Source: Oscillospiraceae bacterium | GTDB lineage: Bacteria; Bacillota; Clostridia; Oscillospirales; Acutalibacteraceae | DNA length: 40,992 nucleotides | Assembly (NCBI GenBank): GCA_015066015.1 | Contig: SVPE01000016.1 | Span: 1 to 40,992, forward strand | Reading direction: 5' to 3' | Shown: positions 1 through 40,992 of the stretch, one piece after another | How the letters are laid out: each line of letters opens with the position of its first letter | How positions within the stretch are numbered: position 1 is the stretch's first letter | The notes under the pieces: generated by a model | What the model was told of the DNA's origin: nothing | Seen by the model: the letters and a program-made list of their open reading frames with translations, nothing else | The model's database searches: none | Translations under genes and position numbers: made by a program

Positions 1-25
1 CTCCTTTTTATTATTTTTGTTGCAG

Positions 26-118
26 TTGACAGACCGCAATTCAATTATAATATAAGGAGGTTTTTCTGTTCAACTATTTAATTCTTACCGAACCACGCGT
101 CTAACGCGTGGTTTTACA
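26..118 (+). ncRNA. possible short transcript: promoter-like boxes plus hairpin
   Basis: TTGACA (26-31) and TAATAT (48-53) lie 16 bp apart. About 40 bp downstream is a perfect 10-bp stem, AACCACGCGT (91-100) with ACGCGTGGTT (104-113), a 3-nt loop and a short T run. Together they could make a plus-strand RNA of roughly 55 nt with no ORF. The same bases also read on the minus strand as a promoter (TTGAAC 73-68, TATAAT 49-44, 18-bp spacer) for a gene starting left of the window, whose ribosome site AGGAG is at 5-1. I cannot tell which reading is real. Confidence 0.25.
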
Positions 119-121
119 TTA

Positions 122-151
122 CAAAAAATACGGAAGTCCTGAGACCTCCGT
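122..151 (-). terminator. intrinsic terminator after yabR
   Basis: On the minus strand, ACGGAGGTC / GACTTCCGT form a stem (151-143 with 138-130, one mismatch) around a 4-nt loop. A T-rich run follows (129-122), just past the yabR stop codon. Confidence 0.75.
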
Positions 152-159
152 ATGTATTA

Positions 160-612
160 TCAGTTTTTATTTCTTCTGCCGTTTCCGCCTCTGAATTCAG
201 TGGTGCGCTTGAGGTCGGACATTTTTTCATCGCTTACCTGCTTGAACTGAGCCATCATATCCTCAAAGCTCATACCCTCTTTGCTCTTTTGTGGCTGACC
301 CTGCCATACATTTGCATTTCTGGGTCTGTCGTTGCGACGGGGCTTATCCTTGAATTTTTCTTTAGGCTGAGGAGTCTCGGCAGCTTCTGCCTTTCTGATT
401 GACAGGCTGATTTTTCCCTCATCGGAAATACCGACTACCTTTACTCTGACCTCCTGACCGACCTTAAGAAACTCCTTTATATCATTTACAAAGGATGTGG
501 AAACCTCAGAGATATGTACCATTCCGCTTTTTCCGTCAGGAAGGCTTACAAAAGCACCAAAGGTTGTAAGTCCTGTTACTTTTCCTTCCAGGATTGCTCC
601 AACTTCAAGCAT
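160..612 (-). CDS. yabR: S1-domain RNA-binding protein, YabR family
   Basis: Residues about 1-75 form a single S1 RNA-binding fold (GxVxGLTxFGAFV, then GMVHISEVS and KISLSIRK). A basic, low-complexity tail rich in Lys, Arg, Asn and Gln follows. The 150-aa length fits the small S1 proteins of the YabR/GSP13 type, thought to bind ribosomes or RNA. It is last of yabP-yabQ-divIC-yabR, the same order as in Bacillus subtilis before spoIIE, and a terminator follows it. The AGGAGG ribosome site lies 13 nt before the ATG, which is long, but no better start was seen. Family is secure; exact target is unknown. Confidence 0.85.
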   Translation of the reverse strand: MLEVGAILEGKVTGLTTFGAFVSLPDGKSGMVHISEVSTSFVNDIKEFLKVGQEVRVKVVGISDEGKISLSIRKAEAAETPQPKEKFKDKPRRNDRPRNANVWQGQPQKSKEGMSFEDMMAQFKQVSDEKMSDLKRTTEFRGGNGRRNKN

Positions 613-654
613 AAAAAACCGTCGTCCTCCTAATTTTAAGCATCAAAAACTCTG

Positions 655-972
655 TCAGGGTGTGATGTAAAAAACATACTCTCCCGGCTTACCGTATCCG
701 TGAAGCTCACGGGCAATTTTTTCATAATAAGCCCTGCGGTCCGATGAGTTGAGCACAGCAGTATATTCATCATTCTCTTCACTGAGCTTCTGAACCTTTG
801 CTTCCATTTCAGCAATCTGTGTTTCATACTCGGCAAGCTTAATCTTATTACTGATTCTGTATCCGGCGCATACTACCGAAACTACAGCAAAAACTGCAAG
901 CACTACGAGGCAGATAGGTTTATTCAATTTTTTGAATATCTCTCTTGTTGACCTGATTCTTTTAACAGCCAC
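655..972 (-). CDS. divIC: septum formation initiator, DivIC/FtsB family
   Basis: A 105-aa protein with a short basic N-terminus, one membrane helix (about residues 18-40) and a coiled coil (LAEYETQIAEMEAKVQKLSEEN), followed by a conserved YYEKIARELHGYGKPGEYVF-type end. This is the DivIC/FtsB architecture: a bitopic divisome protein that works with FtsL and DivIB at the septum. It starts at GTG with GGGAGG 7 nt upstream. It sits between yabQ and yabR, the usual place for divIC in Firmicutes. Confidence 0.88.
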   Translation of the reverse strand: MAVKRIRSTREIFKKLNKPICLVVLAVFAVVSVVCAGYRISNKIKLAEYETQIAEMEAKVQKLSEENDEYTAVLNSSDRRAYYEKIARELHGYGKPGEYVFYITP

Positions 973-1011
973 AAAAAAGCCTCCCCGGATAATTTCAAAT
1001 ATACATTTTAA

Positions 1012-1548
1012 TTATACAGATTTGTTTTGAATTTTCAAGAGTATTTTGCTAATAAAATTAATTTTTTTTGCTTTATCGGGAGTTTTTTTGTCAATTTCTT
1101 CCACAGAAATTCCCTTTGAAGACCTCTTTCTTATCATACGGCGCACAAAGTCACCCGCGTTACGGAAAATATTTACAAATGCGCTGCCCACACGGACAAA
1201 GGGATAAAGCATTTTTCCCAGCACCTTGCGAGCCGTATCCGCCGCCGGGAAGCACAAAGCCAAAAGGTGTTTTCCGACTGTACGCATAAAGACAAAAAAT
1301 CCCAGAGCCTCACCCATAATAAGATGAAGCCTTACCCGACCGTTATTATAAAACACCATAAAGAAAAACGAGATAAGAGCAGCAATCACACTGAAAAGAA
1401 TATCAGCGGCAAAAATAAATCTGTCCTTGCCTGATAATGCACGGAAAAGGCTCTGTATACCGATGTAAATCAGGCAGACGGGCACACCGACTCCCACGCT
1501 CAGCAGAAATACTCTTACCTGATTTATAAGAGGCTCACTGTAGCTTAT
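1012..1548 (-). CDS. yabQ: spore cortex protein YabQ, apparent AUA start
   Basis: The protein has several membrane helices and the YabQ core (ADILF...AALISFFF...NNGRVR...GEALGFF), then a basic cytoplasmic tail. YabQ is a sporulation membrane protein needed for cortex formation. The first conventional start (GTG at 1497) would drop the family's N-terminal segment, which here reads SEPLINQVRVFLLS in frame upstream. There is no ATG, GTG or TTG between that segment and the upstream stop. ATA at 1548-1546 overlaps the yabP stop and has GGGAGG 8 nt before it, so I take that as the start (178 codons). A sequence error or recent mutation is the alternative. The conservative limits are 1012-1497. Confidence 0.75.
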   Translation of the reverse strand: MSYSEPLINQVRVFLLSVGVGVPVCLIYIGIQSLFRALSGKDRFIFAADILFSVIAALISFFFMVFYNNGRVRLHLIMGEALGFFVFMRTVGKHLLALCFPAADTARKVLGKMLYPFVRVGSAFVNIFRNAGDFVRRMIRKRSSKGISVEEIDKKTPDKAKKINFISKILLKIQNKSV

Positions 1549-1826
1549 CGGAAAACCCTCCCGAAAAATGAAGTTGCCTTAGGCATATCATCACGGTAAA
1601 TCAGAGAAACCACCCTGCCTTCAACAAGAAGCTCCCCGGACTCAAGAGAGAGCTTTGTAATATGCAGATTCTCACCGCTTATGGAAAGCTCACCCAGGTC
1701 AGTGTATGCCGTAATTCCCGTTTCATCAAAAGAGTCCACATCGGTGACACCGCTTAAATGAAGCTCCTGTCTGTCTTTTAAAAGTGCGCTGTGCGGCAAA
1801 ATGATTTTGTCCTTGTTTTCACTCAT
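1545..1826 (-). CDS. yabP: sporulation protein YabP
   Basis: A 93-aa protein of the YabP/YqfC family (HSALLKDRQELHLSGVTDVDSFDE, then ...GELSISGENLHITKLSLESGELLVEG). YabP acts with YabQ in the mother cell during cortex assembly. The ATG is preceded by AAGGGGGA. It opens the yabPQ-divIC-yabR run and, unlike in most relatives, is not next to rqcP, because about 5 kb of other genes lie between them. It therefore needs its own promoter; a sigma-E-like candidate lies upstream. Confidence 0.88.
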   Translation of the reverse strand: MSENKDKIILPHSALLKDRQELHLSGVTDVDSFDETGITAYTDLGELSISGENLHITKLSLESGELLVEGRVVSLIYRDDMPKATSFFGRVFR

Positions 1827-1851
1827 ATTTATTCCCCCTTTGTTTTATTTA

Positions 1852-1880
1852 ATTTTATTCGGACAAAAGGGAGATTATGA
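1852..1880 (-). promoter_or_regulatory. candidate sigma-E-like promoter of yabP
   Basis: On the minus strand TCATAAT (1880-1874) and AATAAAAT (1859-1852) are 14 bp apart. This resembles the sigma-E consensus (KMATATT, about 14 bp, CATACAMT) with one and two mismatches. It touches the T run of the preceding terminator. It is inferred only from spacing and position. Confidence 0.3.
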
Positions 1881-1908
1881 AAAAAACAGACCCTCCGGAG
1901 AGAGTCTG
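1880..1908 (-). terminator. terminator of the LRR/FnIII gene
   Basis: On the minus strand CAGACTCTC pairs with GAGGGTCTG around a TCCG loop (1908-1887) and is followed by a T run at 1886-1880. It lies 17 bp beyond the stop codon and insulates yabP from the island. Confidence 0.85.
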
Positions 1909-1925
1909 CAAATGGTAGTGTTAGT

Positions 1926-4433
1926 TTATTTTACTGTTACGGGGACTTCCTTGTAGCCGCCGAAGATATTACCGCCCGAGGTTCTGATGCCTGCACGGAC
2001 CGCAAAGGTGTACTTTGTGCCTGATTTAAGACCGGTAAAGGTAAGATTCTTCACGTTTGAGTAGGTGTTATAGTACTTATATGCTCCGTTACCTGTCTTG
2101 TAGAATACCTGATAGCCTTCCGCACCGCTTACTGCATTCCAGGTGAGAGTGAGTTTACCCTTTGATGGTGAAGTAACCTTTGCACTTACGGTGGCAGGCT
2201 TGGTGGCGGTGGTGAATTCGGTGTGCTCGCCCCAGATATATACACCGTCAATCTCTATGTAAGGTCTTACTGCAAAGGTGTATTTTGAGCCGGGCTTCAG
2301 ATCTGTGAAAATGTGGTAAGAATTGCCAACCTCTTCTTTTGCCACTTTCCATTTATTACCCGACTTATAATAAATACGGTAGTCTGAAGTTGGCGATTTT
2401 TCCCATGAAAGCTTTATAGCTGTAGTATTCTGAATTGCGCTGACCTTTGTCTTGGGAGGCTTCGTTGCAGTCTCAATGGTGGTATATTCATACCACTTGA
2501 CTTCACTGCCGTTTTTGGTATAAGGACGCACCGCGTATGTTTCAGTATGACCCGGTTTGAGATTTTTGATTGTGCAGGAATTGGTTGTAACGGAGCTGAC
2601 TACGACTTCCCACTTATAATCATATCCGACCCAAAAAGTGCCGTTCCAAGGGTCGGTCACTATTTGTCTGTATATACGGTAGCCTGTCGCACCCTCACTG
2701 GGAGTCCATGTAAGCTTGATTTCCGAAGTGGTCTGTGTTGCCTTAAGATTTGCAGGTGCGGAAACTACTGTTTTAGTTGTAAACACAGTATATGTATCTG
2801 ATAAAACATTCTTGCCGTCAATCTTTCTGCCCGCACGGACAGCAAAGGTATATTCGGTAAGCGGTTCAAGAAGACTTACTCTGAAGTAGGTAAAGGTTGT
2901 ATCGCCGAGGTGCTTCCAACCGTTTTCAGTTTTCATATACACACGGTAGCCATATACATCGGGAACACGTGTCCATTCGAGTATAAGTCCTCTTCCGTAA
3001 ACTATAGCTGTAACAGACTCAGGGCGACCTATAATTTCGTGGTTGGAATTATAATGGAGGGTTGCTTTGTGCCAACCCGTTCCGCCTGCAGCAATATCTA
3101 TAGCATCCCACTGTTCCTTTGTTCCTTTATAGCAAACATCAATGAAACTACTTGAGCATATACCATACTTGCTGATTTTTTTCACGCTTGTGGGGATTGT
3201 TATTGTTTTTAAAAACTTCGTATCGTACACAGCTTCTTCGGCTATTGATGATACTCCGTCAAAAATCACATAAGCCGATGCAGTAATTCCGTCGGGATAT
3301 TTAATAAGCTCGGTCTTATCCTTGTTGTAAAGAACACCAAAGCTGTCGCTGCAATAATATTCATTTGCTTCGTCCACAGTAATTCTTTCAAGCTTTTCAC
3401 AAAAGGAGAAGGCTGTACTGCCTATGTATTTTACATTTGAAGGAATAGCAACCTCAGTTAAATCACAAGATTCAAAAGCACGGTTTCCGATAGTTTCCAG
3501 GCTTTCGGGGAAAACAATTTCTTTAATATTGCCGTACCCAAAAGCGTTGTTACCGATACTGAGCAAACCTTCGGGTAAATCTATAGTTCCAAGCTTACAT
3601 TTGTAAAAAGCACCGTTACCTATATTAAGCAGACTATCAGGTAAAGTCACGCTTTCAAGCACATAATTACCGCTGAATGCACCCTTACCTATATCTGTTA
3701 CACCGTCAGGCACACTGTATGTAACACCTTCTTTTCCCTCAGGATAACAAACCAGAGTCTTTTTGTCCTTGCTGAAAAGAACACCGTCTATATCACAAAA
3801 ATACGGATTTTCTTCATCCACGATAAATTTTTCAAGTTTATCACAATTACTAAAAGCAAAAGCTGAAACATCGGACAAATTCTTAGAAATCTGCACTTCC
3901 TTCAAAGCTGTACAATAACCAAAAGCGCCGCCTTCGATAGTTGTAAGGCTTTCAGGCAAAACAACACTTTCAAGAGCGTTACGACAATAATAGAAAGCGC
4001 TTTCTTCTATAACCTCAAGACCGTTTCCGAGGCTTAACGTTTTAAGACGGGTGTTTTCATAAAAAGCACTTTCTTTGATTACTTTAACACTATCGGCAAT
4101 AATCAGGTTTTTAATATTAAAATCATAAAATGCCAATGTACCGACAGATGTTACACCGTCTTCAATAATAACGGTATCTATTATACCTCCCTCCACATCA
4201 AAGGGGGCTGTACAGTATACCCACTCTTCGATAGCGCCGTCGCTGATTAACTCATAATCATCCATCGGGCCGGTACCGCTGATTGTAAGGGTCTTTGTTT
4301 CTGCATCAAAGGACCAAAAAACATTCTCACCGCACTTACCGCTTCCGTCTGCGGCACTTGCCGAAAAAACAAAGCAGAGAAGCATCGTCAGAACAACAGC
4401 TGTAAGTAAAAAAGCTTTTCTGAATCTCTTCAT
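1926..4433 (-). CDS. secreted BspA-type leucine-rich-repeat and fibronectin III protein
   Basis: An 835-aa protein with a signal peptide (residues 1-28, ending SASA). A short beta region follows (about 33-65), then many BspA-type LRR_5 units (about 95-455) recognisable by repeats such as LPESLTTIEGGAFGYC. Four fibronectin III domains complete it (about 468-555, 556-660, 660-745 and 746-835), each with the W...YRIYYK and GxxYTFAVRPY signatures. No LPXTG, dockerin or transmembrane anchor is visible, so it is released or held non-covalently. Such proteins usually bind host or polymer surfaces, but the ligand here is unknown. An AGGAGG site is 8 nt before the ATG. It is divergent from a small XRE regulator with a palindrome between them. 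Confidence 0.88.
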   Translation of the reverse strand: MKRFRKAFLLTAVVLTMLLCFVFSASAADGSGKCGENVFWSFDAETKTLTISGTGPMDDYELISDGAIEEWVYCTAPFDVEGGIIDTVIIEDGVTSVGTLAFYDFNIKNLIIADSVKVIKESAFYENTRLKTLSLGNGLEVIEESAFYYCRNALESVVLPESLTTIEGGAFGYCTALKEVQISKNLSDVSAFAFSNCDKLEKFIVDEENPYFCDIDGVLFSKDKKTLVCYPEGKEGVTYSVPDGVTDIGKGAFSGNYVLESVTLPDSLLNIGNGAFYKCKLGTIDLPEGLLSIGNNAFGYGNIKEIVFPESLETIGNRAFESCDLTEVAIPSNVKYIGSTAFSFCEKLERITVDEANEYYCSDSFGVLYNKDKTELIKYPDGITASAYVIFDGVSSIAEEAVYDTKFLKTITIPTSVKKISKYGICSSSFIDVCYKGTKEQWDAIDIAAGGTGWHKATLHYNSNHEIIGRPESVTAIVYGRGLILEWTRVPDVYGYRVYMKTENGWKHLGDTTFTYFRVSLLEPLTEYTFAVRAGRKIDGKNVLSDTYTVFTTKTVVSAPANLKATQTTSEIKLTWTPSEGATGYRIYRQIVTDPWNGTFWVGYDYKWEVVVSSVTTNSCTIKNLKPGHTETYAVRPYTKNGSEVKWYEYTTIETATKPPKTKVSAIQNTTAIKLSWEKSPTSDYRIYYKSGNKWKVAKEEVGNSYHIFTDLKPGSKYTFAVRPYIEIDGVYIWGEHTEFTTATKPATVSAKVTSPSKGKLTLTWNAVSGAEGYQVFYKTGNGAYKYYNTYSNVKNLTFTGLKSGTKYTFAVRAGIRTSGGNIFGGYKEVPVTVK

Positions 4434-4513
4434 GTTTATTACCTCCTATAAAAATTTACACATTTAGAATGGTAGTTTTTTTAATTGTATCATATTAAAC
4501 TACTACACCTATA

Positions 4514-4536
4514 TTTTATCTGCATTACAGATAAAA
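4514..4536. promoter_or_regulatory. palindromic operator candidate between LRR gene and xre gene
   Basis: TTTTATCTG (4514-4522) and CAGATAAAA (4528-4536) form a perfect 9-bp inverted repeat with a 5-bp centre. It sits in the middle of the divergent intergenic region, just upstream of the expected -35 positions on both sides. The likely ligand is the adjacent XRE protein, by proximity only. Confidence 0.45.
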
Positions 4537-4561
4537 GTCAATGTAGGCAAGTAAATTTTAA

Positions 4562-4567
4562 TATAAT
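4562..4567 (+). promoter_or_regulatory. candidate -10 box for xre gene
   Basis: A perfect TATAAT lies 44 bp before the regulator's start codon. The position 17 bp upstream (4539-4544) does not resemble TTGACA, which would fit an activator-dependent promoter served by the adjacent palindrome. Confidence 0.4.
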
Positions 4568-4610
4568 AAATTGTAAACATACAGTTAAAAATTAAAATCA
4601 GGTGGTAAAT

Positions 4611-4835
4611 ATGATTTTTAAAAATATCAGAGCCCTTCGGGAAGACAGAGATCTCAGACAAAGAGAAATTGCGGAAATACTCGGTGTATCACAGAACACT
4701 TATTCCCAATATGAAACCGGAGTAATACCCTTTACCGATCAGGTACTTATTAAATTAGCCGACTTTTACGGAGTAAGCATCGACTATCTTACAGACCGAA
4801 CAAACATAAAAACTCCCTATCCGTCAAAGCAATAA
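4611..4835 (+). CDS. small XRE-family helix-turn-helix regulator
   Basis: A 74-aa protein that is nearly all a Cro/CI-type HTH domain (NIRALREDRDLRQREIAEIL, then VSQNTYSQYETG and KLADFYGVSIDYLTDRT). The ATG at 4611 is chosen because AGGTGG lies 5 nt upstream; an in-frame GTG at 4602 falls inside that ribosome site. There is no sensor domain. It is the only plus-strand gene in this part of the window, lies between two secreted-protein genes, and probably regulates one or both and itself. Confidence 0.85.
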   Translation: MIFKNIRALREDRDLRQREIAEILGVSQNTYSQYETGVIPFTDQVLIKLADFYGVSIDYLTDRTNIKTPYPSKQ

Positions 4836-4872
4836 TAACTGTTTTGCTGCTTTCAGCTTCTATAAAAAATGA

Positions 4873-4909
4873 TGTCCGTCAGAAATATCTCTGACGGACA
4901 GTTTTTATT
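4873..4909. terminator. bidirectional terminator between xre and hydrolase genes
   Basis: TGTCCGTCAGA (4873-4883) pairs perfectly with TCTGACGGACA (4890-4900) around a 6-nt loop. A T run follows on plus (4902-4906), and an A-rich run precedes it, giving T's on minus. The two flanking genes converge on it. Confidence 0.88.
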
Positions 4910-4920
4910 TTATACATTTG

Positions 4921-6564
4921 TTATTCTGCCGGATTTTTGCCGCTTGAAAAAATCACCTTCAATAAATCCTTGAACCACTGAATGACTGATCTGAAATAAG
5001 CAACTATTCTTTGAATGAAATTATCCGGCTCGTCGTATGTTTTTTCAAGCTCCCAGGCCTCAGTCTTGCAGTTTTCTTCTGTCATCGGAGAAGCTGTTGA
5101 TGTTTCATTAGAATAAACAATATACTGAGTGCAGTCAAAATCATCGATTGTAAGCTGTCGGTCAGCAGTAACAACCTGATAAAGAAGACTTGTTTCAAAA
5201 TTGGTCCAGTTAGAGTGTGAGATGCCCTTTGTAAACCATGTGGAATCCGGGAAGAAGCAGGTAGACGCATCTATGTGTTTATCCGGGGATATGTATTTGT
5301 CAAGTCCCTTTGCCTTGCTGATGTTGATATATTCCTCAGGGAAAGTATCGTAAATTGATGTTGTGGTTGCACCGAAGGAAGCTCTTGTTACAGAAGCAAA
5401 CTGGTCGGCAATCGCATCGTTCGATTTAACAACAGGCGCAATCTGGAAACCGTACTTTGCAATTACGCCAACCTTGACCCCGTCGTCCTTGAGTGACTGC
5501 ATTGTATTCCAGATGTTCTTTACAACACTGTTATGATAGTTTTCGATTTTCTCAATAAGCTTTGCATACTTCTGGCGCTTTTCACTGCCCTCTTCACCGA
5601 AAACATAGAAAAGTGCATCCTCGAAATCCTCTTCGGTTACAAGTGCCCAGTATCCGGGCCATGTAAAGAAGGTTGAAAGAGAAATTGCGGAAGTAACGCC
5701 CTGCAGAAGCTTAGCGTAAATTCTTGTTTCCTCAAATTCATAACCGACAAGCTCCGTGCTTTTTGCGGCAAGGTCAATGCTCGAGGTAATGAAATTATCA
5801 ATATCAAGCTGACCGAGAGCCTTGAAATCAGAAAGCATTCTGTTGATTGCATTAAGATCAATCTCAAATTTTCCGCTTATGGTTTCACTTATGATTTCAG
5901 CTCCGTCGGCAACGCCGCCGTTAAAGCTGACGCCATGAATATCGTCATTGCCGTATTTTGTAAGATAGGCAAGAACAACTGTTGTGCCGAGACATCTTGC
6001 AATAATTGAAACCTTGGGACAGCCTGTAATTTTTTTAACACCCTGGATATATTCATGGAATTCGTCGGCAGTCTTGAGCGGGTCCTGTCTCCAGTCATAC
6101 CAGAACTGATAGTCATAAGGAAGATAAGAGCCGTGCTCCTTCTTTGCATCAACGCTGAGATCATTTTTCATATACTGTCTTACCTGAGGCGAAACATCGG
6201 AGCCGTTGGGGTTTTCGCCGTTTTCATCATATCGTGATTCAGCAAAGATATCCCCGATTTCCTTTTCAAGCGCAGCGTAGTAATTATCCCATTTATCAAA
6301 AAGTATGCCTTCAATAAGAAATGGCTTAAGAACATTCTGCACAGCCTCTCCCGCAGCACCCTCTTCGCTTCCGCCAAGCATATTGAGTATTTCTTTAAAA
6401 TGGAAGATCTTTTCGCCCTCTGTGTTATAAATAGGTTCACCGTCACCGAAAATAGCAACAACGGGAATGTCGCTTCCCTTCAATACATAATCGAACGCAA
6501 ACGCGGGTGTTACAACGGTAAACATCATAATTAAAGCCAGAATAACAGATATCAATTTTTTCAT
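4921..6564 (-). CDS. secreted alpha/beta-hydrolase-like protein with Cys at the nucleophile position
   Basis: A 547-aa protein with an N-terminal signal peptide (residues 1-23, ending PAFAF). It has a lipase/LCAT-like alpha/beta-hydrolase fold: a YDWRQDP segment, then the strand-elbow-helix VSIIARCLGTTVVLAYLTKYG. The usual GxSxG elbow reads A-R-Cys191-L-G, so Cys (codon TGT, 5994-5992) replaces the serine. Cys nucleophiles are known in PHA synthases, so activity is not excluded. A conserved H is expected near the C-terminus, and SHSNW at about 450 is a candidate. The last 35 residues are aromatic and amphipathic and could bind membrane. It has a consensus promoter with an overlapping palindrome and ends at a shared terminator. 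The substrate is unknown. Confidence 0.7.
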   Translation of the reverse strand: MKKLISVILALIMMFTVVTPAFAFDYVLKGSDIPVVAIFGDGEPIYNTEGEKIFHFKEILNMLGGSEEGAAGEAVQNVLKPFLIEGILFDKWDNYYAALEKEIGDIFAESRYDENGENPNGSDVSPQVRQYMKNDLSVDAKKEHGSYLPYDYQFWYDWRQDPLKTADEFHEYIQGVKKITGCPKVSIIARCLGTTVVLAYLTKYGNDDIHGVSFNGGVADGAEIISETISGKFEIDLNAINRMLSDFKALGQLDIDNFITSSIDLAAKSTELVGYEFEETRIYAKLLQGVTSAISLSTFFTWPGYWALVTEEDFEDALFYVFGEEGSEKRQKYAKLIEKIENYHNSVVKNIWNTMQSLKDDGVKVGVIAKYGFQIAPVVKSNDAIADQFASVTRASFGATTTSIYDTFPEEYINISKAKGLDKYISPDKHIDASTCFFPDSTWFTKGISHSNWTNFETSLLYQVVTADRQLTIDDFDCTQYIVYSNETSTASPMTEENCKTEAWELEKTYDEPDNFIQRIVAYFRSVIQWFKDLLKVIFSSGKNPAE

Positions 6565-6590
6565 AATTATCTACCTTTCCATTAATTTTT

Positions 6591-6632
6591 CTTAATATAT
6601 TAAATTATATTAAGAAAACACACAACTGTCAA
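6591..6632 (-). promoter_or_regulatory. consensus sigma-A promoter with overlapping operator-like palindrome
   Basis: On the minus strand TTGACA (6632-6627), a 17-bp spacer and TATAAT (6609-6604) match the consensus exactly. CTTAATATA (6591-6599) and TATATTAAG (6606-6614) form a perfect 9-bp inverted repeat covering the -10 box. Such placement suits repression of a strong promoter. The regulator is unknown. Confidence 0.65.
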
Positions 6633-6771
6633 TTAACTATCCAAACAAAAAATTCTGTCATAATTTGTACAAGTAGTAACAATTTATTTTGCTATTAGAA
6701 ATATACACATTTTCATATATTTTTAACTCCGGTATATCCTCAAAATCCGCAACGGGCCCTTATTCCTGCAA

Positions 6772-6804
6772 ACAAAAAAAGAGTCACGGAAATCAATCCG
6801 TGAC
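6772..6804 (-). terminator. terminator after rqcP
   Basis: On the minus strand GTCACGGA (6804-6797) pairs with TCCGTGAC (6790-6783), followed by a T-rich run to 6772. It lies 14 bp past the rqcP stop and stops read-through towards the hydrolase and yabP. Confidence 0.88.
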
Positions 6805-6817
6805 CGCATTTCTGCAC

Positions 6818-7057
6818 TCATATTATCCTGTACATCAGTCCTGCATCGTTCTTTGTTGCATGCTCGGTGACGATAAGCACCTCTGCCTTAAGCAGGTTTT
6901 CGCCCATCTGTATTTCGATGATGTCGCCGACCTTCACATCATAGGATGCCCTTGCGATTTTGCCGTTGACTGTAACGTGCTTTGCATCGCAGACCTCATT
7001 TGCAATGGTACGTCTTTTTATAAGCCTTGATACCTTCAGGTATTTATCTAATCTCAT
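6818..7057 (-). CDS. rqcP: S4-domain ribosome-quality-control protein RqcP (YabO/Hsp15-like)
   Basis: A 79-aa, single S4 RNA-binding domain protein (MRLDKYLKVSRLIKRR, then ANEVCDAKHVTVNGK and VKVGDIIEI). RqcP binds stalled 50S-peptidyl-tRNA complexes and helps RqcH add alanine tails. The GAGGT ribosome site is just upstream of the ATG. In Firmicutes this gene normally leads straight into yabP; here a terminator and three unrelated genes intervene. Confidence 0.85.
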   Translation of the reverse strand: MRLDKYLKVSRLIKRRTIANEVCDAKHVTVNGKIARASYDVKVGDIIEIQMGENLLKAEVLIVTEHATKNDAGLMYRII

Positions 7058-7071
7058 ATTATTACCTCGTA

Positions 7072-7107
7072 AGAAAAAAGAGACTGCCCCTTTTAGGGAA
7101 CAGTCTC
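7072..7107 (-). terminator. terminator or attenuator between HU and rqcP genes
   Basis: On the minus strand GAGACTG (7107-7101) and CAGTCTC (7086-7080), extended by a C-rich/G-rich inner stem, are followed by a T run (7079-7074). It would limit transcription of rqcP from the HU gene. No separate rqcP promoter was evident. Confidence 0.8.
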
Positions 7108-7124
7108 AGCTTCTTTGCCGTAAA

Positions 7125-7397
7125 TTATTTAACAGCGTTCTTGAGTGCTGCGCCTGCCTTGAATGAAGGAAGCTTTGCAGCTGCGATTTCGATAGCTTCG
7201 CCTGTCTTGGGGTTGTGACCTGTTCTTGCTGCTCTTTCCTTAACTTCGAATGTACCGAAGCCGATAAGTGCAACCTTTTCACCTGCTACAAGTGCTTCTT
7301 CGATTGAAGCAAGAACTGCTGCAACAGCCTTGTCTGCGTCCTTCTTTGAGATTTCAGCCTTAGCTGCAACTGCATTGATAAGTTCTGTTTTATTCAT
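7125..7397 (-). CDS. hup: histone-like DNA-binding protein HU
   Basis: A 90-aa protein of canonical HU length and sequence: [41 protein letters not shown] (the DNA-binding arm) and the terminal [14 protein letters not shown]. It bends and compacts DNA as a dimer. A strong GGAGGA ribosome site lies before the ATG and a terminator follows, both fitting a highly expressed nucleoid protein. The mazG-HU-rqcP order is common in Clostridia. Confidence 0.95.
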
Positions 7398-7442
7398 TTT
7401 TTGTGTCCTCCAAAAAATATTATATTTTCCACGAGCTTTTGC

Positions 7443-8249
7443 TCAATTGGATGCTAAATTGATTTTCGCCTGTTTCCAGAGTTCGTCAAGCTCTTCAATT
7501 GACTTTTCCTTCATATTGATTCCCTGCTCTTTTGCAAGTCGCTCAACCTCAAGGAAACGGGTGATAAATTTTTCATTCGATGCCGTAAGCGCAAGCTCGG
7601 GATCAACGTCGAGGAATCTTGAAACATTCACACAGGAGAAAAGCACGTCGCCCATCTCGTTTTCAATTTCCTTTTTTTCGCCCGACTGCATTGCTTCTCT
7701 GAGCTCTCTGATTTCACTTTCAAGAGCCTCAAGTGCACCGTCGATTTCGTCCCAGTCAAAGCCTGCCTTTCTGGCCTTGGACTGAATCTTTTCACTTCTC
7801 ATAAGAGCCGGAAGCTCTCTGGGGATTTTTTCCATTGCAGAGCCCTGGGTCTTCTGTCCCTTGCTCTTGCGCTTTATTGTGTCCCAGTTTCTGAGTACAT
7901 CATCGGTATTTTCAACATTGACATCACCGAAAACGTGAGGATGACGCTCTACAAGCTTCTTGCAGATGCCGTCGCACACATCGGAAAAGTTGAAGGAGCC
8001 CTCCTCCTCTTCCATACGGGCGTGAAATACAACCTGCAAAAGCACGTCGCCAAGCTCCTCCTGTAAAAGCTCCTTGTCCTTTTTATTGATAGCCTCAATT
8101 ACCTCGTAGGTCTCCTCAATAAAGCTGTTGCGGATGCTTTCGTGAGTCTGCTCTGCATCCCATGGACAGCCGCCCGGAGAGCGCAGATGCTCCATAATCT
8201 CAAGAAGATCGCCTATATCGTATTTGTCTTTAAAGTTAAAATTTACCAT
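7443..8249 (-). CDS. mazG: nucleoside triphosphate pyrophosphohydrolase MazG
   Basis: A 268-aa protein with two tandem MazG domains. The first has CPWDAEQTHESIRNSFIEETYEV and EELGDVLLQVVFHA, whose acidic residues bind Mg2+; the second has EIENEMGDVLFSCVNVSRFL. It hydrolyses NTPs to NMP and pyrophosphate as house-cleaning. ATG at 8249 is preferred because GAGG is 8 nt upstream; a TTG two codons earlier is too close to that site. It corresponds to the MazG part of Bacillus YabN and lacks the methylase domain of that protein. Confidence 0.92.
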   Translation of the reverse strand: MVNFNFKDKYDIGDLLEIMEHLRSPGGCPWDAEQTHESIRNSFIEETYEVIEAINKKDKELLQEELGDVLLQVVFHARMEEEEGSFNFSDVCDGICKKLVERHPHVFGDVNVENTDDVLRNWDTIKRKSKGQKTQGSAMEKIPRELPALMRSEKIQSKARKAGFDWDEIDGALEALESEIRELREAMQSGEKKEIENEMGDVLFSCVNVSRFLDVDPELALTASNEKFITRFLEVERLAKEQGINMKEKSIEELDELWKQAKINLASN

Positions 8250-8273
8250 ACTCAAAACCTCAATGCATTTATT

Positions 8274-10037
8274 CTACCCTAATAATTTAAATTTTGCAAG
8301 GATTTTTTCAATTTTTTCTCCTTTTGGGAGCATTTCCAGGTCATCTTTTACAATTCCTTTAATTATAAGCAACACAATTGCATAAACTGTTGCACCGCAA
8401 GCGATGGAAATCAGGCAGGAAAGCTTCGACGAAATGCCGATACTTCCCGTCAGAAGTTTGAAAACTCCCCATGCAGTACCGCCGCAGGCAACCGCCGCCA
8501 CAAAGGGCTTAAGGAAAACTGACACATAATCAAGGCGTATGTGTGTGCAGTGTAAAAGCTGAATAAGATTAAGTCCTGCCATAATTACATAGCAAAGTAC
8601 ACTTGCACCGGCAGCTCCGCGGATGTTGATTTCAGGCTTAGCTATCACAATGTAATTATAGACAAGCTTAGCCGCAGCACCTGCAAGGATGCTGATAATC
8701 GGAGCTTTTGTATTACCCAGCGCCTGAAGGATATTTGTAAGCGGAGATGCTATTGCAAAAAGGAACATAGCAAAGCCGTAGGTGCGCAGAAGAGGTGCCG
8801 CAACAGGCACAATTTCTGCCCTTGAGGAGTAAAGCAGCTCCAGTATCGGCTCACTGAGTGCCGCAATGCCGAAGCCTGCCGGAAGTGCAATAATCATAGC
8901 CACTCTCATTGCCGATTCGGTGGAAACTCTTATTCCCTTCATATCCTTTATTGCCCAGGCCTTGGAAATTACGGGAATTGCGCTGATTCCCAGAGTGAGC
9001 GTAATTGTCGGGATAAGGTTTTTTATGTTGATTACTGCGCCGTGAACACCGTAAAGGTAGGTTGAAATACCGCTTTCAAGGGTCTGTGAGGCTGAAAGAG
9101 CATCGGCGTACATGTTTTTTATTATTTCCCCGTTTTCCGCAAGAGCAAAGTTGAGTCTTGCACGGATAGTGAAATCGTCAATTATATTCGTAAGGTTAAG
9201 TATAACCGACGAAGCCGCAACGGGAATAGCTATTCTGAGAAGCTTGCCCGTAAGCTCCCTTGAGCTTTTTGCCTCAGGTGAATTTACCAGCTCCTCACGG
9301 GAATAGCCTGCACCCTTTCTTTTATAGAGGATGAAAAGGTAAATCCAGGATGCCATTGAGCCTGCAGTAACGCCAAAAATTGCAACGGCCGCAGCATAAG
9401 GGTAAAGGGCACTGAGTGCCGTTGACTCGTCGGTAACGGTTTTACCGAAAAATTCAAGCACTCCGTCAGCAGCATTCTCACGGTAATAACCGAGAGCCTT
9501 GGTCATAAACAGATATGCGCCGGCAAGACCTATAACCAGCTTAAAAACCGCCTCAACGACCTGAGACACACCTGTAGGTGTCATATTGTTGAGTCCTTCA
9601 TAGTAGCCTCTGTAGGCTGACATAAGACAGCAGAAAAGCACACAGGGTGCAATAACTATAATGCTGATGTAATTATCTGCCGCGCCGACCAGCCTTGAAT
9701 AGGGATAAGCTACGGCAACAAGCAGAAGTGTACAAACCAGACCTATACCCAGAAAGAGCTTTTTTGAAATAGCAAATATACGCTGTGCATCCTTTATTCT
9801 GCCGGTTTCGACATTCTGTGATACAAGGGCGGCAACCGCAACGGGAAGACCTGCCATAGAAATTGCATAAAGCGGCGTATAAACCGCATAAGCACCCGTA
9901 AAGTAGCCGTAGCCCTCGGCACCGATAAGATTTGTGAGGGGTATTTTATATATTGCACCGATAAGCTTTACAAACACCGTTGCAATTGCCAGGATACCCG
10001 CACCTGTAAGCAGAGATTGCTTTTTTCTTTCAGACAA
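8274..10037 (-). CDS. polysaccharide/lipid flippase, SpoVB/MurJ family (YabM-like)
   Basis: A 587-aa membrane protein with about 14 helices of the MOP (MATE-like) flippase superfamily: LLTGAGILAIATVFVKLIGAIYKIPLT at the start, AEGYGYFTGAYAVYTPLYAISMAGLPVAV in TM2, and SRAEIVPVAAPLLRTYG in the second half. The family moves lipid-linked cell-wall or cortex precursors. Placement directly before mazG matches yabM/spoVB-like genes in Bacillus. The precise substrate cannot be set from sequence. Confidence 0.85.
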   Translation of the reverse strand: MSERKKQSLLTGAGILAIATVFVKLIGAIYKIPLTNLIGAEGYGYFTGAYAVYTPLYAISMAGLPVAVAALVSQNVETGRIKDAQRIFAISKKLFLGIGLVCTLLLVAVAYPYSRLVGAADNYISIIVIAPCVLFCCLMSAYRGYYEGLNNMTPTGVSQVVEAVFKLVIGLAGAYLFMTKALGYYRENAADGVLEFFGKTVTDESTALSALYPYAAAVAIFGVTAGSMASWIYLFILYKRKGAGYSREELVNSPEAKSSRELTGKLLRIAIPVAASSVILNLTNIIDDFTIRARLNFALAENGEIIKNMYADALSASQTLESGISTYLYGVHGAVINIKNLIPTITLTLGISAIPVISKAWAIKDMKGIRVSTESAMRVAMIIALPAGFGIAALSEPILELLYSSRAEIVPVAAPLLRTYGFAMFLFAIASPLTNILQALGNTKAPIISILAGAAAKLVYNYIVIAKPEINIRGAAGASVLCYVIMAGLNLIQLLHCTHIRLDYVSVFLKPFVAAVACGGTAWGVFKLLTGSIGISSKLSCLISIACGATVYAIVLLIIKGIVKDDLEMLPKGEKIEKILAKFKLLG

Positions 10038-10080
10038 AACTTCCAGCTCCCATTACGTTATTTTTAGCTTTATCCGATGT

Positions 10081-10992
10081 TTATTGGATAAACTCCCCCA
10101 AAAGTGAGCCGTCAGGCATAAGACACCTGTCTATCGGTGTTACCTTGGCAAGCTTTTCTCTGAGCTCATCCGCGTTTTTAAAGTATTGACTGTCCCGCGC
10201 GACATGGTCAAGCAATTCTGTCGCGATATTTTTAAAAAGAGATACCTCGTAAGGATGTATGGAGTCGATTTTCATATCGGCGTTTCCGCTATACGGAAAG
10301 AGGTATCTGTCCTCACCCATTCTGACTCCCTTCCAAAGATAAAAGGTGTTTTCAACATCACTGTTTCTGTGATGGTAGTCCCTTATCATACGTCTGATAA
10401 AACGAAGGTCCCTTTTTGTAAAAAGCATCTTGCCGCCTTGAGTTATTCTCGACGAAACACTGACGTAAAGCTTGGTCATTGAGTAAGCCTCAAGAGGGTC
10501 TGTGATAACAGGATTCAACGCGTGAAGTCCTTCGATAATAATAATCTCATTTTCACTTGCTTTTATTCTTTCAAATCCGCTTCTTTCCTTGTTTTTGAAG
10601 CAAAATCTCGGCACATCGCTTTCACCTTCAGTCATAAGCTCTGAAAGGCAGGAGGAAATAAGCGGTACATCAAGAGCCTCCACCCTTTCGTAATCCACTG
10701 TGCCGTCCTCGAAGGTGTGAGGTATATCCCGAACAAGATAAAAATCATCAAGCGATATAACCGAAGCACATCTGCCTTCTTTTATAAGCTTTTCCTTTAA
10801 AAGTCTTGCCGTTGTGGTTTTTCCTGACGAGCTGGGACCTGCAAGCATAACAAGACTTCTGCCGTTATGCTTTAAGATTCCGGAGACTGCACTGTCAAGC
10901 TGAGTCTCATAGGCCTGCTCACACTGACGGATAAACTCTGCAGGCTCATCCTTTAAAAATCCGTTGATTCTTTCAATATCATAATTTGCCAT
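10081..10992 (-). CDS. uridine-kinase-like P-loop nucleoside kinase
   Basis: A 303-aa protein with a Walker A loop AGPSSSGKTTTAR (residues 51-63), the SLDDFYLVRD segment and a later IIIIEGLHALNP strand typical of uridine kinase/phosphoribulokinase folds. It lacks the N-terminal threonyl-tRNA-synthetase-like TGS part of many clostridial relatives. It probably phosphorylates uridine or cytidine, but the exact nucleoside is not proven. GAGGTG lies 5 nt before the ATG. It is 20 bp downstream of hemZ in the same direction, probably one operon. Confidence 0.8.
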   Translation of the reverse strand: MANYDIERINGFLKDEPAEFIRQCEQAYETQLDSAVSGILKHNGRSLVMLAGPSSSGKTTTARLLKEKLIKEGRCASVISLDDFYLVRDIPHTFEDGTVDYERVEALDVPLISSCLSELMTEGESDVPRFCFKNKERSGFERIKASENEIIIIEGLHALNPVITDPLEAYSMTKLYVSVSSRITQGGKMLFTKRDLRFIRRMIRDYHHRNSDVENTFYLWKGVRMGEDRYLFPYSGNADMKIDSIHPYEVSLFKNIATELLDHVARDSQYFKNADELREKLAKVTPIDRCLMPDGSLLGEFIQ

Positions 10993-11012
10993 TGAATCAC
11001 CTCAAAAGGTTA

Positions 11013-12473
11013 TTATATCCCTTCATAGAAAAGATATATCTGTTTTTTGCGTTTTATTATTTCATCAAATCCGCTTATATATTCGTATGGATATTTATAG
11101 TTAAAAATTCGTTCTATTTCATTTCCGCCGGGATTTTTCAGCTTGGTTACCGCACCTGCACCTACGGCAAGCACAGTATGACACTCCTCCATCATATATA
11201 CGTTGTAGAGACATTCATACTTATCCTTTGCCCAGCCTACATTTTCAAGGTTACCCAGACATTTACTCTGTCTGTACATATAGTATGGCTTATATCCGCT
11301 TTCGGTAAGCCTTTTCTGTGCAAGGGAGAGCATTTTGCTTGCAAGTATTCCCGAATTTGTTTCCCTGCCCTCTGTAACGATATTCGATGAGCGCTTGAGA
11401 GCCAAAGTATGTACGGTAATGTTTTCAGGCTCAAGAGAAAGTGTGGTTTCAAGTGTAGACGAAAAAGACTCCAGACTGTCAGTCGGAAGACCTGCAATAA
11501 GATCCATATTTATAAAGCCGAAGCCCTCATCCCTTGCAGCTTTCATTGCAGAAAGAGTTTCTTCGCTTGTATGGTTTCTGCCTATAACCTTAAGGACACC
11601 GTCGTTGAAGGTCTGGGGATTAATGCTGATTCTTTCGCAGCCGCAGTTTTTCATTATGCGGAATTTTTCCCTTGTCACACTGTCGGGACGACCTGCCTCA
11701 ATTGTGTATTCCCTTAAAGAAGAAAGGTCAAATTCTTCACTTACGGCATCGGTAACCTTCTTTAAAAGCTCCTCGGTAAGCGCGGTAGGCGTTCCGCCGC
11801 CGAAATACACGCTTTCTAATTTCAGTCCGAGCTCTTTTGCAATTCTGCCTGTTTCGGCAATTTCCTTTACAAGATATTCGGTATATTCGGGCATGAGCTT
11901 TTTCGCCTTGTCATTTGAATGAGAAATAAACGAGCAATAGCTGCAGCGCGTAGGACAAAAAGGAATTGAAACATAAAGCGAAAAGGATTTTTCACCGCTT
12001 GCATCTTCAATTATGGGCGCTTCCTTTTTTGACACCTCGTAAGCAAGGTTTGTTTTTTCTTCACTTACAAGAAGCTCTTTTATAAAATATTCCTTTGCTT
12101 TTTCATCGCCCATTGAAAGGCAGAGCTTACCCATAAGCTTTGCAGGCCTGACACCCGTAAGGATTCCCCAAGGCGGGGTATAGCCTGTCATTTCACTCAA
12201 AAGGGCAAACATGGCAAGAGCAATCTTTCTTTCAAAAAAGCTGTCCCTTGTATCATAAGAGGGTATATCAGCGTCGGAATATTCCCATACGACCGACTTT
12301 TCTTCACCCTTCAGACAAAGCACTGCAAAAACAGTATTTCCCTCAAGGCTCGTGAGCATATAATCCCCTTGCTCGGGTACGGAGAGACTCCGTTCAACAC
12401 CGTCGGGAAAAAACAGTCTGAGCAGGTTTTCAGTTTCGTAATTATAGCTGTGATAAAGATTTATAAGTTGCAT
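11013..12473 (-). CDS. hemZ: oxygen-independent coproporphyrinogen-III dehydrogenase HemZ
   Basis: A 486-aa radical-SAM enzyme. The cluster motif CPTRCSYCSF (about residues 172-181) holds the [4Fe-4S] and SAM. It is preceded by a roughly 150-aa N-terminal domain typical of HemZ and followed by YFGGGTPTAL and the HemN-like INPQTFND region. It would decarboxylate coproporphyrinogen III without oxygen, but no other haem-biosynthesis gene is nearby, so another porphyrin or haem-handling role is possible. Its ATG lies 1 nt after the MBL hydrolase stop codon, suggesting translational coupling. Confidence 0.85.
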   Translation of the reverse strand: MQLINLYHSYNYETENLLRLFFPDGVERSLSVPEQGDYMLTSLEGNTVFAVLCLKGEEKSVVWEYSDADIPSYDTRDSFFERKIALAMFALLSEMTGYTPPWGILTGVRPAKLMGKLCLSMGDEKAKEYFIKELLVSEEKTNLAYEVSKKEAPIIEDASGEKSFSLYVSIPFCPTRCSYCSFISHSNDKAKKLMPEYTEYLVKEIAETGRIAKELGLKLESVYFGGGTPTALTEELLKKVTDAVSEEFDLSSLREYTIEAGRPDSVTREKFRIMKNCGCERISINPQTFNDGVLKVIGRNHTSEETLSAMKAARDEGFGFINMDLIAGLPTDSLESFSSTLETTLSLEPENITVHTLALKRSSNIVTEGRETNSGILASKMLSLAQKRLTESGYKPYYMYRQSKCLGNLENVGWAKDKYECLYNVYMMEECHTVLAVGAGAVTKLKNPGGNEIERIFNYKYPYEYISGFDEIIKRKKQIYLFYEGI

Positions 12474-12474
12474 C

Positions 12475-13104
12475 TTAAAGTCCTTTCAGATAAGGGTTGT
12501 TCCCCTTCTCGTAAAAGAGAGTCGTTGCCCCTTCGTGTCCGGGGTAAACCTCGTAATCTGTCTCAAGAGAAATAATTCTGCGAAGGGAGTTTTCCATTTG
12601 CGTTACGCTGGAGGAAGGAAAATCCGTCCTGCCGATACTGTAGCTGAAAAGAGTATCTCCCGAAAACATTAAATCGTCTATAAGATAGCATACGCAACCG
12701 GGAGTGTGGCCCGGTGTGTGCATAACTCTGATTTTATATTCGCCGAAATCAAGCTCATCGCCGTCGGAAACAAGGATATCTGCCTTATCCTTATTCTGCG
12801 GTGTTCCGAAAAAACAGGCCAGTGATTCCCTTTCATCCCACAGACAAGCCTCGTCTGACTTATGAATCACAACCTCACCGCCGAAATTCTGCCGAAGAAG
12901 AGAAAGTCCGAGAATATGATCAAAATGACCGTGAGTCAGAAGAATGTAGCGAAGCTTTTCTATGCCCATATCCTTGAGCATGGCTTCAAGACGACCGCTG
13001 TAGCAGCCCGGGTCAACAACGAGGGCATCACCGCTTTTATCGTCAAGAAGTATATAACAGTTTGCCGCAAATGAAGGCGGAGTGAAAAGTTTGAGTTTAA
13101 GCAT
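12475..13104 (-). CDS. metallo-beta-lactamase-fold hydrolase (glyoxalase-II-like)
   Basis: A 209-aa protein with the zinc-binding LTHGHFDHILG motif (residues 57-67), HTPGHTPG (about 133-140), FSGDTLF, and a C-terminal YPGHEGATT that supplies the last His. This is the hydroxyacylglutathione hydrolase/YqgX branch, which hydrolyses thioesters such as S-lactoyl adducts. A GAGGTGA ribosome site precedes the ATG. It leads hemZ and the kinase gene; the palindromic element begins about 15 bp upstream of its start. Confidence 0.85.
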   Translation of the reverse strand: MLKLKLFTPPSFAANCYILLDDKSGDALVVDPGCYSGRLEAMLKDMGIEKLRYILLTHGHFDHILGLSLLRQNFGGEVVIHKSDEACLWDERESLACFFGTPQNKDKADILVSDGDELDFGEYKIRVMHTPGHTPGCVCYLIDDLMFSGDTLFSYSIGRTDFPSSSVTQMENSLRRIISLETDYEVYPGHEGATTLFYEKGNNPYLKGL

Positions 13105-13118
13105 AAAATCACCTCGTA

Positions 13119-13458
13119 AAATTCACAATGATTAATTGTCAGATTAAGTTCGTCATTCGTACAGTGTGTGAATCAACGGGTACGCGGGGAGGCGGACGCG
13201 CTGCAGGCGCGTCACACAGAGAAAATCCGCCTCCCCGCTCTTTCGCAAGCGGATTTTCTCTGTGCCTTTGGCTTTCCCGAAAGGAAAGCCAAAGCGCCTC
13301 CCCGCCTCATTAGCCTTCATTCCACACTCAACACTTTACAATTGACTCATTTACCGTTACCGGAAAGCTCACGCTGCAGACACTCCCTTTCACAAGAGCG
13401 TTAACTCACCCGCTACCGTATCATGCATTCCGTATTTATTTTGCACAATTGTGAATTT
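13119..13458. repeat. non-coding palindromic element bounded by 11-bp inverted repeats
   Basis: The gap between dtd and the MBL gene has AAATTCACAAT at 13119-13129 and its exact reverse complement at 13448-13458, the latter overlapping the dtd stop codon. Inside is a GC-rich cluster of nested palindromes in otherwise AT-rich intergenic DNA, then about 110 bp (13330-13440) in which I see nothing recognisable. No convincing ORF is present. The layout suggests a small non-autonomous element (MITE- or REP-like). Confidence 0.5.
13184..13305. repeat. four-way-junction palindrome cluster
   Basis: An outer 11-bp stem, GCGGGGAGGCG (13184-13194) with CGCCTCCCCGC (13295-13305), encloses three perfect hairpins packed almost without gaps. 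Hairpin 1 pairs 13195-13201 with 13207-13213 (7 bp). Hairpin 2 pairs 13215-13230 with 13249-13264 (16 bp). Hairpin 3 pairs 13266-13277 with 13283-13294 (12 bp). The left arm can alternatively pair with 13226-13238 over 13 bp, so two folds compete. Confidence 0.75.
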
Positions 13459-13912
13459 ATTTAAGCCATTCATCCGTATTCATCACAATTGTAACAGGTC
13501 CGTCGTTGAGAAGCTCGACCTTCATATCTGCGCCGAAAATACCCTTTTCAACATTTCTTACGCCGTTTTTCAGAAGCTCCTGACAGAACATTTCATAAAG
13601 TCTGTTTGCTCTTTCAGGCGGTGCCGACGGTATAAAGGAGGGTCTTCTGCCCTTTTTCATATCGGCACAAAGGGTAAACTGCGAGACCACAAGCACCTCA
13701 CCGTCGACCTGAGAAAGTGAAAGATTCATCTTGTCGTTTTCGTCAGTGAAAATGCGGATTTCCGCAACCTTTTTTGCAAGAAGCTGCATTTCCTTTTCCG
13801 TATCCTCCTGCATTACACCCAGAAGCACAAGAAAGCCTGTGCCTATCTGTCCCGTAATCTTTCCGTCAACGGTTACGCTTGCTTTTGTAACTCTCTGTAT
13901 TACTGCTTTCAT
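13457..13912 (-). CDS. dtd: D-aminoacyl-tRNA deacylase
   Basis: A 151-aa protein of exact family length. It carries the catalytic VVSQFTLCAD motif and the DGPVTIVMN motif (the GP dipeptide that gives D-chirality selection), plus the N-terminal MKAVIQRVTKASVTVDG. It frees D-amino acids mischarged onto tRNA. It follows rel in the same direction, about 85 bp away; in Bacillus the pair relA-dtd is likewise adjacent. The stop codon overlaps the end of the palindromic element. Confidence 0.95.
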   Translation of the reverse strand: MKAVIQRVTKASVTVDGKITGQIGTGFLVLLGVMQEDTEKEMQLLAKKVAEIRIFTDENDKMNLSLSQVDGEVLVVSQFTLCADMKKGRRPSFIPSAPPERANRLYEMFCQELLKNGVRNVEKGIFGADMKVELLNDGPVTIVMNTDEWLK

Positions 13913-13998
13913 AATAACTCCCTGATTTCAGAAAGCCCCGCAGACCTTAAGCATTTACTGAAATGCTGAGACGCCTGCAAGGCCTTTCAAAGCTTTGA

Positions 13999-16197
13999 TT
14001 ATAATCCTGATCTTTCCGTTGTGAGCACGCCTTTGATTTTACGCAGTTTCTCACATACGTTTTTAAGATGCTCGGCACCATTGACGGTGATTGTCATATA
14101 AATAGTGCTCCTGCCGTCAGTGCTGTCCTTAGTGAAAATTGAGTGAATCATAACGTGCATATTGGCAATTACTGCCGAAAGATCGGCAAGCATTCCTACT
14201 CTGTCCATACAGGTTACTGCAAGGGTTACTCTGTAGGAATTATTGACCTGCGTATCCCAGCGGGCATTTATCCATCTTTCAGGCTCTGCCGCCCCGGAGA
14301 TGTCCTTAGGCACATTCGTACACTTTTTCGTGTGAATAGAAACGCCGTGGCCTCTTGTGATGAAGCCTATGATTTCATCACCGGGAAGAGGATCGCAGCA
14401 ACGTGAAAACTTAACAAGACAGTTATCGATACCTTCAATAATGATGCCCTCAGCACTCTTGACTGTTTTGTGAGTCTGATTTGCCATAGGCTTAGGAATA
14501 ACTTCCTGCTTGGGCTGACTTTCCTTAACGATTTTCTGATACTCTTCCTTGATTCTCGGCAGAAGATTTGTAAGCACAACCCCACCGTAACCTATAGCAG
14601 CAAAGAAATCATCAAGGCTGTTACAGTGTTGTTTTTCGGCAAACTTCATAAGGAATTCTGCCATCTGCTTATCGGGGAGACTTATATTGTTGCGCCTGAA
14701 TTCCCGCTCAACCTCAGCCTTACCCTCTATGATATTTTCCTCACGCTTTTCCTTTTTGAACCAGGACTTGATTTTTGTTCTTGCCGATGAGGTTTTTGCA
14801 AGCTTTATCCAGTCACGGCTGGGACCCTTGTCACGTGAAGATGTCGTGAGAATTTCGATAATTTCACCGTTATTGATTTTATGGTCAAGGGTGGCAATTC
14901 TTCCGTCAACCTTGGCACCTATCATCTTGTTGCCAACGCCTGAGTGAATGTTATAGGCAAAGTCAATGATACACGAGCCCATAGGAAGACTTATAACGTC
15001 ACCCTTCGGAGTAAAGGCAAAGACCTCTTCGGGGATAAAGTCGGTCTTGATGGTTTTGACAATATCCTCAACGTCGTCGCTGTCCTGCTGATTTTCAAGC
15101 AGCTGTCTTATCCAGGAAAGACGCTCCTCAAATTTTGCCTTACCGCTCATTCCGAGCTTATATTTCCAGTGGGCTGCGATACCGTATTCGGCAGTGTGGT
15201 GCATTTCCCATGTTCTTATCTGCACCTCAAAGGGCACACCTGCCCTGCCGATAACGGTGGTGTGAAGCGACTGATACATATTGGGCTTGGGTGTTGAAAT
15301 GTAATCCTTGAATCTGCCGGGAATAGGATTATACATATCGTGGATTACACCAAGGCAGCAGTAACACTCGTAAACAGAATCCACAATAAGTCTTACTGCA
15401 TAAATGTCATATATTTCGTCAAAGGTTTTACCCTTCATATAGGTTTTTCTGTAAATACCGTGAACAGACTTGATACGTCCTTCAATATGGACATTAGGTA
15501 CCTCCTGTCTGACACGCTCAAGAATTTCGCTCTTCATACTTTCAAGGAATTTCTGTCGGGACTCAACCTGACTTTCAAGAGTTTCCGCAATTTCACTGTA
15601 AGCGACGGGGTCAATATAGCTGATTGCGAGGTCTTCAAGCTCTTCCTTGAAGGCACGGATACCGAGACGGTGAGCTATCGGAGCGTATATTTCAAGAGTC
15701 TCCCTTGCCTTATAGCGCCTCTTTTCCTCAGGCATATACATAAGCGTTCTCATATTGTGAACACGGTCTGCGAGCTTTATGATGATAACTCGGATATCCC
15801 TTGACATAGCAAGGAACATCTTACGGATGTTTTCGCTCTGCTGCTCCTCCTTACTTGCCGAAAGAGGAATCTGACCGAGCTTTGTTACTCCGTCTACAAG
15901 CTGTTCAATGTTTTCGCCGAACATAGCGCGGATTTCTTCTGCGGTGATTTCCGTATCCTCAACAACATCGTGAAGAAGAGCTGCACACACAGATTCGGCA
16001 TCCATGCCCATTTCAGCAAGTATCTTTGCAACGGCAATAGGATGGATGATATAGGGCTCACCCGAGCGTCTGCGCTGATTGGCATGAGCCTCGTTTGCAA
16101 TGGAATATGCCTTCCGGATTTTCTCTATATCTTCGGGTGAAAAAGTGTTTCTGTAATCCTCAATGAGCCTTTGATAGTCTCTTTCGTAGTCTTCCAT
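13999..16197 (-). CDS. rel: bifunctional (p)ppGpp synthetase/hydrolase Rel
   Basis: A 732-aa protein with all RelA/SpoT domains: HD hydrolase (HPIAVAKIL, catalytic HD at residues 76-77), synthetase (YDIYAVRLIVDSVYECY and GRFKDYISTPKPNMYQSLHT), TGS (about 390-450), helical and zinc-finger regions, and a C-terminal ACT domain. The RFKD motif marks a bifunctional enzyme rather than a synthetase-only RelA. It sets alarmone levels during amino-acid starvation. It starts 2 nt after the recJ stop, so the two are co-translated. Confidence 0.95.
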   Translation of the reverse strand: MEDYERDYQRLIEDYRNTFSPEDIEKIRKAYSIANEAHANQRRRSGEPYIIHPIAVAKILAEMGMDAESVCAALLHDVVEDTEITAEEIRAMFGENIEQLVDGVTKLGQIPLSASKEEQQSENIRKMFLAMSRDIRVIIIKLADRVHNMRTLMYMPEEKRRYKARETLEIYAPIAHRLGIRAFKEELEDLAISYIDPVAYSEIAETLESQVESRQKFLESMKSEILERVRQEVPNVHIEGRIKSVHGIYRKTYMKGKTFDEIYDIYAVRLIVDSVYECYCCLGVIHDMYNPIPGRFKDYISTPKPNMYQSLHTTVIGRAGVPFEVQIRTWEMHHTAEYGIAAHWKYKLGMSGKAKFEERLSWIRQLLENQQDSDDVEDIVKTIKTDFIPEEVFAFTPKGDVISLPMGSCIIDFAYNIHSGVGNKMIGAKVDGRIATLDHKINNGEIIEILTTSSRDKGPSRDWIKLAKTSSARTKIKSWFKKEKREENIIEGKAEVEREFRRNNISLPDKQMAEFLMKFAEKQHCNSLDDFFAAIGYGGVVLTNLLPRIKEEYQKIVKESQPKQEVIPKPMANQTHKTVKSAEGIIIEGIDNCLVKFSRCCDPLPGDEIIGFITRGHGVSIHTKKCTNVPKDISGAAEPERWINARWDTQVNNSYRVTLAVTCMDRVGMLADLSAVIANMHVMIHSIFTKDSTDGRSTIYMTITVNGAEHLKNVCEKLRKIKGVLTTERSGL

Positions 16198-16199
16198 TC

Positions 16200-18236
16200 T
16201 CAGCTCTCCTTTCCTGATTTTTTCAGATACTGAATAAGTGACGAATCCTCCAAGTTCACTTTATTCTGCATATTGTCGGGAATAACACTTTCCCCTTCTT
16301 TACGGAAAATGCCAAGCTCACAAAGAACATCAATGCACAAGAGCACCTTGCAGGCGTTGCTTCCGTCACCGCCGAGACGGTAACAGAGCACATCCGTATC
16401 AAATTTCCATCCTCCGCTGTTTCTTATAAAGCGGAAAACATCGGCAAGCTGCTGCCTTTCGGGAAGTGCAAAATCAGCCTCTTTTTTGCTGAGCCTGTCA
16501 CCTCTGAGAATTTTCTCATAAAGTCGACGGCTCTTAAGGTAAAGCAGGTCATCGGTGCGGGACATTCTGATTTCTTTAATGTATATACTGACCTTCACCT
16601 GACCCATATATTCATTTCTTTCAAGCTTTACCGCAAGGTCGATAATATCCCCTTGTACATACGGGAAATCCTCCTGCGTGACACCGAAAAGAAGTCCCGT
16701 AAGTGTTGTGGTTCCCTTTTTGAGAGTAAGACGCAGATGCTTTCCGGAGCCGATTGGCTGAATACCCGTAAGAGTCATTCCGAAAAGTCCGAATACAGGC
16801 TGAGGATTGCCTGCGCCGAAGGGCTCAAGAGCATCAATAACCGAAAGAATATCCGAGGAAATAAATTCGGGACGGAGTCTGCAGTCAAGCTCAATACGGG
16901 CAAATGGCATATCAACAGTCTTTGCGTAATCCTCAACGGCCTTTTTGAATTCGTCGAGATTCCTGCTTTCCATTCCGAAGCCAGCTGCAAGAACATGACC
17001 GCCGTAGTGAGTCAGAAGATGCTTTGCACTGCTTATACACTCGTAAAGCGAAAAGCCGTCAATGCTTCTTGCCGAGCCTTTGGCCTCTGTGCCGTCGTCT
17101 GTTATAACAAGGCAGGGCTTGCCGTATTTCTGCACAAGTCTTGCCGCAACAATTCCTATTACACCGCTATGCCAGTTTTCACCTGAGAAAATCAGCACAC
17201 GGTTATTGAGCATTTCAGGTTTTTCTTCAATCTGCTTCTGAGCCTGAAGAGTTATTTCCCTTTCTGTTTCCTGACGTCTGACGTTAGCGAAATCAATCTC
17301 TTTTGCAAGGCTCCGGGCAAGTGACTCATTATCGCAAAGAAGAAGCTCAAGAGCCTTTGAGGCGTGACCCATTCTGCCCATAGCGTTGATTCTCGGCACA
17401 AGGGAAAAAGCTACTGAGGAACAGGTAAGCGTCTTTCCGCTTACACCTGCGATCTCTTTAAGTGCTTCAATTCCTAACGATGAGCCGTTTTCAAGCATTT
17501 CAAGACCTTTTTTGACAATAAGGCGGTTTTCCCCTGTAAGAGAAACTATGTCGCCTACAGTGCCGATTGTTACAAGGTCGGCAAACATTGAAAGAGCCTG
17601 CTCGTCGTCACCGCAAAGGGCGCACACAAGCTTGAAAGCAACACCTACACCTGCAAAATGCTTAAACTCCGAGGGGCAATCGCTTCTGTGAGGATTTACA
17701 ACAGCAACTGCTTCGGGAATCGTCTCACCTACCTTGTGGTGGTCGGTTATAACGAGGTCCATACCCAGCTGCTTTATATATTCAGCCTCACTGTGGGCAG
17801 AAATTCCGTTATCCACGGTAATGATAAGGCTTACACCCGATTCACAAAGGCTTCTTACGGCATTGCAGTTAAGCCCGTAGCCCTCACCGTTTCTGTCGGG
17901 AATATAAGGCACAACGTCGCAGCCGTTCATTTCGAGATATTCGCAAAGAAGTGCTGTTGCCGTTACACCGTCTGCATCGTAATCGCCGTAAACTGCAATT
18001 TTTTCATCGCAGTCAATTGCTCTGTTGATTCTCTCAACTGCCTTGTCCATGTCTATAAAGGTAAAGGGGTCAGAAAGCATTGCATCGTTATCAAAGAAAT
18101 CGCTGATTTTTTCACCGTCTGTGATACCCCTTGAAACAAGCAATAACGCAGCAAAGGGATCAATATCAAATTCATCAGCAACCGAGCAGGCAAGAGTCTT
18201 GTCTATTTCATTTATACACCAATGCTTACGGCTCAT
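16200..18236 (-). CDS. recJ: single-stranded-DNA exonuclease RecJ
   Basis: A 678-aa DHH-family exonuclease. Metal-binding motifs include VYGDYDADGVTA (residues 82-93), VDNGIS, VITDHHKVG and NPHRSDCP; the DHHA1 domain carries GGHVLAAGFGM, and an OB fold follows. It degrades 5' single-stranded DNA in recombination and repair. The length fits clostridial RecJ with a C-terminal extension. GGGGAT precedes the ATG. The recJ-rel order is standard in Firmicutes. Confidence 0.94.
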   Translation of the reverse strand: MSRKHWCINEIDKTLACSVADEFDIDPFAALLLVSRGITDGEKISDFFDNDAMLSDPFTFIDMDKAVERINRAIDCDEKIAVYGDYDADGVTATALLCEYLEMNGCDVVPYIPDRNGEGYGLNCNAVRSLCESGVSLIITVDNGISAHSEAEYIKQLGMDLVITDHHKVGETIPEAVAVVNPHRSDCPSEFKHFAGVGVAFKLVCALCGDDEQALSMFADLVTIGTVGDIVSLTGENRLIVKKGLEMLENGSSLGIEALKEIAGVSGKTLTCSSVAFSLVPRINAMGRMGHASKALELLLCDNESLARSLAKEIDFANVRRQETEREITLQAQKQIEEKPEMLNNRVLIFSGENWHSGVIGIVAARLVQKYGKPCLVITDDGTEAKGSARSIDGFSLYECISSAKHLLTHYGGHVLAAGFGMESRNLDEFKKAVEDYAKTVDMPFARIELDCRLRPEFISSDILSVIDALEPFGAGNPQPVFGLFGMTLTGIQPIGSGKHLRLTLKKGTTTLTGLLFGVTQEDFPYVQGDIIDLAVKLERNEYMGQVKVSIYIKEIRMSRTDDLLYLKSRRLYEKILRGDRLSKKEADFALPERQQLADVFRFIRNSGGWKFDTDVLCYRLGGDGSNACKVLLCIDVLCELGIFRKEGESVIPDNMQNKVNLEDSSLIQYLKKSGKES

Positions 18237-18298
18237 ATTATTAATCCCCTTTCTTACGTAATAGAACTTTGTAATAATATTATATTATATCAGTTACT

Positions 18299-19825
18299 TT
18301 ACTTTTTTGCAATATTTTCCGTGTAATGTTTCTTCTTTTCTTTTGTTTCGTAATACCTGTTTATCTCCCTGAGAAAAAGGGCGGCATATTTTCTTTTAAG
18401 GTCACCGAAATGAGGCATACTCTCCATTTCATCAAAAGACAGCGGCGTATTCTGCGCAAGAATCAGAATAAGTCTGTCACTTATAACATCCTTCGGTCTT
18501 ATGCCCTCTTTCCGCGCTATCCGGTTTCTCAGCTCTGTCATTCTGCCGATAAGCTCTTTCTCCCGAAAAATCTCACCGTTACAAAACTCCTTCAGGCTTA
18601 CGGATTTCGCTTTACAGGACGAGCAATTGCCGCATTTTTCTGTTACCTCACCAAAATATGAAAGAATATGCTCTCTCAGACACTTTTCCGTTTCACAGTA
18701 GGAAACAATTTCCTCAAGACGTCTGAGCCTTTGACTGCGCAAACGCAGCTTTTCGCTTTTCGGCAAGTCACTTTCTTCATAGCTTGTGTTTATAAAGAAT
18801 TTCTGTATTTTTATATCCGTCTTACTGTAAAGCAGTATACAGTCGGAGGCCCTTTTGTCGCGGCCTGCTCTGCCTGCTTCCTGATAATAGCTTTCAAGGT
18901 CACCGGGCACAGTATAGTGAATTACAAAGCGTATATCAGGCTTATCAATACCCAGACCGAATGCATTAGTAGCAACTGCGATTCTTTTTCTGTCGGAAAC
19001 AAAAAGCTCCTGGCTTTTTCTGCGTTCCGTTTTCGGCATACCGGCGTGATACTTCACCGCGGAAAATCCCTCTTTCACAAGCGAATCGTGAAGTCTGTCC
19101 GCCGCCCTTCGCGATGAGCAGTAAACAATACCGCTTTTACCCTTGTAAAAATTCAGACAGCTTATGAGGGCTTCATACTTATTATCAGTCCTGACAACAC
19201 CGAAATAAAGATTCGGTCTGTCAAAGCCTGTTACAAGGCTTCTTGCGTTTTCAAGTCCGAGAAGCTCTGTTATGTCCTGCCTTACCTCGGGCGTTGCCGT
19301 TGCAGTTACAGCACAGACGACCGGGCGTGAAGGAAGAGAAGAAACGAAATCCTTTATCCCGAGGTATGCGGGGCGGAAATCCTTACCCCACTGAGACACA
19401 CAGTGGGCCTCATCAACTGCCACAAGAGAAATGTGGATTCTGCTGCACATAGCCCTGAAAAAGCGGTTTCCGAGTCTTTCGGGAGCTACATATATAAGCC
19501 TGACCCTACCACTCATTATTCGTTCCGCTGAGCGACGCTGCTGCTCAAAGCTGACTGCAGAATTGAGACAAACGGCAGTAATGCCCTTTTTCTCAAGAGT
19601 CTGCACCTGATCGTTCATAAGAGAAATAAGAGGTGAAACCACAATCGTAACACCCCTTAACATCAGTGCGGGCAACTGAAAGCATACCGACTTTCCCGCG
19701 CCCGTAGGCATAACTCCCAGGACATCGTGTCCTGAGAGTATAGCATCAATAATATATTCCTGGCCCTGACGAAAAGAGTCATAGCCGTAGTATTTTTTCA
19801 GCAGAGAATACTTTTCTTCAAACAT
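18299..19825 (-). CDS. recQ: RecQ-family ATP-dependent DNA helicase, short form
   Basis: A 508-aa superfamily 2 helicase: Walker A MPTGAGKS (39-46), DEAH in AVDEAHCVSQWGKDFRPAY, and motif VI QEAGRAGRDKR. A four-Cys zinc module follows (CLREHILSYFG...CGNCSSC), then an HRDC-like domain (VISDRLILILA). The RQC winged-helix domain of longer RecQ proteins appears absent, as the zinc module runs almost directly into HRDC. It unwinds recombination and stalled-fork intermediates 3' to 5'. It begins 4 nt after the upstream gene's stop codon. Confidence 0.9.
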   Translation of the reverse strand: MFEEKYSLLKKYYGYDSFRQGQEYIIDAILSGHDVLGVMPTGAGKSVCFQLPALMLRGVTIVVSPLISLMNDQVQTLEKKGITAVCLNSAVSFEQQRRSAERIMSGRVRLIYVAPERLGNRFFRAMCSRIHISLVAVDEAHCVSQWGKDFRPAYLGIKDFVSSLPSRPVVCAVTATATPEVRQDITELLGLENARSLVTGFDRPNLYFGVVRTDNKYEALISCLNFYKGKSGIVYCSSRRAADRLHDSLVKEGFSAVKYHAGMPKTERRKSQELFVSDRKRIAVATNAFGLGIDKPDIRFVIHYTVPGDLESYYQEAGRAGRDKRASDCILLYSKTDIKIQKFFINTSYEESDLPKSEKLRLRSQRLRRLEEIVSYCETEKCLREHILSYFGEVTEKCGNCSSCKAKSVSLKEFCNGEIFREKELIGRMTELRNRIARKEGIRPKDVISDRLILILAQNTPLSFDEMESMPHFGDLKRKYAALFLREINRYYETKEKKKHYTENIAKK

Positions 19826-19828
19826 AGC

Positions 19829-20536
19829 TCAGGTGAAAAATCTTTTTGAAAGATATCTTCGCATACTCTTGCTCTTGTAGCAGTAAGCAAGAAAGCCTAT
19901 TATACAAAGACAGGATACGAAAATAATTATACCTATCGTTCCTGCAATTTTAATGCCGAGTCCCGCTGAAAGTATAAGACCGCAAAAAAGAGAAAAAACT
20001 GCAAAATCAACAAATACGTGAAGTGTTTTCAGTATGATGTGTCTCTTCTTGCCGATTGCCCAGAGCATAAAAATCAGCATCTGCGCTGAAAGTATAACGG
20101 CAAGCGGAAGAAAGACCTTGATATATATATTGCCCTCATCCCCGAGCATTCTGAAAAGAAACAGGCCGTAAATAAGCACTGCGACAGTATCAAAAGCCCA
20201 CATTAAATAAGGCTTTTTCTTTTTTGAAAAGAAGGGAAAAACAAAAATTACCCAGGCGAGCAATCCCGTTGTAAAAATATAAAGTGACCAGAAGGTGTCG
20301 GGAAAAAACAGTGCATTTGCAAGAATGCACACAAGGCTGGGAATAAGCATAACCATACTTATTACATAAGCCACAAATTTTTTGGATATTCCATCGGGAA
20401 TGTATTCCTCATCAGCAAAATGGGGCAATTTTTTATCTTCGGCAGCTTTTTTCGGATTTATTACCTCTGTGTCACAAAGGACACATTTACGTGCAGTTTC
20501 CTCAAGCTCCACGCCGCAGTTTACACAGTATGACAT
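19829..20536 (-). CDS. zinc-ribbon membrane protein (DUF6320-like)
   Basis: A 235-aa protein beginning with a zinc ribbon (CVNCGVELEETARKCVLCD, two CxxC pairs), a polar linker, and about six membrane helices from residue 52. The pairing with the next gene, an alcohol-acetyltransferase-like protein, fits the DUF6320 family. It is 12 bp from that gene and 4 bp from recQ. Function is unknown; the family name is from memory of the architecture. Confidence 0.6.
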   Translation of the reverse strand: MSYCVNCGVELEETARKCVLCDTEVINPKKAAEDKKLPHFADEEYIPDGISKKFVAYVISMVMLIPSLVCILANALFFPDTFWSLYIFTTGLLAWVIFVFPFFSKKKKPYLMWAFDTVAVLIYGLFLFRMLGDEGNIYIKVFLPLAVILSAQMLIFMLWAIGKKRHIILKTLHVFVDFAVFSLFCGLILSAGLGIKIAGTIGIIIFVSCLCIIGFLAYCYKSKSMRRYLSKRFFT

Positions 20537-20547
20537 AAACTTCTCCT

Positions 20548-21819
20548 TTATTTTCTGTTGCTTTCAATTTTAACATGAACACCCATTTTTACAAGACGGG
20601 TGAAAAACTCCCTCTCAATATCATTTTCCTCATAACAATTTGAAAAGGAAAATACCAGCTTATCGCCGACAGTAAGCGTTGCACATCTTGCTCCGTTGAG
20701 CTTGCCTGCACCTGTGAAAAAGACATATTTTTCCACATGCTTTGCCACATCCTCGGGAAGTTCCACATAACCTACATTGGAAAGAAGTGTACTTGTGGTC
20801 TGCTCACCCGTAATAGCAAAGCTGATTGCTATGCCAAGATTTTTTATATCGAGGGGCAGATATTTCATTACGGGATTTCTCTCAAGCTTGAGATTTTCCG
20901 TCATAAGCGAGTTAATGAGCTTTTTATCGTTTGCAAGTCTCAGCTGGAGACTGACGCTTCTGAGAATTTCCTCAAAGGTATACTCTCCGAGATTCGGATT
21001 GATGACAACTCTCAGACAAAGCACAAAGTTTCTCAGCGTTTCCGAGGGGAAAGCCTTTCTGAGATTTACGGGAATCTGTGCACTTATTTCTCTTTGCTTT
21101 CCACCCTCTGCGAGCTGTTTTCTGTAGAGAATATCAATAAGCATTGCGGCAAACAGTTCCGTGACCGTAACTCCGTAGGCCTTGCTTATTTTATGCAGCT
21201 GCTGAAAGGACATTGTACCTATAGTGTAGTTGCAGACGTGCAAGGGAGGCTTTGTTCCTCTGCAGTGATAAACCCATTTATCGGCACGCTTGAATCTTGC
21301 CTTTGAGTCCGCATAACGGTTATATGCATCCTCAAGCTCCACTTCACGCGGATGTTCACTTGCATCAAGAACAAACTTGTTATATGATACCTTTTCACCG
21401 CAAAGTCGCAGATATTCACCGACAAGCGTTGAAAGAAATATTACCGCACCGTAGCCGTCACAAAGCGAGTGATACACATCAACGTTGATTCTGGTATCCC
21501 TGTAGTAAAGACGGAAAAGAAAACCCTTGTTTTCCTTGAAGTTTATTCTGTAGCAGATGTTTCTTATATCGGGCATAATCGGTGCTTCGTTGGGATTTTT
21601 TTCAAAATAATACCAGAATGCACCCTTTCTTATGCGGACATTGAAAGAAGGTATTCTTTTCAGAGTATTATTCAGAGCCTTGCGCAGAATATCAGGGTCA
21701 ATCTGTCTGTCAAGCTCAGCGCCCAATCTGAAAACATTTGACCATGCTCGGGTATTCTGTCCCGGAAAGATTTTTGCCGCATTGTCAAGACGAAACCATT
21801 CAAAGGTGTTTTTTCTCAT
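20548..21819 (-). CDS. alcohol-acetyltransferase-like / condensation-superfamily acyltransferase
   Basis: A 423-aa protein of the chloramphenicol-acetyltransferase/condensation superfamily. The catalytic HxxxDG motif is in VYHSLCDGYGAV (around residue 115), and INPNLGEYTFEEILRSV and SNVGYVELP match the second half of such enzymes. These transfer an acyl group from CoA or a carrier to an alcohol or amine. Co-transcription with a membrane protein and rfbA suggests an envelope lipid or glycan substrate, which is inference. Confidence 0.7.
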   Translation of the reverse strand: MRKNTFEWFRLDNAAKIFPGQNTRAWSNVFRLGAELDRQIDPDILRKALNNTLKRIPSFNVRIRKGAFWYYFEKNPNEAPIMPDIRNICYRINFKENKGFLFRLYYRDTRINVDVYHSLCDGYGAVIFLSTLVGEYLRLCGEKVSYNKFVLDASEHPREVELEDAYNRYADSKARFKRADKWVYHCRGTKPPLHVCNYTIGTMSFQQLHKISKAYGVTVTELFAAMLIDILYRKQLAEGGKQREISAQIPVNLRKAFPSETLRNFVLCLRVVINPNLGEYTFEEILRSVSLQLRLANDKKLINSLMTENLKLERNPVMKYLPLDIKNLGIAISFAITGEQTTSTLLSNVGYVELPEDVAKHVEKYVFFTGAGKLNGARCATLTVGDKLVFSFSNCYEENDIEREFFTRLVKMGVHVKIESNRK

Positions 21820-21834
21820 ATCGTTTTCCTTTTA

Positions 21835-22719
21835 TCAGTATTGATATTTTCCCTCTGCAACCTTTTTAAGGTGTGCACCGTAGGAGGATTTACCGTACTT
21901 TTCAGCACTTGAAAGAAGCTGCTCTTTGCTTATCCAGCCGTTTATAAAGGCAATCTCCTCAGGAGCGGATATTTTGACTGACTGTCTTTTTTCAACCATA
22001 CGCACAAAGTCAGACGCGTCTGTGAGGCTGTCAACTGTACCCGTATCAAGCCAGGCAAAGCCTCTTCCCAGAAGCTCAACTGAAAGGCTGTCAGCCTTGA
22101 GATATTTAACATTAAGGTCGGTGATTTCGTATTCTCCGCGAGCACTCTTTTCGATACCCTTAGCAAATTCACAGACTCTTCTGTCGTAAAAATAAAGTCC
22201 GGTTACGCAATAATTTGACTTGGGATTTTCCGGTTTTTCCTCGATAGAAACCGCCTTGCCATTTTCGTCAAACTCGACAACACCGAAGCGCTCGGGGTCG
22301 TCAACATAGTAGCCGAATACGGTAGCAATCCCCTTTTCGGCTTTTTCCTTCGCACTCTGAAGCAGCTTTCTGAAGCCGTTGCCGTAGAATATGTTGTCAC
22401 CGAGCACCATAGCACAGCAATCGTCACCGATGAAATCTTCACCGATGTGGAATGCCTGAGCAAGCCCGTCAGGTGATGGCTGCTCTTTATAGGAAAGCTT
22501 AAGCCCCATCTCACTTCCATCACCGAGAAGACGTTTGAAATTAGGCAGGTCGTGGGGTGTGGAAATAATCAGAATCTCCCTGATACCTGCAAGCATAAGC
22601 GTTGAAAGCGGATAATAAATCATCGGCTTGTCATACACGGGGAGAAGCTGCTTTGACATAACCATTGTAAGCGGGTAAAGTCTTGTACCGGAGCCTCCGG
22701 CTAAAATTATACCTTTCAT
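21835..22719 (-). CDS. rfbA: glucose-1-phosphate thymidylyltransferase
   Basis: A 294-aa nucleotidyltransferase of the RfbA/RmlA family: [16 protein letters not shown] (residues 3-18) binds d[31 protein letters not shown] and WLDTGT complete the active site. It makes dTDP-glucose, the first step to dTDP-rhamnose and related sugars. No rfbB, rfbC or rfbD is in the window, so the rest of the pathway lies elsewhere. GGGAGG precedes the ATG. Confidence 0.95.
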
Positions 22720-22752
22720 ATTTAAAATCCTCCCTAAAATTAAGTTTTAGAT

Positions 22753-24276
22753 TCAGTCTCCTGTTGTAAGCAGCTTTCTTGACATAAACAAAACTGCAAA
22801 GCCTATGAGAATATTTACTGCACAGGTGGCAGAAAACGCCGCTACCGTACCCATTCCGTAGAAAAGGAGTCCCGAGGCAACAAGAATTGACGGAAGTGAA
22901 AACAGCATACCGAAAAAGAGACAGAGCATAACAAATACATTTGACTTTTCTCTTTCGCGCATAAGCTTTGATGTAAAAAGCGCCGCTGCCGTCAGCAGAA
23001 AGCAGAAGCTTATCCTTGAAACGGTCAGCACTGCCGTAAGCATTACCCCGCATCTGCAGATAAATGCAATAAGCATACACTGTATAAGGCTTTCGGAAAT
23101 AATCTTCGGCAAAAGCTCAGGAAGAATGAAAAAGAGCTTTTTTGTCGGTGAGCCGGGCACCATATATATATGAGGCATTGTTAGCTCCCGAAGCCATCTG
23201 CCCGAAAGTACCGTATGAATGCAAAGCATGCAGCTCATAACAAAAAGAGAGATAACATCACCCTTTAAAACAAAGCCGTAAACACCTATAAGCACAACAT
23301 AAAACAACGACATCGGTGAAAGCAGGGTCGTACCTGCCCTCCGGTTTTCGAGAATATGCTTATAAAAGAACACCGATGCACCTTTACCCGAGGTAAGTGT
23401 GCCTTTGAGATTTTTAACGCTTTTCCGTCTGCCTGCTACCCTTTCCTCCTGTGAAAGCTCAGAGTTTTTCTCTGCCGATACAAGAACATCCTCGTAATAT
23501 CCGTGCTTAGCGCGGCTGAGAATAACAAAGGTTGCCGCAACAAAAATCAGACACGCTGTGCCGCCTGCAGTTATAACTGCTGCCTTGCCCTCAAGTATAC
23601 CTCTGACAATCGCAAAAACCCAACCTGCAACAGGAATAAGCTGCATAAAAGGCTTTGTCAGAGCATATGAGGCCGAGGTGAAACTGAAGGAAGTAAAATC
23701 ACATTCCAGTAAAAAAAACGCTGCAAAAATAAAAATCAACACATAAAGAAGCCTTTTTCCCGTTGCTGTCTTTGCTTCATTACCGCAGGTGAAAAAGTAA
23801 ACAAGCATACCTGCAAGCTGCGAAAGAAAGGTCACTGCCGCATAACCTGCTACGGCAACAAGCATTTCTTTTACGCCCACAGGATAATAGCTTCTCAGAA
23901 GCGAAAACTGATAGACAAAGGCAATGCCCATCCACAAAGAGGAGCCGAGTCTGCCAAGCATACCATACAAAAGCACCGCCGCAGGTCTTACCGGAGACAT
24001 AAAAAGAAAGCTGACATCAGCAAGGGTGAACATTGCACCGCCGTGGCTGAATCCCTTATTTATCCCGGTAAAAAAGGACAGAATATAAAAAGCAAAAACA
24101 ATCGCATAAAATTCACTCAGGGGCCTTGAACCCGCATAAGATATGCTTTCTACCGACAGATTCATTATAACAAGTGCGATAAAAAACAAAGTGAGAATGA
24201 GCTTTCCGGGCTTTTTTACAAGCTCCAGAAATTTATTTTTAATTTTTCGGGAGGAAAGATAAATAAGACTTCTCAC
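22753..24276 (-). CDS. ABC exporter membrane subunit
   Basis: A 507-aa integral membrane protein with about 12 hydrophobic helices and a charged loop near residues 270-300 (SAEKNSELSQEERVAGRRKS). It fits the putative ABC exporter family paired with single ATPases in Clostridia. It starts at GTG, overlapping the ATPase stop in a GTGA junction, with a GGGGGAGAG ribosome site. The cargo is unknown; lipid, peptide or drug are all possible. Confidence 0.75.
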   Translation of the reverse strand: MRSLIYLSSRKIKNKFLELVKKPGKLILTLFFIALVIMNLSVESISYAGSRPLSEFYAIVFAFYILSFFTGINKGFSHGGAMFTLADVSFLFMSPVRPAAVLLYGMLGRLGSSLWMGIAFVYQFSLLRSYYPVGVKEMLVAVAGYAAVTFLSQLAGMLVYFFTCGNEAKTATGKRLLYVLIFIFAAFFLLECDFTSFSFTSASYALTKPFMQLIPVAGWVFAIVRGILEGKAAVITAGGTACLIFVAATFVILSRAKHGYYEDVLVSAEKNSELSQEERVAGRRKSVKNLKGTLTSGKGASVFFYKHILENRRAGTTLLSPMSLFYVVLIGVYGFVLKGDVISLFVMSCMLCIHTVLSGRWLRELTMPHIYMVPGSPTKKLFFILPELLPKIISESLIQCMLIAFICRCGVMLTAVLTVSRISFCFLLTAAALFTSKLMREREKSNVFVMLCLFFGMLFSLPSILVASGLLFYGMGTVAAFSATCAVNILIGFAVLFMSRKLLTTGD

Positions 24277-24959
24277 TTTTTACTCTCCCCCGTAATCGAA
24301 AAGAATACCTCCTCAAGGCCACCGTCACCGTGTGTTCTTTCAGCAACAAGCTCGCCCTTTGAAAGAATGAAGGCCTTATCCCAGCAAGTCTCTACACTGT
24401 CGAGCATATGTGTGCTTATGAGGACGCTTACACCATTTGATTTCAGCTCAACAAAAAGATTTTTCAGCGTTTTTATGGCATAGGGGTCAAGGCCTACCAT
24501 CGGCTCGTCGAAAATAACCAGCTTCGGCTCGTGCAGAAGTGCACAACATACGGAAAGCTTCTGCTGCATACCCTTTGAAAGCTCCTTGCCAAGCTTGTTT
24601 CTTTTATCTGAAAGCTCAAACATATCAAGCAGTTTTTCTTTTAAAGCGGAATTTTCACAGCCGTAGGCTCTTTCAATAAAGCTCAGATGCTCCTCAACAG
24701 TAAGATAATCATAAAGTGCGGGTGTTTCGGGCACATAGCCTATAAGCCCTTTCGCCTCAGAGGTCTTGCAGTCAAAGCCGCCGACAGTAACACTGCCTTC
24801 AAAATTCAGAAGACCGCATATACACTTGATAAGGGTAGATTTTCCCGCTCCGTTAAGTCCCAGAAGCAGACCGATTTCGCCCTCACCGAGCCCGAGAGTG
24901 ATGCTATTGTTAGCCCTGAGCTTCTTGTATTTTTTTGTCACGCCGTTTACTCTGAGCAT
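24273..24959 (-). CDS. ABC transporter ATP-binding protein
   Basis: A 228-aa ATPase with Walker A GLNGAGKST (34-42), Q-loop GYVPETPALYDYLTV, signature LSKGMQQKLSV, Walker B LVIFDEPMVGLDP and the H-loop in ISTHML. It powers the exporter encoded next. It is divergent from a TetR-family regulator with 224 bp between the starts, an arrangement often found when the regulator controls the exporter. Confidence 0.9.
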   Translation of the reverse strand: MLRVNGVTKKYKKLRANNSITLGLGEGEIGLLLGLNGAGKSTLIKCICGLLNFEGSVTVGGFDCKTSEAKGLIGYVPETPALYDYLTVEEHLSFIERAYGCENSALKEKLLDMFELSDKRNKLGKELSKGMQQKLSVCCALLHEPKLVIFDEPMVGLDPYAIKTLKNLFVELKSNGVSVLISTHMLDSVETCWDKAFILSKGELVAERTHGDGGLEEVFFSITGESKK

Positions 24960-25121
24960 AATAACACAACCTCTTTCTTTTTAACTGTCATTTCTTTTAA
25001 TTTTACCACACTATTCATTATTTGAAAAGATAAAAATCAAAAAAATATTTTCCATCAGATATTCAACACAATCTCAGATAACATTTCTTTTGAATCTTCG
25101 TGTTTTTTTTACTACATAATG

Positions 25122-25150
25122 TTGCATTTATTGAAATTATAGTGTATAAT
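25122..25150 (+). promoter_or_regulatory. sigma-A promoter of the tetR-type gene
   Basis: TTGCAT (25122-25127), a 17-bp spacer and TATAAT (25145-25150) lie 33 bp before the start codon. The rest of the divergent gap (24960-25121) is AT-rich and I see no clear palindrome in it. Confidence 0.65.
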
Positions 25151-25183
25151 AAATTCCGGTAATTTGAAATCCGGAGGTACATT

Positions 25184-25777
25184 ATGGAAAACAAATCCCA
25201 GAAGCCCGACGGTCGCAGAGTAAGAATGACAAAAATGCTTCTTAAGCAAAGCCTTATTGACCTGATGCACGAAAAATCAATTCACGACATCAGCATCAAG
25301 GATATCTGTACCGGCGCAGACGTCAACCGCAGCACCTTCTACCGTCATTATGACACACAGTTTGACCTTTACGACGACATTCTTGAGGACATCACCCAGG
25401 ACATTGCAGAAATTTATCTGAGCTGTGCCGGTGAGGACTACACCGCACAGAATTTCCTTACAGAGATTCTTAAGTACATCGAGGAGCATCGCGAAACCTT
25501 CCTTGTTGTCCTGAGCGGAAACAGTAATGTCAGCATGGGGGAAACCTTCAACCGTTTTACAAACCGCTTTATCGATACAGAAAATGCCAGTGAGCTGAGC
25601 ATTTACATTGTACAGTTTATCGCCGCAGGCATGACAAGCTTTCTGTGGACGTGGCTCAACAAGGAAAAGCGCCGTTCAGCAGAGGACGTTGCACTGATTA
25701 TAAGCTCTGTTATGACCCACGGAATCAAACGCAGTGTAAGCTTTGCCCGTGCTATGCAGGAAAAGAACCGGGAATAA
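25184..25777 (+). CDS. TetR/AcrR-family transcriptional regulator
   Basis: A 197-aa protein with an N-terminal TetR HTH (residues about 12-60: KQSLIDLMHEKSIHDISIKD, then GADVNRSTFYRHYDTQFDLY) and an all-helical ligand domain ending in FIAAGMTSFLWTWLNKE, as in the dihydroxyacetone-kinase-regulator-like TetR group. GGAGG lies 6 nt before the ATG. It is divergent from an ABC exporter pair, its most likely target. The inducer is unknown. Confidence 0.85.
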   Translation: MENKSQKPDGRRVRMTKMLLKQSLIDLMHEKSIHDISIKDICTGADVNRSTFYRHYDTQFDLYDDILEDITQDIAEIYLSCAGEDYTAQNFLTEILKYIEEHRETFLVVLSGNSNVSMGETFNRFTNRFIDTENASELSIYIVQFIAAGMTSFLWTWLNKEKRRSAEDVALIISSVMTHGIKRSVSFARAMQEKNRE

Positions 25778-25799
25778 CAAAAGTTTAAACAACATAACA

Positions 25800-25843
25800 A
25801 AATACAGGTGATTCAAAGCTTACTGAATCACCTGTATTTTCTT
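25800..25843. terminator. bidirectional terminator after the tetR-type gene
   Basis: AAATACAGGTGATTCA (25800-25815) pairs perfectly over 16 bp with 25824-25839 around an 8-nt loop. Four T's and CTT follow on plus, and A's flank the other side. Confidence 0.85.
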
Positions 25844-25851
25844 AATTATTC

Positions 25852-25995
25852 CTATTGTACAAGCTGTGCCTCAAGAAGCATTTCTGCCAAAGTTACCAAG
25901 ACCTCACTCACAGACATATTATACATATCAATATAGGGATAGCAGTAATACCGCAGCAGTAACCGCAATTATTATCAGCATACCGTTTTTTTCAT
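25852..25995 (-). pseudogene. possible frameshifted small membrane-peptide gene remnant
   Basis: On the minus strand an ATG at 25995 enters a run of seven A's and stops after six codons. Adding one A would give MKKNGMLIIIAVTAAVLLLS, a signal- or membrane-like segment, ending at a TGA. After a further one-base shift, MYNMSVSEVLVTLAEMLLEA continues to a stop at 25854-25852. This may be a decayed small gene or chance; no good ribosome site precedes it. The rest of 25778-26063 holds only the terminator. Confidence 0.25.
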
Positions 25996-26063
25996 AATTC
26001 AATTGCTTTTTTATATCTTGGTAATCAATGCTTTGTGTAAAGAGTTATATATCTCTCAAGCTC

Positions 26064-27509
26064 TTACTCCTTATTCGGGAAAAGCGTCACACGTATCGCC
26101 TCAGGTGTAAGACTGTCTTTTATTCGTTTGAAAACATCCTTTGACCTTGTTTTGAAGCCGGGGTCCCATTCCTGTGCAGCTGCCATCTTAATACCGATAT
26201 CGGAAAGGGGCTTTTCGTAAGCGACAAGACGCTTTTTAAAGGATTCGTAGTCCTTATTCTCCTCTCTTGTCCAGCCGGCTTCTCCGACTGCAAGAAGTCT
26301 CGGGAAGCACATATAGCACATTCTGTCGAAATCCTCAATATACTCTGTCCAGACAGGAGCTTCAACACCGATTACATTCTTTTTATTTTCCTCAGTGAGC
26401 TTGTCGTAAACGGGCTTATAGCAGTAAGTTTTCTTAAGCGGTGTAACGCCGTAAACATAGTCAAGGTAATAGTGATAAAAGTCCTCAGCAATGACCTTGC
26501 CGCCATTATTGGCGTAATCCACGCACTTGCCGTCTCTGTCCATCCAGTCACAGATGGTTATACTGTTTTTTGCTATACCTGAGTTGAGTGTCTCATTCCA
26601 TGCGATGATTTTCTTACCCTTGCTTTCGAGAAATTCCGCAATTTTATTTGTAAAATATCCCTGAAGCTGCTCAACGTCACTGAGACCCTCTGCCTTGATT
26701 TTGGTCTGACACTTCGGACAATTGACCCAACGTGACTTGGGAGCCTCGTCACCGCCGATATGGAAATATTCATACGGGAAAAGTTCTGCTATTTCATCAA
26801 GGAGTCTGTAACAGAAATCGTACACCGCCTCATTGCCCGCACACAGAATATCTCTGAAAATACCGCCCTCCGTCTTTACTGCAACGTGTTCACCGCGGCA
26901 GGAAAGCTCAGGGAATGTTGAAACTATAGCTGTTGTATGTCCGGGCATATCAATTTCGGGGATAACATCAATGTAACGCTCCTTACAAAAAGCAATAACA
27001 TCTCTGATTTCGTCCTTGGTATAATAGCCGCCGTAGGCACGTCCGTCCTTTGAGCCGAAGCCGTGACAGTCACGCCATGCGCCCTTTTCCATAAGCTCAG
27101 GGAAGCATTCAACCTCAATTCTCCAGCCCTGATCGTCACTGAGGTGCCAATGGAAGGTATTGAACTTAAGCTCTGCAGCTGCAGAAATATACTTTTTGAT
27201 TTCCTCAACGGACTGCATATGTCTTACAGAGTCAATCATAAAGCCTCTGTAGGGAAAAGCAGGCTCATCCTCGATTCTGCAAAGAGGAACACTGCCCTGT
27301 CTGAGAATCTGACTAAGGGTCTTGTCTGCATAAAACTTACCCTTTTCACTCTTTGAAGTAATGGTGATGCCGCTTTGCTGAATTGAAATAACATAGCCCT
27401 CATCGGAAAGCTTTTCGTCAGTAAGGTAAGCAATTCCCACCTCGTCAGAATTAAGCGTACCACCGTAATAACTGACCTTATTCGGCTTTGGAATAACATT
27501 AAGAGTCAT
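26064..27509 (-). CDS. beta-N-acetylhexosaminidase, glycoside hydrolase family 20
   Basis: A 481-aa enzyme with an N-terminal GH20b-like domain and a TIM barrel: AFPYRGFMIDSVRH, FHWHLSDDQGWR, and the catalytic FHIGGDEA motif with the Asp-Glu pair at residues 254-255. It removes terminal GlcNAc or GalNAc. No signal peptide is visible, so it probably acts in the cytoplasm on imported oligosaccharides. ATG at 27509 is chosen because AAGGGGT lies just upstream; GTG at 27518 is within that site. It is divergent from the Na/Pi-like gene. Confidence 0.92.
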   Translation of the reverse strand: MTLNVIPKPNKVSYYGGTLNSDEVGIAYLTDEKLSDEGYVISIQQSGITITSKSEKGKFYADKTLSQILRQGSVPLCRIEDEPAFPYRGFMIDSVRHMQSVEEIKKYISAAAELKFNTFHWHLSDDQGWRIEVECFPELMEKGAWRDCHGFGSKDGRAYGGYYTKDEIRDVIAFCKERYIDVIPEIDMPGHTTAIVSTFPELSCRGEHVAVKTEGGIFRDILCAGNEAVYDFCYRLLDEIAELFPYEYFHIGGDEAPKSRWVNCPKCQTKIKAEGLSDVEQLQGYFTNKIAEFLESKGKKIIAWNETLNSGIAKNSITICDWMDRDGKCVDYANNGGKVIAEDFYHYYLDYVYGVTPLKKTYCYKPVYDKLTEENKKNVIGVEAPVWTEYIEDFDRMCYMCFPRLLAVGEAGWTREENKDYESFKKRLVAYEKPLSDIGIKMAAAQEWDPGFKTRSKDVFKRIKDSLTPEAIRVTLFPNKE

Positions 27510-27585
27510 AATCAACACCCCTTGCTAAATATTATTATAATTGTAGCATAGCTTAAAATTTATTTCAAGTGCCTGAGGTGATTAC

Positions 27586-28548
27586 TTGACTGAAAGCATC
27601 ATAAATCTTCTTTGCGGCGTAGGACTGTTTCTTTACGGGATCTTTATGATGAGTGAGCATACAGAAAAAGCCTTCGGAGAAAAGCTGAGGCACACACTTG
27701 GAGTTCTTACCAAAAACCGCTTTACGGGAATGCTTACGGGAATTATCGTAACAGGACTTATACAAAGCTCCTCGGCAACAACGGTTATGACTGTGAGCTT
27801 TGTTTCCTCAGGTCTTATGAGTCTTTCTCAGGCGGTCGGTATCGTTATGGGAGCAAACATCGGCACCACTGTAACAAGTCTGCTGATAGCCTTCAACTTT
27901 TCCTTGGTTGCTCCCCTTGCAATTTTTCTGGGAGTCGCAGGAAAGCTTCTTTCAAAAAACGAGCAGAAAAAACATATGTGTGAGCTTATAACAGGCTTCG
28001 GACTGCTTTTTCTCGGTATGAATACTATGTCGTCATCCTTCGCATACCTTAAAGAAAACGAAGCCTTTCTGAGTCTTGTATCTGTCTGCGAGGGAAAAAT
28101 CTCCTGCATTCTTGTCGGTTTTATTATGACGGCAATCCTGCAAAGCTCATCGGCAACAGTAGGCATACTTCAGGCTCTCGCGCTTTCAGGAGTAACAGAT
28201 GCAGAAAGTGCTCTCTATATCATTTTCGGTCAGAATATAGGTGCAGTTATCCCCACCCTTCTGTCTGCCGCAGGCGCAAGCAAACAGGCAAAACAGGTCG
28301 GCATTATTCATCTGCTTTTCAATCTTATCGGTACGGTATTTTTCTTTACCGTCTTCGAGATATTTCCCTTCCCCGATTTTATAAGCCGCATAGGCAACAA
28401 ATCAATGCAGGTTTCCTTTATGCACATAGCCTTCAATGTGCTTTCCACAGCCATATTACTTCCCTTCGGTGATTTGCTTATAAAGCTTTCGGATATAAAA
28501 ATACCCCTCACCGTAAAAACGGAAAGGGGTAAAAAACGTGAAATATAG
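27586..28548 (+). CDS. Na/Pi-cotransporter-family protein, no PhoU domain
   Basis: A 320-aa membrane protein with the duplicated QSSSAT repeat of the NptA/PF02690 family (GLIQSSSATTVMTVSFVSSG and AILQSSSATVGILQALALSG). Relatives of about 550 aa carry a C-terminal PhoU domain; this one ends after the membrane part. It probably moves phosphate or another anion with sodium. It starts at TTG, 5 nt after GAGGTG. The last 50 bases of the gene form the terminator hairpin of the convergent phosphoesterase gene. Confidence 0.82.
   Translation: MTESIINLLCGVGLFLYGIFMMSEHTEKAFGEKLRHTLGVLTKNRFTGMLTGIIVTGLIQSSSATTVMTVSFVSSGLMSLSQAVGIVMGANIGTTVTSLLIAFNFSLVAPLAIFLGVAGKLLSKNEQKKHMCELITGFGLLFLGMNTMSSSFAYLKENEAFLSLVSVCEGKISCILVGFIMTAILQSSSATVGILQALALSGVTDAESALYIIFGQNIGAVIPTLLSAAGASKQAKQVGIIHLLFNLIGTVFFFTVFEIFPFPDFISRIGNKSMQVSFMHIAFNVLSTAILLPFGDLLIKLSDIKIPLTVKTERGKKREI
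28494..28530 (-). terminator. phosphoesterase terminator inside the Na/Pi gene
   Basis: On the minus strand ACCCCT (28530-28525) and AGGGGT (28508-28503) enclose an inner CCGT/ACGG stem, followed by a T-rich run (28502-28497). It lies 25 bp beyond the phosphoesterase stop codon, within the convergent coding sequence. Confidence 0.65.
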
Positions 28549-28554
28549 ATGTTC

Positions 28555-30237
28555 TTATTTCCATTCGGGAAGGAAAGCAAGAAGTGTTCTTACAGCAGCA
28601 TAAATCATCTTAAAGAAGTCTATAAGCTTTTCCCAGAAGGTCTGCTCATTTTCTTCAACAAGCTCTGTATAACCGGGAAGAATCACGTTGCTGTCAGCAG
28701 GTTCTCTGTCTGTTGTGAAGTCTGCCATAATAGGAAGAATTGCAGTTGTTATAAAAATCTCTATACCCTCGAAGCGTTTTACACCGTCACCGGCATAGAT
28801 AAGGAAGTTAACGGGAACCTCAACGCCGAGAAGACCTGTGAGGAATGAAAGCACCTTTGCATATTCTTCAGCACTTACCTCGCTGAGGGCATAGCTGATA
28901 ACAGCTGCAAGACCTCTTGTGGCAAGGATAACCTCATCGGAGTATGCAGGGTAGTTTTCACCGCCGAAATTATGAGCCTGGTAGATTGTAACTGCAAGGT
29001 CTATCATATTCTCATAATCCGTATCAGGAACAGTTGTGCTGTACTTTTCAACAATAGCTTCAATGCTGTGACCCTCTACGGTTTCATTTTCCCTTTCAAA
29101 GGGCATATTAAGCGCATAGTTGAGTCTGTCACCGACCTTGTCGATGATGGCGTTCATTTCTTCGTCTTCAAGCTTGAGAAGAGACTTGAGTGTTTTTGCA
29201 TTTGTGTAGTTATTAAAAGTAAGTGCATAGCTTAAATCTGTAACTATTTTCTGATATTCGGTGAAATTGCTTTCTGCAAGAGCAAGTGCATTTTCACTGA
29301 TGCCTTCAGGGAAATAGCTGATGTCAACCTTATCAATGTGTCTTGTTTCAAACCTGACCTCATCACCGAAGGTAACAACTCTGTAGGGTGTACCGATTCC
29401 GCCGAGTGAGCCCGTGACTACATCGTAGATAACCGTTCCGTCAGCAGCGGTGTAGGCTGCGATATCGTGGTCGTGAGTGTGAGCAGTGAAGGTATACTTG
29501 ATACCTGCCGCAGCGTAAACCTCAGCTGCCTCCGGGCTGTCGGCAACAACTACGCCCTTGGGCTGAATAACCGTTGAAAGAATCATATGACCGAGCAGAT
29601 TCTGATGATGCATACCTATAAGCTTTTTGCCGTCTGCCTCAGCCTTTTCGCCCTGCTCGGCAATCCACTGAAGTCTTTCGGCGAAAACGCTGTGAGCACC
29701 TGTGCCCTCAGTTGTGGAGTCAATAGCTATAAGGCGATACTCATCGTTAAGGTCAACTACATAAGAGGCTGACTTTGTATCAACTTCAAGTGCCTCATCA
29801 TAACCGAATGCGGCATAAGCCTCCATAAATTCAGCCTTGCTGTTGTTTAAAACATCGTGATTTCCGGGAACAACAAAAACCTTTTTTCCCGTTGATGCTT
29901 CAAACTCGGCAAGCAATGCGGTCATTTCCTCAACCTGCACGTCGGTGCCGGTTTCGGTGATATCACCGGGGATAAGGATACAGTCGCTTTCGTTTGCTGC
30001 AGCAGCCTCGAGAAATGCCATAAAAACAGCATCAATCTCATAGTAAAGTCTGCCGGCAGAATTTACATGGGCGAAGTCCTCACTTACGGAATTTGACTTC
30101 TTTGCAGTATCAAAGCTGTTATAGTGAATATCGTTTACAACTGTGACAACAAGCTCATCGCCCTCAGCTGAAGCCGCAACACTGCAAAGGCTAAACAACA
30201 TAAGTGTCGCAAGAAATACTGATAATATTTTTTTCAT
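28555..30237 (-). CDS. secreted calcineurin-like metallophosphoesterase
   Basis: A 560-aa protein with a signal peptide (1-24, ending ASAEG) and the metallophosphatase motifs in order: NDIHY (35-39), IPGDITETGTD, VPGNHDVL, GMHHQN and TAHTHDHD. These bind a di-metal centre and cleave phosphoesters outside the cell. A helical domain follows, then a final roughly 30-residue aromatic amphipathic tail (FWEKLIDFFKMIY...) like that of the hydrolase near 5 kb. AGGAGGA precedes the ATG and a strong promoter lies upstream. The substrate is unknown. Confidence 0.85.
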   Translation of the reverse strand: MKKILSVFLATLMLFSLCSVAASAEGDELVVTVVNDIHYNSFDTAKKSNSVSEDFAHVNSAGRLYYEIDAVFMAFLEAAAANESDCILIPGDITETGTDVQVEEMTALLAEFEASTGKKVFVVPGNHDVLNNSKAEFMEAYAAFGYDEALEVDTKSASYVVDLNDEYRLIAIDSTTEGTGAHSVFAERLQWIAEQGEKAEADGKKLIGMHHQNLLGHMILSTVIQPKGVVVADSPEAAEVYAAAGIKYTFTAHTHDHDIAAYTAADGTVIYDVVTGSLGGIGTPYRVVTFGDEVRFETRHIDKVDISYFPEGISENALALAESNFTEYQKIVTDLSYALTFNNYTNAKTLKSLLKLEDEEMNAIIDKVGDRLNYALNMPFERENETVEGHSIEAIVEKYSTTVPDTDYENMIDLAVTIYQAHNFGGENYPAYSDEVILATRGLAAVISYALSEVSAEEYAKVLSFLTGLLGVEVPVNFLIYAGDGVKRFEGIEIFITTAILPIMADFTTDREPADSNVILPGYTELVEENEQTFWEKLIDFFKMIYAAVRTLLAFLPEWK

Positions 30238-30270
30238 TTCAATTCCTCCTGAGAATTATATTTTTCAACA

Positions 30271-30299
30271 ATTCTAACACTTTTGTATACGAATGTCAA
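30271..30299 (-). promoter_or_regulatory. sigma-A promoter of the phosphoesterase gene
   Basis: On the minus strand TTGACA (30299-30294), a 17-bp spacer and TAGAAT (30276-30271) lie 34 bp before the start codon, an almost perfect match to consensus. Confidence 0.75.
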
Positions 30300-30341
30300 T
30301 TATTTTTCGAAAAAAAACATTATCATTTTTTTAAAAAAGCA

Positions 30342-30803
30342 TTAAAGGGTTTTTACCTTTACAACTATCTTACATACCTCAGCAGGATTTTTTGCAAAGC
30401 ACATACCGGGCTTATGAGCATCCGAGGGGAAGAATATTCCGTACTCCCCTTCACGCACAACAACAGTTCCTGCCTTATCAAAGTCGTCAAAAAAGACAAC
30501 ATCACGCTCTGCATCATAATCACAGGATGGAGTAAAAGCTTGTATATCGGCAAACTGCATCACCTCGACACCCGAGAGAATGTACTGAATATCAATATAA
30601 TGCTTATGCGCCTCAAAGGAGCTTTCTTTTTCAAGCTTTGACGTGTATCTCTGAATAAAAGCGTAAAGCTTATCGCCCTCAAGCTCGTATCTGCCCTCAG
30701 GAAGCTTCTCCTCCTCTGCTTTTTTTATAAACCGGAAGGCTTTTTCAAAGCTTTCGTGAACAGCCGTATAGCGGTCACAGTTTTTCAGACTGTCATATAT
30801 CAT
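30342..30803 (-). CDS. YhcH/YjgK/YiaL family protein
   Basis: A 153-aa cupin-like protein of the DUF386 family: GRYELEGDKLYAFIQRYTSK, FEAHKHYIDIQYILSGVE (metal-binding His residues), and FFPSDAHKPGM. Members (such as NanQ/YhcH) are linked to sialic-acid or other sugar metabolism and may act as sugar anomerases. GAGGG precedes the ATG. It is a stand-alone gene upstream of the phosphoesterase gene; no sialic-acid genes are visible beside it. Confidence 0.85.
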   Translation of the reverse strand: MIYDSLKNCDRYTAVHESFEKAFRFIKKAEEEKLPEGRYELEGDKLYAFIQRYTSKLEKESSFEAHKHYIDIQYILSGVEVMQFADIQAFTPSCDYDAERDVVFFDDFDKAGTVVVREGEYGIFFPSDAHKPGMCFAKNPAEVCKIVVKVKTL

Positions 30804-30834
30804 TATTTAACCCTCTTTCTTTTCTGTTACGCAA

Positions 30835-30866
30835 CTGTGGCACACTCCGAACGAAGTGTGCCACAG
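30835..30866 (+). terminator. perfect hairpin followed by plus-strand T run
   Basis: CTGTGGCACACT (30835-30846) pairs with AGTGTGCCACAG (30855-30866) around 8 nt. The T-rich run lies on the plus-strand side (30869-30877) although both flanking genes are on minus. In the minus direction it is a hairpin without U's after the DUF1858 gene. Confidence 0.45.
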
Positions 30867-30879
30867 GCTTTATTTTTGA

Positions 30880-31101
30880 TTATTCGATTGCTTCGAGTCT
30901 TGTTCTAAACTCTTCAATCTTTTCCTTTGAATAGATCTTTGAAAGAACTACCATACCCATATTAGGTGTGAAGCCCATTGTAAGAGCAAGGTTCTTCATG
31001 GGATGGTTCATGATTTCAGGGCAGAGATCATTAACGATTTCCATAACCTGAGGATCCTTCATAAGTACGCTGAATTTTGTGTCGAATGAATACTTTGACA
31101 T
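30880..31101 (-). CDS. DUF1858-domain protein
   Basis: A 73-aa protein that is essentially one DUF1858 domain (FDTKFSVLMKDPQVMEIVNDLCPEI, then NHPMKNLALTMGFTPNM). Function is unknown; such domains often occur with redox proteins. It has its own AAGGAG ribosome site and lies 75 bp after the gamma subunit of the oxidoreductase, so it may share that transcript. Confidence 0.8.
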   Translation of the reverse strand: MSKYSFDTKFSVLMKDPQVMEIVNDLCPEIMNHPMKNLALTMGFTPNMGMVVLSKIYSKEKIEEFRTRLEAIE

Positions 31102-31176
31102 AGTGTTTATCTCCTTTTATAATTATTTATTATGTAAGTCACGTGCCGGAGGCACTCTGACTACTGACTACCTGAA

Positions 31177-31719
31177 TTATGCCTGCTCACCAAAAGCGAT
31201 ACCCTTTTCGAGAGCCTTAAGGTTCATTGCGAGAATTTCGGGCTTCTTTTCCTTGAACTTTTCTTCAAGTGAAGCTACAAAAACCTCCTTGCTTACAACG
31301 CCTGTTGCACCGATGAGAGCACCGATGATAACGATGTTTGCAACCTTGATGTTGCCCACCTCAAGAGCGATATCGTCAACGGGTACGGAAATAACCTTCT
31401 TACCGTCGATCTTAACCTCTGAAGTGATACGGCTTGAATTGAGCACCATAATGCCGCCGTCCTTAACATCGCTGCTGAATTTGTTGAAGGCCTGCTCGTT
31501 CATTGCAACAAAGTTGTCGCTCATTTTGGGAAGGGGTGAAACAATTTCACCGTCACTGATGATAACTGTGCACTTTGCGCTGCCGCCTCTCTGTTCGGGA
31601 CCGTATTCGGGAAGGAAGGTTGCGTGCTTACCCATATCAATAGCAGCATGAGCGAGCATCATACCTGCAGACATAATGCCCTGTCCGCCTGAGCCTGAAA
31701 ATACAAATGACTGTTTCAT
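31177..31719 (-). CDS. 2-oxoacid:ferredoxin oxidoreductase, gamma subunit
   Basis: A 180-aa protein of the pyruvate/ketoisovalerate oxidoreductase gamma family: FSGSGGQGIMSAGMMLAHAA (residues 6-25), the PEYGPEQRGGSAKC loop, and NMVIIGALIGATG-type strands. It completes the CoA-binding part of the complex. Its ATG overlaps the stop codon of the beta gene by one base, giving coupled translation. The substrate class is set by the alpha and beta subunits. Confidence 0.9.
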   Translation of the reverse strand: MKQSFVFSGSGGQGIMSAGMMLAHAAIDMGKHATFLPEYGPEQRGGSAKCTVIISDGEIVSPLPKMSDNFVAMNEQAFNKFSSDVKDGGIMVLNSSRITSEVKIDGKKVISVPVDDIALEVGNIKVANIVIIGALIGATGVVSKEVFVASLEEKFKEKKPEILAMNLKALEKGIAFGEQA

Positions 31720-32462
31720 TATGCTTCGGCCTCCTCATCCTTGTAGATTCCCGGCTTGAAGTAGGGAATTGAATTTGTGTTCATATATTCGAGAGTATCG
31801 AGAGGACTCATACCCCAGTTTGTAGGACAGTTTGTAAGAAGCTCAATAAATGTGAAGCCCTTACCTGCAAGCTGAAGTTCGAAGGCCTTCTTTATACCCT
31901 TCTTGGCATCCATAACACCCTTGGGAGTATTGAGTGCATATCTTGCAACAAACACGGGAGCCTTAAGTACTGAGATAAGCTCGCACATCTGAAGAGGATA
32001 GCCGGTTGTTGCAGCGTCTCTGCCGAAGCGTGTTGTTGTTGATTTCTGACCGATAAGCGTAGTGGGAGCCATCTGGCCGCCTGTCATACCGTAGGTCTGG
32101 TTGTTGGCAAAAACAACTGTGAAGTTTTCGCCTCTGTTGGCAGCTGACATAATTTCAGCAAGACCGATGGCTGCAAGGTCGCCGTCACCCTGATAGGTGA
32201 AAACAAGTCTTTCAGGCATGCTTCTTTTCACACCCGTTGCAACTGCGGGAGCACGTCCGTGAGCAGCACCGATAACGTCGCCTGCCCAGGAGTAAAGATT
32301 AAGAGCGGAGCAACCTACGGAAACGACATTAATTGCGTTTTCCTTCTGATTAAGCTCGTCGATTACGTCTGCAACAAGTCTTGTTGCAAGTGCATGAAGA
32401 CAACCGGGGCAATAACCTGTTGTCATAGGCATAAGTGATGACGGTCTTTTATATGCAGGCAT
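31719..32462 (-). CDS. 2-oxoacid:ferredoxin oxidoreductase, beta (TPP-binding) subunit
   Basis: A 247-aa protein with the CPGCLHAL N-terminal motif, the thiamine-pyrophosphate motif GDGDLAAIGLAEIMSAANRGENFTVVFANN and YGMTGGQMAPTT. It binds thiamine pyrophosphate and hands electrons to ferredoxin. It lies 1 nt after the alpha-subunit gene. Sequence points to the VOR/KOR branch (branched-chain 2-oxoacids or 2-oxoglutarate) rather than pyruvate oxidoreductase, but this is not decisive. Confidence 0.9.
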   Translation of the reverse strand: MPAYKRPSSLMPMTTGYCPGCLHALATRLVADVIDELNQKENAINVVSVGCSALNLYSWAGDVIGAAHGRAPAVATGVKRSMPERLVFTYQGDGDLAAIGLAEIMSAANRGENFTVVFANNQTYGMTGGQMAPTTLIGQKSTTTRFGRDAATTGYPLQMCELISVLKAPVFVARYALNTPKGVMDAKKGIKKAFELQLAGKGFTFIELLTNCPTNWGMSPLDTLEYMNTNSIPYFKPGIYKDEEAEA

Positions 32463-32463
32463 A

Positions 32464-33531
32464 TTATTCTCCTCCCTTCACAATATTTGCAATTGCTTCA
32501 TATACGCCCTCGTCGTCAAGGAGCATACCGCCGCTTCTGCCGTACTCGTGTACAGGGCAGCGACCCTTGACCTGAAGCTCGATATCATCGCGCATCTGGG
32601 CGGGAATTGTCATTTCGATATCAATGATACCCTTCACCTTGCCGTAATCAAGGCCGTCGAGACTTGCCTTGGGGAAAGGATAAAGAGTGATGGGGCGAAT
32701 CATACCTACCTTGTAGCCCTCCTCGCGGAGAGTATTGATTGCTTCCTTGGCAACGCGTGCTGCGATACCGTAAGCTACTACAACATATTCAGCATCGTCA
32801 AGAAGATATTCTTCAACCTTGGTGTCTGTCATTTCCCACATCTTGTAGGTCATGCCCTTGAACTTATTGAGCATTTCAAGAGCCATTTCGGGAAGAATGG
32901 GAGTAATCATATGAGACTCTGTTCTGCCGTTACGCTTTGAAAGGTCCCAGTCCTCTGTGTTTACGGGATTAAGCTCCTTCATCGGGGGAAGCTCAACCTC
33001 TTCCATAATTGCACCGAGACAGCCGTCCATAAGAATAAATACGGGGTTTCTGTCTCTTTCGGCAACCTCCCATGCATTATATGTAAGGTCAACTGCCTCC
33101 TGTAAGGTTGCGGGAGCATAAACAATTGTACGGAAGCCACCGTGACCGAGAGCCTTTGTAGCCTGAAGATAGTCAGACTGTGCAGGCTGGATTGATCCGA
33201 GGCCGGGTCCGCCTCTTGAAATGTTAACAATAACAGCAGGAAGCTGTGCTGATGCAAGGTAGGAAATACCCTCTGCCTTAAGGCTGATGCCCGGACCTGA
33301 GGAGCTTGTCATTGATCTTGTACCTGTTGCAGCTGCACCGTAAACCATATTGATTGATGCAACCTCGCTTTCGCCCTGTACGAAAGCACCGCCGACTTCA
33401 GGAAGTCTCCATGAAAGGTACTCGGGAATTTCATTCTGCGGAGTGATGGGGTAACCTGCAAAGAAACGGCAACCGCCTCTGACAGCTGCTTCAGCGATAG
33501 CTTCACAGCCCTTCATAAATCTTTTTTCCAT
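32464..33531 (-). CDS. vorB: 2-oxoacid:ferredoxin oxidoreductase, alpha subunit (VorB-like)
   Basis: A 355-aa protein starting KGCEAIAEAAVRGGCRFFAG and continuing YPITPQNEIPEYLS, VQGESEVASINMVYGAAATG, and SSSGPGISLKAEGISYLAS, the pyrimidine-binding fold of VorB-type alpha subunits. The complex converts a 2-oxoacid plus CoA into acyl-CoA, CO2 and reduced ferredoxin. The order delta-alpha-beta-gamma is typical of 3-methyl-2-oxobutanoate oxidoreductase in Clostridia. Confidence 0.88.
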   Translation of the reverse strand: MEKRFMKGCEAIAEAAVRGGCRFFAGYPITPQNEIPEYLSWRLPEVGGAFVQGESEVASINMVYGAAATGTRSMTSSSGPGISLKAEGISYLASAQLPAVIVNISRGGPGLGSIQPAQSDYLQATKALGHGGFRTIVYAPATLQEAVDLTYNAWEVAERDRNPVFILMDGCLGAIMEEVELPPMKELNPVNTEDWDLSKRNGRTESHMITPILPEMALEMLNKFKGMTYKMWEMTDTKVEEYLLDDAEYVVVAYGIAARVAKEAINTLREEGYKVGMIRPITLYPFPKASLDGLDYGKVKGIIDIEMTIPAQMRDDIELQVKGRCPVHEYGRSGGMLLDDEGVYEAIANIVKGGE

Positions 33532-33543
33532 TATGTCCCCTCC

Positions 33544-33750
33544 TTACGCATTTTTGCCAGCAACTTCAATTGCTGCCTCAGGACACATAAGTGCACAGAT
33601 TGCACAGCCGTTACATGCATCCGGGTTGTTCTGTACGGGATAGAAGTGACCCTTTTCGGATCTTTCCTTACCCATTTCAAGGATGTGCTTGGGGCAGAAC
33701 TTAATGCAGTAGCCGCAGCCCTTACACATCAGTGCATTGATGGTAATCAT
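33544..33750 (-). CDS. 4Fe-4S ferredoxin (delta) subunit of 2-oxoacid oxidoreductase
   Basis: A 68-aa protein with two cluster motifs, CKGCGYCIKFCP and CNGCAICALMCP, each the CxxCxxCxxxCP of bacterial ferredoxins. It carries electrons from the thiamine subunit. It is first in the operon, 12 bp before the alpha gene, with AGGAG upstream of its ATG. Confidence 0.93.
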   Translation of the reverse strand: MITINALMCKGCGYCIKFCPKHILEMGKERSEKGHFYPVQNNPDACNGCAICALMCPEAAIEVAGKNA

Positions 33751-33784
33751 TTTTAAATAGCTCCTTTTATTTTAAATTAAATGA

Positions 33785-33828
33785 AAAAGCAATAGAGTAA
33801 TTATATCACACTCTATTGCTTTTGTAAA
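33785..33828 (-). promoter_or_regulatory. oxidoreductase promoter inside a terminator-like palindrome
   Basis: AAAAGCAATAGAGT (33785-33798) and ACTCTATTGCTTTT (33810-33823) form a perfect 14-bp inverted repeat with an 11-nt centre. On the minus strand TTTACA (33828-33823), a 17-bp spacer and TATAAT (33805-33800) place the -10 box in that centre. The palindrome may end transcription from the upstream synthetase gene, act as an operator for the oxidoreductase genes, or both. Confidence 0.6.
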
Positions 33829-33886
33829 TGCACAAATTTGAGCTAAAAGTAACAAATTTATCAAGCCAAATGTGACAATTTATCTA

Positions 33887-35563
33887 TTATTCAACTTTAC
33901 CTGCTGCTCTTGCCTTTTCAGGATCAGCCTCTGTAAGCTTCATAAAGTCGATTTTCATAAGCGGAGTCTGGGGAAGCTCATCCATGAATACGAAGTCTCT
34001 GGGAACATAGAACTTTGAGAATTCCTTTTCAAGTGTCTCGCAGATTCTTGCCTTAAGTGATTCTACATCGATATCCTTATTGTGGAGTGAAGCATAAAGA
34101 CGAACCATTGATCTGCCGTTATCCCAGCCCTGAACTGCACAGCACTCATTGATTTCGGGGAACTCACCGACAACTCTTTCGATATCTGTGGGATATACGT
34201 TGTAACCGGCAATGATGATAAGTCTCTTCTTTCTGCCTGAGAAGTGGAAGAATCCGTCTTCATCCTCATAAGCAAGGTCGCCTGAAAGAACCCACTTAAC
34301 ACCGTTTTCATCAGTATAAAGACCGTAATCGTCAGCTTCACCTTCCATATAGTAACCGCTCATGATTGTGGGACCGGAAATAACGATTTCCCCGACTGTA
34401 CCTGTGGGAACCTGCTTGTGATCGTCGTCCCAGATCTGAACTGTTACGCCGCGAAGGGGCTTACCGATTGAACCGCGCTTATGATCGTTGGGTCTGTTTG
34501 TTGTACATACGGAACCGACCTCTGTAAGACCGTAGCCCTGAAGAAGACGTCCTGTTGCGCCCCATTTTTCGAAGTATGAGTTGTACTCATCAATGAAGCC
34601 GTCGGAGATATCGTCACCGCCGCAGAACATAAGACGTACTCTTGAAAGATGCTCACCGTCAAAGTGCTTGTCCTTCATAAGCTTCTGGAACATAAGAGGA
34701 ATACCGCCGAAGCCAATAACGTTATACTTTCTCATAAGCTTTGTGAAGATCTTGGCGTCAAACTGCATCATGGGGATGATACAGGCACTGTTACACATAG
34801 CCATATGTACTGCAAGGCAAAGACCGAAGCAGTGGAAAAGAGGAAGAACGATAACTTCACATTCGTTACCGGGATCGTGGATTTCGTCGATATCGGAAAC
34901 TCTCCATGAAAGCTCGTTGATTGCTCTTGAGGTGAGCTTGATTGTCTTGCTCTTACCTGTTGTACCGCCGCCGTTGAGGTAAACTGCGATGTCGTCTGCG
35001 TTGTTTGTTACAGCTTCAGGCTTGTAATGCATCTTGATTGCATCTCTGTAGAAGGTATACTTTGTGAATTTGTCAACAAGAAGCTTCTTAACAATACCTT
35101 CACCAAACTTACAACCGGCCTTTTTAACGCCTGCTGAATAGTCCGAGGATGAGCATACAAGGCAGGGAATACCGAGCTCGTTGATTGCATCGATATGAGT
35201 CTTACCCTTGGCAAGAAGAATGTCGAGAACCATAACACCCTTTGAGTGAACAAGCTCAAGCTGCTCTCTGAGATAATCTGTACCCATAAGAGGATGCACG
35301 AAGGATGTGATTACACCGATTTTATTAAGAGCATAAAAGGCGATAATGCTCTGCATTGTTGTGGGCATAAAGATTGTGTAAACATCGCCCTTCTTAAGAC
35401 CGAGCTCCTTCTGGAAATAAGCTGCAAGGCGCTCGATATCGCCGAGAATTTCTGAGCGAAGGTACTTGATGCCGAAATGCTGCATCATATAAACGTCGTC
35501 ATAACGGCCTGTGCAATATTCAAGATATTCAACACAGTTGAGATTGTTTGGTGCTGGTAACAT
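33887..35563 (-). CDS. AMP-forming acyl-CoA synthetase/ligase, paralogue 1
   Basis: A 558-aa ANL-superfamily enzyme. Motifs: AYLNGGGTTGKSKTIKLTS-type P-loop (as VYLNGGGTTGKSK), LQGYGLTE, YGLYTDENGVKWVLSGDLAYED, GRKKRLIIIAGYNVYP and a C-terminal LMKIDFMK with the expected Lys. It would activate an organic acid with ATP and CoA. ATG at 35563 is chosen because AGGAG lies 8 nt upstream, unlike the ATG at 35593. It is very similar to the next gene. The acid is unknown; branched-chain or aromatic acids fit the neighbouring oxidoreductase. Confidence 0.85.
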   Translation of the reverse strand: MLPAPNNLNCVEYLEYCTGRYDDVYMMQHFGIKYLRSEILGDIERLAAYFQKELGLKKGDVYTIFMPTTMQSIIAFYALNKIGVITSFVHPLMGTDYLREQLELVHSKGVMVLDILLAKGKTHIDAINELGIPCLVCSSSDYSAGVKKAGCKFGEGIVKKLLVDKFTKYTFYRDAIKMHYKPEAVTNNADDIAVYLNGGGTTGKSKTIKLTSRAINELSWRVSDIDEIHDPGNECEVIVLPLFHCFGLCLAVHMAMCNSACIIPMMQFDAKIFTKLMRKYNVIGFGGIPLMFQKLMKDKHFDGEHLSRVRLMFCGGDDISDGFIDEYNSYFEKWGATGRLLQGYGLTEVGSVCTTNRPNDHKRGSIGKPLRGVTVQIWDDDHKQVPTGTVGEIVISGPTIMSGYYMEGEADDYGLYTDENGVKWVLSGDLAYEDEDGFFHFSGRKKRLIIIAGYNVYPTDIERVVGEFPEINECCAVQGWDNGRSMVRLYASLHNKDIDVESLKARICETLEKEFSKFYVPRDFVFMDELPQTPLMKIDFMKLTEADPEKARAAGKVE

Positions 35564-35618
35564 AATTATTTCTCCTTTTAAATAAAATTGCAATTATTTA
35601 CTGTTATAATTCCGAAAA

Positions 35619-35631
35619 AACACTAAGTGTT
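35619..35631. promoter_or_regulatory. operator-like palindrome upstream of synthetase 1
   Basis: AACACT and AGTGTT form a perfect 6-bp inverted repeat around one base, about 55 bp before the start codon and close to where the -35 region of the TATAAC-like -10 (35610-35605) would lie. Three copies of TTTTGTTAA also occur further upstream (35680-35745). The ligand is unknown. Confidence 0.3.
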
Positions 35632-35757
35632 AAAACGTATTTTGTCAGATTATCAGCATTATACCACTTTTTACAATAATTTTGTTAAGAATGTTGCTCA
35701 ACTCGGAGAAATAAATGTTAATTTTGTTAAAATTTTGTTAAATTGAGTTTTTGTTCA

Positions 35758-37446
35758 TCAAGCTTTTACAATTTCCGATATTTTTCCGGTTTGTCTTGCC
35801 TGCTCAGGGTCTGCAGATGTGAGCTTCATAAAATCAATCTTCATAAGCGGAGTCTGTGGAAGCTCATCAACAAAAATAATATCACGGGGAACATAGAACT
35901 TTGAGAAATTGCTCTCACAGGTATCACAGATTCTCTTTTTGTACTCCTCCTTGTCTCCGTTCTTTCTCAGGGAAGCGTAAAGACGTACCATGGACTTGCC
36001 GTTATCCCAGCCCTGAACTGCGCAGCATTCCTTTACGAAATCAAGCTCACCGATAACCTTTTCAATGTCTGTGGGATACACGTTGTAACCGGCAATGATA
36101 ATAACTCTCTTCTTTCTTCCCGCGAAATAGAAGTAACCGTCCTCATCCCTGTAACCGAGGTCACCGGAAAGAACCCACTTTTCACCCTTTTCATCGGTGT
36201 AAAGACCGTGGTCGTCAGCCTCGCCCTCCATATGATATCCCGCCATAACAGTAGGACCTGAGATTGCAAACTCTCCGACCTCACCTAAGGGAACCTCATT
36301 GTGATTGTCATCCCAGAGCTGAACGGTAACACCTCTTAAAGCCTTACCTACGGAGCCGCGACGGAAATCGTCGTTGGAGTTCGTTGTACAAACGGAGTTG
36401 GTCTCTGTAAGACCGTAGCCCTGACGAAGTCTGCCTGTTGCTCCCCATTTTTCAAAATAGGAATTGAATTCATCGATAAAGCCGTCGGAAACATCGTCAC
36501 CGCCGCAGAACATAAGACGGATATTTTTAAGGTGAGGTCCGTCAAAGCCCTCCTGACGCATAAGCTTCTGGAACATAAGAGGAATACCCACAAAGCCGGC
36601 GATTCTGTTCTGCTTCATCAGTTTGACAAAGAGCTTTGCATCAAACTGCATCATAGGAATAATTCTTGCACTGTTGCACATTGCCATATGAATACCTATA
36701 CAAAGACCGAAGCAATGGAAAAGAGGAAGCACAATAACCTCTGCCTCTTCGCCGGGAGCCTGGATAGCATCAAGGTCGGAAACTCGCCATACAAGCTCGT
36801 TGATTGACTTTGATGTAAGCTTGATGGTTTTACTCTTGCCCGTTGTGCCACCGCCGTTAAGATAAGCTCCGAGCTCGTCGCCGTTGTCCTTCAACTGATC
36901 CGGTACAATAGCCTTTGCAAGTGCGTCATTATAGGAAGTCCGGTTGTTGAACTTTTTAATGATGAGACTTCTGAGAAGACCTTCACCGAATTTACAGCCA
37001 AATTCCTTTATACCCTCTGAATAGTCCGATGAGGAGCATACAAGGCAGGGAATACCTGCATCGTTGATTGTCTTTATATGGGCCTTTTCCTTGAGCATAA
37101 GTACATCAAGCACCATAACACCCTTTGACCCTACGGCCTCAAGCTGCTCTTTGAGGAATTCCGTTGACATAAGCGGATGAACGAAGTTTGTGATTACGCC
37201 TATACTGTTAAGTGCATAGAAGGCAAGGATGCTCTGCACCGTTGTGGGCATAAAGATTGTGTATACGTCGCCTCTTTTAAGACCGAGCTCCTTCTGGAAG
37301 TAGCCGGCAAGTGCGTCCATATCCTTGAAAATCTTTGAACGGTAATATTTAACGCCGAAGTGCTGCATCATATAAACATCGTCGTAAATTTCCGTACACT
37401 CTCTGAGGTACTGGTAACAGTTTTTGTTTTCCGGTGAATTAAGCAT
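35758..37446 (-). CDS. AMP-forming acyl-CoA synthetase/ligase, paralogue 2
   Basis: A 562-aa ANL-superfamily enzyme, by eye about 70% identical to the downstream paralogue along its whole length. It shares AYLNGGGTTGKSKT, RQGYGLTETNSVCTTN, WVLSGDLGYRDEDGYFYFAGRKKRVIII-type core motifs (in parts) and LMKIDFMKL. ATG at 37446 follows GGGAGAG; an in-frame ATG at 37497 has no such site. The two genes are separated by about 195 bp, each with its own leader, so the pair arose by tandem duplication and may be regulated separately. Confidence 0.85.
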   Translation of the reverse strand: MLNSPENKNCYQYLRECTEIYDDVYMMQHFGVKYYRSKIFKDMDALAGYFQKELGLKRGDVYTIFMPTTVQSILAFYALNSIGVITNFVHPLMSTEFLKEQLEAVGSKGVMVLDVLMLKEKAHIKTINDAGIPCLVCSSSDYSEGIKEFGCKFGEGLLRSLIIKKFNNRTSYNDALAKAIVPDQLKDNGDELGAYLNGGGTTGKSKTIKLTSKSINELVWRVSDLDAIQAPGEEAEVIVLPLFHCFGLCIGIHMAMCNSARIIPMMQFDAKLFVKLMKQNRIAGFVGIPLMFQKLMRQEGFDGPHLKNIRLMFCGGDDVSDGFIDEFNSYFEKWGATGRLRQGYGLTETNSVCTTNSNDDFRRGSVGKALRGVTVQLWDDNHNEVPLGEVGEFAISGPTVMAGYHMEGEADDHGLYTDEKGEKWVLSGDLGYRDEDGYFYFAGRKKRVIIIAGYNVYPTDIEKVIGELDFVKECCAVQGWDNGKSMVRLYASLRKNGDKEEYKKRICDTCESNFSKFYVPRDIIFVDELPQTPLMKIDFMKLTSADPEQARQTGKISEIVKA

Positions 37447-37751
37447 AATATTCTCTCCCGTTAAAAATAATCGACACATATCTATGATATGTCTCAATTC
37501 GATTATACAACAAGGAAAATGTCATTTGTTAACCTGTTGTCACTTTTTTATTAATTGGAAGTAAAAAACGTAAATTTTCTATGACAAATCGCCAAGTGTC
37601 TACGTTTTTCGGCGACACTTATCGAATAAGTGCCGTTAATTATTTTTCTGTATTTGCATATTATGCTTTCACTCGGGTAACCGACTGAAAAAAAATACAT
37701 AGTATGTAACAGCGGGTAACATACCCGTAAAACAAAAAAGGAGAGATACAA
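37447..37751. promoter_or_regulatory. divergent regulatory region between synthetase 2 and cotJA
   Basis: This 305-bp gap holds a minus-strand TATAAT (37507-37502), and ACATATC/GATATGT (37476-37482 with 37486-37492) in the synthetase leader. Nearer cotJ are AAAAACGTA/TACGTTTTT (37564-37572 with 37601-37609), CACTTAT/ATAAGTG (37616-37622 with 37626-37632) and two CGGGTAAC copies (37674, 37713), the second in CGGGTA-aca-TACCCG. GCATATT at about 37657 resembles a sigma-E -35, but I found no matching -10. Confidence 0.35.
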
Positions 37752-38012
37752 GTGAACAATTACAATCCGCCCTGCGGCAATACCGTACCGCGCAGAAGCT
37801 ATAATGCACCCTCGCCCTGCGGTACACCGATGCCCCGTCAGGACACGGACTGTGCCTGCAAGAAGGCTCCATTCCCCGTAAATACCGCCCTCGCCATGGC
37901 ATATGTCCCCTTTCAGCAAAACGGTGAGGTTTACTCCTGCGAGAGAGCACTCTCCCGAGGCACAGCCTTCCCCTGCCTTGACAAGCCCTTCCTTATGGGG
38001 TGTTGCAGATGA
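37752..38012 (+). CDS. cotJA: spore coat protein CotJA
   Basis: An 86-aa protein with a Pro/Cys-rich N-terminus and the CotJA core LAMAYVPFQ...YSCERALSRGTAFPCLDKPFL. CotJA helps load CotJC into the inner spore coat. It starts at GTG, 6 nt after GGAGAG. The N-terminal cysteines (CGNT, CGTP, CACKK) are more numerous than the fold needs and might cross-link. It is first in cotJABC. Confidence 0.88.
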   Translation: MNNYNPPCGNTVPRRSYNAPSPCGTPMPRQDTDCACKKAPFPVNTALAMAYVPFQQNGEVYSCERALSRGTAFPCLDKPFLMGCCR

Positions 38013-38257
38013 ACGGCACAAATAACTGTCTTCACAGCATTATGGCTCTTCGCTTCATCATCTGGGAGCTGCACCTTTATCTTGACACTCATCCCGACGA
38101 TGAAGAAAAGCTTTGCCTCCTTCAGAGCTACAAGGAAAAATACGCAGCTATGCTCCCCGAGTTTGAAAGCCAATACGGACCTCTCACAGCCGATTCCGGT
38201 TCGGGCTGCTCCTGGCTTAAAACTCCCTTCCCCTGGGTGAAAGGCGGTGCCTGCTGA
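38009..38257 (+). CDS. cotJB: spore coat protein CotJB
   Basis: An 82-aa protein matching CotJB (LHSIMALRFIIWELHLYLDTH, then LCLLQSYKEKYAAMLPEFESQYGPL). ATG at 38009 overlaps the cotJA stop in an ATGA junction, with GGGGTG 6 nt upstream; this is better than the in-frame GTG at 38000. It works with CotJA and CotJC in the coat. Confidence 0.9.
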   Translation: MNGTNNCLHSIMALRFIIWELHLYLDTHPDDEEKLCLLQSYKEKYAAMLPEFESQYGPLTADSGSGCSWLKTPFPWVKGGAC

Positions 38258-38862
38258 TGTTCCAGTATGAGAAAATCCTGCAGTATCCCATCAACATCAA
38301 AAACCCCAATCCTACCTATGCTAAAATCATAATCAGTCAGTACGGCGGTCCCGACGGCGAATTAGGCGCTTCCCTGAGATATCTCAGCCAGCGCTTCGCA
38401 ATGCCTCATAAAGAGCTTCAGGGTCTTCTGACGGATATAGGCACCGAGGAGCTCGGCCATCTCGAAATGATAGGTACCCTCGTTTATCAGCTGACGCGCA
38501 ACCTTTCAAATGACGACGTGAAAAAAGGCGGCTTTGACGCTTACTTCGTTGACCATACGACAGGTGTTTATCCCTCAAGTGCGGCAGGTGTCCCCTTTAC
38601 GGCGGCATATCTGCAGTCAAAGGGCGATATCATCACCGACCTGCACGAAAACATGGCGGCAGAACAGAAGGCGCGTACCACCTATGACAACATTCTCCGT
38701 CTTGTTGACGACCCCGACGTGTGCGATGTAATCAAGTTCCTTCGCGAAAGAGAAATAGTACACTATCAGCGCTTCGGTGAGGGTCTCAGAATAGCCACAG
38801 ACAAGCTGAATGAAAAGAACTTCTATGCCTTTAACCCGGCTTTTGACAAGGGCTGCAAATAA
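38257..38862 (+). CDS. cotJC: spore coat manganese-catalase-like protein CotJC
   Basis: A 201-aa ferritin-like di-manganese protein: TDIGTEELGHLEMIGTL (Glu-Glu-His ligands, about residues 62-70) and MAAEQKARTTYD ... REREIVHYQRFGE (Glu and His ligands). It may remove hydrogen peroxide at the spore surface. Its ATG overlaps the cotJB stop by one base (TGATG). A terminator follows the gene. Confidence 0.93.
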   Translation: MFQYEKILQYPINIKNPNPTYAKIIISQYGGPDGELGASLRYLSQRFAMPHKELQGLLTDIGTEELGHLEMIGTLVYQLTRNLSNDDVKKGGFDAYFVDHTTGVYPSSAAGVPFTAAYLQSKGDIITDLHENMAAEQKARTTYDNILRLVDDPDVCDVIKFLREREIVHYQRFGEGLRIATDKLNEKNFYAFNPAFDKGCK

Positions 38863-38870
38863 TTCCGAAG

Positions 38871-38904
38871 AGACTGCTTCCGCCAAAGGTGGCAGTCTTT
38901 TTTT
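38871..38904 (+). terminator. terminator of cotJABC
   Basis: AGACTGC (38871-38877) pairs with GCAGTCT (38892-38898), with further CC/GG pairing inside, followed by a T run to 38904. Confidence 0.85.
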
Positions 38905-38998
38905 GCAGGAAATTTTCTGTTGTTTTCATATGTTTTTTACATATATAATTAAAATAAATTAGAATCAGATAATTTTTTAATGTTTTTTGAATTTTCTA

Positions 38999-39027
38999 TT
39001 GAATTTTTTTCTTTTTTATGTTATATT
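38999..39027 (+). promoter_or_regulatory. sigma-A promoter of the FnIII gene
   Basis: TTGAAT (38999-39004), a 17-bp T-rich spacer and TATATT (39022-39027) lie 33 bp before the start codon. The rest of 38905-38998 is AT-rich without visible structure. Confidence 0.6.
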
Positions 39028-39060
39028 TATCCAAACGGAAATCATAGGAGGAATTATATC

Positions 39061-40086
39061 ATGAGAAATAAAGCAATCCGTTCATCAATAAGCATGATTC
39101 TGGTTGCTCTGACAGTAATTTTTACAATGTCAGTGCTTGCCACTTCATCATTCGCTATTGGCGCAACCCTTCAGCCCCCCACAGAACTCAAGGCTGAGTC
39201 AACAACATCATCGCTCACCCTCACCTGGAAGGCAGCTGAAAGCGCATCAGGCTACAGAATTTACTACAAGGACTCCTGCGGTCGTTGGGTAAAGCATTCT
39301 GATGTTATCGGCACCTCCAAGACCTTCAGGAATCTCCCCTCCGGTAAGCGTTATGTTATCGGCATCAAGAGCTTCTACAGATGCGACTGTGACGATGTAA
39401 ACGTAACATGGAGCAAGGCTTTCACTTCAATCGAAACCGCAACAGCTCCCGCTGTTCCCGCTAAGGTTGTTGTTCAGGGTGCAAACTCCACAGCTATCAA
39501 AATTTCATGGTCACGCTCAAAGGGCGCAACAGGCTATGCAATTTACTACAACCATCCTCCCTTTGGTTGGAAGGAAATCACAAGAGTAAGCGGCACAACC
39601 GTTACTCTCAGAAGACTTGTTCCCGGTAATGTATACACCTTCGCTGTAAGACCCTACATCGAAACATCAAGCGGTATAGTTTGGGGCGATTACAGAACCT
39701 TCAAGGGTGCAACTGCTCCCAAGGCTCCCACAGTAGAAGTTACATCAGCAGGCACAGGCAAGATCACAGTTAAGTGGTCAAAGGTTCTTTGCGCTGACGG
39801 TTACGAGGTTTACTACAAGTACAACAACGGCAAGTACAAGCTCATCAAGAGAGTTGCTAAGCCTGAAGAGCTCAACTACTCAGGTCTTAAGGGCGGCAAG
39901 TACACATTCGTTGTAAGAGCTTACAGAAACACCAACTACGGCAGAATCTACAGTGATTACACACCCGTTACAATCAAGATTGTCGGCTTACTTCCCTGCG
40001 GCTGTGAACCCGTATGTGCATACTGCGGACCCAGCACCACAAAGGACGAGTGCAATCACCATCACCACCGTCCCGGCAGAAGATAA
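39061..40086 (+). CDS. secreted fibronectin III protein with Cys/His-rich tail
   Basis: A 341-aa protein with a signal peptide (about 1-34) and three fibronectin III domains (about 38-130, 130-222, 222-312) closely like those of the LRR protein at 1.9-4.4 kb. A 30-residue tail with five Cys (CGCEPVCAYC...C) and four consecutive His follows. ATG at 39061 has AGGAGG 9 nt upstream; an upstream in-frame ATG at 38980 precedes the promoter. Codons are biased to AAG, CTC, GGC and AAC, unlike its neighbours, which suggests high expression. No anchor is seen. The tail could bind metal or form disulfides. Confidence 0.85.
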   Translation: MRNKAIRSSISMILVALTVIFTMSVLATSSFAIGATLQPPTELKAESTTSSLTLTWKAAESASGYRIYYKDSCGRWVKHSDVIGTSKTFRNLPSGKRYVIGIKSFYRCDCDDVNVTWSKAFTSIETATAPAVPAKVVVQGANSTAIKISWSRSKGATGYAIYYNHPPFGWKEITRVSGTTVTLRRLVPGNVYTFAVRPYIETSSGIVWGDYRTFKGATAPKAPTVEVTSAGTGKITVKWSKVLCADGYEVYYKYNNGKYKLIKRVAKPEELNYSGLKGGKYTFVVRAYRNTNYGRIYSDYTPVTIKIVGLLPCGCEPVCAYCGPSTTKDECNHHHHRPGRR

Positions 40087-40105
40087 GCATAATCCCGTAT
40101 AATTC

Positions 40106-40136
40106 ATCCCCGGCTCACTGAGTCGGGGATTTTTCT
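40106..40136 (+). terminator. terminator of the FnIII gene
   Basis: ATCCCCGGCTC (40106-40116) pairs with GAGTCGGGGAT (40120-40130) over 11 bp with one G-T pair and a 3-nt loop, followed by TTTTC. Confidence 0.88.
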
Positions 40137-40144
40137 TTGCCTTG

Positions 40145-40594
40145 TCATCTTGTTTTAACTGCAAGACAATAATAAAGAGCTTCTCCGTCATCTGCCCTGT
40201 CATCATCTGCACAAAGTTTTCTTGTAATACTGCTGACGTTAACGTGCTCATAAATCTTGATACCGTACTCAGAAAATATGCTGTGACATATTTCTTCACT
40301 TCCCCTATGGCAGAAAGACATCTGCGAGCCCTCGGGAAACCTGCTTAAAAGCTTTGTCGAAAGACCGATAGCCTCCTCACTTATACATCCGAATTCAAGC
40401 ATTATCCTCTTGCCGAAATCAATTTTATCGGTATCTGTAATACCGTCAGAAACATCATATGAGCCTTTTTCCGTGCTCAATGTGACCTTATCCTCCCCCG
40501 ACACCAGGTACTGCGAAAAGCCGATTTTTCTCGCGTTTTCCCGGGCGTTTCCAAGCATAAGCTCTGACAAAAAATTACGCTTTGATTCAAACAT
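40145..40594 (-). CDS. hypothetical protein, no recognised family
   Basis: A 149-aa soluble, acidic protein without signal peptide, membrane helix or motif that I recognise. It contains a central segment DKIDFGKRIMLEFGCISEEAIG-like alternating helix/strand pattern and five Cys residues, including SFCHRG and EEICHS. ATG at 40594 follows GAGGTG, so it looks expressed. It converges on the FnIII gene and lies beside a palindromic element and an insertion sequence. It could be a lineage-specific gene; no function is proposed. Confidence 0.6.
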   Translation of the reverse strand: MFESKRNFLSELMLGNARENARKIGFSQYLVSGEDKVTLSTEKGSYDVSDGITDTDKIDFGKRIMLEFGCISEEAIGLSTKLLSRFPEGSQMSFCHRGSEEICHSIFSEYGIKIYEHVNVSSITRKLCADDDRADDGEALYYCLAVKTR

Positions 40595-40645
40595 TTCAAT
40601 CACCTCATATATTCAAATACCACAAAAATCAAAAAAATACAAGAC

Positions 40646-40674
40646 TTGATTTTTTTCCGATTTTGTGGTAATAT
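40646..40674 (+). promoter_or_regulatory. plausible sigma-A promoter pointing into the palindromic region
   Basis: TTGATT (40646-40651), a 17-bp spacer and TAATAT (40669-40674) point away from the hypothetical gene. A near-perfect inverted repeat, TACCACAAAAATC and GATTTTGTGGTA (about 40618-40630 with 40659-40670), flanks and overlaps it and could be an operator. Confidence 0.45.
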
Positions 40675-40700
40675 AGAGCCATAACAAAGAGAAAAAAATC

Positions 40701-40813
40701 CGGGGTTGTTGCATTAAGATGCACAAGGCGTTTTCTTCATCCCCGAAGGCGTACTAAGGTGCTCCGAGTGTGTGAAAAAACGTCTAAAAAAGCAAAATTA
40801 TGTTTTATGCAAC
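40701..40813. repeat. large imperfect palindrome of unknown type
   Basis: GTTGCAT (40708-40714) pairs with ATGCAAC (40807-40813). Inside, the segment around GCGTTTTCTTCATCCCCGA (40728-40746) pairs imperfectly with the one around CTCCGAGTGTGTGAAAAAACG (split across 40762-40782). The centre is near 40755. It could be a transcribed hairpin RNA or a decayed mobile repeat. No ORF was found in 40604-40869. Confidence 0.4.
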
Positions 40814-40869
40814 ACTTAAAAGTTACTTTCAATAGAATTAAAGCAGATATTTTCAGTAGATTTACTACT

Positions 40870-40992
40870 TGAACTGCCCCAATTTGTGCGGACAGCACAA
40901 AAACAGACCTTAATGATAGAATATTAAAAATTAAGCGACATACTGACTTCGTTTTTCAAGCGGAGTCAGTTTTGTTTTCAGTTGGATTCTTT
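40870..40992 (-). mobile_element. right end of an IS3-family insertion sequence (continues beyond window)
   Basis: TGAACTGCCCC at 40870-40880 is like the terminal inverted repeats of IS3-family elements, and 61 bp inside it is the stop codon of an IS3 transposase reading in from the right. Only this end is in the window, so the other repeat and the target duplication cannot be checked. Confidence 0.65.
40931..40992 (-). CDS. IS3-family transposase OrfB, C-terminal fragment (cut by window edge)
   Basis: The minus strand from the right edge reads RIQLKTKLTPLEKRSQYVA and stop. The RIQ.K..LTP.E.R.Q pattern is the conserved end of IS3-family OrfB integrase-type transposases. The rest of the gene lies to the right of the window. 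Confidence 0.7.
   Translation of the reverse strand, partial: RIQLKTKLTPLEKRSQYVA

Follow-up and report, generated by a model that had tools for sequence, protein, structure and literature searches.

The double-hairpin elements and repetitive hairpin-forming elements of mitochondria belong to organelle genomes, have one or two hairpins and are not known to enclose a four-way junction. BIMEs, a second class, are mosaics of palindromes outside the genes of enterobacteria and bind gyrase or IHF. REPINs have conserved inverted ends and a spacer hairpin kept by compensatory change, and are associated with the single-strand chemistry of RAYT (PMC3116915, PMC8266576, PMC6006769). A 'clover' fold is mentioned for REPINs in the legend of Figure S11 of one of these papers (PMC3116915), and BIMEs are mentioned in another (PMC6006769). 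In plastomes, small stretches bounded by inverted repeats are known to have been flipped in place from one related species to another (PMC6824564). For STAXI, another motif, a single-stranded-DNA role has been weighed, with RNA favored (PMC2864571). A literature search of partial coverage found no description of cloverleaf elements such as those reported here. These elements share with the mitochondrial ones that they are dispersed and defined by hairpin shape, but each of them is an enclosed four-way junction.

The window, which is the whole 40,992-base stretch of DNA that was analyzed, comes from contig C12, part of a 2.38-Mb genome bin that is 91% complete and 3.4% contaminated. The features around the element are as follows; the two gene names are those of a preliminary description of this DNA, and the genes are supported by open reading frames and orthologs.

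12475..13104, minus strand, MBL-fold hydrolase gene
13119..13129, no strand, left arm of the outer 11-bp inverted repeat, holding the 10-mer AATTCACAAT at 13120
13184-13305, no strand, cloverleaf element, an 11-bp outer stem around three hairpins with gaps of 0-1 nt
13184..13194, no strand, 5' arm of the outer stem, GCGGGGAGGCG
13195..13213, no strand, hairpin 1, 7 bp
13215..13264, no strand, hairpin 2, longest of the arms, 16 bp without a mismatch
13266..13294, no strand, hairpin 3, 12 bp
13295..13305, no strand, 3' arm of the outer stem
13306..13430, no strand, right-hand companion segment, from DNA search matches
13448..13458, no strand, right arm of the outer 11-bp inverted repeat, ATTGTGAATT at 13448, reaching into the dtd stop codon
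13457..13912, minus strand, dtd gene

The layout given in the preliminary description, with hairpins of 7, 16 and 12 bp inside an 11-bp outer stem, is exact, and the outer 11-bp inverted repeat that it reported is real. The G+C contrast that it noted is also present: the G+C content is 0.63 in the element, compared to 0.41 in the immediate flanks and 0.435 in the whole window. Folded as RNA, the element is a cloverleaf on both strands (z -9.6 and -10.3, 0/200 shuffles each), and the plus strand folds into the same cloverleaf with DNA parameters (z -10.9, 0/200 shuffles). A sequence-blind cloverleaf descriptor, in which two to six hairpins are allowed, finds a single site in the window, 13184-13305, and none in two shuffles of the window. 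The whole window has no Rfam match at the gathering score, and a tRNA/tmRNA search of it found none. A 13-bp alternative pairing, proposed earlier as a switch, does exist in the window copy (13184-13196 with 13226-13238), but it reaches at most 8 bp in the other 58 copies described below. The pairing is thus private to the window copy and incidental, not a conserved switch.

The two genes occur in this order in 59 of 80 named relatives, a set that includes some congeners and is not a clean outgroup. Among the syntenic relatives the closest are bins of uncultured Clostridia and Oscillospiraceae, for the most part recovered from the guts of herbivores. The preliminary description had suggested looking for empty sites in relatives, and most of these have a short spacer at this place. 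After correction for unaligned ends, 57 of the 59 syntenic relatives have no more than 60 nt between dtd and the MBL gene, and the other two have 97 and 200 nt, compared to 352 nt in this genome, which indicates an insertion. The window copy thus splits a pair of codirectional genes that is tight elsewhere. No terminator-like site was found between dtd and the window copy, so that this copy may be transcribed.

The element is one of many in its genome. A DNA search gave 42 matches, from which 28 copies were picked for an alignment, A1, the basis of covariance model R1. The model gave 105 matches in the genome, on both strands together, which come from 59 different places. As only 150 of 1407 candidates were scored, 59 is a minimum. 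In A1, 24 of 48 pairs have changes on both sides and 96.1% of cells are paired. Ninety-nine cells carry both-side changes, compared to a shuffle mean of 23, and none of 500 shuffles reached any of five covariation measures. Such tests can be inflated by related copies, and of these measures the pair count and the type count are the robust ones. When the pairing partner is slid by 1-3 columns the signal collapses to far lower values. Both-side changes affect 6 of 8 model pairs in hairpin 1, 10 of 19 in hairpin 2 and 5 of 11 in hairpin 3. The outer stem, GCGGGGAGGC, is nearly invariant and has 95.0% of its cells paired in the 28 copies. The preliminary description had pointed to a search for further copies and for compensatory stem changes, and had named, as what would speak against its reading, a single unconserved copy without such compensation and without a transcript; what was found is a set of at least 59 copies with strong compensation.

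Directly outside the outer stem the sequence of diverged copies is unique, as judged by eye, so the cloverleaf itself is the repeat unit. The companion segment at 13306-13430 is common to seven other close copies (L002, L003, L004, L006, L009, L015 and L017) and the 10-mer AATTCACAAT is found, on either strand, near 9 of the 59 copies; together they form a mosaic context of the copies. One locus, L030 (C25:112279, from about 1501), is a perfect palindrome consisting of the outer stem and hairpin 1, without hairpins 2 and 3. A second dispersed repeat, which starts at about AAAAGGGGTTGT and has inverted repeats of its own, occupies the right flanks of L017, L019 and L022.

When the model of this family was applied to 38 relatives, with up to 90 candidates scored in each, no member was accepted. 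The R1 matches L062/L063 in G012 were rejected, being by eye tRNA genes followed by a terminator-like hairpin. The single R1 match in G018, however, is a cloverleaf of different sequence, and this genome has a multi-copy cloverleaf family of its own with 44 DNA matches. Thirty loci were fetched, and the descriptor finds a cloverleaf at 15 of the 23 distinct places that they represent; several of the eight without one are partial matches. R1 recovered one true copy among 19 G018 loci. Since the model performs poorly there, the families were traced by DNA search together with the descriptor.

Applied to 964,791 bases of 18 congeners, the descriptor gave eight matches, seven of them convincing and all eight with three hairpins. 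One weak match was found in 763,700 bases from other families of the order, and none in 875,518 bases of the named relatives (some of them congeners), in 50 kb of E. coli or in 3.9 Mb of shuffled DNA of the relatives. The congener and order stretches are not a random draw: in most cases they are the opening 20 kb of a contig with a low number. Most congener stretches hold no match; those that do belong to G001, G003, G004, G010, G016 and G043. The counts are lower bounds, since two copies escaped the descriptor: that of G039 at typA, visible in an alignment, and L281 of family I. Two matches were weak and were not counted as convincing: L218, which is AT-rich, in G016, and L422 in G028. The latter, from another family of the order, is a three-hairpin match at L422:12574-12654 within TGTAGGGGCG...CGCCCCTACA, a context that resembles a different intergenic palindrome family. 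Looser descriptor settings added one four-hairpin and one five-hairpin AT-rich match and a small two-hairpin match, L272. An exact-pattern scan of a genome contig collection, from which the present genome was possibly left out, gave no match. The one match in a scan of viral contigs, L090, has no cloverleaf visible around it and was taken as chance.

Two families of this shape are shared between congeners. Family I (CGGGGAGCCAAGC) is present in G010, G013, G016 and G039, with matches in 4 of 34 genus genomes, and family II is present in G018, G041 and G003. Further cloverleaf sequences are found in G004, in G043 and at rnfB in G018 and G003. Many of the G018 cloverleafs (L171-L182) are flanked by two extra hairpins, one on each side. 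By eye, the outer stems of the convincing families have a 5' arm that starts G-rich (GGCGG, GGGG, GAGGTGG) and a 3' arm that ends C-rich. This polarity is never reversed in the families viewed, from which the single G001 element is excepted.

Family I allows the same element to be followed between species. Across three genes, the identity between its four species is 84-86%, and its elements are inherited vertically at eight orthologous sites, each occupied in two or three species. In the 16 ortholog pairs the hairpin-1 side is identical at 311 of 335 positions and the hairpin-3 side at 312 of 336 (93%), compared to 1249 of 1836 (68%) in the flanks. Hairpin 2 is identical at 276 of 435 positions, where a chance alignment gives 530 of 879. 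As hairpin 2 is at chance level and still paired, its arm has been rewritten with the pairing kept. The sequences next to the junction are thus held while the middle arm varies.

The element is inverted relative to the genes at sites A, B, C and D (6 of the 16 pairs) and not at E, F, G and H, in gene frames set by hand from a comparison of orthologous neighbors. Alignment of the region downstream of typA shows one orientation in G010 and G016 and the opposite one in G013 and G039. There the element is preceded by the terminator of typA itself and followed by the terminator of the convergent gene. Downstream of rluA, the alignment shows the element of G013 opposite to those of G010 and G016, and in G039 apparently the 3' outer arm alone is left, as a deletion remnant. 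Instead of having been flipped, an element may at such sites have been replaced by a fresh one inserted in the opposite orientation.

The logic of REPINs fits these observations. The family of the window genome is extragenic, has many copies (59) and is species-specific, with none accepted in the 38 relatives; the spacer hairpin of family I varies with compensatory change between conserved ends; and the proposed action, as for REPINs, is as single-stranded DNA. The hallmarks of REPINs, however, fail. Where a REPIN has two inverted REP hairpins, the element has an outer stem that encloses three hairpins, each different, in a four-way junction. In both the window family and family I, hairpins 1 and 3 are, by reading, not inverted copies of each other, and only the outer arms are inverted. 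The window genome has no RAYT match, and a GT[AG]G foot is rare in it: GTAG immediately precedes the outer stem in 3 of the 59 copies, while GT[AG]G lies no more than 6 nt from the stem on its 5' side in 4 copies and on either side in 5. The element is therefore best described as REPIN-like, with a junction fold, and not as a member of the class. It resembles BIMEs in being a palindromic structure outside genes, but differs in architecture and in the opposite orientations seen at orthologous sites of family I.

The explanation that we consider rather probable is a dispersed, non-autonomous REPIN/BIME-like DNA element, with a four-way cloverleaf of ~120 bp kept by selection for the fold. The element would act as DNA, either as a folded single strand or as an extruded cruciform. 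Copies would spread within the genome, settle mostly at gene 3' ends, often beyond terminators, and then be inherited vertically. The shape would be under selection, with junction-adjacent sequence held in each lineage and one arm freer as long as it is paired. By analogy with RAYT/TnpA-REP acting on REPINs, the likeliest partner would be a trans-acting protein that recognizes a single strand or a junction. We infer mobility as the origin of the copies, selection in place of palindrome correction, recognition at the level of DNA and the partner protein. The 'non-autonomous mobile element' of the preliminary description accords with the 59 or more copies, the short spacers in relatives and the covariation, but no transposition event was found, which counts against this explanation. 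The 'protein/DNA recognition hub' of the same description would fit these observations as well.

The elements might, on the other hand, be neutral relics: old insertions without function or mobility, whose hairpins are perfected by template switching and which are flipped by hairpin-associated inversion. Even if nothing were selected, stems could stay perfect through template switching, by which quasi-palindromes are corrected. That family I elements point in opposite directions at some orthologous sites is reminiscent of the small inversions of plastomes (PMC6824564), although the flipped part there is the loop of a stem, whereas in family I it is the folded element. The strand symmetry of the mismatches (see below), the remnant outer arm at rluA in G039 and the L030 palindrome also suit relics. 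They would not account for junction-proximal sequence that is 93% identical between flanks at 68% and around a middle arm at chance level, nor for the three hairpins in every descriptor match above threshold. The orientation of the copies counts against the REPIN/BIME-like reading. The plus strand of the window family lies on the lagging side, as deduced from GC skew, in 43 of 59 copies (p 6e-4), and in 41 of 59 by local skew; in G018 there is no bias (9 to 8 of 17). Frequent neutral inversion would erase such a bias. The inversions were seen in family I and not in the window family. That the orientation follows the GC-skew strand, for example on contigs C33, C5 and C25, is unexplained if the elements flip freely. 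Overall, a relic origin is unlikely, and the stems would probably be kept by selection and not by palindrome correction.

The element probably acts as DNA, not RNA. In the 59 copies, aligned by fitting to the covariance model, 2832 cells comprise 2650 Watson-Crick pairs, 35 G-T, 26 A-C, 61 other mismatches and 60 gaps, so that G-T is not clearly commoner than A-C (p 0.31). Hairpin 2 of family I has 6 G-T and 11 A-C, and the two families pooled have 41 and 37. A tRNA control gave 60 G-T and 0 A-C, a biased figure, since ARAGORN's model favors G-T over A-C. Among 65 gene 3' ends that face an element of the window family at a distance of at least 25 nt, 43 have a terminator-like site between gene and element, compared to 17 of 65 on the opposite strand (p 8e-6), and 22 have no such site. 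The element is not itself an intrinsic terminator: a T-tract follows only 4 of 118 element ends.

A structured RNA, or a 3'-UTR or attenuator, would have the cloverleaf active within an mRNA or as a small RNA. This would suit the stable RNA fold with its covariation, the location at gene 3' ends, and the window copy, which has codirectional genes on both sides and is preceded by no terminator-like site. However, the terminator-like sites before the element, the roughly strand-symmetric mismatches and the opposite orientation at four of the eight family I sites argue that the family does not work as RNA. The rarity of T-tracts and the absence of an Rfam match in the window point the same way, and this reading is very improbable. 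The 'structured RNA' of the preliminary description is thus unsupported for the family.

The placement of the copies is not that of other spacers. Thirty-two of the 59 copies lie between codirectional open reading frames, 22 between convergent and 4 between divergent ones, and one has no right neighbor. The background is small, 33 spacers 60 nt or longer in fetched loci of this genome, and comprises 13 codirectional, 5 convergent and 15 divergent pairs. Divergent pairs are depleted at the copies (4/58 compared to 15/33, p 3e-5), and convergent pairs are in excess (22/58 compared to 5/33, p 0.03).

Particular gene ends recur between families. At four of the eight family I sites, a cloverleaf of the window family adjoins the corresponding gene end; about 0.4 such sites would be expected by a rough estimate from ~118 of ~4400 gene ends. 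Gene-anchored searches, of 30 loci per gene from 34 genomes, used names (typA, rnfB, rluA) that come from reading the protein sequences. The descriptor found a cloverleaf downstream of typA at 8 of 30 loci, to which G039 is added by alignment; in this set the cloverleafs of G018 and G041 are 0.9 kb away, and four loci have less than 400 nt downstream. Cloverleafs were found downstream of rnfB at 6 of 30 loci and of rluA at 5 of 30, one doubtful. The G017 match at rluA looks terminator-like and was not counted as convincing. The three genes were picked for the coincidence, so these counts are biased upwards and suggestive only.

Such placement would be expected of a host topological element, in which extruded junctions, or bound gyrase or nucleoid proteins, act between converging units in the manner of BIMEs and spread is secondary. 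The excess of convergent pairs with few divergent ones, the position downstream of typA, where in four species the element has a terminator on either side, the two being convergent, and the cloverleafs of different families at the same ends of typA, rnfB and rluA, sites chosen for the coincidence, are consistent with this. No binding protein is known, however, the sequence differs between species, and the depletion of divergent spacers is also explicable by selection against promoter damage. A topological role as the primary one is doubtful.

The REPIN/BIME-like reading calls for a partner, and a search for its gene, in clusters of open reading frames beside the copies and in the flanks of RAYT-like genes, found none. 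A search of the window genome, in a bin 91% complete, with the RAYT profile (NF047646) gave no match, and the only trace of a Y1 transposase is a 98-aa IS200 fragment. The profile is matched in 21 of 34 genus genomes, above cut-off in 4, and the presence of a match to it alone says little. The RAYT-like genes L436, L269 and L437 (in G039, G013 and G016, respectively) encode 257-270 aa and score 75-77 bits as REP_Tyr_transpos, compared to an NCBIfam cut-off of 80. Their fetched flanks contain no convincing cloverleaf; two AT-rich matches beside the G039 gene, obtained with looser settings, were judged to be chance. G010, a family I genome, has no RAYT match, and G014, G019 and G042 have one with no cloverleaf detected in small samples. 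Y1 transposases (PF01797, NF047646) were rejected as the partner, as they do not cleanly track the elements.

A conventional DDE transposase would be required if the element were a MITE, in which the outer stem would supply the terminal inverted repeats and the inner hairpins would simply be carried along. The nearly invariant outer stem of the window family is in keeping with this, as are two copies in G004 that have a common outer stem and differ in all three hairpins. Inspection by eye, however, revealed no target duplication in the flanks of the 59 copies, and no repeated family recognizable as a transposase among the top 25 clusters of open reading frames beside them. The constant number of hairpins and their covariation would also be left unexplained, which makes a MITE quite improbable.

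The REPIN/BIME-like element with a selected fold may have wider company. The congener cloverleafs, of the same shape and other sequence, suggest that there is a class of DNA elements, so far little noticed, in which shape is what is conserved. It is possible, though we put it forward only tentatively, that they form a genus-wide superfamily of DNA cloverleafs, conserved by shape with the letters rewritten in each lineage, whose junction would be recognized by a fast co-evolving protein and which would persist at gene 3' ends, even the same gene end, and flip in place.

If the element is what it appears to be, a single genome would offer dozens of natural examples of DNA that forms a four-way junction. 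The compensatory changes, and the flips in a related family, would be evolutionary signs that the fold forms in the cell. REPIN-like mobile DNA would be extended from simple hairpins to a junction, and it becomes testable how a shape stays conserved while its sequence is rewritten between species. For searches of RNA motifs the finding is a warning, because strong covariation does not here mean RNA.
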